Part shown: positions 1 through 60,098 of the stretch, piece by piece | How the letters are laid out: each line of letters opens with the position of its first letter | Numbering within the stretch: the first letter of the stretch is position 1 | Origin: Planctomycetes bacterium GWF2_41_51 | GTDB taxonomy: Bacteria > Planctomycetota > Phycisphaerae > Sedimentisphaerales > UBA12454 | Reading direction: 5' to 3' | Length of the DNA stretch: 60,098 nucleotides | NCBI GenBank assembly: GCA_001825665.1 | Contig: MHXZ01000015.1 | Location: forward strand, 1 to 60,098 | Notes under the pieces: generated by a model | What the model was told of the DNA's origin: nothing | The model's database searches: none | The model's input: the letters and a program-made list of their open reading frames with translations, nothing else | Position numbers and translations under genes: made by a program

Positions 1-86
1 GATTTTTTAAAATTTTGTTCAAAAAAGTACAAATAAAAAGTTAATAAAAAAATTTATTGTCAAAAAGGCAATTTTTAGAGATTGCC

Positions 87-575
87 TTAATTTTTAATTT
101 TGACAACTTTTGATGTATCTACTTTTGAGTTAATAGTTGAACCACTTTCTGCCGGTGGTCGATTCTCCTGGTCACTGCTTGCCGTCGATGTCGAGGTTGC
201 ATTCTCTATCCAGTCGGCAACAACCTTCGTGGCAATACCCAACAGTGTTACCTGGAGTAAGCCTTGCCCGGTGGTTCCGGCATGCAGGCCGCCGAGTGAT
301 TCGCGAACTTCCCGCATGATTCGCTCTTTTGGAGTAGCGTGTGTTTGGAACATCTTTGAAACAAGATATCCAAGGCCTGCGGCAGCCCCCATAGCCAGGT
401 ATGGAGATTCCCTGACATATCCTCGCCAATCCAGTTTCTCCTTGAGACGCTCGCTGATTTGCCCGACTGTTTGGGAAATGTTCTCTTCTCCTTTCGCTAT
501 ATCCTGACGTATAACTTCGGTGCTGCGCTCGACATCCGCTTCCCTTTTGTTGCTTTGATATTCTTTTTCAGCCAT
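87..575 (-). CDS. Membrane-anchored DUF3618/YtxH-like small protein
   Basis: A 162-residue protein with a charged, helical N-terminal part (about residues 1-50, rich in E, K, R and S), the motif VRESPYLAMGAAAGLGYLV around residues 54-72 that forms one short membrane segment, and a polar low-complexity tail (about 125-162). This helix plus glycine-rich anchor layout is typical of DUF3618, YtxH and YqjD-like envelope or stress proteins; the family assignment is by eye only. The ATG is preceded by AAAGGA with a five-base spacer, which supports this start. It is the last gene of a minus-strand run of three related small proteins (29 bases after the holin-like gene). Exact role unknown; the E. coli relatives are inner-membrane, stationary-phase proteins, some binding ribosomes. 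Confidence 0.7.
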   Translation of the reverse strand: MAEKEYQSNKREADVERSTEVIRQDIAKGEENISQTVGQISERLKEKLDWRGYVRESPYLAMGAAAGLGYLVSKMFQTHATPKERIMREVRESLGGLHAGTTGQGLLQVTLLGIATKVVADWIENATSTSTASSDQENRPPAESGSTINSKVDTSKVVKIKN

Positions 576-604
576 TTTTATCCTTTCAGCGTTTGCATTG
601 TTTT

Positions 605-961
605 CTATTTTTTATAAACTGATTTCTTCAATCGCCTGCAGCCTATGAAGGCAATGGCAACACCGATTAAAGCAAGCGCTGCTCCGGTAACAATCGCGGC
701 AAAGACAGGCGCCATATAAGAAGTGAGTCCGATGATTAATGCGGCACAAAAAGACATAAACGCAGCAAAACTGATGAGCGTTCCGATCGCAACCGTTAAT
801 GCTCCGTTTCGAACACCTCTCGCCTTTTCCCGAACCCCCTGAATTGCAAGCTCAATTTCATCCTGAACGATAGCGGCTGAATTTTTGGCAAGCCGTTCCA
901 ATAGTTCAGTGAGGGATTCACGTTGTGTTGCAGGATCTTTGTTTGTCTCTTTGTCGTTCAT
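605..961 (-). CDS. YqjE-like phage holin family (DUF1469) protein
   Basis: A 118-residue protein: a charged amphipathic N-terminus (SLTELLERLAKNSAAIVQDE, near residues 16-35), then two hydrophobic segments (about 53-78 and 84-108) and a basic C-terminal tail. Size and layout match the DUF1469 / Holin-X superfamily III proteins, of which E. coli YqjE is a member. Despite the name, these chromosomal copies are not known lysis proteins. Position next to a YqjD-like gene (18 bases downstream of it) repeats the yqjD-yqjE pairing of enterobacteria, which supports the assignment. An AGGA-type ribosome site precedes the ATG. Envelope or stress function is inferred from the relatives. Confidence 0.7.
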   Translation of the reverse strand: MNDKETNKDPATQRESLTELLERLAKNSAAIVQDEIELAIQGVREKARGVRNGALTVAIGTLISFAAFMSFCAALIIGLTSYMAPVFAAIVTGAALALIGVAIAFIGCRRLKKSVYKK

Positions 962-979
962 TGTAAAAAAATTCCTGAC

Positions 980-1333
980 TTACCTGCGTCGAAAAATAGC
1001 CCCGATAATCAGCCCGACGGTTCCTGCTATCAATAGACTGCGTCCCGGGCTCTGCCTTACGTATTCTCTGACATCGGCATCTGCCTGCTTACAATCGAAT
1101 TGCCGAATGTACTCCGCTGAATGATCCAACCATTCTGATGCCTGCTTTCCACATTGAGCTGCGCCGGATTGCCCATCCATGTCTGCCGCTTTTTCGCCTA
1201 TAACATCAGCAACATTATGCAGTTTATCAGCAATAATATTTTTGATATTTTCGAAACGGGTTGACTTACCTGACCCTTTTGATTCCGCCGTGGTTTCTTC
1301 AGCTTTATCAACTGTCTTACTGTTTACTTCCAT
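980..1333 (-). CDS. YqjD/ElaB-like DUF883 membrane-anchored protein
   Basis: A 117-residue protein with a long charged helical region and a single C-terminal membrane anchor ending in basic residues (SLLIAGTVGLIIGAIFRRR). The preceding stretch DVREYVRQSPGRSLL is the hallmark of the ElaB/YgaM/YqjD family (DUF883), in which a YVRE.P turn leads into a glycine-patterned tail anchor. E. coli YqjD binds ribosomes at the inner membrane in stationary phase; whether that holds here is unknown. GAGG lies six bases before the ATG. First gene of the three-gene minus-strand cluster and probably co-transcribed with the YqjE-like gene. Confidence 0.7.
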   Translation of the reverse strand: MEVNSKTVDKAEETTAESKGSGKSTRFENIKNIIADKLHNVADVIGEKAADMDGQSGAAQCGKQASEWLDHSAEYIRQFDCKQADADVREYVRQSPGRSLLIAGTVGLIIGAIFRRR

Positions 1334-1503
1334 AGTTTACCTCACAAAAAGTTAAGGTTTAATCTCGGTTCATTACTTGTATCTCTGTAAGACTTCCTAG
1401 ATTAAAAATTATTATATTTGAATTATCGACAGGCCGATTAATAATCAACGGTGCCGGGATAGAAAAATAAAAACAGAAAAACTAATAGTGGTCTTATAAA
1501 CGC

Positions 1504-1626
1504 TCAACGGCGAACCAAGAGCACAATCACTATGATAAGAATAATAAGTCCCACGCCGCCGCCCCAGTAGATGTACGGGCCTCTGGCGAGAACAGGTGTA
1601 AGAACATTTGCTATAACAGTAAACAT
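1504..1626 (-). CDS. 40-residue hydrophobic microprotein (DUF3309-like)
   Basis: A short gene found by reading the minus strand: ATG at 1626 preceded by AGGAG with a proper spacer, TGA at 1504. The product has 40 residues: a polar N-terminal third, then YWGGGVGLIILIIVIVLLVR, i.e. a tryptophan/glycine turn followed by one uninterrupted membrane helix ending in Arg-Arg. That WG-GG-GL-hydrophobic pattern resembles the tiny DUF3309 family of about 50 residues; this is by eye. It lies 170 bases upstream of the YqjD-like cluster on the same strand, so a shared envelope or stress role is plausible but not shown. Confidence 0.6.
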   Translation of the reverse strand: MFTVIANVLTPVLARGPYIYWGGGVGLIILIIVIVLLVRR

Positions 1627-1849
1627 GATAAGACTCCTAATCTGGGATTTCCCTATATAACCCGATATTCCACATATTAAACACTTGGCCGCACAACCAA
1701 ACCTTTCAGCTTTGCAATAACAACAAAACTCTCTTAGCCCAACTACATTATATTTAAATTGTTTTATATTTTATTTCGGGGTCCCTTTAGCCCAAACGGC
1801 AAGCTGCGGCCCCATCAGCTTATCATCATCTGAATTGCAGATGCTTGAG

Positions 1850-1874
1850 TGAATCTAATAGATTCAAATTTTTT
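1850..1874 (+). terminator. Terminator-like hairpin with T-tract
   Basis: TGAATCT / AGATTCA stem of seven pairs with a three-base loop (AAT), followed after AA by six Ts. Oriented for plus-strand transcription, although no plus-strand coding gene lies upstream within the window. The stem is AT-rich, so termination strength would be modest. Confidence 0.35.
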
Positions 1875-2159
1875 AACAATTTATATTCTTTTATTCTTCT
1901 GCCGCAATACTGCGTGTAGAGGAAATTCTTAGCAGGATGATAACATAAGTTCAAACTGTGTAAATCAGTGTAGAGCCCGACTTTTATGTAGGATAAATCG
2001 TCTTGCCATTGTCAGTAAAATTCCTTACACTGGAGCAATGTAATATGAAATGATTGAAATATGAGCAACTAAATCGGCTGGAGTGCAACCGTTTTGCGGT
2101 GGTACTATATCAAAGCTAAATTAAGGAAATTGAATTGTAAGTTTTATATTCTTTTCATA

Positions 2160-2217
2160 GGGTACAGGGAACAGGGTACAGAAACTATACCCTAAACCCT
2201 ATACCCTGTCCCCTGTT
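2160..2217. repeat. GGGTACAGGG / CCCTATACCCTGT inverted repeat
   Basis: A purine-rich left arm built from 6-8-base GGG-containing units (GGGTACAGGGAACAGGG) and a matching C-rich right arm (CCCTATACCCTGTCCCCTG) separated by a short spacer. A second copy lies at 6482-6543 between leuC and leuD. The copy here lies directly downstream of asd (minus strand upstream is the start; this is its 3' side) and could fold into a strong hairpin in RNA. Confidence 0.7.
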
Positions 2218-2221
2218 TTCA

Positions 2222-3220
2222 TTATAATTTTTCTGCGATTTGGATGGCGTTTAATGCAGCGCCTTTGCGAATCTGGTCGCCTGAAACCCAAAGGTTAATG
2301 CCTTTATGATCCGGCAAAGATTCATCCTGACGGATTCTGCCGACATAGACATCGTCATTATCGGCGGCATCGAGCGGCATCGGAAAACGATTGTTCTTCT
2401 GGTCGTCGAGGATTGTAACGCCGGGGGCGTGTTCAAGCAGCTTGCGGACTTCATCAGGTGTAATCGAATCTGTGAATTCGAGGTTGATGCTTTCACAGTG
2501 GCAGCGCGGAACCGGAATCCTGACGCAGGTACAGGTAATCGCGATATCGGGACAATGGAAAATTTTCCTTGTCTCTTTTACCATCTTCATTTCTTCTTCG
2601 TTGTAGCCGTTGGGGCCGATTGCTGAATCGTGGCTGAAGATGTTGAAGGCAATTTGATATTTGAATTTGTTCATCGTCGGGTCTTTGCCTTCGAGAATTT
2701 CTTTTGTCTGATTGAAAAGCTCGGTCATACCGGCCTGACCTGCGCCGCTGACGGCCTGATACGTGCTGACGACCATCCTTTTAATAGGATTGGCTTTGTG
2801 CAGCGGCCAAATCGGGACGTTGGCAATAATCGTCGAGCAGTTCGGATTGGCGATGATGCCCTTGTGTTTTTTTATGTCTTCGGGATTGACTTCCGGAACA
2901 ACCAGCGGAATTTCAGGAACCATTCTGAATGCACTGGAGTTGTCAACGACAACCGCGCCTGCTTTTACTGCCGCATCGGCAAATTCTCTGCTGCGCGATG
3001 CGCCTGCGCTGAAAAGAGCAATATCGACGCCTTTGAAACAGTTTTGTGTCAGTTCCTCGACTGGATAATCTTTGCCGTTGAACTTTTGTGTTTTGCCGAG
3101 CGATCTCGCTGATGCGAGCATTTTTATTGATTTAACAGGGAAATTTCTCTGTTCTAAAATTTTGATGAACTCCTGGCCTACCGCGCCAGTTACGCCTGCG
3201 ATTGCTACATTTTTCGACAT
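2222..3220 (-). CDS. asd: Aspartate-semialdehyde dehydrogenase
   Basis: Reduces L-aspartyl 4-phosphate to aspartate semialdehyde with NADPH, the branch point to lysine/diaminopimelate, threonine and methionine. The 332 residues are normal for the bacterial enzyme. Visible: the N-terminal dinucleotide-binding turn AIAGVTGAVGQEF (residues 6-18), the catalytic cysteine in NPNCST (C128), and the conserved SGAGQAGM loop (about 160-167) with the downstream substrate-binding region containing RIPVPRCHCE. Divergently arranged from leuA across a 349-base spacer, so both may draw on shared control sequences. A dispersed G/C-rich inverted repeat abuts the 3' end and may serve as the terminator. Confidence 0.95.
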   Translation of the reverse strand: MSKNVAIAGVTGAVGQEFIKILEQRNFPVKSIKMLASARSLGKTQKFNGKDYPVEELTQNCFKGVDIALFSAGASRSREFADAAVKAGAVVVDNSSAFRMVPEIPLVVPEVNPEDIKKHKGIIANPNCSTIIANVPIWPLHKANPIKRMVVSTYQAVSGAGQAGMTELFNQTKEILEGKDPTMNKFKYQIAFNIFSHDSAIGPNGYNEEEMKMVKETRKIFHCPDIAITCTCVRIPVPRCHCESINLEFTDSITPDEVRKLLEHAPGVTILDDQKNNRFPMPLDAADNDDVYVGRIRQDESLPDHKGINLWVSGDQIRKGAALNAIQIAEKL

Positions 3221-3332
3221 TATTTGTTTCCTTAAAAGTGCTTTAAATCATTTAAAAGCCGAGACATACTATAAACTTACGTATCGAAAGTCAAGGAAAG
3301 ATAGGGAATTTACTTAAAAATCAGTTTTTCTG

Positions 3333-3361
3333 TTGTATCCTATTAATATAGATTATATAAT
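3333..3361 (+). promoter_or_regulatory. Putative leu operon promoter
   Basis: TTGTAT (three of six matches to TTGACA) and a perfect TATAAT with a 17-base spacer. The start point would fall near 3368-3371, i.e. at the ATG of the short leucine-rich ORF, which would then be leaderless. Consensus-only evidence. Confidence 0.35.
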
Positions 3362-3370
3362 GACCAATCT

Positions 3371-3463
3371 ATGACTAAACAGACAAGAAATATCGATTTT
3401 AATTCAACAGCAGCAAACCTGTGGCAATCCCTTTGCGGACTCGCTCTTATTTTGCGCCAATAG
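3371..3463 (+). CDS. Candidate Leu-rich leader peptide of the leu operon
   Basis: A 30-codon ORF ahead of leuA. Residues 17-30 read LWQSLCGLALILRQ and contain five leucines and one isoleucine, using CTG, CTT, CTC, CTT and TTG. Classical attenuation leaders have runs of the regulated amino acid just before a hairpin, and here a TGCGCC/GGCGCA hairpin overlaps the stop codon. Against it: no Shine-Dalgarno sequence (it would need leaderless translation), no clear T-tract after the hairpin, and attenuation of leu genes is not known to me for this phylum. Treat as a hypothesis. Confidence 0.25.
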   Translation: MTKQTRNIDFNSTAANLWQSLCGLALILRQ

Positions 3464-3569
3464 GCGCATACACAAATCTTTCCTATCTTCCATATTTATT
3501 ATTGTTTATTGAAATTCGAATCATTTTATTGCATAATCTCTATTTTGGGATTCATAAAGGAGACATGAT

Positions 3570-5120
3570 ATGTCTGCTGAACAAAAAATTATAGTTTTCG
3601 ATACGACGCTGCGAGACGGCGAACAGGCGGCAGGTACTCGGCTTGGAGTAAGGGAAAAGCTGGAACTTGCGATGCAGCTTGCGCGGCTGGGCGTTGATGT
3701 AATCGAAGCGGGTTTTCCGATTTCCTCGCCGCAGGACTTCGAAGCTGTGCAGTTAATTTCTCAGGAGGTTAGCGGGCCGACAATTTGTGCGCTTACACGT
3801 GCAGTGGAAAAAGATATCGATTCGGCAGGCGCTGCGCTGCAAAATGCAAAAAAATCGCGAATACATACCGGCCTTGGCATCAGCGATATTCATATCGCAA
3901 GCAAGTTCAAGGATGACAAGTACGGCAAAACGCTTGAACAAAAAAAAGCCAAAGCGATTGATATGGGAGTTAAGGCTGTCAAACGCGCTAAACAATATAC
4001 CGATGATATCGAATTTTATTGCGAAGATTCTGGCAGGGCTGATAAGGAATATCTTTATAAAGTGGTCGAAGCGGTTATCGCCGCCGGTGCTACAACGGTA
4101 AATATTCCTGATACGACAGGCTATTCGATTCCGGAACAGTTTGGGAAATTGATCGCTGATATAATTAAAAATGTTCCGAATTCGAAAAAAGCAATTTTCA
4201 GCGTTCACTGCCATGATGACCTTGGAATGTCTGTCGCAAATACTCTGGCGGGCGTCGCTCACGGCGCGAGACAGATTGAATGCACTATCAACGGTGTCGG
4301 CGAAAGAGCGGGCAATGCTTCGCTTGAAGAATCTGTGATGGCGATAAGAACGCGCAAGGATTTCTTTAAAGTCGATACAAATATTAATGTGAAAGAACTT
4401 TACAAAACAAGCAGAATGGTTTCTGAAATGCTCGGAATTTTTGTTCCGCCGAATAAATCGGTTGTCGGAGCGAATGCTTTTGCGCACAGCAGCGGGATAC
4501 ACGTTGATGGTTTTCTGAAAAATCCGCTGACTTATGAAATTATGAAGCCCGAAGATGTCGGCCAGCCCAAGAGCGCTGTTGTTTTGACTGCGCGAACGGG
4601 AAGGCACGGCCTTAAACACAGATTGACAGAGCTTGGGTATGAAGTATCTGAATCAGAGCTTGAGATTATTTACCAGAGATTTCTGGATGTGGCGGACAAA
4701 AAGACGGAAGTCTTCGATGAAGATATTGCCGCACTTGTCGGCGATGAAAGACGAACGGCCGAGCAGGTGTATGAACTTCAATATCTTCATGTCGCCTGCG
4801 GAACGGGAACACTGCCGACGGCGAGCGTTAAAATGAAAGTCAATGGTAAAGAGGCACTTGTTACGGCGGCGGCGTGCGGTGACGGGCCGGTCGATGCAGC
4901 GTATGAAGCGATAAGAATCGCGACGGGACAATCGCCGAAGCTTGATCTTTATACGATTAAAGCTGTTACCGGCGGCAAAGAAGCACTCGGCGAAGCGACT
5001 GTAAAAGTGATTGATAATGAAGGTATAAGATTCACCGGAAGAGGTGTTTCGACGGATATAATAGAAGCATCGGCAAAAGCGTATGTCGATGCAATAAATA
5101 GAATGGTTGCGAAAAAATAA
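3570..5120 (+). CDS. leuA: 2-isopropylmalate synthase
   Basis: Condenses acetyl-CoA with 2-oxoisovalerate, the first committed step of leucine synthesis. The 516 residues match the bacterial LeuA length. Catalytic TIM-barrel features: [12 protein letters not shown] near residue 11, the metal-binding HCHDD motif near 215, and the GVGERAGN motif near 246. The C-terminal part (from about 370) has the layout of the LeuA dimer domain that binds leucine for feedback inhibition ([22 protein letters not shown]). AAAGGAG precedes the ATG by seven bases. First gene of the leuA-leuC-leuD-leuB operon. A relative, cimA, lies at 45.2-46.8 kb; the two are distinct by their N-terminal motifs. Confidence 0.95.
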
Positions 5121-5190
5121 TCTTATCGCAGATTACACTGATTAAAATGATTTTTATAATCCGTGAAATCTGCGTAATCAGTGATAAATA
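5121..5190. repeat. Dispersed CGCAGATTA-type repeat between leuA and leuC
   Basis: The spacer contains GCAGATT (5127-5133) and ACTGATT, both of which have reverse complements (AATCTGC, AATCAGT) about 35 bases further on. Shorter relatives (ATCTGCGT.ATCAGTGAT) occur at about 31630-31675, 32016-32038 and 45045-45065. It is a multi-copy intergenic element rather than an operon-specific signal. Confidence 0.55.
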
Positions 5191-5217
5191 GAAAAGTTTT
5201 TTAGGAATATTTGAACT

Positions 5218-6480
5218 ATGGGAATGACAATAACGGAAAAGATACTTGCCGCGGCGGCAGGTAAAAGCAAAGTTGAACCCGGCGATTTAATCGATGCGAA
5301 AATCGATTGCATAATGTGCCACGATGTAACGACACCGGCGGCGATATCGATGCTCAAGGAAAAAGGAATAGACAAAGTTTTCGATAAGGAAAAAATTGTC
5401 GTAACGCCAGACCATTTCCAGCCGGCAAAGGATATCAAAAGTGCCGAGCTGCACAAAAGACTCGATACCTGGGCAAGAGAAAAAGAAATACGATATTATT
5501 ATCCGCTGGGCAAAGCGGGCGTGTGCCATGCATTGCTGCCGGAACAGGGACATATCAAGCCGGGCGAAGTAATTGTCGGCGGAGATAGTCATACGTGCAC
5601 TTACGGCGCTTTTGCGGCTTTTTCGACGGGTATCGGCTCGACAGATTTGGCAGCTGCTATCGCGACAGGGACACTTTGGTTCAGGGTTCCGGAAACGATA
5701 AAATTCGTTCTTAACGGTAAACTTTCGAAAGGCGTTTACAGTAAGGATGTAATCTTGGCGGTTATCGCGAAAATCGGAACTGACGGCGCACTTTACAAGG
5801 CAATGGAATTTGTCGGCCCGACTCTTAAAGAGATATCGATGGAAGCGCGAATGACCATTACCAATATGGCAATCGAAGCGGGCGCTAAGAACGGCATCAT
5901 CGGTTTCGATGAAATTACGAAAAAATATCTCGATGAACATCTGAAAGATAAAAAGGCTTATAAAGTTTATGAGTCTGACAAAAACGCGAACTACGAACAA
6001 ACAATCGAAATCGATTGCTCGAAACTCGAACCGATAGTCGCGCTGCCTCATCTGCCAAGCGGCGGACAGGCGATAAGCAAATGCAGTGGAATTAAGATGG
6101 ATCAGGCTTATATCGGAAGCTGCACAAATGGACGCATCGAAGACTTGAGAATTGCCGCTTCAATAATGCGCGGCAAAAAGGTCGCGATAAGAACGATTAT
6201 TGTGCCTGCGACACCGGTAATATGGAAACAGGCGAAAGATGAAGGCCTGTTCGATATCTTCTATGAAGCTGATTGCGTTATCAGCGCACCAACCTGCGGA
6301 GCGTGCCTCGGCGGATTTATGGGAATTCTGGCCGCCGGTGAAAAATGCGTAAGCACAACTAACCGTAATTTTGTCGGCAGAATGGGAAGCCCGAAAAGCG
6401 AAGTATATCTGGCTTCTCCGGCAACAGCAGCGGCAAGTGCAATTGAAGGCAAATTGGTTGATTGCAGAAAATATTTATAA
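5218..6480 (+). CDS. leuC: 3-isopropylmalate dehydratase, large subunit
   Basis: Aconitase-family subunit carrying the 4Fe-4S cluster that isomerises 2- to 3-isopropylmalate together with LeuD. The 420-residue length places it in the shorter, archaeal/HacA-type subclass rather than the ~470-residue E. coli type. Visible: [13 protein letters not shown] near residue 121 with the first cluster cysteine, the YIGSCTNGR motif near 300, and [10 protein letters not shown] near 361 supplying the other two cysteines. Because the bacterium also has cimA, this enzyme may act on citramalate as well. An ATG two codons downstream is an alternative start. Confidence 0.93.
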
Positions 6481-6481
6481 A

Positions 6482-6543
6482 GGGTACAGGGGACAGGGTA
6501 TAGGGTACAGTTCTATCCCCTAAACCCTATACCCTAACCCCTA
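6482..6543. repeat. GGGTACAGGG inverted repeat between leuC and leuD
   Basis: Second copy of the element at 2160-2217. The left arm GGGGACAGGGTATAGGG pairs with the right arm CCCTATACCCTAACCCC with two mismatches, separated by about 20 bases. It lies inside an operon, ten or so bases before the leuD ribosome site, so it could act as an RNA stability or partial-termination element. The C-rich strand resembles CCCTAAA telomere units by chance. Confidence 0.7.
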
Positions 6544-6557
6544 AAGGAGTTTTTTTT

Positions 6558-7043
6558 ATGGCAAAAGCACATGTATATAAACGAGATCATATAAATACGG
6601 ATGAAATTATTCCGGCAAGGTATCTTAATACAGATAATATGGCTGAATTGGCGGCGCATTGTATGGAAGACCTTGATACGAATTTTGTGAAAAAATGCAA
6701 GCCGGGTGACTGCATAGTCGCAGGTGACGATTTCGGCTGTGGTTCGAGCAGGGAGCACGCGGTGTGGGCATTGCAGGGCGCTAAGGTCGGAGCGGTTATC
6801 GCAAATAGTTTTGCGCGGATTTTTTACCGTAACTGCATCAATTGCGGCTTTTATCCTATTGAACTCGAAGACGCAGCGGGAAAAATTAACGACGGCGATG
6901 AAATTGAAGTCGATTACAAAAAAGGCGTGATTACTAACATAACACGGGAAATAGAATTAACGTTTAAGCCGCTGCCCGATTTCGCGATTGAAATAATCAA
7001 TGACGGCGGATTACTGGAACATATAAAGAAAAGCAGCCACTAA
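6558..7043 (+). CDS. leuD: 3-isopropylmalate dehydratase, small subunit
   Basis: Swivelling small subunit that completes the LeuC active site. The 161 residues are the short, archaeal-like form, matching the short LeuC. Recognised by INTDEIIPARYLNT near residue 12, the core GDDFGCGSSREHAVWAL near 55-71 and NSFARIFYRNCINCG near 80-94. AAAGGAG lies eight bases before the ATG. The TAA stop is contained in a CCACTAAGACACAAAGGCACGAAG-type dispersed repeat, so the last codons of the gene are part of, or abut, a repeat element. Operon position between leuC and leuB. Confidence 0.93.
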   Translation: MAKAHVYKRDHINTDEIIPARYLNTDNMAELAAHCMEDLDTNFVKKCKPGDCIVAGDDFGCGSSREHAVWALQGAKVGAVIANSFARIFYRNCINCGFYPIELEDAAGKINDGDEIEVDYKKGVITNITREIELTFKPLPDFAIEIINDGGLLEHIKKSSH

Positions 7044-7062
7044 GACACAAAGGCACGAAGAA
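7036..7062. repeat. CACAAAGGCACGAAG-type dispersed repeat
   Basis: A short element across the leuD stop codon and the leuD-leuB spacer. Relatives with the same words occur at 45006-45030 (after dnaE) and at 36816-36846 (CACCGCGAAGGCACGAAG). Counts as a dispersed intergenic repeat family with at least three members in the window. Confidence 0.55.
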
Positions 7063-7085
7063 AAAATTAAAAAGGAAAGGAACAA

Positions 7086-8171
7086 ATGAAAACGTATAAT
7101 ATAGCTGTAATGGGCGGCGACGGCACAGGGCCGGAAGTAACGGTTGAGGCCGTAAAGGTTTTAAAAACTGCTGCCTCGAAATGCGGATTTAAAGTCAATC
7201 TCACCGATTTTGATTTCGGCGGTGAAAGATATAAACGGACGGGCGAAACACTGCCGGACAGCGCAATTGAAGAATTCCGTAAATTCGATGCGATTCTGCT
7301 GGGCGCTATCGGTCATCCGGATGTAAAGCCGGGAATTCTTGAAAAAGGCATTTTGCTCAAAGCACGTTTTGCTCTTGATCAATATATAAATCTTCGGCCT
7401 GTCAGGTTGTATCCCGGCGTTGAGTGTCCGCTGAAAGACAAGGGACCAAAAGAAATCGATTATGTAGTTGTTCGCGAAAATTCAGGCGACGCGTATACCG
7501 GTACAGGCGGCATAACATTAAAAGGAACGCCAAACGAAGTAGCAGTTCAATCAATGGTTTACAACAGGTTCCAGGTTGACAGATGTTTGAAATACGCATT
7601 CGAATACGCCAGGAAGAACGGCAAAAAAGCTCGAGGAGTCGGCAGCGAGAATACGCTCGGCCTCGTCGGCAAAACAAATGTTCTTACATTTGTTTATGAC
7701 CTTTGGGAAAGAGCATTCCATGAAATGGGTCAAAAAGAATATCCTGATATTCGCAGAGATTATTATCACGTTGACGCGACATGTATGTGGATGGTTAAGA
7801 GTCCCGAATGGTTCGATGTTCTTGTTACCGGCAATTTGTTCGGCGATATCATCACCGACCTCGGCGCTATAACACAAGGCGGAATGGGAATCGCTGCCGG
7901 CGGCAATATCAATCCGAACGGCGTTTCGATGTTCGAGCCAATCGGCGGAAGCGCACCAAAATATACCGGTATGGGGGTTATCAATCCTTTGGCGGCAATT
8001 TGCGCAGCTCAGATGATGCTCGAAACACTCGGCGAAGAAACCGCGGCAAAGAAAATTGATACAGCCGTTCGATTCGTAACCGCAAACAAGATGAAGAGCA
8101 TGGCCGCGGGCAAAATGGGCTTTTCAACTTCCCAGGTTGGCGATTTAGTCGCTGCTGAAGTTGCAAAGTAA
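7086..8171 (+). CDS. leuB: 3-isopropylmalate dehydrogenase
   Basis: NAD-dependent oxidative decarboxylation of 3-isopropylmalate, the third leucine-specific step. The 361 residues fit the isocitrate/isopropylmalate dehydrogenase family. Visible: GGDGTGPEV near residue 10, VVVRENSGDAYTG near 127 (substrate and nucleotide contact), the metal-binding region VTGNLFGDIITDLGA near 247, and EPIGGSAPKYTG near 285 in the nucleotide site. Homoisocitrate, isocitrate and tartrate dehydrogenases share these motifs; the operon context decides for leuB. AAAGGAA precedes the ATG. Last gene of the operon, followed by a strong intrinsic terminator. Confidence 0.92.
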   Translation: MKTYNIAVMGGDGTGPEVTVEAVKVLKTAASKCGFKVNLTDFDFGGERYKRTGETLPDSAIEEFRKFDAILLGAIGHPDVKPGILEKGILLKARFALDQYINLRPVRLYPGVECPLKDKGPKEIDYVVVRENSGDAYTGTGGITLKGTPNEVAVQSMVYNRFQVDRCLKYAFEYARKNGKKARGVGSENTLGLVGKTNVLTFVYDLWERAFHEMGQKEYPDIRRDYYHVDATCMWMVKSPEWFDVLVTGNLFGDIITDLGAITQGGMGIAAGGNINPNGVSMFEPIGGSAPKYTGMGVINPLAAICAAQMMLETLGEETAAKKIDTAVRFVTANKMKSMAAGKMGFSTSQVGDLVAAEVAK

Positions 8172-8193
8172 TTTAAAAGTTAAAAATTATGAG

Positions 8194-8229
8194 TCCTGCA
8201 CTTAACTAATTAAGTGCAGGATCTTTTTT
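8194..8229 (+). terminator. Intrinsic terminator of the leu operon
   Basis: A perfect 12-pair stem (TCCTGCACTTAA with its complement), four-base loop CTAA, and a run of six Ts after TC. It is 22 bases after the leuB stop and reads in the operon direction. Confidence 0.9.
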
Positions 8230-8282
8230 AAAAGATTTCTCGACTTCGCTTTGCTCCGCTCGAAATGACAAGTGAGTGTATT

Positions 8283-9248
8283 ATGCCGGCGAATTTAACA
8301 CCAGATTATTTTAAGGCTGAAAAGTGGTTCAAGCAAGCGGCCACTGACGAGGAGAAAATATTAGCGCTTGAAGAAATGATGCGCGTAATCCCCAAGCATA
8401 AAGGCACAGAACATATGCGTGCCGATATGCGAAAAAAATTAAGCGGACTCAAAGAATCAGCGGAAAAAAAGAAAAAAGGCTTGCAGCACGGTTTCGATAT
8501 ATTTCACATTCCAAAAGCAGGAGCAGGCCAGGTTGCATTATTAGGTTTGCCCAACAGCGGCAAAAGCGCAATCGTTTCCTCCATCACCAATGCGAAAACG
8601 CAAGTCGCTGATTTTCCTTTCACAACGAATGCACCAATTCCGGGGGTGGCACAATTCGAAGATATAAAAATTGAAATCGTAGATATGCCGCCGATAACAG
8701 CAGAGTTCGCACCCGCGGGGATAGTAAATGCTTATCGAAATTGTGATTTGATTGGAATCTGCATAGATTTAAGCGGGGACATTGCGGAGCAGGTAAAGGT
8801 TTGTCTTAATTTTCTTGGGGAAAAAAGATTACTGGCGGACGAAAACAATCCGTTAGGCAAGAAATGTTTTATTATCGCAACGAAAGCAGACTTATCGCCA
8901 ACGGAAAAAATTGACGAATTGAAAAAACTGCTGATAAAGCCTTTTGAAGTTGTGCCGGTATGCCCAGATGATCTGGATAGTCTTGAAATAATGCTCACAG
9001 CGATTTTCAGGCTCCTTGACATTGTCAGGGTGTACGCGAAAAAGCCCGGTCAGCCTGCGGATATGAAAGAGCCTTTTGTGCTGCATAAAGGTGCTACAGT
9101 GGCGGATTTGGCAATATCGATACACAGAGAACTTGCGGAAAAATTGAAGAATGCCCGATGCTGGGGTAGGAATGTGCATGATGGTCAAAACGTGCATAAA
9201 ACTCATATACTATGCGACAAAGATATTATAGAATTACATTTTGCCTGA
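8283..9248 (+). CDS. TGS-domain GTPase (Obg/DRG-like)
   Basis: A 321-residue GTP-binding protein. Order: helical N-terminus (1-75), G domain, C-terminal TGS domain (about 255-321; ATVADLAISIHRELAEKL). G1 is GLPNSGKSA near residue 86, a switch region with FPFTTNAPIPG, G3 is DMPP (the family usually has DxPG), G4 is TKAD. DRG-type GTPases with a TGS tail bind ribosomes or RNA and couple to translation or stress; the exact role here is unknown. I prefer ATG 8283 (MPANLTPDY is the usual family opening) to an in-frame ATG at 8265. The spacer before it contains a dispersed repeat (TTCGCTTTGCTCCGCTCGAA). The 3' end would overlap the next gene only if that gene used its distal start. Confidence 0.85.
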   Translation: MPANLTPDYFKAEKWFKQAATDEEKILALEEMMRVIPKHKGTEHMRADMRKKLSGLKESAEKKKKGLQHGFDIFHIPKAGAGQVALLGLPNSGKSAIVSSITNAKTQVADFPFTTNAPIPGVAQFEDIKIEIVDMPPITAEFAPAGIVNAYRNCDLIGICIDLSGDIAEQVKVCLNFLGEKRLLADENNPLGKKCFIIATKADLSPTEKIDELKKLLIKPFEVVPVCPDDLDSLEIMLTAIFRLLDIVRVYAKKPGQPADMKEPFVLHKGATVADLAISIHRELAEKLKNARCWGRNVHDGQNVHKTHILCDKDIIELHFA

Positions 9249-9292
9249 TATTGTTTTTTATTCATTCATCTGAACTGAAAGGAACCCAGCCG

Positions 9293-11056
9293 ATGACGAA
9301 TAATAAAGTTGAGTTGACTATTGACGCAGAAAAAATTAAAGAGCCGATTTCAAAATATATCTACGGCCAGTTTATCGAGCAGATGGGCAGATGCATTTAC
9401 GGCGGGATATGGGCGGAAATGCTCGATGACAGGAAATTTTTCTATGAACCCGGAACGGCCGAATCGCCTTGGAAGAATATCGGTCGAAAGAACTCTTTGA
9501 AAATGAACCGCTCTGAACCTTATGTGGGCAGGCATTCACCTGTCATAAAATCCGGCGGTATAGAACAGGGAGGACTTGGGCTTGTCGAAGGGAAAAAATA
9601 TATCGGCAAAATCATAGTATCTGCGAAAAAGAAAACCACTTTGAATTTAAGTTTAACCTGGGATGACAGCAGGCACTCAATAAAAATAAAAATCAAATCC
9701 GGAGGTTATGAAACATACCCATTCAAATTCATATCAGGCGGCAATGCCGATAATGGCAAAATAGAAATTGCCGGAAATGATGAATTTACTATCGGAGCGG
9801 TTTCGATGATGCCTGCTGATAACGTTAAAGGCATGAGAGCCGATACATTAAAATTGCTGAAGGAATTGAATGCGCCGATTTATCGCTGGCCGGGAGGAAA
9901 TTTTGTAAGCGGCTATGATTGGCGCGATGGCATCGGACCGATTGATAAACGCGAGCCGAAGAAAAATCCGGCATGGAAAGGCATCGAGCACAATGATTTC
10001 GGCATTGACGAATTTATGGTTTTCTGCAAGGAAGTTAGGGCCGAGCCGTTGATTGTTGTTAATACCGGTTTTGGAGACGCAAACAGCGCAGCTGAAGAAG
10101 TTCGATATATCAATATCAAAAAGAAATATAATGTTAAATGGTGGGGAATCGGCAACGAAATGTACGGCAATTGGCAATTAGGCCACATGTCGCTCGAACA
10201 ATATGTTCATAAGCATAACTGGTTTGTCAATACGATGGAGGAAGTTGACCCGTCGATTAAGTGCATTGCGGTTGGTGATGCGGGGCCGTGGTCGGAAGGT
10301 ATGCTGAAGAACTGTGCTGAAAATATGGATCTTATAAGTGAGCATTTTTATTGCAGCCAGAAAGAAGATTTGATCGAGCATGTTCAGCAGGTTCCGCAGG
10401 CGGTTGCAAATAAAGTTGCTGCGCATCGTGAGTATCGCAAAACTATCGATTCGCTAAAAGACAAAGATATCAGAATAGCGATCGATGAATGGAATTACTG
10501 GTATGGCGAGCATGTATTTGGTGAGCTTGGCACTCGTTATTATTTGAAAGACGCTCTCGGTATAGCGGCAGGTCTGCATGAGATGTTCAGGAATACAGAT
10601 ATAATTACGATGGCAAATTACGCTCAGACTGTAAATGTTATTGGCGCGATAAAGACAAGCAAAACGGCCGCTGCGATTGAGACTACCGGGCTTGTTTTAA
10701 AACTTTATCGAAAGCAATTTGGCGAGCTGCCGATTGAGATAGCTGAGAAGACTGAACCGCTCGATGTTACGGCAGCCTTAACGAAAGACCGAAAATTTCT
10801 GACTATTGGAATTGTGAACCCTTCAAATAATAGCAGCTCTCTTCCAATCATAATAAAAAATCTCAAATTGAGCAGCAAAGGAAAAGTATGGACAATCAGC
10901 CATGACGACCCGATGGCATTTAACGACCCTGACAAAGCGCATGTTGTTAAAATTGCGGAAAAAAAGATTTCTGGTATAATTGATTCTCTGGAAATTTTAC
11001 CGTTGAGTATTACTTTGTTCAGATTGGAGTTAAGAAATGGAATGCAAGAAGAATGA
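9293..11056 (+). CDS. GH51 alpha-L-arabinofuranosidase
   Basis: Releases terminal alpha-L-arabinofuranosyl residues from arabinan or arabinoxylan by a retaining mechanism. The 587 residues open with the family signature ISKYIYGQFIEQMGRCIYGG. The acid/base glutamate is in GIGNEMYG (E289) and the nucleophile in IDEWNYWYG (E399); the C-terminal part is the beta-sandwich domain. The frame is open to ATG 9212, which would add 27 hydrophobic residues and overlap the GTPase gene by 37 bases; AAAGGA nine bases before ATG 9293 favours the shorter, cytoplasmic form. The longer form could carry a signal peptide, so location remains open. Overlaps the DUF6485 gene at its 3' end by 20 bases. Confidence 0.9.
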   Translation: MTNNKVELTIDAEKIKEPISKYIYGQFIEQMGRCIYGGIWAEMLDDRKFFYEPGTAESPWKNIGRKNSLKMNRSEPYVGRHSPVIKSGGIEQGGLGLVEGKKYIGKIIVSAKKKTTLNLSLTWDDSRHSIKIKIKSGGYETYPFKFISGGNADNGKIEIAGNDEFTIGAVSMMPADNVKGMRADTLKLLKELNAPIYRWPGGNFVSGYDWRDGIGPIDKREPKKNPAWKGIEHNDFGIDEFMVFCKEVRAEPLIVVNTGFGDANSAAEEVRYINIKKKYNVKWWGIGNEMYGNWQLGHMSLEQYVHKHNWFVNTMEEVDPSIKCIAVGDAGPWSEGMLKNCAENMDLISEHFYCSQKEDLIEHVQQVPQAVANKVAAHREYRKTIDSLKDKDIRIAIDEWNYWYGEHVFGELGTRYYLKDALGIAAGLHEMFRNTDIITMANYAQTVNVIGAIKTSKTAAAIETTGLVLKLYRKQFGELPIEIAEKTEPLDVTAALTKDRKFLTIGIVNPSNNSSSLPIIIKNLKLSSKGKVWTISHDDPMAFNDPDKAHVVKIAEKKISGIIDSLEILPLSITLFRLELRNGMQEE

Positions 11057-11231
11057 GAATATGAATTTCTGTACCTGTTCATATCCGGGCTGCGATAACA
11101 AAGGTATATGCTGCCAGTGCCTGCAATATCACCTCGCGTCGAAACAACTGCCCGGCTGCTGTTTTCCGAAAGATGTGGAAAAAACTTACGACAGAAGTTT
11201 CAAAGCCTTTGCCAAGGCATGGAATTTATAA
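11037..11231 (+). CDS. DUF6485 cysteine-rich small protein
   Basis: A 64-residue protein with nine cysteines, MECKKNENMNFCTCSYPGC at the start, ICCQCLQYH in the middle and LPGCCFPKDVEKTYDRSF near the end. This is the pattern of the DUF6485 family, recognised by its Cys spacing and the closing CFP.DVEKTYDRS motif. The cysteines suggest a metal site (zinc or Fe-S); the role is unknown. GGAG lies seven bases before ATG 11037, inside the end of the arabinofuranosidase gene (20-base overlap), so translation is probably coupled. The 3' end overlaps convergent aroK by six bases. Confidence 0.75.
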   Translation: MECKKNENMNFCTCSYPGCDNKGICCQCLQYHLASKQLPGCCFPKDVEKTYDRSFKAFAKAWNL

Positions 11232-11732
11232 ATTTATCTGCTCGATGATTTTATCGACAGTTTGCTCATGGCTTAAATTGAGACAATCTATCGTAACTTC
11301 CGCCCATTTTTCATAAAGGGGGGTGCGTTTTTTATATAGATCATCGAGAGTTTGGCCCTTGCTCATTACAACGCCGCGAATGTTCAAATCTGTCAATCGC
11401 TTTTTTATCATCTCAAGCGGCAGGTCAAGATAAACAATGATACCGTTAGATTTTAAATGGTTCATCGCTTCGTTGCTGTAAACTGCGCTTCCGCCGGTGG
11501 CGATTACACAATCGGTTTTATCGATGCAGCAAATATGTTCTGATTCGATTTTGCAGAACTCCTCTAAACCGTCAGAGTCGATAATGTTTTGAAGCGTCCT
11601 GCCGACAACGGCCTGGATATAAACATCCGTATCGAGAAAATACCTGCCGAGTCTTTTTGCGAGCAGAACACCGATAGTGCTTTTGCCGACAGCGGGCATA
11701 CCAATAAGAACGATATTTTTTTTTGTGTCCAT
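11226..11732 (-). CDS. aroK: Shikimate kinase
   Basis: Phosphorylates shikimate at the 3-hydroxyl using ATP, step five of the chorismate pathway. The 168 residues are typical. Visible: P-loop GMPAVGKST (residues 11-19), shikimate-binding DTD near residue 34 and GGSAVY (usual GGG or GGS) near 80, and the lid region around RLTDLNIRG near 112. The start lies two bases beyond the stop of the upstream TMTC-like gene, so it is the last gene of the purC - TMTC - TMTC - aroK minus operon. Its 3' end overlaps the convergent DUF6485 gene by six bases, leaving no room for a separate terminator. Confidence 0.92.
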   Translation of the reverse strand: MDTKKNIVLIGMPAVGKSTIGVLLAKRLGRYFLDTDVYIQAVVGRTLQNIIDSDGLEEFCKIESEHICCIDKTDCVIATGGSAVYSNEAMNHLKSNGIIVYLDLPLEMIKKRLTDLNIRGVVMSKGQTLDDLYKKRTPLYEKWAEVTIDCLNLSHEQTVDKIIEQINL

Positions 11733-11734
11733 AC

Positions 11735-13600
11735 TTACTTCTTCAAAACCGCTTCGAGCAAAAGTTTTGTATTTTTATCATTCGGGTCGATTCGCAAAGC
11801 ATCGTTATATGCTTTTACTGCTTCGGCAGTTTGGCCGTTTCTTTGAAGCAGGATACCTAAATTTCGATACATTTCAATATCACTGGGCCTGGACTTCAAA
11901 ACAAAACGAATTTCATTTATCGCTTCTGCGGTTTTGCCAAGACTTGCCAGAGCCATGCCGCGGTAACCGTGTGCGAATACATTTTGCGGTTCAAACTCGA
12001 GAACCTTATCGCAAATTTCCAGAGATTCCTGAAATTTTTGCTGCTCATTAAATGTCAAAGCAAGATTCACATACGCATCGGCATAATCAGGCTTGAATTT
12101 TATCGCCTGCTGATAGCACCAGGCTGCCTGTTCATAATTATTTATTTTCTTCAGAGCATTGCCGAGATTGTAATAAGCCTGCGGAAATTGGGGTTTATAT
12201 TTTAATGCAAGACGAAATTGCTCGACCGCTTCGAGGATTCTGCCTGCATTCATGAGACCGCAGCCGAAATCATTTAGAACTTCCGGAGATTGGGGCTTCA
12301 TTGCTATTAATTTTTTAGATTCTTCGATTGCTTCATCGTATCTGCCGGCATCGTTTAGACACGCGGCGTAATTTGCGTTAATGATAAAATTTGTTTTGGT
12401 TATATTTAAAGTATGAGCGAAAAGCGTTAAGCTGTCTTTCCAGTATTTTACCTGCTGAAAAGATATTACACTCCAGAAAATTAATACCGCTGCCGCCGGC
12501 ACAGCAATTAAATTATACCGTTTTCGGGAGATAAATTCTTTCGCAGCAAATGCGATAATAACAAATAAGCCGGTCAAAGGCATATAAGTATATCTGTCTG
12601 CAATCGCGTGTGCACCGACCTGAACAAGTCCGATTACGGGAAAAAGCGTACCCAAATACCAAAGCCAGCCGAAAAGGAAAAATTTATGTTTGCGGGCCAG
12701 ACGGATAGAAATTATTGAAATTAATAAAAGTACAATTCCGCTGATTATAACCTTCGCAGCCGGTATCCCTCCTGCTGGGAAAGGATACAAACATGCGAGA
12801 TTCATTGGCCAAATCATTTTCAAAATGTAATCGGCATAGGAAACGATAATATTTCCGATTCTCAATTTAAGTCCGTAAAATTCAATGTTTGTTATCGCTC
12901 CGCTGCTGTGCTGAACAAGATAAGTAATTACAGATAATGCGGCAGAGCAGATAAAGAACGGAATTTTTTCTATCAGCAGACTTTTCGAAAATTTTCGCTC
13001 AAGCGGCCAGTAATCAAGCAAGAGTAAAACAAACGGAATAGTAACAAGCATCGGCTTGGACATCAAACCGAGAATAAAGAACAAAAGTGCAGATAAGTAC
13101 CATTTAACTTTCTGGTCTTTGACATAATTGACATACGCAATCATCGTCAAAATCCAAAAAAGCGTACTAAGCACATCCTTGCGTTCCGCTATCCACGCTG
13201 CGGATTCGACATGCAGCGGATGAAGCGCAAATGCCGCCGCGATAAAAACCCTCGGCCATAATGATGAGGTCATCTTTTTAAATAAATAAAACAGCAGGAG
13301 GGAATTTGCGATATGAAATAAAATATTTATTATATGATGGCCGCCTGCACAATCTTTGAAAAGCTGATAATCAAGCGTATGTGAAAGCCATGTGAGCGGA
13401 TGCCAGTTGCTTGCGTAGCCGGAGGTAAATGCCCATTTAATATTTTTGAAATCGAAACCATTCTGTACGTTTTTATTGTCAGTTACGTAAACATCATCAT
13501 CGTATTTGACAAAATCAAATTTGTATACCGGCCAATATACCGCAATTATTGCAGCGGCAAGAAAAGCACATATCAAAATTGATTTTTTATTTTTTTTCAT
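11735..13600 (-). CDS. TMTC-like membrane glycosyltransferase with TPR tail (copy 2)
   Basis: A 621-residue integral membrane protein. The N-terminal ~400 residues contain about ten hydrophobic helices with the GT-C-like signatures YDDDVYVTDN (near 35), NWHPLTWLSHT (near 65) and HPLHVESAAWIAERKDVLS (near 130). The C-terminal ~220 residues contain at least five TPR units (AYYNLGNALKKINNYEQAA, AYVNLALTFNEQQKFQESL and others). The layout matches TMTC-type O-mannosyltransferase-like proteins that are multiplied in planctomycetes; substrate and activity are unproven. It overlaps the upstream paralogue by 14 bases, so the two are translationally coupled and arose by tandem duplication. Confidence 0.8.
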   Translation of the reverse strand: MKKNKKSILICAFLAAAIIAVYWPVYKFDFVKYDDDVYVTDNKNVQNGFDFKNIKWAFTSGYASNWHPLTWLSHTLDYQLFKDCAGGHHIINILFHIANSLLLFYLFKKMTSSLWPRVFIAAAFALHPLHVESAAWIAERKDVLSTLFWILTMIAYVNYVKDQKVKWYLSALLFFILGLMSKPMLVTIPFVLLLLDYWPLERKFSKSLLIEKIPFFICSAALSVITYLVQHSSGAITNIEFYGLKLRIGNIIVSYADYILKMIWPMNLACLYPFPAGGIPAAKVIISGIVLLLISIISIRLARKHKFFLFGWLWYLGTLFPVIGLVQVGAHAIADRYTYMPLTGLFVIIAFAAKEFISRKRYNLIAVPAAAVLIFWSVISFQQVKYWKDSLTLFAHTLNITKTNFIINANYAACLNDAGRYDEAIEESKKLIAMKPQSPEVLNDFGCGLMNAGRILEAVEQFRLALKYKPQFPQAYYNLGNALKKINNYEQAAWCYQQAIKFKPDYADAYVNLALTFNEQQKFQESLEICDKVLEFEPQNVFAHGYRGMALASLGKTAEAINEIRFVLKSRPSDIEMYRNLGILLQRNGQTAEAVKAYNDALRIDPNDKNTKLLLEAVLKK

Positions 13601-15260
13601 TTTTTTGCAATGCCACGTTAAGTTCTTTTTTCAAAATAGAATTATCCGGCTCAATCTGTAATCCTGTTTGATACGCTTTTACCGCTTCATCGGTTTGATT
13701 CATTTCGTTCAATGTTATCCCAAGGCAAATATACGCATCGACATAGTCAGGCTTTATTTTAATAGTATCATAATAATATGCAGCAGCCTCCTGCATATTC
13801 CCTTTGTGTCTCGCAACAAGCGCAAGATTAAAATATGCTTGTGCGAGGTCTGGTTTATATTTTAACGCAAGTTTAAATTGTTCGCCCGCTTCGTCGATTC
13901 TGCCGGTCTGGAGCAAAACCGCACCAAAATTGCAATAAGCCTGAAACGAATCGGGTTTCATTTTCAGCAGTTCATGCGATTGCATTATCGCTTCATCGAA
14001 TCTATTTTGGCCGATTAAATAATTTATATAGTTTCCCATAATGATATGATTGTTTTTCGTATTGCGCAGGGTGTTGGTATACAGAGTTTCATCATTTTTC
14101 CAGCAGCTTACCTGCCCGGAAGCAATAAAGCCCCATATCAATAACAAAATAATCGAAAGAGAAATGCGATTTTGCTTTGATAAAAATTCTTTTGCGCTGA
14201 AAGCGAGGATAATAAAAAGCCCGATATAAGGCACGTAAGTATATCTGTCTGCCATCGCCTGCGGGCCAACCTGAACAATACCGATAACCGGAACAAGAGC
14301 GCCGAGAAACCAGAGCCAGCCGACAGTAAAAAATTTATGTTTCCTCAAAGCGTAAATAAAAATTATTGAAAGAACTATTAATACTAAAAAAGAAAGAGCG
14401 ATTTTTAAAATATTTATATTGCCCGGATGAGGATATAAAACTGCCAGTCCTACAGGGTAAATCATTTTTACAATATAAGTTGCGTATGAAACAGCCGCAT
14501 TGTAAATTCTTGTGCATAAGCCGAATGATTCTCCCGATTCCATAGCGCCGCCCCGACGCTGAACCATATAGGTTATTACGCAGGAAGATACAGCCAATAT
14601 AAAGAACGGAATTTTTTCAAGAAATAAACCTCTGGAAAACTTTCTCTCCAGCGGCCAGTAGTCAAGCAAGAGCAAAACAAATGGAAGCGTAACGAGCATA
14701 GGTTTTGACATCAGGCCAAGAGCAAATAATATTATCGCTGCCAAATACCACTTAATTTTTGGATTCTTTGCATAATTGACATACGCAAGCATCGTCAAAA
14801 TCCAAAAGAACGTACTAAGCACATCTTTGCGTTCCGCAATCCACGCGACAGATTCAACGTGCAGCGGATGAAGAGCAAACGCCGCAGCAATAAAAAAACT
14901 CGGCCACAGCGAGGAAGTAATTTTTTTCAAAAGGTAAAATAATAGAATTGTATTTGCGAGATGAAACAGAACATTGGTTAGATGATGCCCGCCAGCCCAT
15001 TTTTGGAATAATTGGTAATCAATAGTATGTGAAAGCCACGTGAGCGGATGCCAGTTGCTTGCCAGGCCTGCTGTTGATGCCCATTTTATGGTTTTTAAAT
15101 TCAGGCCGGTGTGAATATTTTTGTTGTTGATGACGTAAACGCCGTCATCGTAATGCCTTATAAAATCAAACTTATACACCGGCCAATAAACCGCGATAAC
15201 CGCGGCGGCAAGACAGATACTTATCCACATCGTAGAGTATCTGTTGGTTTTTGCGGGCAT
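13587..15260 (-). CDS. TMTC-like membrane glycosyltransferase with TPR tail (copy 1)
   Basis: A 557-residue paralogue of the next gene. It has the same helix-rich N-terminal region with NWHPLTWLSHTIDYQLF and HPLHVESVAWIAERKDVLS, then three to four TPR units (AYCNFGAVLLQTGRIDEA, AYFNLALVARHKGNMQEA, AYICLGITLNEMNQTDEA). It is shorter than copy 2 by about two TPRs. Acidic residues in the first luminal loop (YDDGVYV) stand where GT-C enzymes usually carry their catalytic Asp, an inference from the fold class. Start is three bases after the purC stop with AAGAG in front. Likely lipid-linked sugar transfer to envelope proteins, or a structural role. Confidence 0.8.
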   Translation of the reverse strand: MPAKTNRYSTMWISICLAAAVIAVYWPVYKFDFIRHYDDGVYVINNKNIHTGLNLKTIKWASTAGLASNWHPLTWLSHTIDYQLFQKWAGGHHLTNVLFHLANTILLFYLLKKITSSLWPSFFIAAAFALHPLHVESVAWIAERKDVLSTFFWILTMLAYVNYAKNPKIKWYLAAIILFALGLMSKPMLVTLPFVLLLLDYWPLERKFSRGLFLEKIPFFILAVSSCVITYMVQRRGGAMESGESFGLCTRIYNAAVSYATYIVKMIYPVGLAVLYPHPGNINILKIALSFLVLIVLSIIFIYALRKHKFFTVGWLWFLGALVPVIGIVQVGPQAMADRYTYVPYIGLFIILAFSAKEFLSKQNRISLSIILLLIWGFIASGQVSCWKNDETLYTNTLRNTKNNHIIMGNYINYLIGQNRFDEAIMQSHELLKMKPDSFQAYCNFGAVLLQTGRIDEAGEQFKLALKYKPDLAQAYFNLALVARHKGNMQEAAAYYYDTIKIKPDYVDAYICLGITLNEMNQTDEAVKAYQTGLQIEPDNSILKKELNVALQKNEKK

Positions 15261-15263
15261 CTT

Positions 15264-16163
15264 TTAACTCTTAAAAGTAAATTTTTTACCAGTAAGCTGT
15301 TCATAAGCTTCAATATACTTAGCGCTTGTTTTTTCGCGCACATCATCCGGCAGTTCGATACCTTTTCCGGATTTGTCGAAATTAATGCTCTCGAGATAAT
15401 TTCTGACAAACTGCTTATCATAACTTTCCTGGTCTCTGCCTGCCTGGTATTTATCTGCCGGCCAGAATCTCGATGAATCAGGAGTCATCGCTTCATCAAT
15501 AAGAATTATCTTATCGCCGACAACGCCCCACTCAAATTTGGTATCCGCGAGAATAATGCCTTTTTTCTCAGCATACGCGGATGCTTTATTAAATATCTCA
15601 ATACTTCTGTCTCTTACGTAATTCGCGTTTTTTTCGCCTATAATTTTTACGCATCTGTCGAAATCGATATTTTCATCGTGTGCGCCGAGTTCCTCTTTTG
15701 TCGCGGGTGTAAAAATCGGCTGCGATAGTTTTGAGCATTGCTTTAAACCCGCAGGAAGTTTATGTCCGCAAACGGTCTGATTTTGCTGATACTCTTTCCA
15801 TCCTGAACCAGCCAGATAACCTCGAACCACACATTCGACAGGCAGCACTTTTGTTTTCGTTACGAGCATACTTCTGCCGGCAAGCTGCGCTGCATTATCG
15901 CTGAACGGTTTTGGAAAATCTTTGACATCATCGCTGATTAGATGATTTTCAACCGTGTCCGAAAGAAATTCGAACCAGAACTTTGATATTTGCGTAAGAA
16001 CAATACCTTTATAAGGAATGCCGTTGGCCATTATGACATCGAAGGCGCTTATTCTGTCTGAAGCGGCAATGAGCAATTTGTCTCCAAGGTCATAAATATC
16101 TCGAACTTTTCCGTGTTTGGCGTTTGTGCCGGGAATATTTGTTTGCAGTACAACGTCAACCAT
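15264..16163 (-). CDS. purC: SAICAR synthetase (phosphoribosylaminoimidazole-succinocarboxamide synthase)
   Basis: Joins CAIR and aspartate with ATP in purine synthesis. The 299 residues correspond to the longer, yeast-like form rather than the ~237-residue E. coli form. Visible: GKVRDIYDLGDKLLIAASDR (residues 18-37; ATP-binding loop), the VVRGYLAGSGWKEY motif near 118-131, FEWGVVGDKIILIDE near 210-224 and TPDSSRFWPADKY near 227. AAAGGAG before the ATG is a strong ribosome site, as expected for the first gene of the four-gene minus operon that ends with aroK. Confidence 0.95.
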   Translation of the reverse strand: MVDVVLQTNIPGTNAKHGKVRDIYDLGDKLLIAASDRISAFDVIMANGIPYKGIVLTQISKFWFEFLSDTVENHLISDDVKDFPKPFSDNAAQLAGRSMLVTKTKVLPVECVVRGYLAGSGWKEYQQNQTVCGHKLPAGLKQCSKLSQPIFTPATKEELGAHDENIDFDRCVKIIGEKNANYVRDRSIEIFNKASAYAEKKGIILADTKFEWGVVGDKIILIDEAMTPDSSRFWPADKYQAGRDQESYDKQFVRNYLESINFDKSGKGIELPDDVREKTSAKYIEAYEQLTGKKFTFKS

Positions 16164-16337
16164 TTTAACTCCTTTAAGGTTTTTTTGTTAATTTTTGCGT
16201 ATAATAAATTATAACGGTAGTATTGTCAAGGTGTTATACATCCCTAAAAATTCCCGCTTTTATCTTTTATTTTGATATTATCGAGGCTATACTATTCGTT
16301 TCTGTTTTTAAATGGAAACTATTAAGAAAGGAAATAT

Positions 16338-17558
16338 ATGATTAATTTTAAAAACGTTTTAATATCAATAACAGCAATTCTTTTAATTGCAAATTTTTCT
16401 TTTGCCGCTTCTAAGAAAAAAGCTCCAAAGGAAAAAGCACCTGAAGCCGAGACAAAAGTGATAGAAGAACAAGCCGCCCCGTCTCCTGAACCAACTCCAG
16501 AGGCGGCTCCCGCTCCCGCACCAACTCCCGAACCAGCTCCCGAACCGAACAAACCAGCCGAAGCAAACCAGCCAAATCCAAACGCTGTTGCAGTCGTTGT
16601 TAACGGCACCGAGATCACCGAAGGCCAGATTAATAAGGTTCTGGATGCAAGAATGGAACAGCTCGCAAGCAGAATTCCTCCGAATATGAAAGACCAGTAT
16701 CGCCAGCAAATGAGAAAACGTTTGATGGAGCAGTTGGTAATCGAGGAAATTCTCAGCCAGAAAGAAAAAGCAAAGAACATCACCGTCAGCCAGGCAGATG
16801 TGAACGAGCAGGTTCAGCAGCAGATGAAGCAGCAGAATCTTACCCTTGATGAATTCAAATCACTGCTGAAAGCTTACGGCACAAATTACACTGAATTTGA
16901 GCAGAACGTGCGCAAGAAGCTGGCGTTTGAAAAACTTATGGAAGATGAATTTGCAGGCAAAATAACCGAACCCAACGAACAGCAGGCAAAAGCTTTTTAT
17001 GATGAAAACATCGAGCAGTTCAAGGAGCCTGAAAAGATTCACGCTAAACATATCCTTATAAAAGCCGAAGATTCAAATGATCCTAACCAGGCCAAAGCAG
17101 CCGCAAAAGCAAAAGCCGAGGATCTCCTGAAGAAAATCAAAGAAGGCGCAGATTTCGATGAACTCGCAAAAGAACATTCAGCCTGTCCATCAGGCAAAAA
17201 CGGCGGCGACCTCGGTGAACAGCCTAAAGGAACATTCGTTCCCGCTTTCGAAAAGGCAGCTTATGCTCTCGAACCAAACCAGGTCAGCGATGTAGTTGAA
17301 ACTGAGTTCGGATACCATATCATTAAATTAGTTAAACATTCAGAAGCGAAAACGACAACTTTCGAACAGGCCAAAGAAAAGATTATGCAGCACTTGACAA
17401 ACCAGCAAAAAGAAGGTGTCGTTGTCAATTATATTCAGCAGATAAAGAAAGAAGCTGATATAAAATTCACTAACCCAGAAGATAATTTCGAAACTCCGGC
17501 CCCAAGACCAGTTATGCCGGAAAGAACAAGGCCCGATAAAAACGAGCCGAATAACTAA
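16338..17558 (+). CDS. Secreted SurA/PpiC-type peptidyl-prolyl isomerase
   Basis: A 406-residue exported parvulin-type chaperone. Residues 1-24 form a signal peptide (basic start, hydrophobic core, AA-like cleavage region near FAASKKK). Residues 45-75 are a Pro/Ala/Glu-rich spacer (PEPTPEAAPAPAPTPEPAP). Then comes a SurA N-like helical domain (VNGTEITEGQINKVLDARM) and a single parvulin domain (IHAKHILIKAED near 233; GGDLGEQPKGTFVPAFEKAA near 290; FGYHIIKL near 330). Such proteins escort outer-membrane proteins across the periplasm, consistent with BamD-like and LptE-like genes following it. AAAGGA precedes the ATG, and a clear terminator follows. Confidence 0.9.
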   Translation: MINFKNVLISITAILLIANFSFAASKKKAPKEKAPEAETKVIEEQAAPSPEPTPEAAPAPAPTPEPAPEPNKPAEANQPNPNAVAVVVNGTEITEGQINKVLDARMEQLASRIPPNMKDQYRQQMRKRLMEQLVIEEILSQKEKAKNITVSQADVNEQVQQQMKQQNLTLDEFKSLLKAYGTNYTEFEQNVRKKLAFEKLMEDEFAGKITEPNEQQAKAFYDENIEQFKEPEKIHAKHILIKAEDSNDPNQAKAAAKAKAEDLLKKIKEGADFDELAKEHSACPSGKNGGDLGEQPKGTFVPAFEKAAYALEPNQVSDVVETEFGYHIIKLVKHSEAKTTTFEQAKEKIMQHLTNQQKEGVVVNYIQQIKKEADIKFTNPEDNFETPAPRPVMPERTRPDKNEPNN

Positions 17559-17577
17559 AAATACGATAAAATTTGAG

Positions 17578-17612
17578 AAAACCCGTAATTTCTTGAAGTT
17601 ACGGGTTTTTTT
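17578..17612 (+). terminator. Intrinsic terminator after the PPIase gene
   Basis: ACCCGTAA / TTACGGGT stem extended by A-T pairs on both flanks, loop of ten bases, then seven Ts. Twenty bases after the stop codon, correct direction. Confidence 0.88.
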
Positions 17613-17717
17613 ATGCGCATTATTTTGACATATTATAAGAATAAAATAGGTTTTTTGAGATTTGCAAGCTCCACATGAATTGTATATAATGCCGCATTAA
17701 AGGACTGGAGCTAAATT

Positions 17718-18734
17718 ATGGATAAAAAAGTAGTTGTTGTTCTAACCGTATTTTGTTTGACCGTAGTGGGAATTTGCGAAACATGGCGGCTTGGAAGCGA
17801 CCAGCAGTGGCAAAAAATAAGTGACACCAACTCTATCGGACAACAGCCCGCCGATGATTCTTTCAGTTACGCCGCTTCACAGGCAAAACAATTCGCCTCA
17901 TCAGGACAGGCCGGCAAAGCAAAAAAAGCTTACGCGAACCTTAAAAAAAGTTATCCTCAAATCGCAGGCGGTGATTACGATGCTTATGTAAAAGCTGAAC
18001 TGCTTTACTCAAAACGAAAATATGTAAAAGCCGCTCAGGCATACAGCGACCTGCTCGAAAAATATCCGGAAAGTTCGCTCAGACAGGCTGCTCTCGAAAG
18101 AGAATATCAAATCGGTTCTGCTTTTCTTCACGGCCATAAAAGAACCGTGCTTCTGGTTTTCAAATTGAACGCCTACGAAGAGGGCACCGAGATTATGAAT
18201 AAAATTGCCGACATCGCAGGCGACGCTCCAATCGCGAAAAAAGCGATTGAAACTCTCGCTCGTTCAAGAGAAAAAAGAGGCGCTTACGATGAAGCCTATC
18301 TCGCGTGGGCAGATGCCGCAAATCGATGGCCTACCGGAGAAACAGGCAAGGATTCCCTACTCGGAATGGCAAGAAGTCTCGAACAGGAATACAAGGGACC
18401 GACTTTTGACGGCAAAGTGCTCGAAAGCTCAAAAAGCTATTATGAGGAATACGTTGAAAAATTTCCCGAATCAGCACAGCAATCCGGTCTAACAGATAAG
18501 GTCGAACAGATTGAAAGTCAATTGGCGGAAAAGGAATTGACAATCGCCGATTATTACGCCAGAACTGCCAGTTATACTTCCGCGGATTTATATTATCAGC
18601 GGGTCATAGACCAGTGGCCCGATACTGTTTCAGCGAAAAAAGCTGAAGAAAAATTACCGGGAATTAAAAAATTGATAGCTGATTCGCAGACCCCTAAAAA
18701 GAAAAAATTTAATTGGAAAGGACTCTTCTTATGA
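17718..18734 (+). CDS. BamD/YfiO-like outer-membrane assembly TPR protein
   Basis: A 338-residue exported protein with a hydrophobic N-terminus (KVVVVLTVFCLTVVGIC). A cysteine at 20 could be lipidated, though VGIC is not a canonical lipobox. The body consists of TPR-like helix pairs (AASQAKQFASSGQAGKAKKA, KYVKAAQAYSDLLEKYPESS, YTSADLYYQRVIDQWPDT), the arrangement of BamD/YfiO-type proteins, in which AY..LL.KYP.S motifs recur. Role in outer-membrane protein assembly is inferred from the family and from overlap with the LptE-like gene (ATGA overlap, translational coupling). GGAG lies seven bases before the ATG. Confidence 0.75.
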   Translation: MDKKVVVVLTVFCLTVVGICETWRLGSDQQWQKISDTNSIGQQPADDSFSYAASQAKQFASSGQAGKAKKAYANLKKSYPQIAGGDYDAYVKAELLYSKRKYVKAAQAYSDLLEKYPESSLRQAALEREYQIGSAFLHGHKRTVLLVFKLNAYEEGTEIMNKIADIAGDAPIAKKAIETLARSREKRGAYDEAYLAWADAANRWPTGETGKDSLLGMARSLEQEYKGPTFDGKVLESSKSYYEEYVEKFPESAQQSGLTDKVEQIESQLAEKELTIADYYARTASYTSADLYYQRVIDQWPDTVSAKKAEEKLPGIKKLIADSQTPKKKKFNWKGLFL

Positions 18735-19267
18735 AAAATTCGAAATTCGAAAACCGAAATTCGAACTTCATATTTTTTTTGATTTTGCTGGTTTCATGTC
18801 CTTGTTTTTGTTTCGTAGGTTGCAGCGGATATACTAACCGGTCTTTATATGATGAAAAGCTAAGAACCGTTTATGTCGAAATGTTCGATAATACCACGTT
18901 CCGCAGAGACCTTGAATACAGCTTAACGGATGCCATTGCCAAACGCATCGAATCTGAAACGCCATATAAAATAGTATCAGACCGCAATAGAGCCGATACA
19001 GTATTAAGCGGCAAAATCGTGACAGAAGACAGTTCTGTATTAACTCTCGAACGTGAAACCGGCAGGCCGCTGGAAAATCAGGCAGAAGTAACCGCCCAAT
19101 TCAGTTGGAAAAATCTAAAAACAGGCCAATACCTTCTACAGGATACTTCCGCATCCGCCTCTTGGGGATATTCGGTATTCCAGCAGCAGAGTTTCGAATA
19201 TGCGACAAAAGTAGCCGCAAACAAACTCGCTGAAAGAATTGTTGAGCAAATGCAGCAGGATTGGTAA
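18731..19267 (+). CDS. lptE: LptE-like LPS-assembly lipoprotein
   Basis: A 178-residue putative lipoprotein: basic/polar start, hydrophobic core (IFFLILLVSCPC), and a cysteine at 31 in FVGC that could be lipidated. The mature part contains the LptE-family opening YTNRSLYDEKLRTVYVEMFDN, LEYSLTDAIAKRIE and the DTVLSGKIV strand. LptE plugs the LptD barrel; lptD itself is 37 kb away in this window. Start ATG 18731 overlaps the previous stop (ATGA), with GGAAAGGA eight bases upstream. The first codons contain a direct repeat (AAATTCGAA-type units) that encodes NSKFENRNSNF. Confidence 0.75.
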   Translation: MKNSKFENRNSNFIFFLILLVSCPCFCFVGCSGYTNRSLYDEKLRTVYVEMFDNTTFRRDLEYSLTDAIAKRIESETPYKIVSDRNRADTVLSGKIVTEDSSVLTLERETGRPLENQAEVTAQFSWKNLKTGQYLLQDTSASASWGYSVFQQQSFEYATKVAANKLAERIVEQMQQDW

Positions 19268-19282
19268 GTTTTGGTTTGACTT

Positions 19283-19311
19283 TTGACAATAATTTTGTAT
19301 ATAAGAATACT
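19283..19311 (+). promoter_or_regulatory. Possible promoter of the dockerin-tailed gene
   Basis: A perfect TTGACA (19283-19288) and AATACT (19306-19311, four of six matches to TATAAT) 17 bases apart. Transcription would begin near 19318, which favours ATG 19335 over GTG 19317 as the start of the next gene. Confidence 0.3.
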
Positions 19312-19334
19312 GCTTTGTGTTAAGAGTCTATGCG

Positions 19335-20084
19335 ATGAAGAAGAAGATACATAATCAGTTTCGGGAATTGTCTGCTTTCTTTTTCCATCCCCAGTTATAT
19401 TGTATAGCTTCCCTATTGATAATTAACCTAATTTCTTCCATATCTTTAGGCACTATTTCAACTACCGTTCTCCTGCGAGACAGCAATGCACCCCTCGAAT
19501 TGGCAAATCCGAATATACCGTATGTATATCGCGATATAATGGTTGGAACCAGGCTCAAAATCATCGTCAGTTCTGATACGGATGAATACTGGTGGGGTGG
19601 ATCTTTAGGTTTTGAAACGGTCCCTAATCCTGGATTATTGACGGCAAGAGGCCCGGAAAATTTTGGAAATTGGGAAGGGTCATGTTTGCCTGCCGCAGGA
19701 ACACCCGCGGGGGTTGGCCCCCCAAGTTATCTCCCCGAAGGTTTTGACATGTATCCCGGCTCACCTCAGACAATATCCCCGGGCGATTGGTTTGTTATTG
19801 ATTATAACGCCATGGAAACAGGGGAATGTAATGTAGCATTTTATAACTATCAGATAGATGAGTATGCACCTCTGTACTATCTAAGTTTTTCACACGTTCC
19901 CAGCCGGGACTTCAATGAAGATAAAATCGTGAACTTCGAGGATTATAGAATACTTTTAGATCAATGGCTGGCAAGTTGTTCAGAACCGCAATGGTGTGAT
20001 GGTGCCGACATCGATACCGATGGCTTTGTGGATGTAATGGACTTAAAGCTGTTTTGCGAATTCTGGCTTGAAGAAACCCAATAA
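19335..20084 (+). CDS. Secreted protein with dockerin-like EF-hand tail
   Basis: A 249-residue exported protein. A basic N-terminus leads into a hydrophobic helix (YCIASLLIINLISSISLG, near residues 22-39). The middle (about 45-175) has no family I recognise; it is rich in aromatic and glycine residues. The tail (from about 190) has two dockerin type I-like calcium loops, DFNEDKIVNFEDY and DIDTDGFVDVMDL, with the spacing seen in planctomycete surface proteins. Such tails are usually thought to anchor proteins by calcium-dependent contacts, though cellulosomes are not implied. ATG 19335 is favoured; GTG 19317 is an alternative adding six residues. Confidence 0.7.
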   Translation: MKKKIHNQFRELSAFFFHPQLYCIASLLIINLISSISLGTISTTVLLRDSNAPLELANPNIPYVYRDIMVGTRLKIIVSSDTDEYWWGGSLGFETVPNPGLLTARGPENFGNWEGSCLPAAGTPAGVGPPSYLPEGFDMYPGSPQTISPGDWFVIDYNAMETGECNVAFYNYQIDEYAPLYYLSFSHVPSRDFNEDKIVNFEDYRILLDQWLASCSEPQWCDGADIDTDGFVDVMDLKLFCEFWLEETQ

Positions 20085-20241
20085 AATATTACCTTAAATA
20101 TATCAATTCTAAGTTCTTGAATTAAAAGCTCTTACCTGTTTTTTCCAATTTCTACATTAAAAAAGGTAGATTTTTTAATATTCTATGGTAGAATAGGCAA
20201 GTTAAGTAAAATGGACAAAATGACTAATCTGGAGGGTAATT

Positions 20242-22038
20242 ATGAAGAAGACACAATTTGTATTAGTAACTGCTTTGCTTGTTCTATGTTCAACAGTTTT
20301 AGCTGATAGGCAGCTCGAAAGAGCAGAAATGCTGCAAATCTTCGAGCAGCTTACAAGTCAGCCGGTAAAGACATGGATACCTGCCGGTACAATTAACGCA
20401 AACCATCAGGAATTCAAAGCATCAAAAACCAACTCATCTGCCGAAATCACCAATAAGATTAAGGAAGAGATTGGCAAATATCAAAATAATGTAAACAAAC
20501 TGGAATTAACCGAAGAAACGCAAAAAATGAAGTTCGATGCGATTCCGTTTAATGTTCGTTACAAGTTATCCAATGAATTCACGATGAATTCGTCGGAAGT
20601 TGTAAAATATGATGGCGAAAGATTTTACTGGGAAATAAATACAGAATCGCGCACCGACTCGGTGAAACCCGGCAAGGAACTGGCAGGCAACTTTATGACC
20701 GACCAGTTTGATTTAAACTCTAACGCAAAACGTATTTTCGTATGGGACGGCGAAAAATACATAAATTATTTTCTGCCGAGCAATCAGGCAACCGTTGATT
20801 GGACAGGCCAGACCCCGCACGTTGTTAATGGCCCCTTGACCGCAGGCATCATTCCATGGGGTTATGGTTTTTACACTTACGAAAAGCTTTCATCGGCTCA
20901 ATCATCCGCTGTTGAAAAATTTGAAGACGGCCGCCCGCAGATACACCTGACAGTTGATTATTCAGAAGGGTCGCAAATGCTTTTCGTTCTCGACCCGCAG
21001 AAAAATTATGCTGTTTTGTCAAATGTAATAAAGAAATTAGGCAATTTAACGGCTTCAAAGCAATATTCCGATTTCCAGTTAGTTTCCGGCAGATGGGTTC
21101 CTTCCGCTATTTTAATAGAGAAATATGAAGCCTCCTCAGGCAGACTGCTGGCACGCGATATATGGGAAATAACCGGTATAAATGTCGATGTCCCCTCCGC
21201 ATTTAAAGTTGATTACAACCCAGAGGCGTTAGTGGAAAATTTCGTTTTTGACAGACGTAAATCTGAAATTTACAGGCATTCACCCGCCGCAGATACAGAT
21301 TTGCTTTTAGCTGATAGAATCGAATACGCCGCTAACGAGGGAACGCGGAAACAAAATTGTGCAACCGCTGCCTTAAAATATGCCTCCGCAAAATTAGGCA
21401 AAAATGTTACAGATGCCCAGCTTGCCGAATTGGTAAGCGACGCGAACGGTCAGACAAACCTTTACGCGATGAAAAACTTCGCACAGGGACAGGGACTTTA
21501 TTGCCGTGCGGTTAGAACAAATATCGAAACTTTAAAGAATCTTAGCGGCTGCAAAGCTATCCTTTATATCCCCGGCAAAAAACATTTCGTAGTTCTGGAT
21601 TCCATAGACGACAAAGATGTTTGGACGGTGGATTTATCAAACGGGAACTTTTATTATCAAACCGATTTAAACTTTATTGATATGGACTGGTCGGACGGAA
21701 CGGTGCTTTTGCTCTCGAATCAGCCCATATCAGGCGATTTCACGGAAATTGCCGGCAGCGAACTGCAAAATATAAATGGATTGGGATACGAATGCACAAA
21801 ACTCCTGCAGGAATACCATGTTTTGCTCTGCGAACAGCTCGGCACTGAATGCCTCGGTACATATATAGTGTTTTGGACAAGATACGGCTGTCAGATAGGA
21901 GAGGGCAGTTGTGCAACTACATGGATGATAAGATATTCTGAAACGGACTGTATCCAGGATTGCTATTTTCCTGAAGCCTGTACTGTAACCGGTACATGGA
22001 CTAATTATACAATGAGGGCATGCGGTCCGATTGACTAA
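20242..22038 (+). CDS. Exported protein with C39-peptidase-like domain
   Basis: A 598-residue protein with a clear signal peptide (residues 1-20, ending VLA). The N-terminal two-thirds (21-345) resemble an uncharacterised exported domain of strands and amphipathic helices. Residues 365-490 resemble a peptidase C39 (papain-like) domain: a catalytic-type Cys in RKQNCATAAL (C373), His in GKKHFVVLDS (H448) and Asp in WTVDLSNG (D464). C39 enzymes cleave double-glycine leader peptides or related substrates. The last 90 residues hold about nine cysteines and are probably disulfide-bonded. A strong GGAGGG site precedes the ATG. The pseudopilin gene follows after 50 bases, so this may serve the type II secretion or pilus system. 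Confidence 0.7.
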   Translation: MKKTQFVLVTALLVLCSTVLADRQLERAEMLQIFEQLTSQPVKTWIPAGTINANHQEFKASKTNSSAEITNKIKEEIGKYQNNVNKLELTEETQKMKFDAIPFNVRYKLSNEFTMNSSEVVKYDGERFYWEINTESRTDSVKPGKELAGNFMTDQFDLNSNAKRIFVWDGEKYINYFLPSNQATVDWTGQTPHVVNGPLTAGIIPWGYGFYTYEKLSSAQSSAVEKFEDGRPQIHLTVDYSEGSQMLFVLDPQKNYAVLSNVIKKLGNLTASKQYSDFQLVSGRWVPSAILIEKYEASSGRLLARDIWEITGINVDVPSAFKVDYNPEALVENFVFDRRKSEIYRHSPAADTDLLLADRIEYAANEGTRKQNCATAALKYASAKLGKNVTDAQLAELVSDANGQTNLYAMKNFAQGQGLYCRAVRTNIETLKNLSGCKAILYIPGKKHFVVLDSIDDKDVWTVDLSNGNFYYQTDLNFIDMDWSDGTVLLLSNQPISGDFTEIAGSELQNINGLGYECTKLLQEYHVLLCEQLGTECLGTYIVFWTRYGCQIGEGSCATTWMIRYSETDCIQDCYFPEACTVTGTWTNYTMRACGPID

Positions 22039-22088
22039 TTTGCATAAACTATTTGATTCTTAATAGATAAGAACATAAAATATATATT

Positions 22089-22925
22089 ATGAAACGGATT
22101 TCTTGTATCCAGCTTCTGATTGTTAAAACGCGGATTAATCCTGCAGGGTTTACTCTCACAGAACTGCTGGTTGTTATTTCCATAATAGCCGTTTTAATGG
22201 CGATTATCACCCCCGTGCTCCGGAATTCAAGACAACAGGCAAAAACCGTTCTATGCAGCTCGAATATCAGGCAATTGACTATGGTACTGCTTCAATATGA
22301 AATCGAGAATAAAACCTTTCCTTATGGTTTTTATGATGCCCCAAATTTGCCCGCTCCCCCCGAAGGTTACTCAGGGTTTATACAATATGACAGAACAGGA
22401 TGGTGGTGGTTGAACTACACAAGAGGATTTTACATAAAAACTGACGAGAGAAATACAATCGTAAAATGCCCTTCAAAATATGTAAAAGATTCTAAGCTTA
22501 ATAAAGATATTCTTTGCGGCAATTACGGGGTGAACCTTTCTGTTTGCAAGAGTTCCGATGACGGCATACCTTTAAAAATGAGTGATATTACAAAACCCTC
22601 TGAAACTTTGCTTATAGCTGACAGCGGTTATGCCATTATAGGCTGGCGGCACGCAGCGGACATACCGCCCACTTTTACACACAAAACACAAATTGAAAAC
22701 ACCTATATTCCGGGCCTTTCCATAAATAAAAATAAAACATTACTGGCTGTTCAGAAAGCCGAAGCGCTTTATGGGCGGCATCATAATAAAACTGTCAATG
22801 CCGGATTTGCCGATGGGCATATGCAAATTATGAAAGCCGAAGAGTTCCTTGTTGAGAAAACAGGAGAAAGCTATAAGAATAAAGTTCCTCTTTGGGAGCC
22901 GAATAAATCAATTTCCCAAAGATGA
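22089..22925 (+). CDS. Type II secretion/pilus pseudopilin (DUF1559-like)
   Basis: A 278-residue prepilin-like protein. The signal AGFTLTELLVVISIIAVLMA gives cleavage after Gly20, Phe21 as the first mature residue and the conserved Glu25 at mature position 5, followed by a long hydrophobic helix. The C-terminal part has RHHNKTVNAGFADGH, the H-X9-DG type motif found in planctomycete DUF1559-like pseudopilins. It is substrate for a prepilin peptidase and a minor subunit of a type II secretion or pilus-like fibre. No good Shine-Dalgarno sequence precedes the ATG. Its 3' end overlaps the convergent zinc-motif gene by 18 bases. Confidence 0.88.
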   Translation: MKRISCIQLLIVKTRINPAGFTLTELLVVISIIAVLMAIITPVLRNSRQQAKTVLCSSNIRQLTMVLLQYEIENKTFPYGFYDAPNLPAPPEGYSGFIQYDRTGWWWLNYTRGFYIKTDERNTIVKCPSKYVKDSKLNKDILCGNYGVNLSVCKSSDDGIPLKMSDITKPSETLLIADSGYAIIGWRHAADIPPTFTHKTQIENTYIPGLSINKNKTLLAVQKAEALYGRHHNKTVNAGFADGHMQIMKAEEFLVEKTGESYKNKVPLWEPNKSISQR

Positions 22926-24581
22926 TTCTTTCAGGATTTTTTGTATATCGCTGTCATGCAAATATTCAACAGTTCTTATAGATTTTAAAATATAATCTCT
23001 CTTCCCGTCTAATTGTTGATAAAACTCTATCTTTTCAGGCAGATAGGTATCAGGATTTACGAAAAATCTGCATTTATTAGCTCTAAAAGATTTGTACCAA
23101 ACCAAATCGTAAACTTCAATACCGTCAGCAGCTTCCAGATTTTCATCATTTACGGCAATCCATTGGGCATCTTTTGGAATATCAGATATATAATGGAACG
23201 GCATCAATCCGAATGAATCGTTTATTGTATTCTGCGCTTCATTTAATATTTCCGGAGCCATAGGCAGTGTTTGAAAAATTGAATCATTGGGACTTTTTGT
23301 GGTTTTAATTTTATTTGTAACATCCAGCAGAACAGATTCCCTGTCCGTTTTAATTAAATATACATTTAACGACTTTGAAACCCATCGTTCCTGCACGGAC
23401 TCTTCGGCATCCGGTACCAAACTTACAATATGTACATTTTTAATTCTTTCAATGGCTTTATAGATATTCTGCAATGTAACAGCTTTAGCCGTCGAAATAT
23501 TCATTAACAATCCTGATGCGACTAATACGCAGGCGGCAATTGCGAAACCTATTTTCACCAAAGGTTTTATCTTTATCGCGGTTCCTTTTTGGGTGACTGG
23601 ATTATTGCTCATAAAACACTGCCGGCGTTCGGATTTTTCAACTTCCACTTCTTCAGGCTTCAGTACTTGCACCGTTATCGGCAAACCATTATATTTTTCC
23701 TGATATGTATCGGAATGTTCTATGTGATAAACCGTCGAAATTTCGGAATTTTCCCTTTCCGCGATTTCAAAGATCATATCATGCATTTGCTGCATTTTAG
23801 TCAAACAAACAGGACACGTTGAAGCATGGTAAATAAAAGCGTATCGAAAAGCGGCATATTGGTCATGTGCAGGTTCAAACCCGTAAGGAATGACATAATC
23901 AAAATAATCGCTGGCGGATGCTTCCTTGCAGATTTGCTGTTCCTGTTCCGTTGCTGTTTGGCTTTCCAAATATTTTTTGCGAACAACTTCCCTGTATTGA
24001 TACAATTTTTTAAGACATCCCGGGCAGACGCATAAATGTTTCAGGGTATCTTTAGAAGCATCCTTCAGAGCCATCGATACAACGGCAGGTATGGCAGCTT
24101 GCGCTTTGGGACAGCTTAAAATATCGACACGCGGTTTTTCAGACAACAGCCTGCTCAATCTGGACAACTGGTTTTGACTCAGATTCAGTTCCCGTATTTT
24201 CTCCAAATCTTCCCTGCACTGCGGACAATTATCCAAATGCACAGATATGGGTGTAGGTATTTCAAGTTTGAATATTGAATCCAAAAAACCGGGCAGAAAA
24301 GGTTTTACATTTTTACAGGTAACTGGTTTTCCAAGATAGTCAAAATGAAGTTTCAGCCATTCCGCACCCGCCGAAGGTTCATGCTTTACATCAAGATTAG
24401 CATCTTCTTCAATCGAGGAAACAATTTCGTTAAGTCGTCTGATGTTCTCTGCGCAGGCGCTGCATTCTTTGATATGGTCCAGAATTAATGGCGGAACAGA
24501 CTCATAAGATTGGGCAATAAGAAAGTCATAGTAATACAACTCAGCTTGTTTGCACAATGGATTAATATTATATGCAATCAT
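22908..24581 (-). CDS. Membrane protein with four ZAS-type zinc motifs (anti-sigma-like)
   Basis: A 557-residue single-pass membrane protein. The cytoplasmic part carries four separate H-x3-C-x2-C motifs at H36-C40-C43, H115-C119-C122, H182-C186-C189 and H252-C256-C259, each of the type used in zinc-binding anti-sigma (ZAS) domains. One membrane helix follows (about 341-360), then an extracytoplasmic domain of about 195 residues. ZAS proteins usually have one motif and hold an ECF sigma factor; no sigma gene is adjacent. ATG 24581 has GAGGAG four bases upstream, so the longer reading from 24701 was rejected. It lies 17 bases after the WYL regulator stop, so the two form an operon. Confidence 0.75.
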   Translation of the reverse strand: MIAYNINPLCKQAELYYYDFLIAQSYESVPPLILDHIKECSACAENIRRLNEIVSSIEEDANLDVKHEPSAGAEWLKLHFDYLGKPVTCKNVKPFLPGFLDSIFKLEIPTPISVHLDNCPQCREDLEKIRELNLSQNQLSRLSRLLSEKPRVDILSCPKAQAAIPAVVSMALKDASKDTLKHLCVCPGCLKKLYQYREVVRKKYLESQTATEQEQQICKEASASDYFDYVIPYGFEPAHDQYAAFRYAFIYHASTCPVCLTKMQQMHDMIFEIAERENSEISTVYHIEHSDTYQEKYNGLPITVQVLKPEEVEVEKSERRQCFMSNNPVTQKGTAIKIKPLVKIGFAIAACVLVASGLLMNISTAKAVTLQNIYKAIERIKNVHIVSLVPDAEESVQERWVSKSLNVYLIKTDRESVLLDVTNKIKTTKSPNDSIFQTLPMAPEILNEAQNTINDSFGLMPFHYISDIPKDAQWIAVNDENLEAADGIEVYDLVWYKSFRANKCRFFVNPDTYLPEKIEFYQQLDGKRDYILKSIRTVEYLHDSDIQKILKESSLGN

Positions 24582-24598
24582 AAAACTCCTCAAACGAA

Positions 24599-25564
24599 TC
24601 AGGTATTCTGCCTGACTATATTTCCTGCTATCTTGGTTATTTTCTCTCGTAAAATATCCGGCGCAAGGACCTGTACCGTATCGCCATAACCTAATACCCA
24701 CCAGGTTATTTCATTAAGCCCATCCACACGGAATTCCATTATTAACGAGCCGTCACTTTGAAAGGATACTTTCTGTGTGCTGTGCCATTGAACATCAGCG
24801 ACAGTCCTGGCCGCTTCGGGCAAAAATCTCAGTTTGATATTGTAGATTTTTCCCTCCGGCACCATTGACCATGCACGCCCAAAAAAATCGGTCATATCAA
24901 AGGTACCATTTTCTGCATAGTATTTATCGGACATAGTCAGCTCTTTTATATAGTTTAATTTAAAAATTCTGATTTTTTGGTCCTTTTGTATTTTGCCGAG
25001 CACATACCATGCGTTATTACTATAAACCAGTTTATAGGCACAAAAGTTTTCTATTTTACATTCGTCCTCAGTAGGTGAGAGATAATTGAACGTTAAAATC
25101 CGCTTATTTAAGATCGTTTCGAGCAATTGAGAAAATTTGTTGTCCAGCAATTCCAGCGTTTCCTGGGAATCGGTTTTGATGAAAATTTTATCAAGTGCGT
25201 TATGGCAAAACCGTTTAGTCTTCTCCGGCAATTCACTTTCTATTTTTAACGCTGCTTTAAGTGCGGAATTTCCGAATGGAAAACGAATATTATTTTGTAA
25301 TTTATGAACGAGTAAAAGCAGCCCCAACGCTTCCTGGCTGTCCAGTGTAGGTGTCGAGAAGAAGAACGCAGGGTCAATTCTGTATCCGCGCAATTTTTTA
25401 TCAAAGCTGCATGGAACCCCGATTTTTTTCAGTTCGTTCAAATCCCTGAAAATCATCCGCCTGCTGATGCTCAATATCCCCGCTAAATCAACGGCAGAAT
25501 AAGTACGCCCCGATTGCAAAGCTGTTAAGAGCTGGATAACCCTGCTTAACCTGCTGGTTTTCAT
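24599..25564 (-). CDS. WYL-domain HTH transcriptional regulator
   Basis: A 321-residue regulator. Residues 1-65 form an HTH_11/DeoR-like winged helix (YSAVDLAGILSISRRMIFRDLNEL), followed by a linker and a WYL ligand-binding domain (about 140-215; YSNNAWYVLGKIQKDQKIRIF stands where WYL proteins carry their signature) and a WCX-like C-terminal part. WYL proteins sense nucleic acid or small ligands and often regulate stress and defence genes; ligand unknown. AAGGA sits four bases before the ATG. It precedes the zinc-motif membrane protein by 17 bases, so a joint signalling role is likely but untested. Confidence 0.88.
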   Translation of the reverse strand: MKTSRLSRVIQLLTALQSGRTYSAVDLAGILSISRRMIFRDLNELKKIGVPCSFDKKLRGYRIDPAFFFSTPTLDSQEALGLLLLVHKLQNNIRFPFGNSALKAALKIESELPEKTKRFCHNALDKIFIKTDSQETLELLDNKFSQLLETILNKRILTFNYLSPTEDECKIENFCAYKLVYSNNAWYVLGKIQKDQKIRIFKLNYIKELTMSDKYYAENGTFDMTDFFGRAWSMVPEGKIYNIKLRFLPEAARTVADVQWHSTQKVSFQSDGSLIMEFRVDGLNEITWWVLGYGDTVQVLAPDILREKITKIAGNIVRQNT

Positions 25565-25687
25565 AACATCCTTGACTAAAACTAATTACAATCTAAGTAT
25601 AAAAAAGAACCATGTTAAATCAAGTAATTTCCATAGGATTAGGTAAAAAAAATAGGTAGTTTGAGGGTAAAATCCATTTTTTGGCGA

Positions 25688-25719
25688 TAAAAAAGCCCAC
25701 CGAGTTTAGTCAGTGGGCT
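25688..25719 (-). terminator. Intrinsic terminator of clpC
   Basis: Read on the minus strand: AGCCCAC / GTGGGCT stem of seven pairs with a 12-base loop, followed by six Ts. It lies about 57 bases past the clpC stop. Confidence 0.8.
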
Positions 25720-25775
25720 GTGAGGTCATTTTTTCAGCTAATCGGCACAGGCCGATTGGAACAAACGCTATCCTT

Positions 25776-28334
25776 TTATGTACTTTCTGTTTGGGTATCT
25801 GTTTCAATATCCGGTTCATCGGCTGCCGCACCTGATGTGGCGACCGGTTCAGGCTGTTTTGCTTTGTCTTCAAATATGCCTTCGAACTTCAAATGGTCTT
25901 CATCCTGCACCGTAATCCTAATGATGTTCTTGCCTTTGAACTCGCCCCGGAGAATATTTTCCGACAGCGTATCCTCGATATACCGCTCTATCGCTCTGCG
26001 GAGAGGACGGGCACCATACTCACTATTATAACCCTTCTCAATCAGGAATTCCTTTGCCGCCTGTTCAATCTCAAGGCTGTAACCCTGCTTAATCAGCCGT
26101 TTGAAAACCTTCTTGAGTTCGTATTCGACAATCGTATTCAAATCTTCGCGGGTCAGCGAATGGAACACAATCACATCGTCGAGCCTGTTCAAAAATTCAG
26201 GCCTGAAGTGCCGCTCAACTTCTTTATGCAGCATATCTTTCATCTTCTCATAATTTGCTTCAGCAGTTTTTTTGCCGAAACCGAACCCGGCCTGATTCTT
26301 AATCAAATCTGCGCCGATGTTGCTTGTCATAATCAATATGACATTTTTGAAATCTATATGTCTGCCGAAACTGTCCGTCAGTCTGCCTTCTTCCATAATC
26401 TGCAAAAGCATATTATAGACATCCGGATGGGCCTTCTCAATTTCGTCAAGCAGCAATACCGCGTACGGTCTGCGTCTGATTCGCTCCGTCAACTGGCCGC
26501 CTTCTTCGAAACCTACATATCCCGGAGGTGCGCCCACAAGTCTGCTGACATTATGTTTTTCCATATACTCGCTCATATCGATTTGGATAAGTGCGTCTTC
26601 ATCGCCGAACATAAATTCAGCGAGCGCCCTTGCGAGCAATGTTTTACCGACACCGCTTGGTCCGATGAATATGAATGAACCCATCGGGCGGTTCGGGTCT
26701 TTCAATCCGCTTCGGCTTCTGCGTACAGATTTGGAAATCGCAACGACAGCTTCTTCCTGGCTGACAACTCTTTTATGCAGTTCGCCTTCGAGGTCGAGCA
26801 GTCTTTGCACTTCCTGTTTTTCAAGCCGTTTAAGCGGAACGCCGGTCATCTTGCTGACAACCTCAGCGATAATTTCAGTATCGACCGTGCCGGTGTTTTC
26901 TTTGTTCTTATCGTACCATTCCTGCTGCATCAGTGCTTTCTTATCGAGCAGCTTCTGGCACTGGTCGCGAAGTGCGGCAGCCTTTTCGTAATCTGCCGTC
27001 TTTACCGCTTCGTCTTTTTCAAGCTGGATTTTTTCAATTTCTTTTTCGACTTCAGCCAGATTCGGCGGCGCCGTCATATTTTTCAATCGCACGCACGCAC
27101 CCGATTCATCGATTACGTCGATAGCCTTATCAGGAAGGCATCTGCCTGTGATATATCTGCTCGAAAGTTCAACCGCCTGGTAAAGAGCTTCATTGCTGAA
27201 ACTTACCCTGTGGTGTGCTTCATAACGATCGCGAAGACCTTTAAGAATTTCAACAGTCTCTTCTTTGCTCGGCGGCTCAACCACGATTGTCTGGAATCTT
27301 CGTTCAAGTGCCGCGTCTTTTTCAATGTATTTTCTATATTCATCGAAGGTCGTAGCGCCGATACACTGTACTTCACCGCGGCTTAATGCCGGCTTCAATA
27401 CGTTCGATGCATCGATAGCGCCTTCAGCGCCGCCCGCACCGACCAGCGTATGAAGCTCATCGACGAAAAGCACAACGTTCTTTGCCCGTTTAACTTCGTT
27501 GATAACCGCTTTAATGCGCTCTTCGAACTGGCCTCTGTATTTTGTTCCCGCGACCATCAATGCAAGGTCAAGCGATACGATTCTCTTATCGCGAAGAATT
27601 TCGGGAACCTGCTTGTCGATGATGCGCTGTGCAAGTCCTTCGACGATCGCCGTTTTACCAACGCCCGCTTCGCCGATAAGTACCGGATTATTTTTTGTCC
27701 TTCTGCAAAGAATCTGCACAAGTCTTTCGATTTCAGTTCTTCTCCCGATAACAGGGTCAAGCTCATCTTCAGCCGCAAGACTGGTCAAATCTCTTCCGAA
27801 ACTATCCAGCGCCGGCGTTCTGCTTTTCTGTGCGCCTGGTTTGCCCGTCATTGTCGGGTCCATCTTCATATCCAGCGAAGGCATACTGTTCTCAACGCCC
27901 GCGCCCAGCAGATTCAAAACTTCCTGCCGAACATCTTCGAGCTTCAGGCCGAGATTCATAAGAACCTGCGCCGCCACTCCCTCAGTCTCACGAAGAAGAC
28001 CGAGCAGCAGATGCTCTGTACCAATATAATTGTGATTAAGCGAACGCGCTTCTTCAATTGCGAATTCGATAACTTTCTTCGCCCTCGGCGTGTGCGGAAG
28101 TTTGCCCATCGTTACCATATCAGGGCCGCTCTTGACGAGCTTTTCAACTTCCAGCCGGAGCTTCTTAATATCCACATCGAGATTTTTAAGGACATTTGCC
28201 CCTACTCCCGAACCTTCTTTTACAAGGCCCAGTAAGATGTGTTCTGTCCCGATGTATTCGTGGTTAAAACGCTGTGCTTCCTGATTTGCAAGCGCCATTA
28301 CCTTTCTTGCTCTGTCTGTAAACCGTTCAAACAT
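25776..28334 (-). CDS. clpC: ATP-dependent Clp protease ATPase subunit ClpC
   Basis: An 852-residue AAA+ unfoldase that feeds proteins to ClpP. Order: two Clp-N repeats (1-145; [16 protein letters not shown], then the second copy), first AAA module with GEAGVGKTA near residue 220 and a UVR-like helical insertion ([17 protein letters not shown] near 450), second AAA module with GPSGVGKT near 558, and a D2-small domain. The UVR/middle insertion separates ClpC from ClpB, which has a longer coiled coil. The acidic C-terminal tail ([19 protein letters not shown]) is specific to this lineage. GAGG lies nine bases before the ATG. No ctsR or mcsAB neighbours are present. Monocistronic, ending at a clear terminator. 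Confidence 0.95.
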
Positions 28335-28893
28335 AATTATTTACCTCATTTGCTGTTTTTTGTCGCCCTCGCAGGAGGGATTTCAACGTTGTATTCTAAA
28401 TCTTAAACCTTAAATTATCAATCATTAACCAGTTTACTATATGTTTTTATCGCCGTATTGTTCACTTGTCCCGTATCTATTTCGGCTTTGCCGATTGCTG
28501 AAATACGCTGCGAAAACCGAATCTTAAAATTTATAACTTTCTGCATCTTTTAAAATAGATGCGATTATGGGACTTACTTGTCCCGTACCTATTTCATTTT
28601 TCTATTATGTCTCCAATACCTGCCGGTATTTTTCAATTTATCGGTTTTTATAATCCTTAACCCTGAAAAATAGGTGCGGGATAGGACTATTTGCCTACAT
28701 CCTATTAACTATTAGGCGCTAATTAGCGACAAGCACACAAAGTTATCGACAAAAAAAGATGCCAACTGAATAAAAAATGCCGTCTTTTTAAATGCTTTTT
28801 TGCTTAATAAAGATATATGCCATCTATATTTGTTTGTCCGAACTTTTCCCGCTTTTCATTCCATTCTCACAAATTTTATATATAATCCCAAAT
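28335..28893. repeat. Spacer with three copies of an ACTTGTCCCGTA-type repeat
   Basis: The clpC-SGNH spacer contains CACTTGTCCCGTATCTATTT (28463-28482), TACTTGTCCCGTACCTATTT (28575-28594) and an inverted relative AAATAGGTGCGGGATAGGAC (28668-28687). The second and third copies are inverted and could pair over about 75 bases. The first two lie on the minus-strand transcript leader of clpC, so they may influence its expression. Nothing else recognisable. Confidence 0.55.
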
Positions 28894-29871
28894 ATGGAAA
28901 AGATGAAACCATTATTTAAAACCTATGCCAAATACCTGAAATTTTTTGCTGCCGCTGTTTTCATAATCGTTTTTTCTCTTTCTGCATTTCTTTATTTCAA
29001 TTTTTATCTTACCCAAGGCACCGGCCCCGCAGGCTCGCAAATCCCGGCGGAAAATTTCAAACATATCTGGAGCGAGCAGAAAATTCTGCTTCTCGGAATA
29101 GGCGACAGCATCACCGATGGCTTTGGCGCACCGGCCGGTTATTCGTATTTTGATAGATTGATAGCCAACCCTCCCGATGACAGTTGCGATATCAAAGGCA
29201 AAAATCTTTCAGTTGTATTTCCAAATCTTACAGCAAATAATATTGCAGTCTCTCATACAGTTTCCAGGCAGCACCTGAAAGTTATACAAAATTTTCCTGT
29301 TCAGCCTGATGATGTAATGGGAATCATTGTCATGACAACAGGGGGCAATGATTTGATACACAGCTATGGCAGGTCAGCTCCTAAAGAATGTGCAATGTAT
29401 GGTGCTTCTCTCGAAATAGCAAAACCATGGATAGATAATTTCAAAATTCGACTTGATGAAATGATTACCGGCATAACGGAAAAATTCCCCGGCGGATGTC
29501 GAATATTTTTAGCGAATATTTATGACCCCAGCGACGGCACCGGAAACACAAACGAATTATTTACTGGTTTGCCGCATTGGCCTGATGGATTATTGATTTT
29601 AGCTGAATATAATAAAATAATTTCAGATTGTGCCGATAGTTTTGATAATGTCCATCTGATTGATATATACACCCCGTTCCTCGGCCATGGCATTCAATGT
29701 AAAAAGTTCTGGCTGAAAAACTATCATTTCGATGACCCGCATTACTGGTACTATATGAATATCGAAGACCCAAACCCAAGAGGCTACGATGCTATTAGAA
29801 GATTATTCTTGTTAGAAATGATCAAAACCTTCACCACCAATAACCACAACTCATCCGAGCCGCGAGCGTAA
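28894..29871 (+). CDS. SGNH/GDSL-family lipase-esterase-like hydrolase
   Basis: A 325-residue protein with an N-terminal membrane anchor or signal (YLKFFAAAVFIIVFSLSAFLY) and an extracytoplasmic SGNH domain: block I LLGIGDSITDGFG (about 70-82; nucleophile Ser), block III TTGGND (about 150), and block V with DDPHYWYY and DPNPRGYDAI near residue 290-310. Substrate unknown; relatives act on acylated sugars or lipids. ATG 28894 has no good ribosome site; TATAAT lies at 28881-28886, so a leaderless transcript is possible. An ATG nine bases later is an alternative. The C-terminal codons (EPRA) and stop fall in a CGAGCCGCGAGCGTAAGCG-type sequence, which resembles an intergenic repeat. Confidence 0.75.
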   Translation: MEKMKPLFKTYAKYLKFFAAAVFIIVFSLSAFLYFNFYLTQGTGPAGSQIPAENFKHIWSEQKILLLGIGDSITDGFGAPAGYSYFDRLIANPPDDSCDIKGKNLSVVFPNLTANNIAVSHTVSRQHLKVIQNFPVQPDDVMGIIVMTTGGNDLIHSYGRSAPKECAMYGASLEIAKPWIDNFKIRLDEMITGITEKFPGGCRIFLANIYDPSDGTGNTNELFTGLPHWPDGLLILAEYNKIISDCADSFDNVHLIDIYTPFLGHGIQCKKFWLKNYHFDDPHYWYYMNIEDPNPRGYDAIRRLFLLEMIKTFTTNNHNSSEPRA

Positions 29872-29915
29872 GCGACCGGTAAGTTGTTCTGGTTTCCTAA
29901 GCTGCGCCAGTTCTG

Positions 29916-29949
29916 CCCTGTAGGATTATGTTTTTAATCCGTATCAGGG
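29916..29949. repeat. CCCTGTAGGAT hairpin repeat, copy 1
   Basis: CCCTGTAGGATT, then ATGTTTTT, then AATCCGTATCAGGG: an imperfect stem with a variable loop. Related copies are at 31763-31796 and 32077-32106. Confidence 0.6.
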
Positions 29950-30040
29950 TTATGGAGCGGTAGTTTTTTTTAATTTTCTACAATCTTTTGTAGATTACAA
30001 ATCGATTTGTGTTTTGCAAGAATGTGTCATTCTCCATAAG

Positions 30041-30061
30041 CCCCCAAGTTCATCTTGGGGG
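30041..30061. terminator. Perfect 8-pair hairpin, bidirectional-terminator-like
   Basis: CCCCCAAG (30041-30048), loop TTCAT, CTTGGGGG (30054-30061), followed by TTAATAAAAAA. Could terminate plus-strand read-through from the SGNH gene; the following T content is low, so strength is uncertain. Confidence 0.4.
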
Positions 30062-30472
30062 TTAATAAAAAATCCGACCGCCAGGGGGCTCATTCCGTTT
30101 TCCCGGGCGGGGTTTTTCCCTGTCGCCCCAGACTGTGGTCATTGCGAGGCCACAGCCGAAGCAATCTCAATTTCCCTGCCGCCCAAATCATTCATACTTA
30201 TCCGTTTTTGGGGGTTCGTAAAAACCTTTCATCCGAAATGCCCCAATGGTCAGACACGTCCCGAACTGTCCGATTTGCTTTCTTCTGTTTTTCTCCCCTT
30301 GAATTTCTCCAAAAATATAATATACTTTATCCACTTCAATTAATAACAGGAGTGTTATTTTTGTGAGCAATATTTATGTCAGATGCTCCAAAAACAAATA
30401 CATTAATAATGGGAAGAGAATCAGTGATAATTGTGTTGCAATTGTTATGTTAAATCTTAAGTGCCACAAAGT

Positions 30473-31516
30473 ATGAATAAGAATACAGTATATGTTATTG
30501 GTGCTGGCGCAAGCAAAGAGGCTAATTTGCCAACTGGACATGAGCTTAAGCGTGAAATCTCTGACCTTCTAGATATACGATTTGATGAAATGTGGCGACA
30601 AAAAAGCGGAGATTACCTAATAACAGAAGCTTTGTATGAACTTGTTAAACAACCTAATGGTCAAGGTGGCAATATTAAGCCTTATCTACAAGAGGCTTGG
30701 CATATACGAGACGCTCTGCCACAAGCTATTTCGATAGACAATTTTATTGATGCTCACCGAGATAATGACAAAATAACCATATGTGGGAAATTAGCGATAG
30801 TCATATCAATATTAAATGCTGAAAAAAGTAGCCTTCTTTATTTTCAAAGGTCTCAAAAAACTTCAACTATTTCTTTTAGCTACTTGGAAGCAACTTGGTA
30901 TTTGCCTTTTTTTCAAATGCTTACTGAGAACTGTGCAAAGGCCGATCTTAAGGACAGATTTCTATCAATAAGTCTTATTGTTTTTAATTATGATAGATGC
31001 ATTGAACATTTTATGTATCATGCTTTGCGAAACTACTATAGAGTTTCAAATGATGAAGCTGTTGAGTTAATAAGGTGTATAAATATCTATCACCCATATG
31101 GAAGCATCGGCTCTTTACCATGGCTTGCTAGCAATGACTCTATTGAATTTGGAGCAGATATAGATAAAGTCCAGCTACTACAGCTATCTAAAAAAATAAA
31201 AACATTTGCAGAAGGAACGGATCCCAATTCCAGCGACATAACAGCAATTAAAAAACTTATGGAGCAAGCAAAAAGATTAGTTTTTATAGGATTTGCCTTT
31301 CATAAGTTGAATATGCAACTTATAGCTCTAGATACGGAAAGCAAAGAGTTTCCTCTAAAATGCTATGCAACAACTTTCAATATCTCAAAAAGCGATGAAG
31401 AAATTATCCGTGACCAAATAAAGGAGCTATATAACAATGCTATAATTGATACGCGAATGGCTAATATTGAATGCGCAAAGTTCTTTTCTGAGTTTTGGAG
31501 AAGCTTGTCTTTTTAA
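30473..31516 (+). CDS. SIR2-like defence-type protein
   Basis: A 347-residue protein with the layout of standalone SIR2-like (defence-associated sirtuin) proteins: nucleotide-binding opening VYVIGAGASKEANLPTG (G10-A-G-A-S14), FNYD near residue 171-174 (the NYD motif), and HPYG with H207, where SIR2 proteins have the catalytic histidine; later KRLVFIGFAF resembles the IGYS strand. Family members typically cleave NAD+ during abortive infection. No partner gene (for example TIR or argonaute) lies beside it, so it may act alone. GTG 30461 would add four residues; ATG 30473 is preferred. Codons are more AT-rich than housekeeping neighbours, suggesting transfer. Confidence 0.75.
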   Translation: MNKNTVYVIGAGASKEANLPTGHELKREISDLLDIRFDEMWRQKSGDYLITEALYELVKQPNGQGGNIKPYLQEAWHIRDALPQAISIDNFIDAHRDNDKITICGKLAIVISILNAEKSSLLYFQRSQKTSTISFSYLEATWYLPFFQMLTENCAKADLKDRFLSISLIVFNYDRCIEHFMYHALRNYYRVSNDEAVELIRCINIYHPYGSIGSLPWLASNDSIEFGADIDKVQLLQLSKKIKTFAEGTDPNSSDITAIKKLMEQAKRLVFIGFAFHKLNMQLIALDTESKEFPLKCYATTFNISKSDEEIIRDQIKELYNNAIIDTRMANIECAKFFSEFWRSLSF

Positions 31517-31762
31517 GTAAACTGAATAATTAAATAATTAGGGATAGCCACCTATTTTTTTCTGTATTAAAAAGAATTTTAATTTGATATCCCCGCCGAA
31601 GTGCCTGCCCTGAGCGAAACCCCTTTTTGGGTCAGTTCAAAATAATCAGAGTAATCAGTGCCATCAGTGATTAAATTATCTTGGTTCTTCTTTTCGGTCT
31701 GTCCTCATGCTTTTACACTTTCAATTTAAACTTTAAACTACATTCGGGGCCTGCCCTGCTTG

Positions 31763-31796
31763 CCCTGTAGGATTGACTTTGTCAATCGTATCGGGG
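31763..31796. repeat. CCCTGTAGGAT hairpin repeat, copy 2
   Basis: CCCTGTAGGATTGACTTTGT-CAATCGTATCGGGG; the arms GATTGAC and GTCAATC pair exactly and extend the stem. Same family as 29916-29949 and 32077-32106. Confidence 0.6.
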
Positions 31797-32076
31797 TGAG
31801 ATGTACCATTACATACCATGCGGATTATCATAAATTTGTTGAGACATTTTATTTCAATTATTCTTGAAGAAATCTTATCGGGGTGGCTAAAAATTTTCGT
31901 GAAAATTCGTGTCGGAGCGAAGCGTTGGAGCCGAAGCGGAAACCCCGATTCTTTTGGATTTTGTTGCCTTGAAAACAAAATCAGAGGGGGTGAATTCGTG
32001 GTTAATTTTTCCGCGTAATCTGCGTCATCAGTGATTTAATTCTTTCCGCCATTCGGCGGGTTCCTCAACTTTCTTG

Positions 32077-32106
32077 CCCTGTAAGATGCTTTGCATCATA
32101 CCGGGG
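32077..32106. repeat. CCCTGTAGGAT hairpin repeat, copy 3
   Basis: CCCTGTAAGATGCTTTGCAT-CATACCGGGG. ATGC pairs with GCAT across a two-base TT loop; a shorter but clearly related member of the family. Confidence 0.55.
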
Positions 32107-32133
32107 TCAATCTTCATACTTCAATCTTAAATT

Positions 32134-32205
32134 ATCTTTTTGGTTCTTCATGATCCTTCGTGTTTCGGAGTTTACCCTCGCGCATGCGGGGGTGTTTCAA
32201 ATACC
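32134..32205. repeat. ~72-bp direct repeat, left copy
   Basis: Begins ATCTTTTTGGTTCTTC and includes TTCGTGTTTCGGAGTTTACC and CTCGCGCATGCGGG. Aligns with 32855-32926 with only a few differences. The two copies flank the GxxExxY gene and the four-armed inverted repeat. Confidence 0.7.
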
Positions 32206-32310
32206 GTGTTGCGGGGCCTGTCCTCGCGCGAACGCGGTGGTGGTTAAAACTAAAATTGCAAAAACTAAAAATTCCATTTATAATGACTTCATCATTTAAG
32301 GAATTGTGAA

Positions 32311-32682
32311 ATGGAATTCGATCAGATTTCAAATCGGGTAATTGGATGTGCCATTGATGTTCATAAGAGTTTAGACCCCGGTTTACTTGAATCTGCGTAT
32401 GAGAAATGTTTATCATTTGAATTGACTAATGCTGGCATATCGCACGATGTTCAGCAGGAGTTGCCGGTTGAATATAAAGGTATGAAATTAGACTGTGGTT
32501 ATAGAACGGATATTATAATTGAGAATGAACTGGTAATTGAACTTAAAACTGTTGATAAAATATTACCGATTCACGAAGCGCAGCTTCTTACATATATGAA
32601 GCTTTCAGGAATTAGAGCTGGTTTGCTGATCAATTTCAATGTTTGCAAATTAAAGGATGGCATTAAAAGGTTTGTCTTATAA
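32311..32682 (+). CDS. GxxExxY protein
   Basis: A 123-residue protein with the signature motif GLLESAY (residues 29-35), and the conserved strands AIDVHKSLDPG, QQELPVEYKG, DIIIENELVIELKTVDKILP and AQLLTYMKLSGIRAGLLINF. These define the GxxExxY family (Pfam PF13366), whose fold resembles PD-(D/E)XK nucleases (here DIII-x8-IELK). Function unknown; such genes are often found inside mobile or intervening sequences. AAGGA lies eight bases before the ATG. The gene sits between two ~72-bp direct repeats and next to a large inverted repeat, so it may be a mobile cassette. Confidence 0.85.
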   Translation: MEFDQISNRVIGCAIDVHKSLDPGLLESAYEKCLSFELTNAGISHDVQQELPVEYKGMKLDCGYRTDIIIENELVIELKTVDKILPIHEAQLLTYMKLSGIRAGLLINFNVCKLKDGIKRFVL

Positions 32683-32728
32683 TCTTCACATCATACTTCA
32701 TTTTTTCCCATAAAAAATAAAACGTTTC

Positions 32729-32856
32729 ATTGCTTCAAGGCAAAACCTCTTCGGGGTAATAATTTCAAAAACATAATCACGGACGAAGCTCGCTTAGGGA
32801 GTGATTATTTTTGAAATGATTTTAGGCTCGATTTATCGAGACTGCCTTGAAGCAAT
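32729..32856. repeat. 128-nt four-armed inverted repeat element
   Basis: Outer arms ATTGCTTCAAGGCA (32729-32742) and TGCCTTGAAGCAAT (32843-32856) pair perfectly over 14 bases. Inside, ATTTCAAAAACATAATCAC (32762-32780) pairs with GTGATTATTTTTGAAAT (32801-32817) with a two-base bulge. Between outer and inner stems are two small hairpins, CCTC-TTC-GGGG (about 32746-32756) on the left and CTCGAT-TT-ATCGAG (32827-32840) on the right, giving a four-way-junction shape. A miniature inverted-repeat element or a structured RNA are both possible. No coding potential. Confidence 0.75.
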
Positions 32857-32926
32857 CTTTTTGGTTCTTCGTGTTCCTTCGTGTTTCGGAGTTTACCCTC
32901 GCGCAGGCGGGGGGTGGTTCAAATAT
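32855..32926. repeat. ~72-bp direct repeat, right copy
   Basis: Second copy of 32134-32205, starting inside the last bases of the inverted repeat and ending in TGGTTCAAATATCG. Highly similar including the CGGAGTTTACCCTCGCGCA segment. Confidence 0.7.
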
Positions 32927-32969
32927 CGTCTCTCGCACCTGCCCCCGCAGCCTTCGGGCAAGGTGGGTG

Positions 32970-33389
32970 TCAATTTTCAATCTTATTACGTTTTTCTCTT
33001 CTTCTTTCCGCAAGTACCGCCAGTATTTTTGACGCGGTTTCCGGCTCTATTTGCATTTCGGGTTTTTCCTCGAATTGCAGATTTATTTCTTTGTCATTCT
33101 GTAATTCCACCAATGTCAGACATGCCTTTCTGCTTACATCTTCATTTTCACTGCTGCACAGTTGAAGCAGCCGTGTCGTTACGACCGGCATAAGTTTTGC
33201 CAGTAAAATCTGGTTTGCCAGTTTTGCCGTTTCGATTTTGTTTGTAACTTTCGATATGAAGTGTTTATCTGCCAGCCATCTTCGCCATGTCTGTTCTGAA
33301 ACATTATTGTCTTCAAGGACTTTTTTTTCGCCTTCATTTCCTTCGAATAATTCCCGGATCACTTTCAATTGTTTTTCTCTGCTTCGCAT
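32970..33389 (-). CDS. HTH protein resembling phage terminase small subunit
   Basis: A 139-residue, highly charged helical protein. An N-terminal helix-turn-helix-like stretch (KKVLEDNNVSEQTWRRWLAD, residues 22-41) is followed by a helical region (LMPVVTTRLLQLCSSENEDV) and a basic tail (AERRREKRNKIEN). The order of short HTH, then T.RLL.L, then an acidic/basic tail is reminiscent of phBC6A51-type / terminase small subunit-like phage proteins; this is a weak resemblance. CAGGAG nine bases before the ATG supports it as a real gene. No large terminase or other phage genes are near, so it may be a remnant. Confidence 0.5.
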   Translation of the reverse strand: MRSREKQLKVIRELFEGNEGEKKVLEDNNVSEQTWRRWLADKHFISKVTNKIETAKLANQILLAKLMPVVTTRLLQLCSSENEDVSRKACLTLVELQNDKEINLQFEEKPEMQIEPETASKILAVLAERRREKRNKIEN

Positions 33390-33828
33390 CTTAAATTCTC
33401 CTGACTTACTGATAACTGATAACCGATAACTGATAATAAATATGTCTTTCCATAATTAAGACAAAACTTGCGCGCAATCACACATTTTTAAATATTTTTT
33501 TTGGGAATTTTCATAACTCCTTATTGTGAAAGCACCGTCATTGCGAGGAGTTTTTGTGGCTTTTTAGCCCAAAAACGACGAAGCAATCTCAGTTCTTCGA
33601 ATTATTAGAGGCTTCCATAATTTTTTTGATTTTTTTCTTCGCGCAAGTTTCCCCTTGCGCAAATTCAGGATTGTTTTTATGGGAAGGTAAGGCGACTTAG
33701 GGCATTCATTAAGTTGTGAATTTTGCCCCACTTTGCTTCGCTTTTTTTTCACTCCTCTTCACTTTTTTATCACTTTTTTACGCTTTATTTCGCTTTTTAG
33801 CGGCACTTTTCGTTCGATTTATCGGGGG
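33390..33828. repeat. Gene-poor spacer with small tandem and inverted repeats
   Basis: Contains a tandem GATAACTGATAACCGATAAC stretch (33409-33437), a TCATTGCGAGGAG...ACGAAGCAATCTCA element (33539-33594; relative of about 30139-30170), and a GCGCAAG-TTTCCC-CTTGCGC hairpin (33641-33660). T-rich CACTTTTTTA-type runs precede the stop of the polyprenyl synthetase. No supported gene. Confidence 0.55.
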
Positions 33829-34689
33829 CTAAACGATTGATATTGTTAAATCTTTTAAGGCGTTTGCGGCGGGTTCGGCAGCAAAAATATTTAGTGAGGA
33901 CAGCGCTTTTTCGCGGTATTCAGCTATTTTTGATTTTGTAAAATCGATACTTTTTAGAATCGGCAAAGTTGGTATTTTGTTTTCGAAATCTCTTCCCGCG
34001 GTTTTTCCGGTGTTGACTTCTGCGCCGAAAACATCGCTTAAATCATCTGCAATCTGAAATGCCATTCCGAGATTTAAACCGAAGTCGTATAAGGCTTTAC
34101 ATGATTTTTCATCGGCATTGGAAATTATTCCACCAAGCAGTGCGCTGTTTGCGAAGAAGACCGCGGTTTTCTTTTCGATAATATTCAGATAATCATCGAC
34201 ACTGATTTTGAAATCGCCTCGGCAGGCACTTTCAAGCATTTCGCCAAGACAAACTATTTCGGCGGTTTCGGCAAGGATTTTGTTTATATCATTTCTCTCA
34301 AGAGATGTGGTAATTGAAAAAGCGCGGCTTAGAAGGAAATCGCCGAGCAGAACGGCTAAGTTCTGGCCCCATAAAGAGTTGGCAGTCGGCTGATGTCTGC
34401 GAAATAAGCTATTGTCGATTACATCATCGTGTAAAAGGGTCGCAGCGTGAATCATTTCAACTACAGCGGCGACAGTGATATGCAGGGGATTTATTTGGCA
34501 AAAAATTTTGCCGGACAAAAGCAGTACCGATGAACGCAGCATTTTGCCCTGACGATTCCTGATATAATCCATGAATTCACAAAGCTTTGCGTCAGAACAC
34601 TGAATCTGATTCGACAGGAAATCACGAGTCTGTGCGAGCTGGTCGGCTATGAGCGCAGAGTAACCGGATGTTGATTTTTGATCTGACAT
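33829..34689 (-). CDS. Polyprenyl diphosphate synthase (trans-type)
   Basis: A 286-residue isoprenyl chain-elongating enzyme using IPP plus an allylic primer. First aspartate-rich motif HDDVIDNS with D88-D89-x2-D92, and second DDLSD (D215-D216-x2-D219) complete the Mg2+-diphosphate sites. GKMLRS and a basic motif around FRRHQPTAN also match. The product length cannot be read from sequence: geranylgeranyl, heptaprenyl or octaprenyl (quinone side chain) are all possible. The open frame extends upstream, but it would overlap ilvE; ATG 34689, one base beyond the ilvE stop, is preferred. Last gene of lolD-ilvE-polyprenyl operon. Confidence 0.88.
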   Translation of the reverse strand: MSDQKSTSGYSALIADQLAQTRDFLSNQIQCSDAKLCEFMDYIRNRQGKMLRSSVLLLSGKIFCQINPLHITVAAVVEMIHAATLLHDDVIDNSLFRRHQPTANSLWGQNLAVLLGDFLLSRAFSITTSLERNDINKILAETAEIVCLGEMLESACRGDFKISVDDYLNIIEKKTAVFFANSALLGGIISNADEKSCKALYDFGLNLGMAFQIADDLSDVFGAEVNTGKTAGRDFENKIPTLPILKSIDFTKSKIAEYREKALSSLNIFAAEPAANALKDLTISIV

Positions 34690-34690
34690 T

Positions 34691-35557
34691 TTATTTAGAC
34701 TGGCCGTGAGCGTATTCGAAAAATCTTTTTCGCAGAAGCTGTGTAATCGGCCCGGGTTTGCCATCGGAAATTTTTCTGCCGTCGATTCCGACAACGCCGA
34801 CAACTTCGGCGGCGGTGCCTGTAAGGAAAAATTCATCGGCAACGTAAAGGTCGAAACGCGTTAGATTTTTCTGAACGACTTCAATATTCTCAGCAGCAGC
34901 AAGACTCATAACTACAGTGCGAGTAATGCCTTCCAGAGAACCGGCCTGTATCGGAGGCGTGCATAAAATACTATTTTTTACGATGAAAACATTATCGCCT
35001 GAAGCCTCGGCAACGAAGCCTTCGTGATTGAACATAATCGCTTCTGGAACGCCGGCGTCCAAAGCTTCGATTTTGGCCAGAACGTTATTTAGATAATTTA
35101 AGCTTTTTACCTGTGGCGGAATCGCCAGCGGGTGATTGCGAATCGTGCAGGCGCTGATTACCTTAAGTCCTGTTTGATAAAGCTCTTGCGGATAAAGCTG
35201 GATTTTGTCAGCTATGATAATTATTTGAGCTTTTTCGCAGGTAAACGGATTAATTCCGAGTGTGCCGATACCGCGGGTAATTACCAGGCGAATGTAGCCG
35301 TCAACGATGTTATTTGCGCGAACGGTTTCCGCGGTCGCTTTTGCTAAGTCCTTCATTGGCATACCGATATCGAGGCGAATCACTTTCGCAGACTCGTAAA
35401 GCCTTTTAAGATGAGCATCGAGTTCGAAGATTTTCGAGCTGTAAACTCGAATTCCTTCGAAAACACCATCGCCATAGAGTAAACCATGATCGAAGACGCT
35501 GATTTTCGCATCCTGCTCGTCTACAAGTCTGTCGTTAAGCCAGATTTTTAATGCCAT
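34691..35557 (-). CDS. ilvE: Branched-chain amino acid aminotransferase (class IV)
   Basis: A 288-residue PLP-dependent transaminase for the last step of Val, Leu and Ile synthesis. Visible: HGLLYGDGVFEGIRVY (residues 23-38), RLVITRG, QVKSLNYLNNVLAKIEA with the PLP lysine, EASGDNVFIVKN and GITRTVVM; TGTAAEVVGV is the phosphate cup. D-amino acid transaminase and aminodeoxychorismate lyase are relatives, but QVKSLNYLNN favours BCAT. GGAG sits six bases before the ATG. Together with leuABCD and cimA it gives most of the branched-chain pathway in this window; it is placed between lolD and the polyprenyl synthase. Confidence 0.9.
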   Translation of the reverse strand: MALKIWLNDRLVDEQDAKISVFDHGLLYGDGVFEGIRVYSSKIFELDAHLKRLYESAKVIRLDIGMPMKDLAKATAETVRANNIVDGYIRLVITRGIGTLGINPFTCEKAQIIIIADKIQLYPQELYQTGLKVISACTIRNHPLAIPPQVKSLNYLNNVLAKIEALDAGVPEAIMFNHEGFVAEASGDNVFIVKNSILCTPPIQAGSLEGITRTVVMSLAAAENIEVVQKNLTRFDLYVADEFFLTGTAAEVVGVVGIDGRKISDGKPGPITQLLRKRFFEYAHGQSK

Positions 35558-35580
35558 AAAAAACTCCGTAAATATATGCT

Positions 35581-36273
35581 TTAACTGATTTTACCGTCGG
35601 TGAGCCGGATTATTCTCGATGCTTTTTGAGCGATCCTGTCATCGTGGGTGACCATGATGATGGTCTGGCCGGCGGAATTCAGTTTTTCAAAGACCTTTAA
35701 AATATCATTTCCTGTCTCAGAGTCAAGGTTTCCTGTTGGTTCATCGGCTAAAATCACGTCCGGCTGATTAATTAAAGCACGGGCGATAGCAACGCGCTGA
35801 CGCTCGCCGCCGGAGAGCTGGAAAGGCCTATGCTCGATTCTGCCTGATAAACCCAGTTGCTCAAGCAACTTAGCAGCTGCCTTTTTAGCCTGTTTTGAGC
35901 GAATCAGCCATCCGATTGCGCCTGAACTTACCATAGGCGAAAGCAGGACATTTTGCAGAACTGTTAATTCGTCAAGAAGATGGTAAAACTGAAATACAAA
36001 ACCGATTTTTTTGTTCCTGAACTCGTTTATTTTTGAATTTTTGAACGAAATAAGGTCTTTGCCCTCGAAAAAAACGCTTCCTTTGTCCGGTTTGTCGAGT
36101 GCGCCTAAGATGTGCAGCAGCGTGCTTTTACCGCTGCCGGAGGCGCCGGTAACAGCGACGAATTCGCCTTTTTTTACCTCAAGATCAACACCCTTAAGGA
36201 CTTCCAAACGGGTAGCGCCCATTTTGTAGGTTTTGAAAATCTGGCGACAAGATAATATTAAATCGGTATCCAT
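35581..36273 (-). CDS. lolD: LolD/MacB-type ABC transporter ATPase
   Basis: A 230-residue ABC ATPase of the lipoprotein-release / MacB type. Walker A GASGSGKST (about 41-49), LSGGERQRVAIARAL as C-loop, and ILADEPTGNLDSE as Walker B. VKKGEFVAVTGASG and GFVFQFYHLL are typical for LolD. Its partner permeases (LolC/LolE) are not in the window, so it may team with a permease elsewhere. The open frame extends further upstream to 36426, but those residues are repeat-derived; ATG 36273 (MDTDLILSCRQIFKTY) is preferred although no clear Shine-Dalgarno sequence is visible. First gene of the lolD-ilvE-polyprenyl operon, 23 bases ahead of ilvE. Confidence 0.85.
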   Translation of the reverse strand: MDTDLILSCRQIFKTYKMGATRLEVLKGVDLEVKKGEFVAVTGASGSGKSTLLHILGALDKPDKGSVFFEGKDLISFKNSKINEFRNKKIGFVFQFYHLLDELTVLQNVLLSPMVSSGAIGWLIRSKQAKKAAAKLLEQLGLSGRIEHRPFQLSGGERQRVAIARALINQPDVILADEPTGNLDSETGNDILKVFEKLNSAGQTIIMVTHDDRIAQKASRIIRLTDGKIS

Positions 36274-36980
36274 TTTTTTATGATAAATTATCGGCAAAAA
36301 AGAATCAACGTAAATAAAGCACTTACAGCATTTTTCGTACAATAACCTGCGCAAGTTTTGCGCCTTGTTTTTGAACTGAAAACGGGGTTTCTTCCGCAAA
36401 AAAATGCCACTTCTTTTTGCTTCCATTTTCTACGTAAATAAAGGATTTACGGCTATTTTAAAAAATGCAACTCGTTAATTATCATAAAGTTATATAACGA
36501 ATTTGCAAAAAATGAAGAAATTTGCAAAAAAATCGAATGATTTTGAAGAAAAATTGAAAAAAATGGTATGAAAAGCATATCAAAATCTGGCATTATTTAT
36601 GGTGGTTCAGGGTCTTTAATAGACTACTTTTGACGCAATCTGACGATTTTTAACGCAGATCGCGCAGTGTAAATAAGAATTCTTTAATCATGTATTTAAA
36701 GAATTAGAAGATACGAAATAGTGGTTAATTAAAGTTTGTAAAAATGAACTTTGCTGGTAGAATCGAATATTCATCTGAAAGAATAGAAGAAACTTTAAGG
36801 AGGCAAAAAAACGATTCACCGCGAAGGCACGAAGCGACACGAAGGATCTATTTTGTTAATTTTAACCGCGATTGTTTACTGTAGTATTCGAATTATTATT
36901 GTTGGTTGAGTTTATATATAAGATAGCTATAATCACTCTAGCCGAAATTATGAAAAGGATTTTTGGGAAACTTAACGGCA
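36274..36980. other. AT-rich spacer ahead of the methylase operon
   Basis: About 700 bases with no convincing gene. Visible: a pair of ACGTAAATAAAG..TTTACG-type words (about 36308 and 36432), GAATTTGCAAAAAATGAAG and its repeat (36500-36530), a perfect AAGGAGG at 36797-36803 that is not followed by a start codon, a CACCGCGAAGGCACGAAG-type element (36816-36846), and a promoter-like pair at 36906-36933. Confidence 0.5.
36906..36933 (+). promoter_or_regulatory. Putative promoter of the methylase-nuclease operon
   Basis: TTGAGT (four of six matches) and a perfect TATAAT (36928-36933) with a 16-base spacer. Transcription would start near 36940, about 40 bases before the chosen start codon. Confidence 0.45.
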
Positions 36981-39854
36981 ATGAATGGTATTTTACTTCA
37001 AAGTCTAGATTTTATTCGTCAGGATGGCAAACCTATTGAAGGTCTAACTCCTGTTCCTAAAAATGATGATGTTCCATCGCTAAATCTTAGTATTGATGAA
37101 CAATCAGTATTATTTGAAGCTAAATTATTTAAGCATATAGATTTTGTTTTTTTTCGCCGTTTTTCGAACAAACGCTCATCGCAAGTAGCTGCGTATGTTG
37201 TAGATAATTCTGACAATAGACTTAACGAGGATGCACTTTCAGAACTTCATCACCAAGTCTGGCTTCAAGGAAGAACTCCATTACTCTATATAGCATGGCC
37301 AAGTCACATAGATATATTGGCCTGTGCCAGAGGGCCCGACTTTTGGAACAAAGATAAACAAAGGAGTAAATATAAACCTGCGTGTAAATTTGAATCTGAC
37401 TTACTAACTGTCGGAGAGATTTCTGATGAACTTAAACAGTTTTCTGCATATAGGCTTGCGGACGGTACTTTTTGGGATGACCCAAGAAATAATAAATTGG
37501 CTAACTATGACAAAGCAGCGCATAAATCATTGATTCAAGCAGTTGTTGATGCGGACAAAGACCTAGACGGGAAAAATAATCCTCTCTCAAGACGCTTGCT
37601 TTTATTGATGGTGTTAATCAAATATCTCGAAGACCGCAAGGTTTTTCCTAATGATGGTTGGTTTGGAAGATACCATAAGGGAGCAAAGAATTTCTTTGAA
37701 GTGCTTAAAGGGGGTGAACCCAATGAAGTGCAACTTTTGCTGGATTTCCTTGCTAGCAAATTTAACGGAGATATTTTTGACATTGCTCATCTGAGCAAAC
37801 AACTTACAAAGAAAACTCTGAATGCCTTTTCTGTTCTTATCGAAGCAAAAACAATCAATCGTCAGCTATATCTTTGGAATCAATACTCCTTTGAACATTT
37901 ACCTGTTGAAATCATAAGCCATCTTTATCAAAGATTTGTACAAGATGGACATGGGGCAGTTTATACTCCGCCATTTTTGGCGGCATTATTGCTTGATCAT
38001 GTAATGCCCTATAGGAAAATCACTGGTAAAGAACGCATTTTAGATCCCGCCTGTGGTTCAGGAGTTTTTCTTGTTGGCGCTTTTAGAAGATTAATTAATT
38101 TCTATAAAAGTAAAAACGATTGGGGCAATCTTGAGGTGGAGCAACTTAAAAGCATTCTTCGCCAGAGTATCTACGGGGTTGATCTGGATACCAGCGCAAT
38201 CGACTTAACGGCTTTCAGCTTATCTTTGGCTATTTGTGATGGTTTGAAACCAGAAGTTATCTGGAATAAACTTAAATTTGATCGATTACGAGATTCAAAC
38301 TTATTTGAATCCGATTTTTTTGAGTTACTGCTTAATTCTCAAAATGGTTCTTCCAATATTCTCAGGGATAAATTTGATATTATAATTGGAAATCCGCCGT
38401 TTGAATCTAAGCTGACAGATGCGGCAAAACAAATTGACATAATAGCACAGCAAGATAATCTGAATCGTGGAAAATGCCCTGACAACCAAATTGCTTATTT
38501 ATTTCTCGAACAGGCATTATCTGTTTTAAAACCGAAAAGCGGATGCATTTGTATAATTCAGCCTTCAGGGCTATTTTATAATAAAAATACTTATTCATTC
38601 CGTACTAATATATTTCAAAAATATTCTATAAAAACCATTCTTGATTTTACATCAATTAGGAATTTATACGAAGCCGATCCTAAAACAGTGGCTATGCTTG
38701 CTAATGCACAAAAACCAAGAATAGGGAATTCCATAGAGCACTGGACATTTAGACGAACGATAAGTGTAAAAGAAAAAATATGTTTTGAACTTGATCATTA
38801 TGACTACCATCACATTGTGCAGGAGAAAGCTGAAAATAATCCATATATTTGGCGTGCTAATCTTATGGGAGGAGGAAGGTTGGTTGATATTTCTCAAAGA
38901 CTTGGAAAAATACGAACACTAGCACAATATATTCAACAACAAAAATGGGATTGCGGGGAAGGTTATATAGTTGGTAAAAAAGGGAAACAACCGGCTCCAT
39001 TTTTGACCGGCAAACCATTCTTGCCAACAAGGGCATTTACTTTAGAAGGCATAGATGAAACAAAAATTAGTGTTGTAACAGAAAAAAAATTCTGTAACCC
39101 TAAAACAGAATCCCTGTTTAGCTCTCCTCTTATTTTAATAAAAGAAAATGAATCTTTACCGATTGCTTTTTGGAGTAAAGGTTGTTTGGCTTATAAGGAT
39201 AAAATTATAGGCATTCATGCCCCTAACATTACCAGAGAAATAGAAAAACTTAAGGGCCTTTATAAAACCTTGAGCCAACGACATAATTTTTATCGTTTTT
39301 ATTGTACATTAAATGGAACTCAATATTTAGTTGGTAAAGCGACAGCAATTCTGAAGCAAGATATTGATTCCTTTCCTTATCCTGAAAACAGTAAAGAAAT
39401 TGATTTGTCTTTCTGGGAGGAAGTTTTGCGTGAAGACGTTCTTGAGTACATGGCAAAATATGTCAGACTGGGACAAAATTCAAAATTACTGATAAAAGCA
39501 GCAGAAAAAAAAGACTTAAGCCGTTATTCAGATATGTTTATAAAAATGCTTGGCAGCATTTATAATAATTTGAAAGCAGGTGATCCGGTTTTTCTAAATA
39601 GTTTGATATGTCAGCCATTTTATTTTGGAGAACGTCCCGAATTTTCATGGCTCAATGATAATGCGGAAGAGGAACTAAAAAAAATTATTTACAACGAAAA
39701 TCATGCTCATCTCCGAACTGTCAGACTTTTGCGTTTTTATGGGAAAAATGTTTTATTAATTATTAAACCAGATCGACTTCGATATTGGATTCGTTCTACA
39801 GCAATTAAAGATGCGGATGAAACACTTAAAGACCTTTATCAGCAGGGATATTAG
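36981..39854 (+). CDS. Type IIG-like / N6-adenine DNA methyltransferase
   Basis: A 957-residue class I DNA methylase. N-terminal ~320 residues (including HIDFVFFRRF and VWLQGRTPLLYIAW) match no family I can name. The SAM site is DPACGSGVFLVGAFRRL (near residue 355), and catalytic motif IV is IIGNPPFES (near 467), the NPPF form of N6-adenine enzymes. A C-terminal ~400-residue region probably recognises DNA. It lacks a visible PD-(D/E)XK site, but the next gene, three bases away, provides one. The start is uncertain: TTG 36963 would add six residues. Base composition is more AT-rich than flanking housekeeping genes. Candidate restriction-modification or defence methylase. Confidence 0.82.
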   Translation: MNGILLQSLDFIRQDGKPIEGLTPVPKNDDVPSLNLSIDEQSVLFEAKLFKHIDFVFFRRFSNKRSSQVAAYVVDNSDNRLNEDALSELHHQVWLQGRTPLLYIAWPSHIDILACARGPDFWNKDKQRSKYKPACKFESDLLTVGEISDELKQFSAYRLADGTFWDDPRNNKLANYDKAAHKSLIQAVVDADKDLDGKNNPLSRRLLLLMVLIKYLEDRKVFPNDGWFGRYHKGAKNFFEVLKGGEPNEVQLLLDFLASKFNGDIFDIAHLSKQLTKKTLNAFSVLIEAKTINRQLYLWNQYSFEHLPVEIISHLYQRFVQDGHGAVYTPPFLAALLLDHVMPYRKITGKERILDPACGSGVFLVGAFRRLINFYKSKNDWGNLEVEQLKSILRQSIYGVDLDTSAIDLTAFSLSLAICDGLKPEVIWNKLKFDRLRDSNLFESDFFELLLNSQNGSSNILRDKFDIIIGNPPFESKLTDAAKQIDIIAQQDNLNRGKCPDNQIAYLFLEQALSVLKPKSGCICIIQPSGLFYNKNTYSFRTNIFQKYSIKTILDFTSIRNLYEADPKTVAMLANAQKPRIGNSIEHWTFRRTISVKEKICFELDHYDYHHIVQEKAENNPYIWRANLMGGGRLVDISQRLGKIRTLAQYIQQQKWDCGEGYIVGKKGKQPAPFLTGKPFLPTRAFTLEGIDETKISVVTEKKFCNPKTESLFSSPLILIKENESLPIAFWSKGCLAYKDKIIGIHAPNITREIEKLKGLYKTLSQRHNFYRFYCTLNGTQYLVGKATAILKQDIDSFPYPENSKEIDLSFWEEVLREDVLEYMAKYVRLGQNSKLLIKAAEKKDLSRYSDMFIKMLGSIYNNLKAGDPVFLNSLICQPFYFGERPEFSWLNDNAEEELKKIIYNENHAHLRTVRLLRFYGKNVLLIIKPDRLRYWIRSTAIKDADETLKDLYQQGY

Positions 39855-39857
39855 AAA

Positions 39858-40571
39858 ATGGGCGACGAATCCATTAATAAAATTTTTGCCGGGAAGATAA
39901 CATCTGGGGTTAAATTGCAGACATTTCAACTTGCCATAATAAATTTTGTTTTTGAACAATTGCCGAATTGGCGAGATGATCCCGACAGATCTGATGTAGA
40001 TTCAGAACCATTATTAAATCCCCAACTATCAAACTTTCTTGATTGTAAGGCACGTGATAATTCTCCTATGTTCCATTTTTGCCATGAGGAACCACAGGCA
40101 ATTAACCGAACTGTTGATATGGCTGCGAAAACAACCGAAAATATGCTCATTGAGGCAAAGCTTTATACTAAGTATGATCCGGTCCTTGTTTTTGAATGTA
40201 AACGACTTCCGGCCCCAGAGATTAAACGAGAAAAAGAATATGTTTCAGGGAAAGACCCGAATAAGATAAGTGGCGGAATACAACGATTTAAACTCGGGCA
40301 TCACGGCGCAAAACATGATTTGGCTGCGATGATCGGCTATGTGCAAGACGAATCCTTTAATCATTGGCAGGATAAAATTAATGAATGGATTTTGGAACTT
40401 GTAAAAAACCCAATAGGAGATAGTTGCAATTGGAATCCTACTGAAATTCTAAATATGGCGAAAGAGGATACATCAATAGGCGCTGTTCATTATCTCTCCA
40501 CCCATAAACGAAATGGAACTGTTGAAAGTGAAATTGAAATCCATCATCTTTGGGTTATGATGAGAAATTAA
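39858..40571 (+). CDS. PD-(D/E)XK-like restriction nuclease partner
   Basis: A 237-residue protein starting three bases after the methylase stop, so almost certainly co-transcribed. An acidic site NRTVDMA (D87) followed after about 25 residues by VLVFECKRL (E113-C-K115) is the PD-(D/E)XK nuclease signature; ISGGIQRFKLGHHG and AMIGYVQDESF follow, a pattern common to restriction-like nucleases. No DNA-binding domain is obvious outside this core. Inference: this is the cleavage subunit of a two-gene restriction-modification system with the upstream methylase, in which the methylase supplies site recognition. Confidence 0.68.
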   Translation: MGDESINKIFAGKITSGVKLQTFQLAIINFVFEQLPNWRDDPDRSDVDSEPLLNPQLSNFLDCKARDNSPMFHFCHEEPQAINRTVDMAAKTTENMLIEAKLYTKYDPVLVFECKRLPAPEIKREKEYVSGKDPNKISGGIQRFKLGHHGAKHDLAAMIGYVQDESFNHWQDKINEWILELVKNPIGDSCNWNPTEILNMAKEDTSIGAVHYLSTHKRNGTVESEIEIHHLWVMMRN

Positions 40572-40905
40572 AAGTGTCGTTTATTCCTTTATTGATTATT
40601 TTTGTCTCAGAATATTATAATTTAAATGAAATCCTCGGCATCTGTCTTCGTACAAATAGGGAGTACAAGCGGGTTTACCGATACATTTTATTTTATCGCA
40701 CAATTTATTTGATGGGCTGAGATTGCCACGCAATGACGAGATTCTTCGACATAGCTTTACTTCGTTCCGAATGACAGTGGCGATTGCACAGTCATTTAGG
40801 ATAACAAAAAAAATCGTTGTCGTGTCCCCGATTACTCGAGGGCAGGCTCTACGGCTAAACGGGTGGTGAATATTTTTTTACCTCTCATCTATTGATTATA
40901 TTGCT
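40572..40905. repeat. Spacer after the nuclease gene with dispersed repeats
   Basis: Contains GAGATTGCCACGCAATGACGAGATTCTTCGAC and AGCTTTACTTCGTTCCGAATGACA (about 40720-40785), relatives of the TCATTGCGAG...GCAATCTC elements at 30.1 and 33.5 kb in the opposite orientation. No gene recognised. Confidence 0.55.
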
Positions 40906-41178
40906 TTAATTGCGAGACATCATTTTTATAAATGCTTCCTGGTATAATTCCAAAAGATCAGGAGCTGTACCATCGGCAAGGTTAATTTTCTTATAATAGC
41001 CGTTGTCTAACCTTTCCTGTGTAACCAATGCACTCAACTTGCAATTGCATATTATGAAGTCTTTAGCTTGTTCATTATCATAGCCATCTGCCAAGAGTTT
41101 TTTAAACAAATAATCAAATGTAAATCTGTCAAATACCTCGTAACTGGCTTCAGCGCAATCTAATAATTTATCTTCCAT
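40906..41178 (-). CDS. Small hypothetical protein (90 aa)
   Basis: A 90-residue acidic, soluble helical protein (FDRFTFDYLFKKLLADGYD, DFIICNCKLSALVTQ, LLELYQEAFIKMM). I do not recognise the family; CxC near residue 46 may be structural. The ATG is preceded by a weak GGGTGCAA. It stands alone on the minus strand between the methylase operon and dnaE. Codon use is ordinary, and the balanced helical composition suggests a real gene, but I have no functional evidence. Possible small regulatory or antitoxin-like protein, purely by size and position. Confidence 0.5.
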   Translation of the reverse strand: MEDKLLDCAEASYEVFDRFTFDYLFKKLLADGYDNEQAKDFIICNCKLSALVTQERLDNGYYKKINLADGTAPDLLELYQEAFIKMMSRN

Positions 41179-41524
41179 CTTGCACCCATATTAAATTGTA
41201 CCGCGTGGGCTGAAGCCCACCCTACATTTATACACATGATTAAAATGTTACAGAAATTATAGATTTTTAAAAATCAATTTCAATGGAAAAGATTGTTAGA
41301 GGTTGATACTGCAAGGGTTAGGGGAAAGGGGTATAATTTTGGGAATAATAATTGTAAAAAGGGGTTTATATTTTATGAGGGGGTTTTATAATGAGGCTAA
41401 GAATATAGAATTCAGAATACAGTAGGCAGAATAAGGAAGTAAGAAAAGTTATCAGGACATCAGAAACCGGAATTTTTTAAAGTGAATCCCCATTTTCAAT
41501 GGGATGACACATTGAGTAAAATAT
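41179..41524. other. Spacer upstream of dnaE with a palindromic repeat
   Basis: GTGGGCT-GA-AGCCCAC at 41205-41220 is a 7-pair hairpin with a two-base loop in the context GCGTGGGCTGAAGCCCACCCTAC, recalling a common intergenic repeat. GAATATAGAATTCAGAATACAG at 41401-41422 resembles the AGAACTCAGAACAATAGAACACAG spacer at 46886-46920. No gene or clear promoter seen. Confidence 0.5.
41205..41220. repeat. GTGGGCTGAAGCCCAC palindromic repeat
   Basis: A 7-pair perfect stem, loop GA. Placed directly upstream of the small 90-aa gene's start and ~300 bases before dnaE. Confidence 0.6.
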
Positions 41525-44500
41525 ATGACAGAAAAAGGATTTAGTCACCTACATCTTCACACCCAATATTCATTATTGGATGGGGCGATTACGCCAAAGA
41601 AGCTGTTTGCAAGGTGTCATGCTGACGGGCAGACATCGGCGGCGATAACTGATCACGGCAATATGTTCGGCGTTATCGACTTTTATATGGCGGCGAAAGC
41701 GGCCAATATCAAACCTATCATCGGCATCGAAGCATATATCGCGCCGGACAGCAGGCATAATAAACAGAAATCGTCCATCTCCGATGCGGCTTATCATATT
41801 CTGCTGCTTGCAGAAAATAATGCCGGTTATAAAAACCTGCTTAAGCTCGCGAGTATCGGATACACGGAAGGTTTTTACTACCGGCCTCGAATCGATAAGG
41901 AAGTTCTGACGGAATTTAATGAGGGGATAATTTGCGCGACCGCATGTCTGAAAGGCGAAGTCAATGTAATGCTGGCGAGGCAGGATATTGAGGCGGCGAA
42001 GAGGGCGGTTGAAGATTATTTGAAAATTTTCGGCGATAAACGGTTCTTTATGGAGATTCAGCAGCACGAGCCGACGGATGTGCCGCACGTTCGGGGGGCG
42101 ATAATCGATTTGGCCAGGAAAATGGGGCTGCCGCTGCTGGCGACGAATGATTGTCATTTTCTTGACGCATCGGATTATGAAGCGCACGATGCGCTGACTT
42201 GTATCAGTACAGGTAAGAAAGTTCCAGATACGGACAGGCTGCATTATCCGATGGATGTTTATGTAAAGACTAACGCGGAAATGCGCGAAATGTTCGCGGA
42301 TGTTTCGGAGGCTTGCGATAATACGCTGGTTGTCGCTGAACGGTGTAATGTAGAAATTGATATGAAGACACGGCATGCGCCGAGTTTCAAGCCGCCGGAT
42401 AAGACAACTGCGGAAAAGTTTTTGACGAAACTTTGTTATGAAGGCGCGGAAAAACGGTACGGCAAAGTAACGAAGGAAATTAAGCAGCGGCTTGACCATG
42501 AATTGAAAGTTATCGAGAGCAAAGGGTTTTCGAGTTACTTTTTGATTGTGTGGGATTTTTGCAGGTATGCGACTGAAAATAATATTCCGACGGGGGCAAG
42601 GGGAAGCGGAGTCGGGACGGTTGTGGGGTATTGCCTTGGGCTTTGCAATGTTGACCCCATAAAATATGATTTGCTGTTCGAGCGGTTTATGGATCCCGAG
42701 CGAAATGAAATGCCTGATATTGATATTGATATTTGTCAGGATGGAAGGTCGAAGCTGCTTGATTATGTTCGGAGCAAATACGGTCATATCGCTCAGATTA
42801 TAACTTTTGGGACGATGAAGGCGCGGGCGGTGATTCGTGATGTTTGCAGGGTTCTGGATGTTCCGCTTGCGGAGGCGGACAGGCTGGCGAAACTTGTGCC
42901 GTCGAGTTTGGGGATTACGCTGGAAGATGCGCTGGCGCAGGAGCCGGATTTGAAAGCGGCATACGAAAATAATCCTGTGACGAGAAATGTAATTGATATC
43001 GGCCAAAGGCTTGAAGGGCTTGCGCGGCACGCATCGGTGCACGCATGCGGAGTTGTGATTGCGGATGAGCCGCTGACGAATTTTGTTCCGCTTTATAAAG
43101 ACACGAAATCGGAAGATATTGTAACACAGTTCGAAGGTCCGCTGGTTGATAAAATCGGTTTGTTGAAAATGGACTTCCTGGGGCTGCGGACGCTGAGTGT
43201 GATTCAGCATACTATTGACCTTGTGGAATCGACGCACGGGGAGAAAATCGATATTGAGAAAATCGACCTTAACGACCCAAAGGTTTTCGAGATTTTCGCA
43301 ACGGGAAAAACGAAAGGTATATTCCAGTTCGAATCCGGCGGGATGCAGGATTTGCTGATGCGGTTGAAGCCGGACAGGGTGGAAGACCTTATCGCGGCCA
43401 ATGCGCTGTATCGGCCGGGGCCGATGGCGCTGATTGGCGATTTCATCGATAGAAAGCACGGGGCGAAATGGGATGTGCCGCATCAGATTATGCGCGAAGT
43501 TCTTGAAGAGACTTTCGGAATTATGGTCTATCAGGAACAGGTGATGCGGATTTGCAACCGGCTGGGCGATATACCGCTGCGGCAGGCATATACGCTGATT
43601 AAGGCGATAAGCAAGAAACAGGCGGAGACGATTTCGAAACAGAAAGAGCAGTTTGTTAAGGGCTGCGGCGAGAAGGGGCTGAGTCAGAAGAAAGCGGATG
43701 AGATTTTCGAGCTGATTGAACGATTCGCGGGATATGGTTTTAATAAAAGTCACGCGACACGATATTCGATAATCGCATTTCAGACGGCGTACCTGAAGGC
43801 TTATCGGCCGATTGAATTTATGGCATCGCTTTTGACTTATGAAAAAGGCGACGCGGATAAGGTTGCGGATTACATCGGCGAGTGCAGGAGGATGGGGATT
43901 GATGTTGCGCCGCCGGATATAAATGAAAGCTTTTTCGATTTTACGGTTATTTATCAGCAGCAGCACGAACATAAAGGTAGCAGCGGATTGATACGTTTCG
44001 GGCTTGCGGCGGTTAAGGGGGTTGGTGAAAAAGCGGTTGAGCAAATTATCGCAGCGCGCGAAAATATCGGGCAGTTTCATAGTTTGTTTCAGTTTTGCGA
44101 GAATGTGGATTTGCGGCTTGTGAATAAACAGGTAATTGAATCGCTGATAAAGGCGGGGGCGTTCGATAATCTCGGCGGAAGCAGGGCGCAGATGATGGCG
44201 GGGCTTGAGACTGCGATGAAGGCGGGCGCGAGTATGCAGACTGATAAGGCGAGCGGACAGATGGGGCTGTTCGAGTCGCCGGAGATTAAGAAGGAATACG
44301 CGAAGGATCATTTGAAATTGCCTGATGTGCCGGCGTGGCCTGAGACGCAGATGCTGGCGTTTGAAAAAGATGTGCTTGGACTTTATGTTACGAAGAATCC
44401 GCTGAGTGAACATGCGGATACGATAAGTGTTTACAGTACGCTGAATACATCGCAACTGAAGGATGAAAATTCAAGCAACTCGGGCAAACCGGTAATTATC

Positions 44501-45001
44501 GGCGGGATGGTGCAGAAGATTCGCAGTATTATTACGCGCAACGGCAGGAACGCGGGTGCGAAGATGGCGGTATTTACGCTGACGGATTTGCAGGGCGGGT
44601 GCGAAGTTGTGATGTGGTCGGACTGCTTTGCGGTGTTCGGGGGAATGCTGACAGTCGATAAGATTCTGTTCGTTAAAGGGAAAATTGATTTGACGCGCGA
44701 GACGCCGCAGATAATTTGTGAAGAACTGATTGATATCGAACATGCGGCGACGAAAATCGCGGCGAACAGAAGAATCGATATTCTGATTGAAGAGGCGGCG
44801 GTGACGAAGGATAAAATTGCATCGCTGAAAAATATTTGTGCCGCTCATCGAGGGAGAAGTCCTGTTTATATCACAATTAAAACTATCAGCGGGGTCAAAG
44901 TGAAAACTATGGTGGGCAAAAGTTTGGCGGTTAATCCGACAACAGATTTTTGCAGGCAGATGGAGAATTTGGTGGGCAGTCAGAATTTTCAGTTGCGATA
45001 A
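41525..45001 (+). CDS. dnaE: DNA polymerase III alpha subunit
   Basis: Replicative polymerase, 1158 residues. Order: PHP domain at the start (FSHLHLHTQYSLLDGAITP), polymerase core with the catalytic aspartates in PDIDIDICQDGR (near residue 396), thumb/fingers (GVGTVVGYC, YRPGPMALI, GIMVYQEQVM, AGYGFNKSHA), then helix-hairpin-helix and OB domains (VIIGGMVQKIRSI). A DnaE1-type gene by length; the dnaE2/imuA-imuB context is absent. The ribosome site is weak. The reverse strand of this gene holds a 960-codon open frame that is a composition artefact. Followed by a CACAAAGGCACTAAGG-type repeat. Confidence 0.95.
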   Translation: MTEKGFSHLHLHTQYSLLDGAITPKKLFARCHADGQTSAAITDHGNMFGVIDFYMAAKAANIKPIIGIEAYIAPDSRHNKQKSSISDAAYHILLLAENNAGYKNLLKLASIGYTEGFYYRPRIDKEVLTEFNEGIICATACLKGEVNVMLARQDIEAAKRAVEDYLKIFGDKRFFMEIQQHEPTDVPHVRGAIIDLARKMGLPLLATNDCHFLDASDYEAHDALTCISTGKKVPDTDRLHYPMDVYVKTNAEMREMFADVSEACDNTLVVAERCNVEIDMKTRHAPSFKPPDKTTAEKFLTKLCYEGAEKRYGKVTKEIKQRLDHELKVIESKGFSSYFLIVWDFCRYATENNIPTGARGSGVGTVVGYCLGLCNVDPIKYDLLFERFMDPERNEMPDIDIDICQDGRSKLLDYVRSKYGHIAQIITFGTMKARAVIRDVCRVLDVPLAEADRLAKLVPSSLGITLEDALAQEPDLKAAYENNPVTRNVIDIGQRLEGLARHASVHACGVVIADEPLTNFVPLYKDTKSEDIVTQFEGPLVDKIGLLKMDFLGLRTLSVIQHTIDLVESTHGEKIDIEKIDLNDPKVFEIFATGKTKGIFQFESGGMQDLLMRLKPDRVEDLIAANALYRPGPMALIGDFIDRKHGAKWDVPHQIMREVLEETFGIMVYQEQVMRICNRLGDIPLRQAYTLIKAISKKQAETISKQKEQFVKGCGEKGLSQKKADEIFELIERFAGYGFNKSHATRYSIIAFQTAYLKAYRPIEFMASLLTYEKGDADKVADYIGECRRMGIDVAPPDINESFFDFTVIYQQQHEHKGSSGLIRFGLAAVKGVGEKAVEQIIAARENIGQFHSLFQFCENVDLRLVNKQVIESLIKAGAFDNLGGSRAQMMAGLETAMKAGASMQTDKASGQMGLFESPEIKKEYAKDHLKLPDVPAWPETQMLAFEKDVLGLYVTKNPLSEHADTISVYSTLNTSQLKDENSSNSGKPVIIGGMVQKIRSIITRNGRNAGAKMAVFTLTDLQGGCEVVMWSDCFAVFGGMLTVDKILFVKGKIDLTRETPQIICEELIDIEHAATKIAANRRIDILIEEAAVTKDKIASLKNICAAHRGRSPVYITIKTISGVKVKTMVGKSLAVNPTTDFCRQMENLVGSQNFQLR

Positions 45002-45205
45002 ATAGCCACAAAGGCACTAAGGCACAAAGTACTATAATTTTTTTAATCGCTGATTACGTGGATTAAAAGAATTGTAAATTGGGTTTAGGTATCGGTATCG
45101 GTAACGTCTCGTTTTGTGTTTATTGTTTTGGTGTTTTGTAATCACACACGGAAATCGAAATACGTTTAACGAAAAATGAAACGAGCAGCGCAACCCTTTC
45201 GCCGA

Positions 45206-46780
45206 TTATTTTTGCGGGGAGAGGCCGTCTTTGAGGAGTTTATATTCGACGCTGTCGACGAGGGCCTGCCAGCTTGCTTCAATGATATTTTCTGAAACGC
45301 CGACTGTGCCCCAGACTGCGTCCTTGTCGCGGGTTTCGATGATGACTCGCGTGATGGCGGCGGTTGCTGCGGCGGGGTTGACGATTCGGACTTTGTAATC
45401 TATCAGGTGCATATCGCGGACGGATGGATAAAATCTTTCGAGCGCTTTGCAGAGCGAACTATATAGAGCATCGACGGGGCCACCACCTTCGCTGACGACG
45501 TGCTCAATTGAGCCATCGACATCGAGCTTGACGGTTGCCTGGCTGACCATTTTGCCGACGGAATTCTTTTCAATTGTAACGTGAAATTTTTCAAGTTTGA
45601 AAAACGGTTTGTGCGCACCCATTAATTTTTTGACGAGTAACTCGAAACTTGCTTCGGCGGCTTCGAACTGGTAGCCTTTGTTTTCCATGTTCTGCACTTC
45701 GATGAGGATTTTGCGGGCGAGGTGCGGGTCCTGCGTAATGTTCGCTTTTTCGAGTTTGGCAAGGATGTTGGCTTTGCCGGAAAGCTCGGATATTAAAAAC
45801 CTGCGCTCGTTGCCGACAAGCGACGGGTCGATGTGTTCGTAGGTCGTTTTGTTTTTTCGGATCGCGTCGACGTGCAGGCCTGCTTTGTGCGCAAATGCGC
45901 TTTCGCCGACGTAGGGCATATTCGAGGCGGGAGGAAGATTTGCAATCTCTGAAAGGAAACGCGAAGTTTCGGTCAGACTTTTTATCTTATCATTGCTTAA
46001 AACTTCAAAGCCCATCTTCAAAACGAGATTGGGAATTATCGTACATAAATTTGCGTTACCGGTTCGTTCGCCAAGACCATTGATTGTGCCCTGGATGTGG
46101 CGGGCACCGGCCTGGACTGCGGCGAGAGAATTTGCAACGGCGCAATCGGTGTCGTTGTGGCAGTGAATGCCGATGGAAACTTTGCCGAATTTTTGTTTTA
46201 CGGTTTTTGTTATTTCATATACTTCGCTGGGCAGGCATCCGCCGTTGGTTTCGCAAAGAGCGATTACATCGGAGCCGGCGTCGATTGCGGAAGCGAGGAC
46301 TTTTAGAGAATAATCAGGATTTCTTTTGAAGCCGTCGAAGAAATGCTCGGCGTCGAAAATGACTTCGAGGCCTTTGGATTTCATATATTGCACTGACTCG
46401 GCAATGATTTTTAAATTTTCTTCGAAGCTGCAACGCAGGACTTCGGTTACGTGCATATCCCATGTTTTGCCGACGAGAGTGGCGACAGGTGTTTTACAGG
46501 CGAGTATTGCGTTTAGGGAAATATCGTTTGCGACGGTCGCATCGGCGCGGCGGGTGTTGCCGAATCCGGCAATTTTGGAATTTTTCAAATTGAGCTTTGC
46601 GGCTTCGATGAAGAACTGCATCTCTTTGTCGTTGCTGGAGGCGTAGCCGCCTTCGATGTAGTCAACACCGAGGTCGTCGAGGTGCTTTGCGATGGCGAGT
46701 TTATCTGCGAGCGAAAAACTGATGCCTTCGGCCTGCATTCCATCGCGAAGAGTAGTATCGTAAATTCTTATCTTTTCCAT
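45206..46780 (-). CDS. cimA: (R)-citramalate synthase
   Basis: Condenses pyruvate and acetyl-CoA to (R)-citramalate, the threonine-independent entry to isoleucine; LeuC, LeuD and LeuB can complete the conversion to 2-oxobutyrate. The 524 residues have the HMGL-like core (IYDTTLRDGMQAEGISF; GIHCHNDTDCAVANSL; GTINGLGERTGNANL) and the LeuA-type regulatory C-terminus. GMQAEGISFS replaces the GEQA(A/G)G of LeuA and marks the CimA class; the acceptor-site context is AALxG-like. No Shine-Dalgarno is visible. It lies far from leuABCD but complements it. Confidence 0.9.
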   Translation of the reverse strand: MEKIRIYDTTLRDGMQAEGISFSLADKLAIAKHLDDLGVDYIEGGYASSNDKEMQFFIEAAKLNLKNSKIAGFGNTRRADATVANDISLNAILACKTPVATLVGKTWDMHVTEVLRCSFEENLKIIAESVQYMKSKGLEVIFDAEHFFDGFKRNPDYSLKVLASAIDAGSDVIALCETNGGCLPSEVYEITKTVKQKFGKVSIGIHCHNDTDCAVANSLAAVQAGARHIQGTINGLGERTGNANLCTIIPNLVLKMGFEVLSNDKIKSLTETSRFLSEIANLPPASNMPYVGESAFAHKAGLHVDAIRKNKTTYEHIDPSLVGNERRFLISELSGKANILAKLEKANITQDPHLARKILIEVQNMENKGYQFEAAEASFELLVKKLMGAHKPFFKLEKFHVTIEKNSVGKMVSQATVKLDVDGSIEHVVSEGGGPVDALYSSLCKALERFYPSVRDMHLIDYKVRIVNPAAATAAITRVIIETRDKDAVWGTVGVSENIIEASWQALVDSVEYKLLKDGLSPQK

Positions 46781-46941
46781 ACTTAATTAACCACGAATAA
46801 AACCTCCCGAAGGGATGCCTTCGGCAGAATATACACTAAAAATACGTTATTTTATAAAAAAAGTAAAGGGAAAATAATTATGGATATAGAACTCAGAACA
46901 ATAGAACACAGAACACAGAATCAAGGAAATTAAATGCAGGA

Positions 46942-49560
46942 TTAGAATGATTTGAGGAGTTTTACGAAGGGGCTTGGTTCGGTTTCAGGGATTAGGGATT
47001 TATCGATGAGGGTGAGATTGGCACGGACTTTCCAGCTTTTGTCGCGGGCGAGGGATTGCAACTGGTCAGGAGTGAATTGGTAATTGATCCTGCGCAATTG
47101 GGCAAGAGACCATGCACGCAGTTCGTCAGTTTGACTTTGCAGGCCTTTGAGGAGGAGGTCGGAATTATTCAGGTTTAAATGGTACCCAATTCCATAGGTT
47201 TCAAGATGTTTATCGATTACCATTTGTGATAAAAATGGACTCAATATTTTTCCCGCAATGTCATTGTCGAGGTATAAATCCTGTGATTGACCTATAACGA
47301 TTGTCAGGGGAGTATAATATTGTATATTTTGGGAAAGATTTTTTTCTTTTAAATCTTCTAAATAAAGATGCTGCAATTTAAAAATAACTTCCTTTGGCAG
47401 AGTACAGATGATATCTACATAGAAACTTATACATTCATTTTTCGAACGTCTTTTATAGTATTCACTTATTATGTTAAACGCCTCGCTGGAATCAGAAATG
47501 GAAGCTAATGCGAAAACTACCTGAGATTCTCTTGGTTTCATTTCTTCATAATCGCTGCTTTGTTCAGCAACAGCCTGGTTTGTGTTAGCAATCATTGCAT
47601 TTAAAATATTATTCAATTTTTCTTTTACGCTTATATCTCCTAAGTGTGCCCTGAAAACTAAAGCCATCTCATTGTCTGGATTATCCAAATATTTTAGAAT
47701 GACCGGCATCTGGTCTCTACTGACCGATCTTAATAAAAAAGTCAGAAAGCGGTCATTCAGATTCTCATATTCTTTTTTATTTCTATCCTGCCCCGGAAAA
47801 CCGAAAGGAGTATTATATGAAGGAAATTTTCTTCTCTTTATTTTGTCCATGAATTCCGGAAGGTCTTTAGATTGAATTAACGGGATACATCTTGAAATTC
47901 CTTCCCGCGGCAAATTCGGGTCTTCTGTTTTTTTTAATATTTCATCATAGGCCTTTGCCGAATCATTCGAAAAAGAAAATATGGCAACTTTGACGTCTCT
48001 ATCTTCTTTCTCCAAAGACTTTTTTACCGGCACAGCCAAACTTAAAATTCCAATCCAGCATAAAACAACGACTATCATTGCAAGCTTCAGAAAATTTGTT
48101 CGCAGCAAAGAATCTGTTTCTGATTTCCCGAATACAGCTTTGGGAATATCTCTGAATAGAATTCGTCTAAAAGAATATTTGAAAGCAAATAGAAGAAATA
48201 TAATCACAGGCAAAAAACCAATGATACTATGTCCTGACATAAAAACTGATGCGAGGCCGAGCGGCATAGAGATTAATACGCCGCCGAAAATACGGGTCGC
48301 TAAATTATCAAACTTCCTGACAAAAAATTTGAGCACACCAAGTACAAATACAATACACAAAGGAAGAACAAATAAAAAAAAAGGCACAGGTTCCAATAAA
48401 TCTTTTGCATCTTTAAAATCCGCCTGTGATAAAAATGGCGGCATAAAGAATATATCTAAAATACTATGACTATGATGCCAAAGCAAAGACCGATCAAAAA
48501 TTTCATATATCAGCGGGAATTGCCCCGAAACAAAATATATAACACTATAGAGAAGAAATAAAAAAACGCATACTTTACCAATTCTCGATTTGAAATTGTC
48601 TTTATGGAACCAAGAAATGCCAAAGAAAACTACAGCAGCACAGGCAGTTATAAAAAATAGTCTTGCAATAAACATAAACGGTATGGCGGCTATAGTATAA
48701 ATACTATTTTCCTCTTTCATTTGTGTTTGTTTATAGATAGCTTTTTGTGTTTTTTGCGGATAGGCAATTTTACATATCTGCATTCTTTTTGCGTCAGCCT
48801 CGGCCGGAGTCAAATCGAGCCGCTGAAGTTCTATTTCCTGCGGAAGGTTCCAATTTCCAAAACCAGCTCCTATACCATAAAGTCGAAGTGGAGTCGATGT
48901 TACATTGCCCATAGAAGGCAAACGCGAATTCTCAGTTATCATTGAAACAAGAATTTCGGATATTTCCTGCGCTTTCAAAAATTTATTCTCTGTAACAAGA
49001 AAATTGTAATAACTCAACAATTCCTGATAAACATCTCTTGCGAAATGACTGGCTATATCTTCATACATCAGCCAATCACTTAACATATAATGCAGCCCCT
49101 GCTTTTGTACTAATGCTGCCGCTCTGTCGCGATACTCCACATAGGGGTCTTTAAAATACTCACAATTCATAGCCTGTTTGACAGTATCGATTACTTTGTC
49201 AAAATTATTGTCTCTCCTTGAGTGAAGCAAAGCATATGCTTTGAGATAATAATAATTGGAATTCTTCCCATCTAATTCTATTAGCTTGTTTGAAATTTTT
49301 AATAATATGTCGGAATCAAGACCTTCTTCTAATTGGCAGCTAACACAAAGAGCAAGTTCGTAGAGAAAATATTGATTTTGAGGAAACTTTACAATGTTTT
49401 GAACCGTTAATTGCAGCGGCTCATACTCGCCGCGAGAAAAAGACATAAGTATATAGTTTGCTACTTCGGCAGCCTGGGGGTCTATCGATGCAACTCTTTT
49501 TTTGATGGCAGGTTCTTTGGCTTTTAATCTATACTCATCGTAGTAAAAACTTTTATGCAA
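46942..49560 (-). pseudogene. Large membrane protein of unknown function, start probably frameshifted
   Basis: An 872-codon frame with no family I recognise. The N-terminal ~220 residues look like TPR-type helices, about seven membrane helices follow (roughly 280-520), and the last ~320 residues look like HEAT-type helical repeats (for example SQTDELRAWSLAQLRRI). Within the frame the only early start is TTG 49560. An in-frame TAG lies at 49639-49641, but a good start with AGAGAG before it occurs at ATG 49664 in a different frame, reading MKAGKLFFR; inserting one base near 49639 would join it to IVIIACIGLTIWQF and give a membrane-anchored 907-residue protein. Either a true frameshift, a sequencing error, or use of TTG 49560. 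Confidence 0.65.
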
Positions 49561-49737
49561 AGCAAAATATTCGTTAGCGATGATTTTGAGGTTATTGAAT
49601 TGCCAGATGGTCAGGCCAATGCAGGCGATGATAACTATCTAAAAAATAGTTTTCCGGCTTTCATTTCGTAATCTCTCTTTGGCTATATTAGAGCATTATC
49701 AGGAATGAAAGACAAGGGAAATTCGATTGAGAAACAA

Positions 49738-49789
49738 CGTTGCCGTACCGGCAACGGCTAAACAATGTCCCCCGCCACGGGTGCGGGGG
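49738..49789. terminator. Tandem GC-rich hairpins after the symporter gene
   Basis: Two hairpins: CGTTGCCG-TAC-CGGCAACG (49738-49756) and CCCCCGC-CACGGGT-GCGGGGG (49769-49789). They are downstream of the minus-strand symporter gene and upstream of the frameshifted gene, and could terminate or insulate both. No strong T-tract follows, so they might instead be a repeat element. Confidence 0.45.
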
Positions 49790-49812
49790 CTAAAAACAAA
49801 ATATATGTGGTT

Positions 49813-51258
49813 TTATCTTGTATCGGCGGCGAGGATTTTTTCGGGCTGGGGTTTTGGTTTAGCAAATTGAGGTTCGGGGATAAAATCCAGCGGAACAGTA
49901 ATTATCTGCTCACTTGCTTCGATGCTGCCATCCCATAAATATTTTTTCGTCTCGGCGACTATCACGCCTGACAGGCATAAAATAGAAATTAGATTCGGGA
50001 TTGCCATCAAGGCATTCAGTGCATCTGCGAAATTCCAGACCAATGGCATAGCAGCAACGGAACCTAAAAATACAGCGACTACCCACATAATCCTATACAG
50101 CTTTATCAGCTTCTTGCCGAAAAGATACTCAAACGCTTTTTCGCCATAGTACGACCAGCCGAGGATGGTTGAGAATGTGAAAGTGAACAGGCCGATGGTC
50201 AGGACTAACGGGCCGGCGACGGGAATTGCGGCGAAGACAGCTTTTGTGAGAACCGCGCCGTTCATACCTTCGAATCTGGCGGGACTTTTTATTATGCTCG
50301 AAACGAGAACGAGACCCGTCATTGCGCAAATGACAACTGTGTCCCAGAATGTGCCGGTTGCTGAGACGAGGGCCTGACGGACGGGATTTTTTGATCTTGC
50401 GGCGGCGGCGACAATAGGAGCGGAACCCAAGCCGGATTCATTTGAGAACAGGCCGCGGGCGACGCCGAAACGCGCGGCCATCATAACAGTTGCGGCAATG
50501 AAACCTCCGCCTGCGGCGCGAGGGGTAAACGCGGATTTGAAAATTAATAAAATCGCGGGCAGAATAAAGGGCAGGTTAATGAAAAGAATGATAACGCAGC
50601 CGAGAATATAGAAAGCGGCCATGAATGGGACGAGTCTTTCGCAGGTTCTTGCGATGGATTTGATTCCGCCAAGGATTACGAGGGCGGTCAAAGCGGCTAA
50701 AACTATGCCTGTAATGTATGATGGTATGCTTGTTATTTCGCCGACGAGAGAGGTAATGGCGTTTGCCTGGACGGTGTTGCCGATGCCGAAAGCTGCAATG
50801 GTGGTAAAAACGCAGAAAATCACGCCGAGCCATTTCATTTTGAGGCCTTTTTCGAGAGCGTACATTGGGCCGCCAATCATTGTACCATCGGAAGTCGCAG
50901 TTCTGTATTTGACGGCGAGAAGAGCTTCGGAATATTTTGTTGCGATTCCGAAAACGCCAGTGAGCCACATCCAGAGAACGGCGCCTGGGCCGCCAATTGC
51001 AACGGCTATCGCGACGCCGACAATGTTGCCTGTGCCGATGGTTGCCGCTAAAGCGGTAGTTAATGCACCGAAAGGACTGACATCGCCGGGTGTGTCGTCT
51101 TCGCGGGTGACGGATAATCTAATCGCGAGACCGAGATGCTTTTGAATGAAACGCAAACGGAAAGTCAGATATAAGTGTGTGCCGAAAAGGAGGATAAGCA
51201 TCGGCGGGCCCCAAAGGTAATTATTGAGAAAGGTAAAAAATCCATTTAAAGAATCCAT
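49813..51258 (-). CDS. Sodium:alanine symporter family (AGCS) transporter
   Basis: A 481-residue inner-membrane transporter that imports alanine or glycine with Na+. The family motifs are clear: GALTTALAATIGTGNIVGVA (near residue 63), GGPGAVLWMWLTGVFGIATKYSEA (about 88-111), and the GLFSNESGLGSAPIVAAAA stretch (about 269-287). About ten to eleven membrane helices are visible. The substrate cannot be told from sequence. A perfect AAGGAGG four bases before the ATG predicts high translation. Transcribed alone; tandem GC-rich hairpins follow. Confidence 0.93.
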   Translation of the reverse strand: MDSLNGFFTFLNNYLWGPPMLILLFGTHLYLTFRLRFIQKHLGLAIRLSVTREDDTPGDVSPFGALTTALAATIGTGNIVGVAIAVAIGGPGAVLWMWLTGVFGIATKYSEALLAVKYRTATSDGTMIGGPMYALEKGLKMKWLGVIFCVFTTIAAFGIGNTVQANAITSLVGEITSIPSYITGIVLAALTALVILGGIKSIARTCERLVPFMAAFYILGCVIILFINLPFILPAILLIFKSAFTPRAAGGGFIAATVMMAARFGVARGLFSNESGLGSAPIVAAAARSKNPVRQALVSATGTFWDTVVICAMTGLVLVSSIIKSPARFEGMNGAVLTKAVFAAIPVAGPLVLTIGLFTFTFSTILGWSYYGEKAFEYLFGKKLIKLYRIMWVVAVFLGSVAAMPLVWNFADALNALMAIPNLISILCLSGVIVAETKKYLWDGSIEASEQIITVPLDFIPEPQFAKPKPQPEKILAADTR

Positions 51259-51375
51259 TGGGCCTCCTTGCTAAAAGGTCTATCGTCAAAAGGTTGCGCA
51301 GCTCGTTTCGAAATACGGTTTATCGTCCTTAAACTTTGGTTTATTGTCTTAATTTTGCCTAATTTGTCAAATAGA

Positions 51376-52071
51376 TTATTCGAGGTGGATGACGCCGCGT
51401 TTGGTGTCGGAGTCGAGGCTTAATTTTTTGATGATGTCGTAAAGTTGTTTTGAGCCGCGGACTTTTTCAAATTTGAACTGCGGGTGGGTCTTGTCGCTGG
51501 TCATTAGGGTAATAGAGCCGATGCCGATGAGGATGTCGAGCAGGCTTCGGTGCATTTTCATATCGGCTATGCGGAACATATCGATATTATCGACGTGTCT
51601 TTCCAACAGGCCTCGTGTCCATTCGATTCGGTCGGTGGTAATTTTGTAAGTAATGCTTTTGAGCCTTAAAATTTTTACTAAAAAGATAATAACAGCGGCT
51701 AAAGCGATCGATATTCCAACGATGACTCTGTATTTATCAAAGGTTTGAATCATTCCATCGGAAAGTTTGAGACTTTTTAGCAGGGAATCTACTTTCCAAA
51801 AAGAAATAAAAAATGAGATTGCCAAAACTATTGCCAATTTGATAAAAGCGCCGGTAAGGAGCCAAAGCGAGGGTGAGACTTCGAGCGGCAGTGGTAATTT
51901 TTCTTCATCTTCGGATTCTTCTGATTTTTTGGCCCCTTTGTTTAAGGGCTTATTCAGGAATTCTCCGCAGTAACGGCATTTGATTGCGGCGGCGAGGATT
52001 GTCTCGGCACAATAAGGGCATTGCTTTGTGCCGTGAGGCGTATCGTTTTTAGTTTGGTCTGGTTCCGTCAT
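51376..52071 (-). CDS. Zinc-ribbon plus bacterial PH-domain membrane protein
   Basis: A 231-residue protein. Near the N-terminus is a zinc ribbon CPYCAETILAAAIKCRYCGEFL (two CxxC knuckles), then a charged linker, two hydrophobic segments (about 75-100 and 115-140) and a bacterial PH domain (DUF304/YdbT-like; ITYKITTDRIEWTRGLLERH and DMFRIADMKMHRS). Such proteins are membrane-bound with the PH domain in the cytoplasm, but function is not known. ATG 52071 is preferred to GTG 52092, because the intervening bases form a GGCAGAC...GTCTGCC hairpin that belongs to a repeat. Confidence 0.78.
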   Translation of the reverse strand: MTEPDQTKNDTPHGTKQCPYCAETILAAAIKCRYCGEFLNKPLNKGAKKSEESEDEEKLPLPLEVSPSLWLLTGAFIKLAIVLAISFFISFWKVDSLLKSLKLSDGMIQTFDKYRVIVGISIALAAVIIFLVKILRLKSITYKITTDRIEWTRGLLERHVDNIDMFRIADMKMHRSLLDILIGIGSITLMTSDKTHPQFKFEKVRGSKQLYDIIKKLSLDSDTKRGVIHLE

Positions 52072-52105
52072 ATAAAATAATTGGGCAGACACACAGGTCT
52101 GCCAG

Positions 52106-52131
52106 AAAAAAACCCCCGGCAGAGCCGGGGG
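52106..52131 (-). terminator. Strong intrinsic terminator of ftsK
   Basis: Read on the minus strand: CCCCCGGC-TCT-GCCGGGGG, eight GC-rich pairs, then seven Ts. Twelve bases beyond the ftsK stop. Confidence 0.92.
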
Positions 52132-52143
52132 CTAATACTATTT

Positions 52144-54624
52144 TTATGAATTTAAGACGTCCTCGTGCTGCGGACGAGGATTATATTCGTAATTTACATC
52201 TTTTATATTATTTTGAGAATCGGGTGACTCATCTTCGTCATCATCATCATCTTCATCCTGCGGCTCTGGGTCGTCCTGCATATCAGAGAAGCCTGCATGT
52301 TTGTCGATTGTCATTTGTTTTTTTGCAGCTTCGTATTCGTCGAGCGTCATCATACATTCGCGAGCCTGGCTGCCTTTGTACTGGCCAAGGATTCCGGAAG
52401 AAGCCATTGCTTCAATCATCCTGCTGGCACGTGCATAGCCGACACTTAATTTTCTTTGGAGCAGAGAAACGCTGCCTCGCTGTGATTCGAGAACGATGCG
52501 AACTGCATCATCGAACATTTCATCATCGCAGGCACCTGCGGCATCGATACGGTTAAGCTGCATAAGTTCGGGATGGAACTGGGGCTGGGCCTGTTCGGAA
52601 AGATGCTGGACAACTTTTTTGACTTCGCCATCATCGACGAAGGCGCCCTGAGCGCGAACAAGTTCGCTTGTTCCGGGTTTGAGGAAGAGCATATCACCTT
52701 GGCCGAGGAGGGTTTCGGCGCCGTTCTGGTCAAGCACGATTCGGCTGTCGAGGCGGCCTGAGACGCGGAAGCTGATTCGGCTTGGCAGGTTTGCTTTGAT
52801 AAGGCCGGTAACGACGGTTGCCTGCGGACGCTGGGTGGCGAGAACGATATGGATGCCGACCGCTCGACTTTTCTGGGCGATACGGACGATATAGCTTTCT
52901 ATTTCTTTCGAAGAGGTCATCATCAAATCTGCAAGCTCATCGACGATGATTACGAAATACGGCACCTTCTTTGGAATTTTGGCTTCTTCATCCGGAGTTT
53001 GCGGATTGAATCTGCGGATGATTTCTTCTGTGCCGAGTGAGTTATAACCTGCTATATTTTTAACACCTGCTTCGGCGAAGAGTGCGTAACGCTCTTCCAT
53101 TTTCATGGTAGCCCATTCGAAAATCTGTTCGGCTTTTGTAATTTCAGTAACAATCGGAGCCATCAGGTGCGGGATTTTGGAGAAGGCGGTCATTTCGACC
53201 ATCTTGGGGTCAACGAGTACGAGCTTAACTTCGTCGGGACGTTTGGTGAGCATGAGGCTCATAATGATGCTATTGATGCAAACGCTTTTTCCTGAACCGG
53301 TGGTGCCGGCGATGAGTAGATGCGGCATTGAGGCGAGGTCGCTGACGATTGCCTGGCCGGAGGAATCTTTGCCGAGGAAGAGAGGAAGATGCATACGTTT
53401 ATAGTTTTCATTTGCACGCATCAGGAGGTCTTTGAGGCGAACGGTTTCCTTTTGGCTGTTTGGAACTTCAATTCCTATTGTGTGTCTGCCGGGGAGAGGC
53501 GCGACAACTCTAACTGCCGGAGCGCCGAGCGCACGAGCGATATCATTCGAGAGATTCGATATCTGGCTGACTTTTACGCCGGGGGCGAGTGCCATTTCGA
53601 ACATCGTGATTGTCGGGCCGGGTTCTGAACCAGCGACGTGGGCTTCGATGCCGAACTCATTTAAGACTTTTTCGAGAGCGTCTGATTTAGCCTTTATTAT
53701 TTTTTCCTGGACTGCGCCGAAATTATATTCCGGCTCGATAAGCAAATCCAAAGGAGGGAGTATATAGTCATCGTATTTCTGTGCTTCAAAAGGCGGTTCC
53801 TCATCGTGCTGCTGCGGTGCGGATATCTGGGGCTGCGGCTGCTTGATAACCGTAATTGCAGACAGAGGTTCTTTTTGGAGATGATTTTCAATTTCACGGT
53901 CTGCCTGAGCGGTTTGCAGGGGTGATTGCGGCAGAGTAATTTGAGCCTGCTGCTGAGCTTCTTCAACGAGGAGCTGGGCAATTGTAGGCTGCGGTTTCTT
54001 CTCGCTTAATTTTTTCCAAATCGCGGAAATTTTCTGTGAATGTGCTCTGGCGTTTGCCCAGGCGGGAACGAACGCACCGAACAATTTCATAGAAATAACG
54101 CCGATGATGTGAAGCAATCCGAGAACGAGTGAGTCAGCGAAAAGAATTGCGCCGACGATGAAGCCGCTGAGGACAATGATTACTGTTCCGAGCAGTGAAA
54201 AGTTTTGCTTAAGAAATATTATGGATGCTGCGCCGAGAATTCCGCCGCTGCCTGTAGGGAGTGCTGAAATGCTGTTTCGGCGAATCATATATATAATCGC
54301 TGAGACCGAAGCGGTAACGAGCAGCATTCCAAGAGCGCGTAAAATCGGCTGACTTACAGGACGGTCGGCGAGTTTTACGACGATGGCCGTTGCGATAGCT
54401 ACGAGAGCAATGAAAACGCCGGGGCCGACGAAATACATCAGATAATATGCGAAGAAAGCACCAACTGAGCCGCACCAGTTTGCAGGTGGCTGATTATTTG
54501 GCCAGACGAATCTGCTTGGAAAATCTCCAGGGTTGAAACTTAGACAGCTAAACAGCAGCATCATTATAAATCCAAGCCCAATAACTAAGAGGGCTTTAGA
54601 GCTTAAATTCACCGGCTTTTTCAA
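52144..54624 (-). CDS. ftsK: FtsK/SpoIIIE DNA translocase
   Basis: An 826-residue DNA-pumping ATPase for chromosome segregation at division. Four N-terminal membrane helices (about residues 10-185), a linker (185-290), FtsK beta (IEAHVAGSEPGPTITMF), Walker A AGTTGSGKSVCINSI (near 438), Walker B FVIIVDELADLMM, and a C-terminal gamma winged helix (SLLQRKLSVGYARASRMIEAM). The acidic extra tail (about 790-826) is lineage-specific. The start codon is TTG 54624 with AGGA nine bases upstream; no ATG exists near. A strong terminator follows. Confidence 0.95.
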   Translation of the reverse strand: MKKPVNLSSKALLVIGLGFIMMLLFSCLSFNPGDFPSRFVWPNNQPPANWCGSVGAFFAYYLMYFVGPGVFIALVAIATAIVVKLADRPVSQPILRALGMLLVTASVSAIIYMIRRNSISALPTGSGGILGAASIIFLKQNFSLLGTVIIVLSGFIVGAILFADSLVLGLLHIIGVISMKLFGAFVPAWANARAHSQKISAIWKKLSEKKPQPTIAQLLVEEAQQQAQITLPQSPLQTAQADREIENHLQKEPLSAITVIKQPQPQISAPQQHDEEPPFEAQKYDDYILPPLDLLIEPEYNFGAVQEKIIKAKSDALEKVLNEFGIEAHVAGSEPGPTITMFEMALAPGVKVSQISNLSNDIARALGAPAVRVVAPLPGRHTIGIEVPNSQKETVRLKDLLMRANENYKRMHLPLFLGKDSSGQAIVSDLASMPHLLIAGTTGSGKSVCINSIIMSLMLTKRPDEVKLVLVDPKMVEMTAFSKIPHLMAPIVTEITKAEQIFEWATMKMEERYALFAEAGVKNIAGYNSLGTEEIIRRFNPQTPDEEAKIPKKVPYFVIIVDELADLMMTSSKEIESYIVRIAQKSRAVGIHIVLATQRPQATVVTGLIKANLPSRISFRVSGRLDSRIVLDQNGAETLLGQGDMLFLKPGTSELVRAQGAFVDDGEVKKVVQHLSEQAQPQFHPELMQLNRIDAAGACDDEMFDDAVRIVLESQRGSVSLLQRKLSVGYARASRMIEAMASSGILGQYKGSQARECMMTLDEYEAAKKQMTIDKHAGFSDMQDDPEPQDEDDDDDEDESPDSQNNIKDVNYEYNPRPQHEDVLNS

Positions 54625-54731
54625 TTTTTAAAGTCCTATAATAAAATGTTAATCAATATTATTAAGCGCGCAAAACAACCGCAACAATATAATGATTGTA
54701 TCGGCAGAATGCTTTAAATTTCTCCAGCTTA

Positions 54732-55364
54732 TCAGCCACGCATTCTAAAGAAATTAAAAGCTCCCGAAACCAATAAAAGCATTGATGCAGGTTCGGGAAT
54801 AATGGCGAATGTTTCGGGGGCAGTAATGAGGTCTATTCTGATGTTTTTCAAAATGCCGGTGTCGTAATAAATCGCATCGCAAATTTTTATTGTCCAAAGA
54901 CCATAAGCGTCACGGCCGTTTAGTGAACTTAAAGGTTCTATGGCATTGGGTTTGTATGAATTATTTGAGAGAGATTTTGCGGAATTGACGGTAACGCGGC
55001 TTTGCTCATCTAATGTAACCCAGCCTCGGCAGTTTTTTGCGGGGATGAAATCATATTCGTCATAGCCGCTGATGGTTGGCGAAATGCCCGATGGACTTTC
55101 AATCATGATCACTAAATCGCAAAAACTGGTGTGGTTCAAATCGAGAGCAAGATTCAAATCTATTATCTTGCCGCTGATTGGTATGAAAACAGATGTTTCA
55201 ATCCAGACTTCTTTTTGTTCCGGTGGACCGAAGGATTTATTAACCGATGATCCGAAAGATGAATAAATTGCACCAAATGCCGCAGTCTCCCATAAAAATA
55301 TAACAATTACTAATGCGGCAATTATAATTCGATTCAGCAGTCTCTTGCTGTGATTATAGTCCAT
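54732..55364 (-). CDS. PEP-CTERM protein with proprotein convertase P-domain
   Basis: A 210-residue exported protein: N-terminal signal or anchor (IIIAALVIVIFLWETAAFGA, about residues 13-32), a P-domain of the proprotein convertase family (TSVFIPISGKIIDLNLALDL, then HTSFCDLVIMIESPSG and DAYGLWTIKICDA) and a C-terminal PEP-CTERM sorting signal (IPEPASMLLLVSGAFNFF followed by basic residues). A P-domain normally follows a subtilisin-like protease; here it stands alone without any catalytic domain. PEP-CTERM proteins are processed by exosortases and transferred to the cell surface or exopolysaccharide. No exosortase gene is in this window. Confidence 0.82.
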   Translation of the reverse strand: MDYNHSKRLLNRIIIAALVIVIFLWETAAFGAIYSSFGSSVNKSFGPPEQKEVWIETSVFIPISGKIIDLNLALDLNHTSFCDLVIMIESPSGISPTISGYDEYDFIPAKNCRGWVTLDEQSRVTVNSAKSLSNNSYKPNAIEPLSSLNGRDAYGLWTIKICDAIYYDTGILKNIRIDLITAPETFAIIPEPASMLLLVSGAFNFFRMRG

Positions 55365-55495
55365 ATTTTGAAGATATTATCGGACGAAAAATTATATTCA
55401 ATAGAAATTTATTTTTTTTAAAAAAGATAACTGAATAAATGGCAAGAACGGCTGCTGTTTTTTTTTCTATTTTCTGTATTTTAACTAATCGCTAC

Positions 55496-55523
55496 AAATT
55501 AAATAGCTCCTGACCCCATTTTT
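55496..55523 (+). repeat. RAYT-associated TAGCTCCTGACCCC repeat, copy A
   Basis: Core TAGCTCCTGACCCC with AAATTAAA in front and a T-run behind. 41 bases upstream of the RAYT start codon. Confidence 0.75.
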
Positions 55524-55564
55524 TTTATTTGATTTTAGAAATTGCATTTATATTATATATCTTT

Positions 55565-56239
55565 ATGGCAAGACCATTAAGAATAACCCCGGCAGGATTT
55601 GCTTATCATGTTTTTAACAGAGCAAATGCTCGTGTTCAAATTTTTACTGCAAATAATGATTATCTTTGTTTCGAAAAAATTTTGATGCAAGCTGGTGAAA
55701 AATTCAATTTATGGCCTTGTACTTATTGCATAATGCCCAATCATTGGCATTTGGTACTTTGGCCGCAAGAAGAAGAGGTGCTTTCTAAATATGTCGGTTG
55801 GATTACTATGACCCATACTCAACGGTGGCATGCATTTCATAAAACAACTGGTTATGGTCATCTTTATCAAGGACGATTTAAATCTTTTCCTGTTCAAAAT
55901 GATTCACATTTTTTGACCCTGTGCAGATATGTCGAGCGCAATCCTGTCAATAGCGGCCTTGTCGAAAAGGCACAGGATTGGCGATGGTCAGGAATGTGGC
56001 ATCGCTGTAATAACGAAAATAGTGCAATATCGTTTTCTGAATGGCCGGTTGAAATTCCAAAGGATTGGTCTTCGTTAGTGAATCAGGTTTTTAACGAAAA
56101 GGAAATAGTTGAAATAAGAAGGTGTATTGAACGGAACAGACCATTTGGAGAAGTTGCCTGGATGAATCAAGCGGCGTCATCACTGGGTTTAAAATCTTCT
56201 AATGATAAACCAGGAAGACCCATGAAAAAAAGACTCTAA
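55565..56239 (+). CDS. REP-associated tyrosine transposase (RAYT, Y1/IS200-like)
   Basis: A 224-residue single-domain HUH tyrosine nuclease. HUH-type site in IMPNHWHLVLWP (H-W-H, residues 59-63) and the probable catalytic Tyr in RYVERNPVNSG near residue 120, with a following QDWRWSG and the GRP-rich end. RAYTs process REP-type palindromes in the chromosome and are not classic self-mobile IS200 elements. ATG 55565 starts the conserved MARPLRITPAGFAYHV; an upstream in-frame start was rejected. Three direct copies of a TAGCTCCTGACCCC repeat surround it (55496, 56288, 56729). Confidence 0.92.
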   Translation: MARPLRITPAGFAYHVFNRANARVQIFTANNDYLCFEKILMQAGEKFNLWPCTYCIMPNHWHLVLWPQEEEVLSKYVGWITMTHTQRWHAFHKTTGYGHLYQGRFKSFPVQNDSHFLTLCRYVERNPVNSGLVEKAQDWRWSGMWHRCNNENSAISFSEWPVEIPKDWSSLVNQVFNEKEIVEIRRCIERNRPFGEVAWMNQAASSLGLKSSNDKPGRPMKKRL

Positions 56240-56287
56240 AGAATTCTAAAAGTCAATTCGTTGTTTTCTATTTTACGTAAATATCCC

Positions 56288-56316
56288 AAATCAACTAGCT
56301 CCTGACCCCTATTTTT
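56288..56316 (+). repeat. RAYT-associated TAGCTCCTGACCCC repeat, copy B
   Basis: AAATCAACTAGCTCCTGACC followed by CCTATTTTT, 49 bases after the RAYT stop; preceded by TTCTATTTTACGTAAAT, shared with copy C. Confidence 0.75.
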
Positions 56317-56323
56317 CCTATTT

Positions 56324-56587
56324 TTATTTTTTTAGCCAATCGGTAATGTTTTTGGCTAAAATTTGTGGGTCTTTACGTTTTAAGATGTTGTCGGCTATAG
56401 GTTTTGGGATTTTTAATTGGCTCATTGCCTGCTCGACTCGTTGCCAAAGTTTAGTTTTTTTCTGCTCCGTATCTGCCAAGTATATCTCGGCGACAAGTTC
56501 CTGAAGCTTCGTGAGTGCTATCTTATCCAAGTTATCATAATAGTTTTTTATAATCTTTTTTTGATATCCACTGAAATTATTAGCCAT
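56324..56587 (-). CDS. Conserved small protein of unknown function (87 aa)
   Basis: An 87-residue helical protein starting MANNFSGYQKKIIKNYYDN and including LTKLQELVAEIYLADTE, VEQAMSQLKIPKPIADNIL and a DPQILAKNITDWLKK end. I have an impression of similar small proteins in other planctomycetes, but know no family name or function. AGGA lies seven bases before the ATG. It lies between repeats B and C of the RAYT region on the opposite strand, so it may travel with them, or simply stand in the same neighbourhood. Confidence 0.65.
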   Translation of the reverse strand: MANNFSGYQKKIIKNYYDNLDKIALTKLQELVAEIYLADTEQKKTKLWQRVEQAMSQLKIPKPIADNILKRKDPQILAKNITDWLKK

Positions 56588-56911
56588 TTACTATTCCTAT
56601 TATATAGTTTCAATTAGTTTCAATAAATTATTGTTAAAATCTTTAAATCAATACTGTTAAAAGGGGCCGACCCATTTTATTTCTTTTCAATACAGGTTCA
56701 ATTCTTTCCTATTTTACGCAAAACCTATAAATTAAATAGCTCCTGACCCCATTTTTATAATTATTGTTCCTGTAATGTCAATTTGTACGATAATAACTAT
56801 TAGAACCTTTATATCAATACTAATAATGAGGTTTTTTTAGGTATTTATAACTGGATTTATAAAGTAACGGGAATATAATCAGGCGGCCAAACGACTAAAA
56901 CAGGAAGCATA
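56588..56911. other. Spacer before lptD containing repeat copy C
   Basis: AT-rich, without a gene. Contains TAGCTCCTGACCCC copy C (56729-56756), a GGGGCCGACCCATTTTA segment (about 56663-56679), and a pair of similar ATATCAATACTRATAATG / AAATCAATACTGTTAAAA words (56645 and 56811) about 165 bases apart. Confidence 0.5.
56729..56756 (+). repeat. RAYT-associated TAGCTCCTGACCCC repeat, copy C
   Basis: AAATTAAATAGCTCCTGACC then CCATTTTT; identical to copy A over 28 bases, 490 bases after the RAYT stop, with the same orientation. Confidence 0.75.
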
Positions 56912-59900
56912 ATGCAGAAACGGATTATTTGCGTTCTAATAACATTATTATTTTACACGGAAGGCTTTTGCGGAATAGACCCTTCCAAAGCCCGTTATTT
57001 TGGGGCAGAAGATCTCAATCTCAACGGCAAATCATTAAAAAACTACCAGCCATCGGCCGGTGAACATATTCTTGTGTTCGATGAAGGCTTCACTCTCCTA
57101 TTAGGCGATAACAAACTCAAGAGCGAAAAAGCAGTCGTATGGCTTAGCAGTTTCACAACAGAACATCTCGGCGTTGAAAATGCAGAATATAAATTAACTG
57201 TCTATCTGCAGGACAAGGTAAGCATGAACCAGGGCAAAGGTTCGAAAATGTCCGGCCTTGATGTTGAAGATAAGATTGTCGAAGGTGCGGAGTCGCTGGT
57301 GGCGAAATTCGAGATTAATGGAGAAATTTTCGTAACTGCGGACAAACGCATTACTGAAGACCCGCGTACAAGTGAACTTTACAGAAATGCACAAATAGCA
57401 ATTGGTCAAATAAAGGCTGAACCTGAAAAGGTCCTCGCGGAAGAAGAAGCTGATGAAGTTACAGGCGAAAAGAAGCCATCCAGTGAATTGGCAGCGGAAG
57501 AGTCGCCCAAATTGAATATAAACGATAAAAAAAATAATAAGGGCGCGAAAAAAAATCGTGAGAGCAGGAAAAAAACTGTTAAAACTGCTAAAAAGAAAGC
57601 CACGGATACCAAAACGGTTGTCGCCGTTCCTCCACCGCCACCGCCTAAAATAAATTATCCAGTTAATATAAGCAGCGCAACAGATGTACCTGTAAAATTC
57701 TCAAATGAGAATTTACCTGACGGCACAGGTATTGCAACGATTTTAGACAGATTTTATTTGTGGCAGAAGCAGGATGAGAGCGGCAATGTTCTTGAGTTTA
57801 TGGCCGATAACGCGGTTGTATTTTATGCCCGAAAAACAGATGAGCCTAATACGACAGATAGTCTTTTGTCGGATAATTCAATCAAGGCCATTTACATTCG
57901 CGGCGATGTAATAATGACCGAGGGCACGAGGACAATTCGAGCGGTTGAGGCTTATTATGATTTCCAGAAGAAACAGGCTTTGATAATAAAGCCGGAAATG
58001 CAGACTTACGACCCGGAGCGTGGAATACCGATTTACGTTCGGGCAGAGAAAATCAGGCAGGTTTCAGAAAATAAATTCGCAGGTGAAAACGTAACGCTGA
58101 CAAGCAGTGAATTTTATGTTCCTCAGGTATCTGCGACCGCATCCAAAGTATTTATTACAGATACGACAAACGTTCAAAAAGCAGGGGAGAAACCAGATAA
58201 ATCCAGCTTTGACGTAGAAATGCAAAAAGTAAAGTTCAAGGTAGATAACAGAACTGTTTTCTATTGGCCGAAAATAAGAACCAACAGCGAAAGACCTGAT
58301 CTGCCGATTAGAAAGATACAGGTAGGAAGAGACAATACATTTGGGACATCTCTCGAAACAGAATGGTATTTGGCAAAAGTTCTTGGGCTTCGCGAACCAA
58401 AAGGTGTGGAATCAAGGCTGATGATAGATCACTATTCCAAGCGCGGAACGGGCGCGGGCGCGGACATAAGCTATGAAAGAGAAAAATATTTTGGCAATGT
58501 CAACGGATATATAATTAATGATGAAGGTGAAGACGACCTTGGCAGGAACAGGCAAAATATACAGCCTGACCAAGAATTAAGGGGTATGCTTAATTTTCAG
58601 CACAGGCAATTTTTGCCGGAACACTGGCAGTTGACTCTTGAATCGAGTTATATATCGGATGAATTTTTCCTTGAGGCGTTCAATCGTGAAGATTTCTTCA
58701 GCGGCAGAGGTCAGGAGACAAGCGCACATCTTAAATGGATAAAAGACAACCAGGCTTTCGCATTATTAGGAAGATGGCGAATAAATAATTTTGCCGATCA
58801 GCTCGAAGACCTGCCTTCGGCGCAATATCATTTAACGGGGCAATCGCTTTGGAACGACAAACTAACATTGTACAGCGATAGTATGGCAGGAAGATTTCGT
58901 CAGCTTACAGGCAATAATCACGATGATTTAAATATTACAGATGAATACTTCACATTCGGCCAGCATCGTACTGAAATTGATTTTCCGATGCAGTATAAGA
59001 CCGGAAATATCGTTCCATACGTTGCAGGTACTTTCGGATATGATGATCGAAGCGGTTTCGCAAGAAGCGTTGCGACAGGCGGCCCAGAAGTAACTGGCGA
59101 TAAAGAAGTATTTATCGGCGAAGCTGGTTTAAGAGCATCGACGCAGTTTTGGAAACATTATAATTACAGGTCAACATTCTGGGATGTCAACGGTGTACGT
59201 CACATCGTGAAACCTTTTGCAAATGCGGCGATTTTTTCTGAAAGCTCGGATTTTGTTGAACAGAGAAATAACTATACTTTGGGTCTTCTGCAAAGATGGC
59301 AGACAAAACGCGGCCAGGGTGAGAATCGAAGGACTCTCGACTGGATGCGATTCAATCTCGAATATACAATGGTTGACGATGACAGCGATGTACGCAGGGC
59401 GGACAGACAACTCTGGAACAATCCATTTGTGCCGCTTTCAACTATTCTCGCACCCAGTATTTTTAACAGCGACTTAGGCGGCAATTTCCGAACATTCGAG
59501 CTGTTCGGTCCGCAGCGCGACAGCGTAAATGCAGATTACATCTGGCGGCTTAGCGATACGACCGCAATCCTGAGTGATTTCAACTGGGATGTCGATGATG
59601 CTGAATTTGAACAGTTCAATGTAGGGGTTTCCAGAATTGTCTGGCCGAACCTGAGCTTTTTTGTCGGCTCAAGATATATGAGAAGCGTGACAATCGATGG
59701 CGAACAAGGTTCGACCGCGTTCACTTTTGCGGCAACATATAAAATCAATCCCCGCTACACCCTTTCTTTCGCACATCAATACGATTTCAATCGGGACGGC
59801 ACAATCGCCACAGAGGTTTCTTTAATCAGAAGATATCACAGACTTTATTACGCCTTTACCTATCGTGTGGACGAATCACTTGACAGACGCTCGATAGTCC

Positions 59901-59989
59901 TTACTATATGGCCTGAAGGTGTCGGAGAACTCGCCTTTGGGTCAAGAAGCGTTATGGGCCTCGAAAATCCCGGCGACCGGAACTATTAA
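56912..59989 (+). CDS. lptD: LPS-assembly outer-membrane protein LptD-like
   Basis: A 1025-residue outer-membrane protein. Signal peptide 1-21 (ending FCG), two OstA/LptA-like beta repeats (about 30-180 and 250-430; FMADNAVVFYARK, IYIRGDVIMTEGTRTI, RAVEAYYDFQKKQALI), separated by a Lys/Glu/Pro-rich linker (190-250; VVAVPPPPPPKI), and a C-terminal beta-barrel of about 530 residues ending in an aromatic-poor strand. The OstA + barrel order matches LptD, the outer-membrane LPS translocon; the Lys-rich linker is unusual. It pairs with the LptE-like lipoprotein at 18.7 kb. AGGAAG four bases before the ATG. Confidence 0.85.
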   Translation: MQKRIICVLITLLFYTEGFCGIDPSKARYFGAEDLNLNGKSLKNYQPSAGEHILVFDEGFTLLLGDNKLKSEKAVVWLSSFTTEHLGVENAEYKLTVYLQDKVSMNQGKGSKMSGLDVEDKIVEGAESLVAKFEINGEIFVTADKRITEDPRTSELYRNAQIAIGQIKAEPEKVLAEEEADEVTGEKKPSSELAAEESPKLNINDKKNNKGAKKNRESRKKTVKTAKKKATDTKTVVAVPPPPPPKINYPVNISSATDVPVKFSNENLPDGTGIATILDRFYLWQKQDESGNVLEFMADNAVVFYARKTDEPNTTDSLLSDNSIKAIYIRGDVIMTEGTRTIRAVEAYYDFQKKQALIIKPEMQTYDPERGIPIYVRAEKIRQVSENKFAGENVTLTSSEFYVPQVSATASKVFITDTTNVQKAGEKPDKSSFDVEMQKVKFKVDNRTVFYWPKIRTNSERPDLPIRKIQVGRDNTFGTSLETEWYLAKVLGLREPKGVESRLMIDHYSKRGTGAGADISYEREKYFGNVNGYIINDEGEDDLGRNRQNIQPDQELRGMLNFQHRQFLPEHWQLTLESSYISDEFFLEAFNREDFFSGRGQETSAHLKWIKDNQAFALLGRWRINNFADQLEDLPSAQYHLTGQSLWNDKLTLYSDSMAGRFRQLTGNNHDDLNITDEYFTFGQHRTEIDFPMQYKTGNIVPYVAGTFGYDDRSGFARSVATGGPEVTGDKEVFIGEAGLRASTQFWKHYNYRSTFWDVNGVRHIVKPFANAAIFSESSDFVEQRNNYTLGLLQRWQTKRGQGENRRTLDWMRFNLEYTMVDDDSDVRRADRQLWNNPFVPLSTILAPSIFNSDLGGNFRTFELFGPQRDSVNADYIWRLSDTTAILSDFNWDVDDAEFEQFNVGVSRIVWPNLSFFVGSRYMRSVTIDGEQGSTAFTFAATYKINPRYTLSFAHQYDFNRDGTIATEVSLIRRYHRLYYAFTYRVDESLDRRSIVLTIWPEGVGELAFGSRSVMGLENPGDRNY

Positions 59990-60004
59990 GCGGAAGAACT
60001 CGAA

Positions 60005-60027
60005 AAAACCTTTGCCTTAAAGGTTTT
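60005..60027. terminator. Hairpin after lptD
   Basis: AAAACCTTT-GCCTT-AAAGGTTTT, nine pairs with a five-base loop; symmetric, so it could terminate in either direction. About 15 bases past the lptD stop. Confidence 0.6.
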
Positions 60028-60084
60028 AAGCGACTATTTTAGCAGGAATCAATTAATCTTTAAATTTATTAAGGAAGACTGAAA

Positions 60085-60098
60085 ATGGCATTAGTAAC
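60085..60098 (+). CDS. Start of next gene (partial)
   Basis: ATG with AAGGA ten bases upstream, then GCATTAGTAAC (MALVT...). Only 14 bases are in the window; product unknown. Confidence 0.4.

Follow-up and report, generated by a model that had tools for sequence, protein, structure and literature searches.

Type IIG restriction enzymes, among them MmeI, DrdV, BpuSI and Eco57I, have the N-terminus as the permanent place of their restriction domain (Loenen 2013, PMC3874165) and are defined by a single target-recognition domain (TRD) for the whole system (Blow 2016, PMC4752239). Split, type IIG-like systems have also been described: 76 are mentioned, and the named examples comprise AchA6III, with a fusion of a PLD-endonuclease to a translocase, OspHL35III, with a GIY-YIG nuclease and a translocase, and MexAMORF1192P, with an HNH nuclease and two translocases (Blow 2016, PMC4752239). 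In the type III systems (Mod/Res), the sole TRD resides in the modification subunit, and cleavage is the task of another subunit.

Here, we analyse a two-gene locus, encoding a methylase (M) and a nuclease by fold (R), in a 60,098-nucleotide stretch of planctomycete DNA (the window). With the type IIG enzymes, M shares a gamma-class m6A methyltransferase, a helical domain and a C-terminal TRD, and the single TRD apparently serves for both cutting and marking; in contrast to them, the domain occupying the N-terminal nuclease slot of M appears degenerate, and the nuclease is encoded by a separate gene. The placement of a methyltransferase–TRD protein and an endonuclease on separate adjacent genes is common to this locus and the split systems, but R, unlike the nucleases of the named examples, is a lone small PD-(D/E)XK protein with no translocase. 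The resemblance to type III is likewise partial: whereas Res is a large helicase-nuclease, R has 237 residues, one nuclease domain and no motor, and M is of the gamma class with Eco57I-type domains; moreover, no helicase is conserved nearby. Since the TRD is counted inside M, there is no separate HsdS as in type I, nor is there a motor HsdR or a third conserved gene. An earlier note, made from the letters of this DNA, had already set the arrangement apart from type I and from type IIG in a single chain, and the lack of a third conserved gene and the separate nuclease gene agree with this. Splitting of a type IIG-like system is already known in principle, but none of the named examples is motor-free with a single PD-(D/E)XK subunit. 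A literature search brought up no named system composed of two such genes; its scope did not extend to REBASE or to the supplementary table of Blow 2016, and a catalogue entry may exist.

Our preferred reading, to which we assign a probability of about 0.7, is that M and R together constitute a two-subunit, translocase-free restriction-modification enzyme, akin to a type IIG enzyme divided into two chains, in which R has no specificity of its own.

The methylase and its predicted nuclease partner

The two open reading frames proposed by the earlier note, a 957-residue methylase with DPACGSG and NPPF motifs and, three bases on, a 237-residue gene, were recovered together with the motifs. The frame of M extends from the ATG at 36981 to 39854, inclusive of the stop codon (39852–39854), and is already open from an upstream TTG at 36963; the ATG of R follows the stop codon after three bases. 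The features of the locus are as follows.

About 36400–36670, intergenic, just upstream of the operon: dispersed repeat, matched at some 40 other places in the genome with 70–88% identity
36981–39854, forward strand: M (957 residues), predicted gamma-class N6-adenine methyltransferase with integrated TRD (Pfam, AF2 model, VIA alignments)
36981–37355, forward strand: M residues 1–125, apparently degenerate domain (alpha-beta-beta-alpha-beta-beta), located as the nuclease domain is in type IIG enzymes (DSSP, 71-sequence alignment)
37512–37898, forward strand: M residues 178–306, helical N-terminal domain as in HsdM, PglX and MmeI (VIA alignments)
37899–38870, forward strand: M residues 307–630, SAM-binding catalytic domain (Pfam, conservation, VIA)
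38043–38063, forward strand: DPACGSG (M355–361), inside the catalytic domain
38391–38402, forward strand: NPPF (M471–474), inside the catalytic domain
38898–39470, forward strand: M residues ~640–830, predicted TRD, block-exchanged among relatives (identity drop between relatives)
39471–39851, forward strand: M residues 831–957, C-terminal domain (conserved ending)
39858–40571, forward strand: R (237 residues), PD-(D/E)XK nuclease by modelled fold (AF2 pLDDT 93.7, VIA, conservation)
40116–40118, forward strand: R residue D87
40194–40202, forward strand: R residues E113-C-K115
From residue 139 of R, forward strand: GGIQRFK motif

M matches the Pfam families Eco57I (4.6e-22) and N6_Mtase (3.7e-16), and its AlphaFold2 (AF2) model has a pLDDT of 89.5 and a pTM of 0.90. 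VIA aligns the model with CamA (Z 28.5), MmeI (Z 24.3) and BrxX (Z 24.1), and also with type I M subunits. CamA and the orphan gamma-class adenine methylases present the closest fold to the catalytic and TRD part, but the CamA-like core accounts only for M307–814 (the alignment runs from 307 to about 810–814), whereas the alignments with MmeI, BrxX and the type I M subunits start at about M178, where residues 178–180 pair with the first residue of BrxX and, in MmeI, with residue 159. CamA is not known to have a nuclease partner. Most positions of the DPACGSG and NPPF motifs are invariant across 71 homologues, and, as modelled, M is a gamma-class adenine methylase carrying its own TRD. The protein closes with a conserved ending (KPDRLRYWIRSTAIxDADET; mean identity 73% at 931–957), which the C-terminal ending of distant M proteins resembles; residues 831–957 could conceivably provide a docking site for R.

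The N-terminal region of ~320 residues, which the earlier note had set apart and could not place, can now be divided into the slot domain (~1–125), a linker and the helical domain (~178–306) known from HsdM, PglX/BrxX and MmeI. Residues 1–125 sit where MmeI has its nuclease. There is no conserved D or ExK within residues 1–150 among the 71 homologues, and the N-terminal regions of distant M proteins, where read, are likewise without a shared ExK. Because profile comparisons matched this domain neither to R nor to PDB sequences, its assignment as a degenerate PD-(D/E)XK domain is drawn from position and secondary structure only.

The model of R, built from an 80-row alignment, has a mean pLDDT of 93.7, and places D87 on the strand 84–92, and both E113 and K115 on the strand 108–117. 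As E113 and K115 are present in all 80 homologues, at least 90% of which also conserve D87, the motif is not a chance occurrence. The VIA matches (Z 4–7.3) include BglII and BamHI (both Z 7.3), OkrAI, McrC, SwaI, the nuclease domain of DrdV, NucC and EcoRV, with SgrAI and BpuSI also on the list; any single one of these, with Z below 8, is weak, and Foldseek gave no significant match for R. Nevertheless, the list consists almost uniformly of PD-(D/E)XK enzymes, the topology fits and the triad is conserved, on which grounds the model identifies R as a PD-(D/E)XK nuclease by fold, in keeping with the nuclease that the earlier note had read from D87 and E113-C-K115. Searches of Pfam, NCBIfam, PADLOC and PDB sequences, with R singly and as the 80-sequence set, assigned it to no family; the matches to HEC-05 (E 0.005) and PDC-S31 (E 0.0045) were weak, involved single members and were taken as chance.

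Pairing and distribution

That the two genes belong together, as the earlier note had supposed, is supported by their order: in 79 of the 82 fetched loci, which represent many phyla, M lies directly upstream of R on the same strand. The three exceptions comprise a contig edge (L077), a locus in which an IS3-like insertion adjoins an R gene without its N-terminus (L123) and one with a remnant of R (L073). A first search of genome contigs with the single R sequence gave no match, and neither M nor R was found in phage records at the limits used; a scan in which each species was represented by one genome, limited by the pattern used, yielded at least 140 R relatives, from phyla that include Planctomycetota, Nitrospirota, Pseudomonadota, Verrucomicrobiota, Acidobacteriota and Spirochaetota. 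Same-order relatives carry both M and R, and 20 plasmids, alphaproteobacterial where read, carry the pair in the same gene order at ~35% identity.

M and R are common to 92 of 95 loci, the next family, of ribbon-helix-helix type, being present in 15–18 and the one after that in 4; no third gene, translocase, helicase or specificity gene is conserved across the 95. The ribbon-helix-helix-like gene is small and immediately precedes M, but in proteobacterial loci only, being absent from the window; it was seen at 6860–7054 of locus L030 and in 18 loci from the genome scan, and possibly encodes a controller of the operon. In Limnoglobus roseus (L056), M has a frameshift and is broken by an insertion that contains a transposase-like open reading frame; the frame of R is open.

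Target specificity and the proposed mechanism

The earlier note had envisaged target recognition as divided between M and R; this part of its proposal probably does not hold, as exchanges of the TRD in M leave R without a corresponding change. Between the members of three pairs of loci (L084/L107, L085/L108 and L087/L103), a block has been exchanged at M ~640–830: the core is about 12–50% identical, and the flanks are mostly 80–100% identical. Comparing pairs of matched body identity, R is 65.0% identical where the TRD is swapped (n = 21, TRD 42%) and 64.9% where it is matched (n = 16, TRD 70%) at 75–80% body identity; the corresponding values are 71.5% (n = 5) and 72.1% (n = 7) at 80–85%, 80.9% (n = 3) and 73.1% (n = 5) at 85–90%, and 85.5% (n = 3, TRD 41%) and 88.4% (n = 3, TRD 92%) at 90–97%, although the pairs share ancestry and are phylogenetically non-independent, the closest bins hold 3–7 pairs each, and a differing TRD sequence need not entail a differing target site. 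At the scale of the family, the divergence of R tracks the TRD about as well as it tracks other parts of M (partial r 0.24). Since R shows no matching change where the TRD of M has been exchanged, these sequence comparisons suggest that the one TRD of M probably serves both marking and cutting, the simplest reading being that R takes its target from M.

Beyond what was computed (the fold, the catalytic residues, the pairing, the absence of other genes and the lack of TRD coupling), we infer complex formation, cleavage and its position, and a role in defence. M would bind a specific, probably asymmetric site via its single TRD and, as expected from its family, methylate an adenine there; R would dock on M and cut unmethylated DNA at or near the bound site, presumably having no independent specificity, as the TRD exchanges indirectly suggest. 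The nuclease-slot domain of M would be catalytically dead, and residues 1–125 might, more speculatively, act as a docking surface for R; the exploratory covariation described below points to the same residues, although it derives from ~25 effective sequences. No ATP-driven translocase would take part.

Of the alternatives, the one that survives best does not exclude this mechanism, but refines it: R could be a nicking enzyme, or two M–R complexes could have to meet, because each complex would combine a single working nuclease with a dead domain in the nuclease slot. A presumably active R beside the degenerate N-terminal domain of M accords with such a scheme, and in an exploratory analysis of M–R covariation, M1–125 was enriched among the top 200 pairs (44 observed versus 17 expected). 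However, these figures derive from ~25 effective sequences and are confounded by ancestry; we consider the number too small to trust and set the covariation aside as evidence. We hold this refinement only tentatively, as somewhat unlikely.

An orthodox type II system, in which R would be an independent sequence-specific endonuclease that recognizes the site of M by itself, appears improbable. It would accord with the location of M and R on separate genes, with a length of 237 residues, which suffices for such an enzyme, and with the nearest folds to R, namely BamHI, BglII and OkrAI, albeit weakly matched (Z up to 7.3); nevertheless, an independent enzyme would need to change when the TRD of M is exchanged, and R shows no such change; the near-obligate pairing of M and R across phyla and subfamilies also argues against it. 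Least probable is a BREX-like exclusion, in which M would mark self and R would act later, in replication, transcription or signalling, with no cut at the recognition site: the structure of M lies near that of BrxX/PglX (Z 24) and some type IIG-like systems are BREX-like (PMC4752239), but M scores 57 on the NCBIfam PglX model against a cut-off of 500, BrxC, PglZ and further BREX genes are not conserved neighbours at the M–R loci, and R keeps a full nuclease centre.

The pairing also reaches beyond what sequence searches reveal, to distant relatives of M (25–32% identity). A diverged R-like gene lies downstream of M in all 18 testable loci, one copy being frameshifted and another cut by a contig edge. 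These genes have a common signature, consisting of D, then E-C/A/G-K, Y(V/I), G-x-x-R-F/Y, G-M-(I/L)-G-(Y/F)-(V/I) and a C-terminal H, and profile comparison with hhalign links the subfamilies to R with probabilities of 93–99%. PADLOC labels the distant M relatives as type IIG, and several match over most of the model. None of the outcomes that the earlier note had named as speaking against its proposal was found: M itself does match the PADLOC type IIG models PDLC03603/PDLC03623, but the relatives that match such models along the greater part of their length are likewise accompanied by an R gene of their own. PADLOC may, with these two models, be calling half systems complete type IIG enzymes.

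There is, in our estimation, an even chance of the broader proposal that such loci represent a widespread, unnamed subtype, an obligate motor-free pair in which a methylase with a dead slot shares its sole TRD with a small, separate PD-(D/E)XK subunit, so that one TRD exchange changes both marking and cutting, and that many single-chain type IIG annotations are half systems. If true, a branch of the proteins catalogued as complete type IIG enzymes would consist of the methylase half alone, the nuclease having escaped notice since none of Pfam, NCBIfam and PADLOC has a model for the R family, and a motor-free PD-(D/E)XK form would join the few known split type IIG-like systems. The natural TRD exchanges would offer a set for the one-step engineering of cut-and-mark specificity, and it would become testable how a dead nuclease domain came to be retained once the active one had moved to a subunit of its own.

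Genomic surroundings of the pair

Two remarks of the earlier note concern the surroundings. The SIR2-like gene that it placed beside the pair exists as an open reading frame (30461–31516) with weak SIR2 similarity (PADLOC E 3e-5) and no Pfam match, yet it lies 5.4 kb away with several genes between. We rejected an association of SIR2 with M–R, as SIR2 genes, seen close to a few of the plasmid copies and, more loosely, in the window, are not general among the loci. In the plasmid loci L029, L032, L034 and L035, SIR2, TIR, AbiH and Shedu genes are found near the pair, in a defence-rich, variable neighbourhood.

The mobile-type repeats, in turn, were rightly noted: the intergenic DNA upstream of the pair is the dispersed repeat listed above, the matches to which fall mostly in the initial 270 bases of the query. 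It has the look of a non-coding repeat of mobile or REP type, and we regard it as context, outside the mechanism. Further along the window, at 55529–56239, there is a gene resembling a REP-associated tyrosine transposase (Y1_Tnp, Pfam E 1.9e-12; NCBIfam RAYT, 56.6 bits against a cut-off of 80), which may be related to the dispersed repeats.
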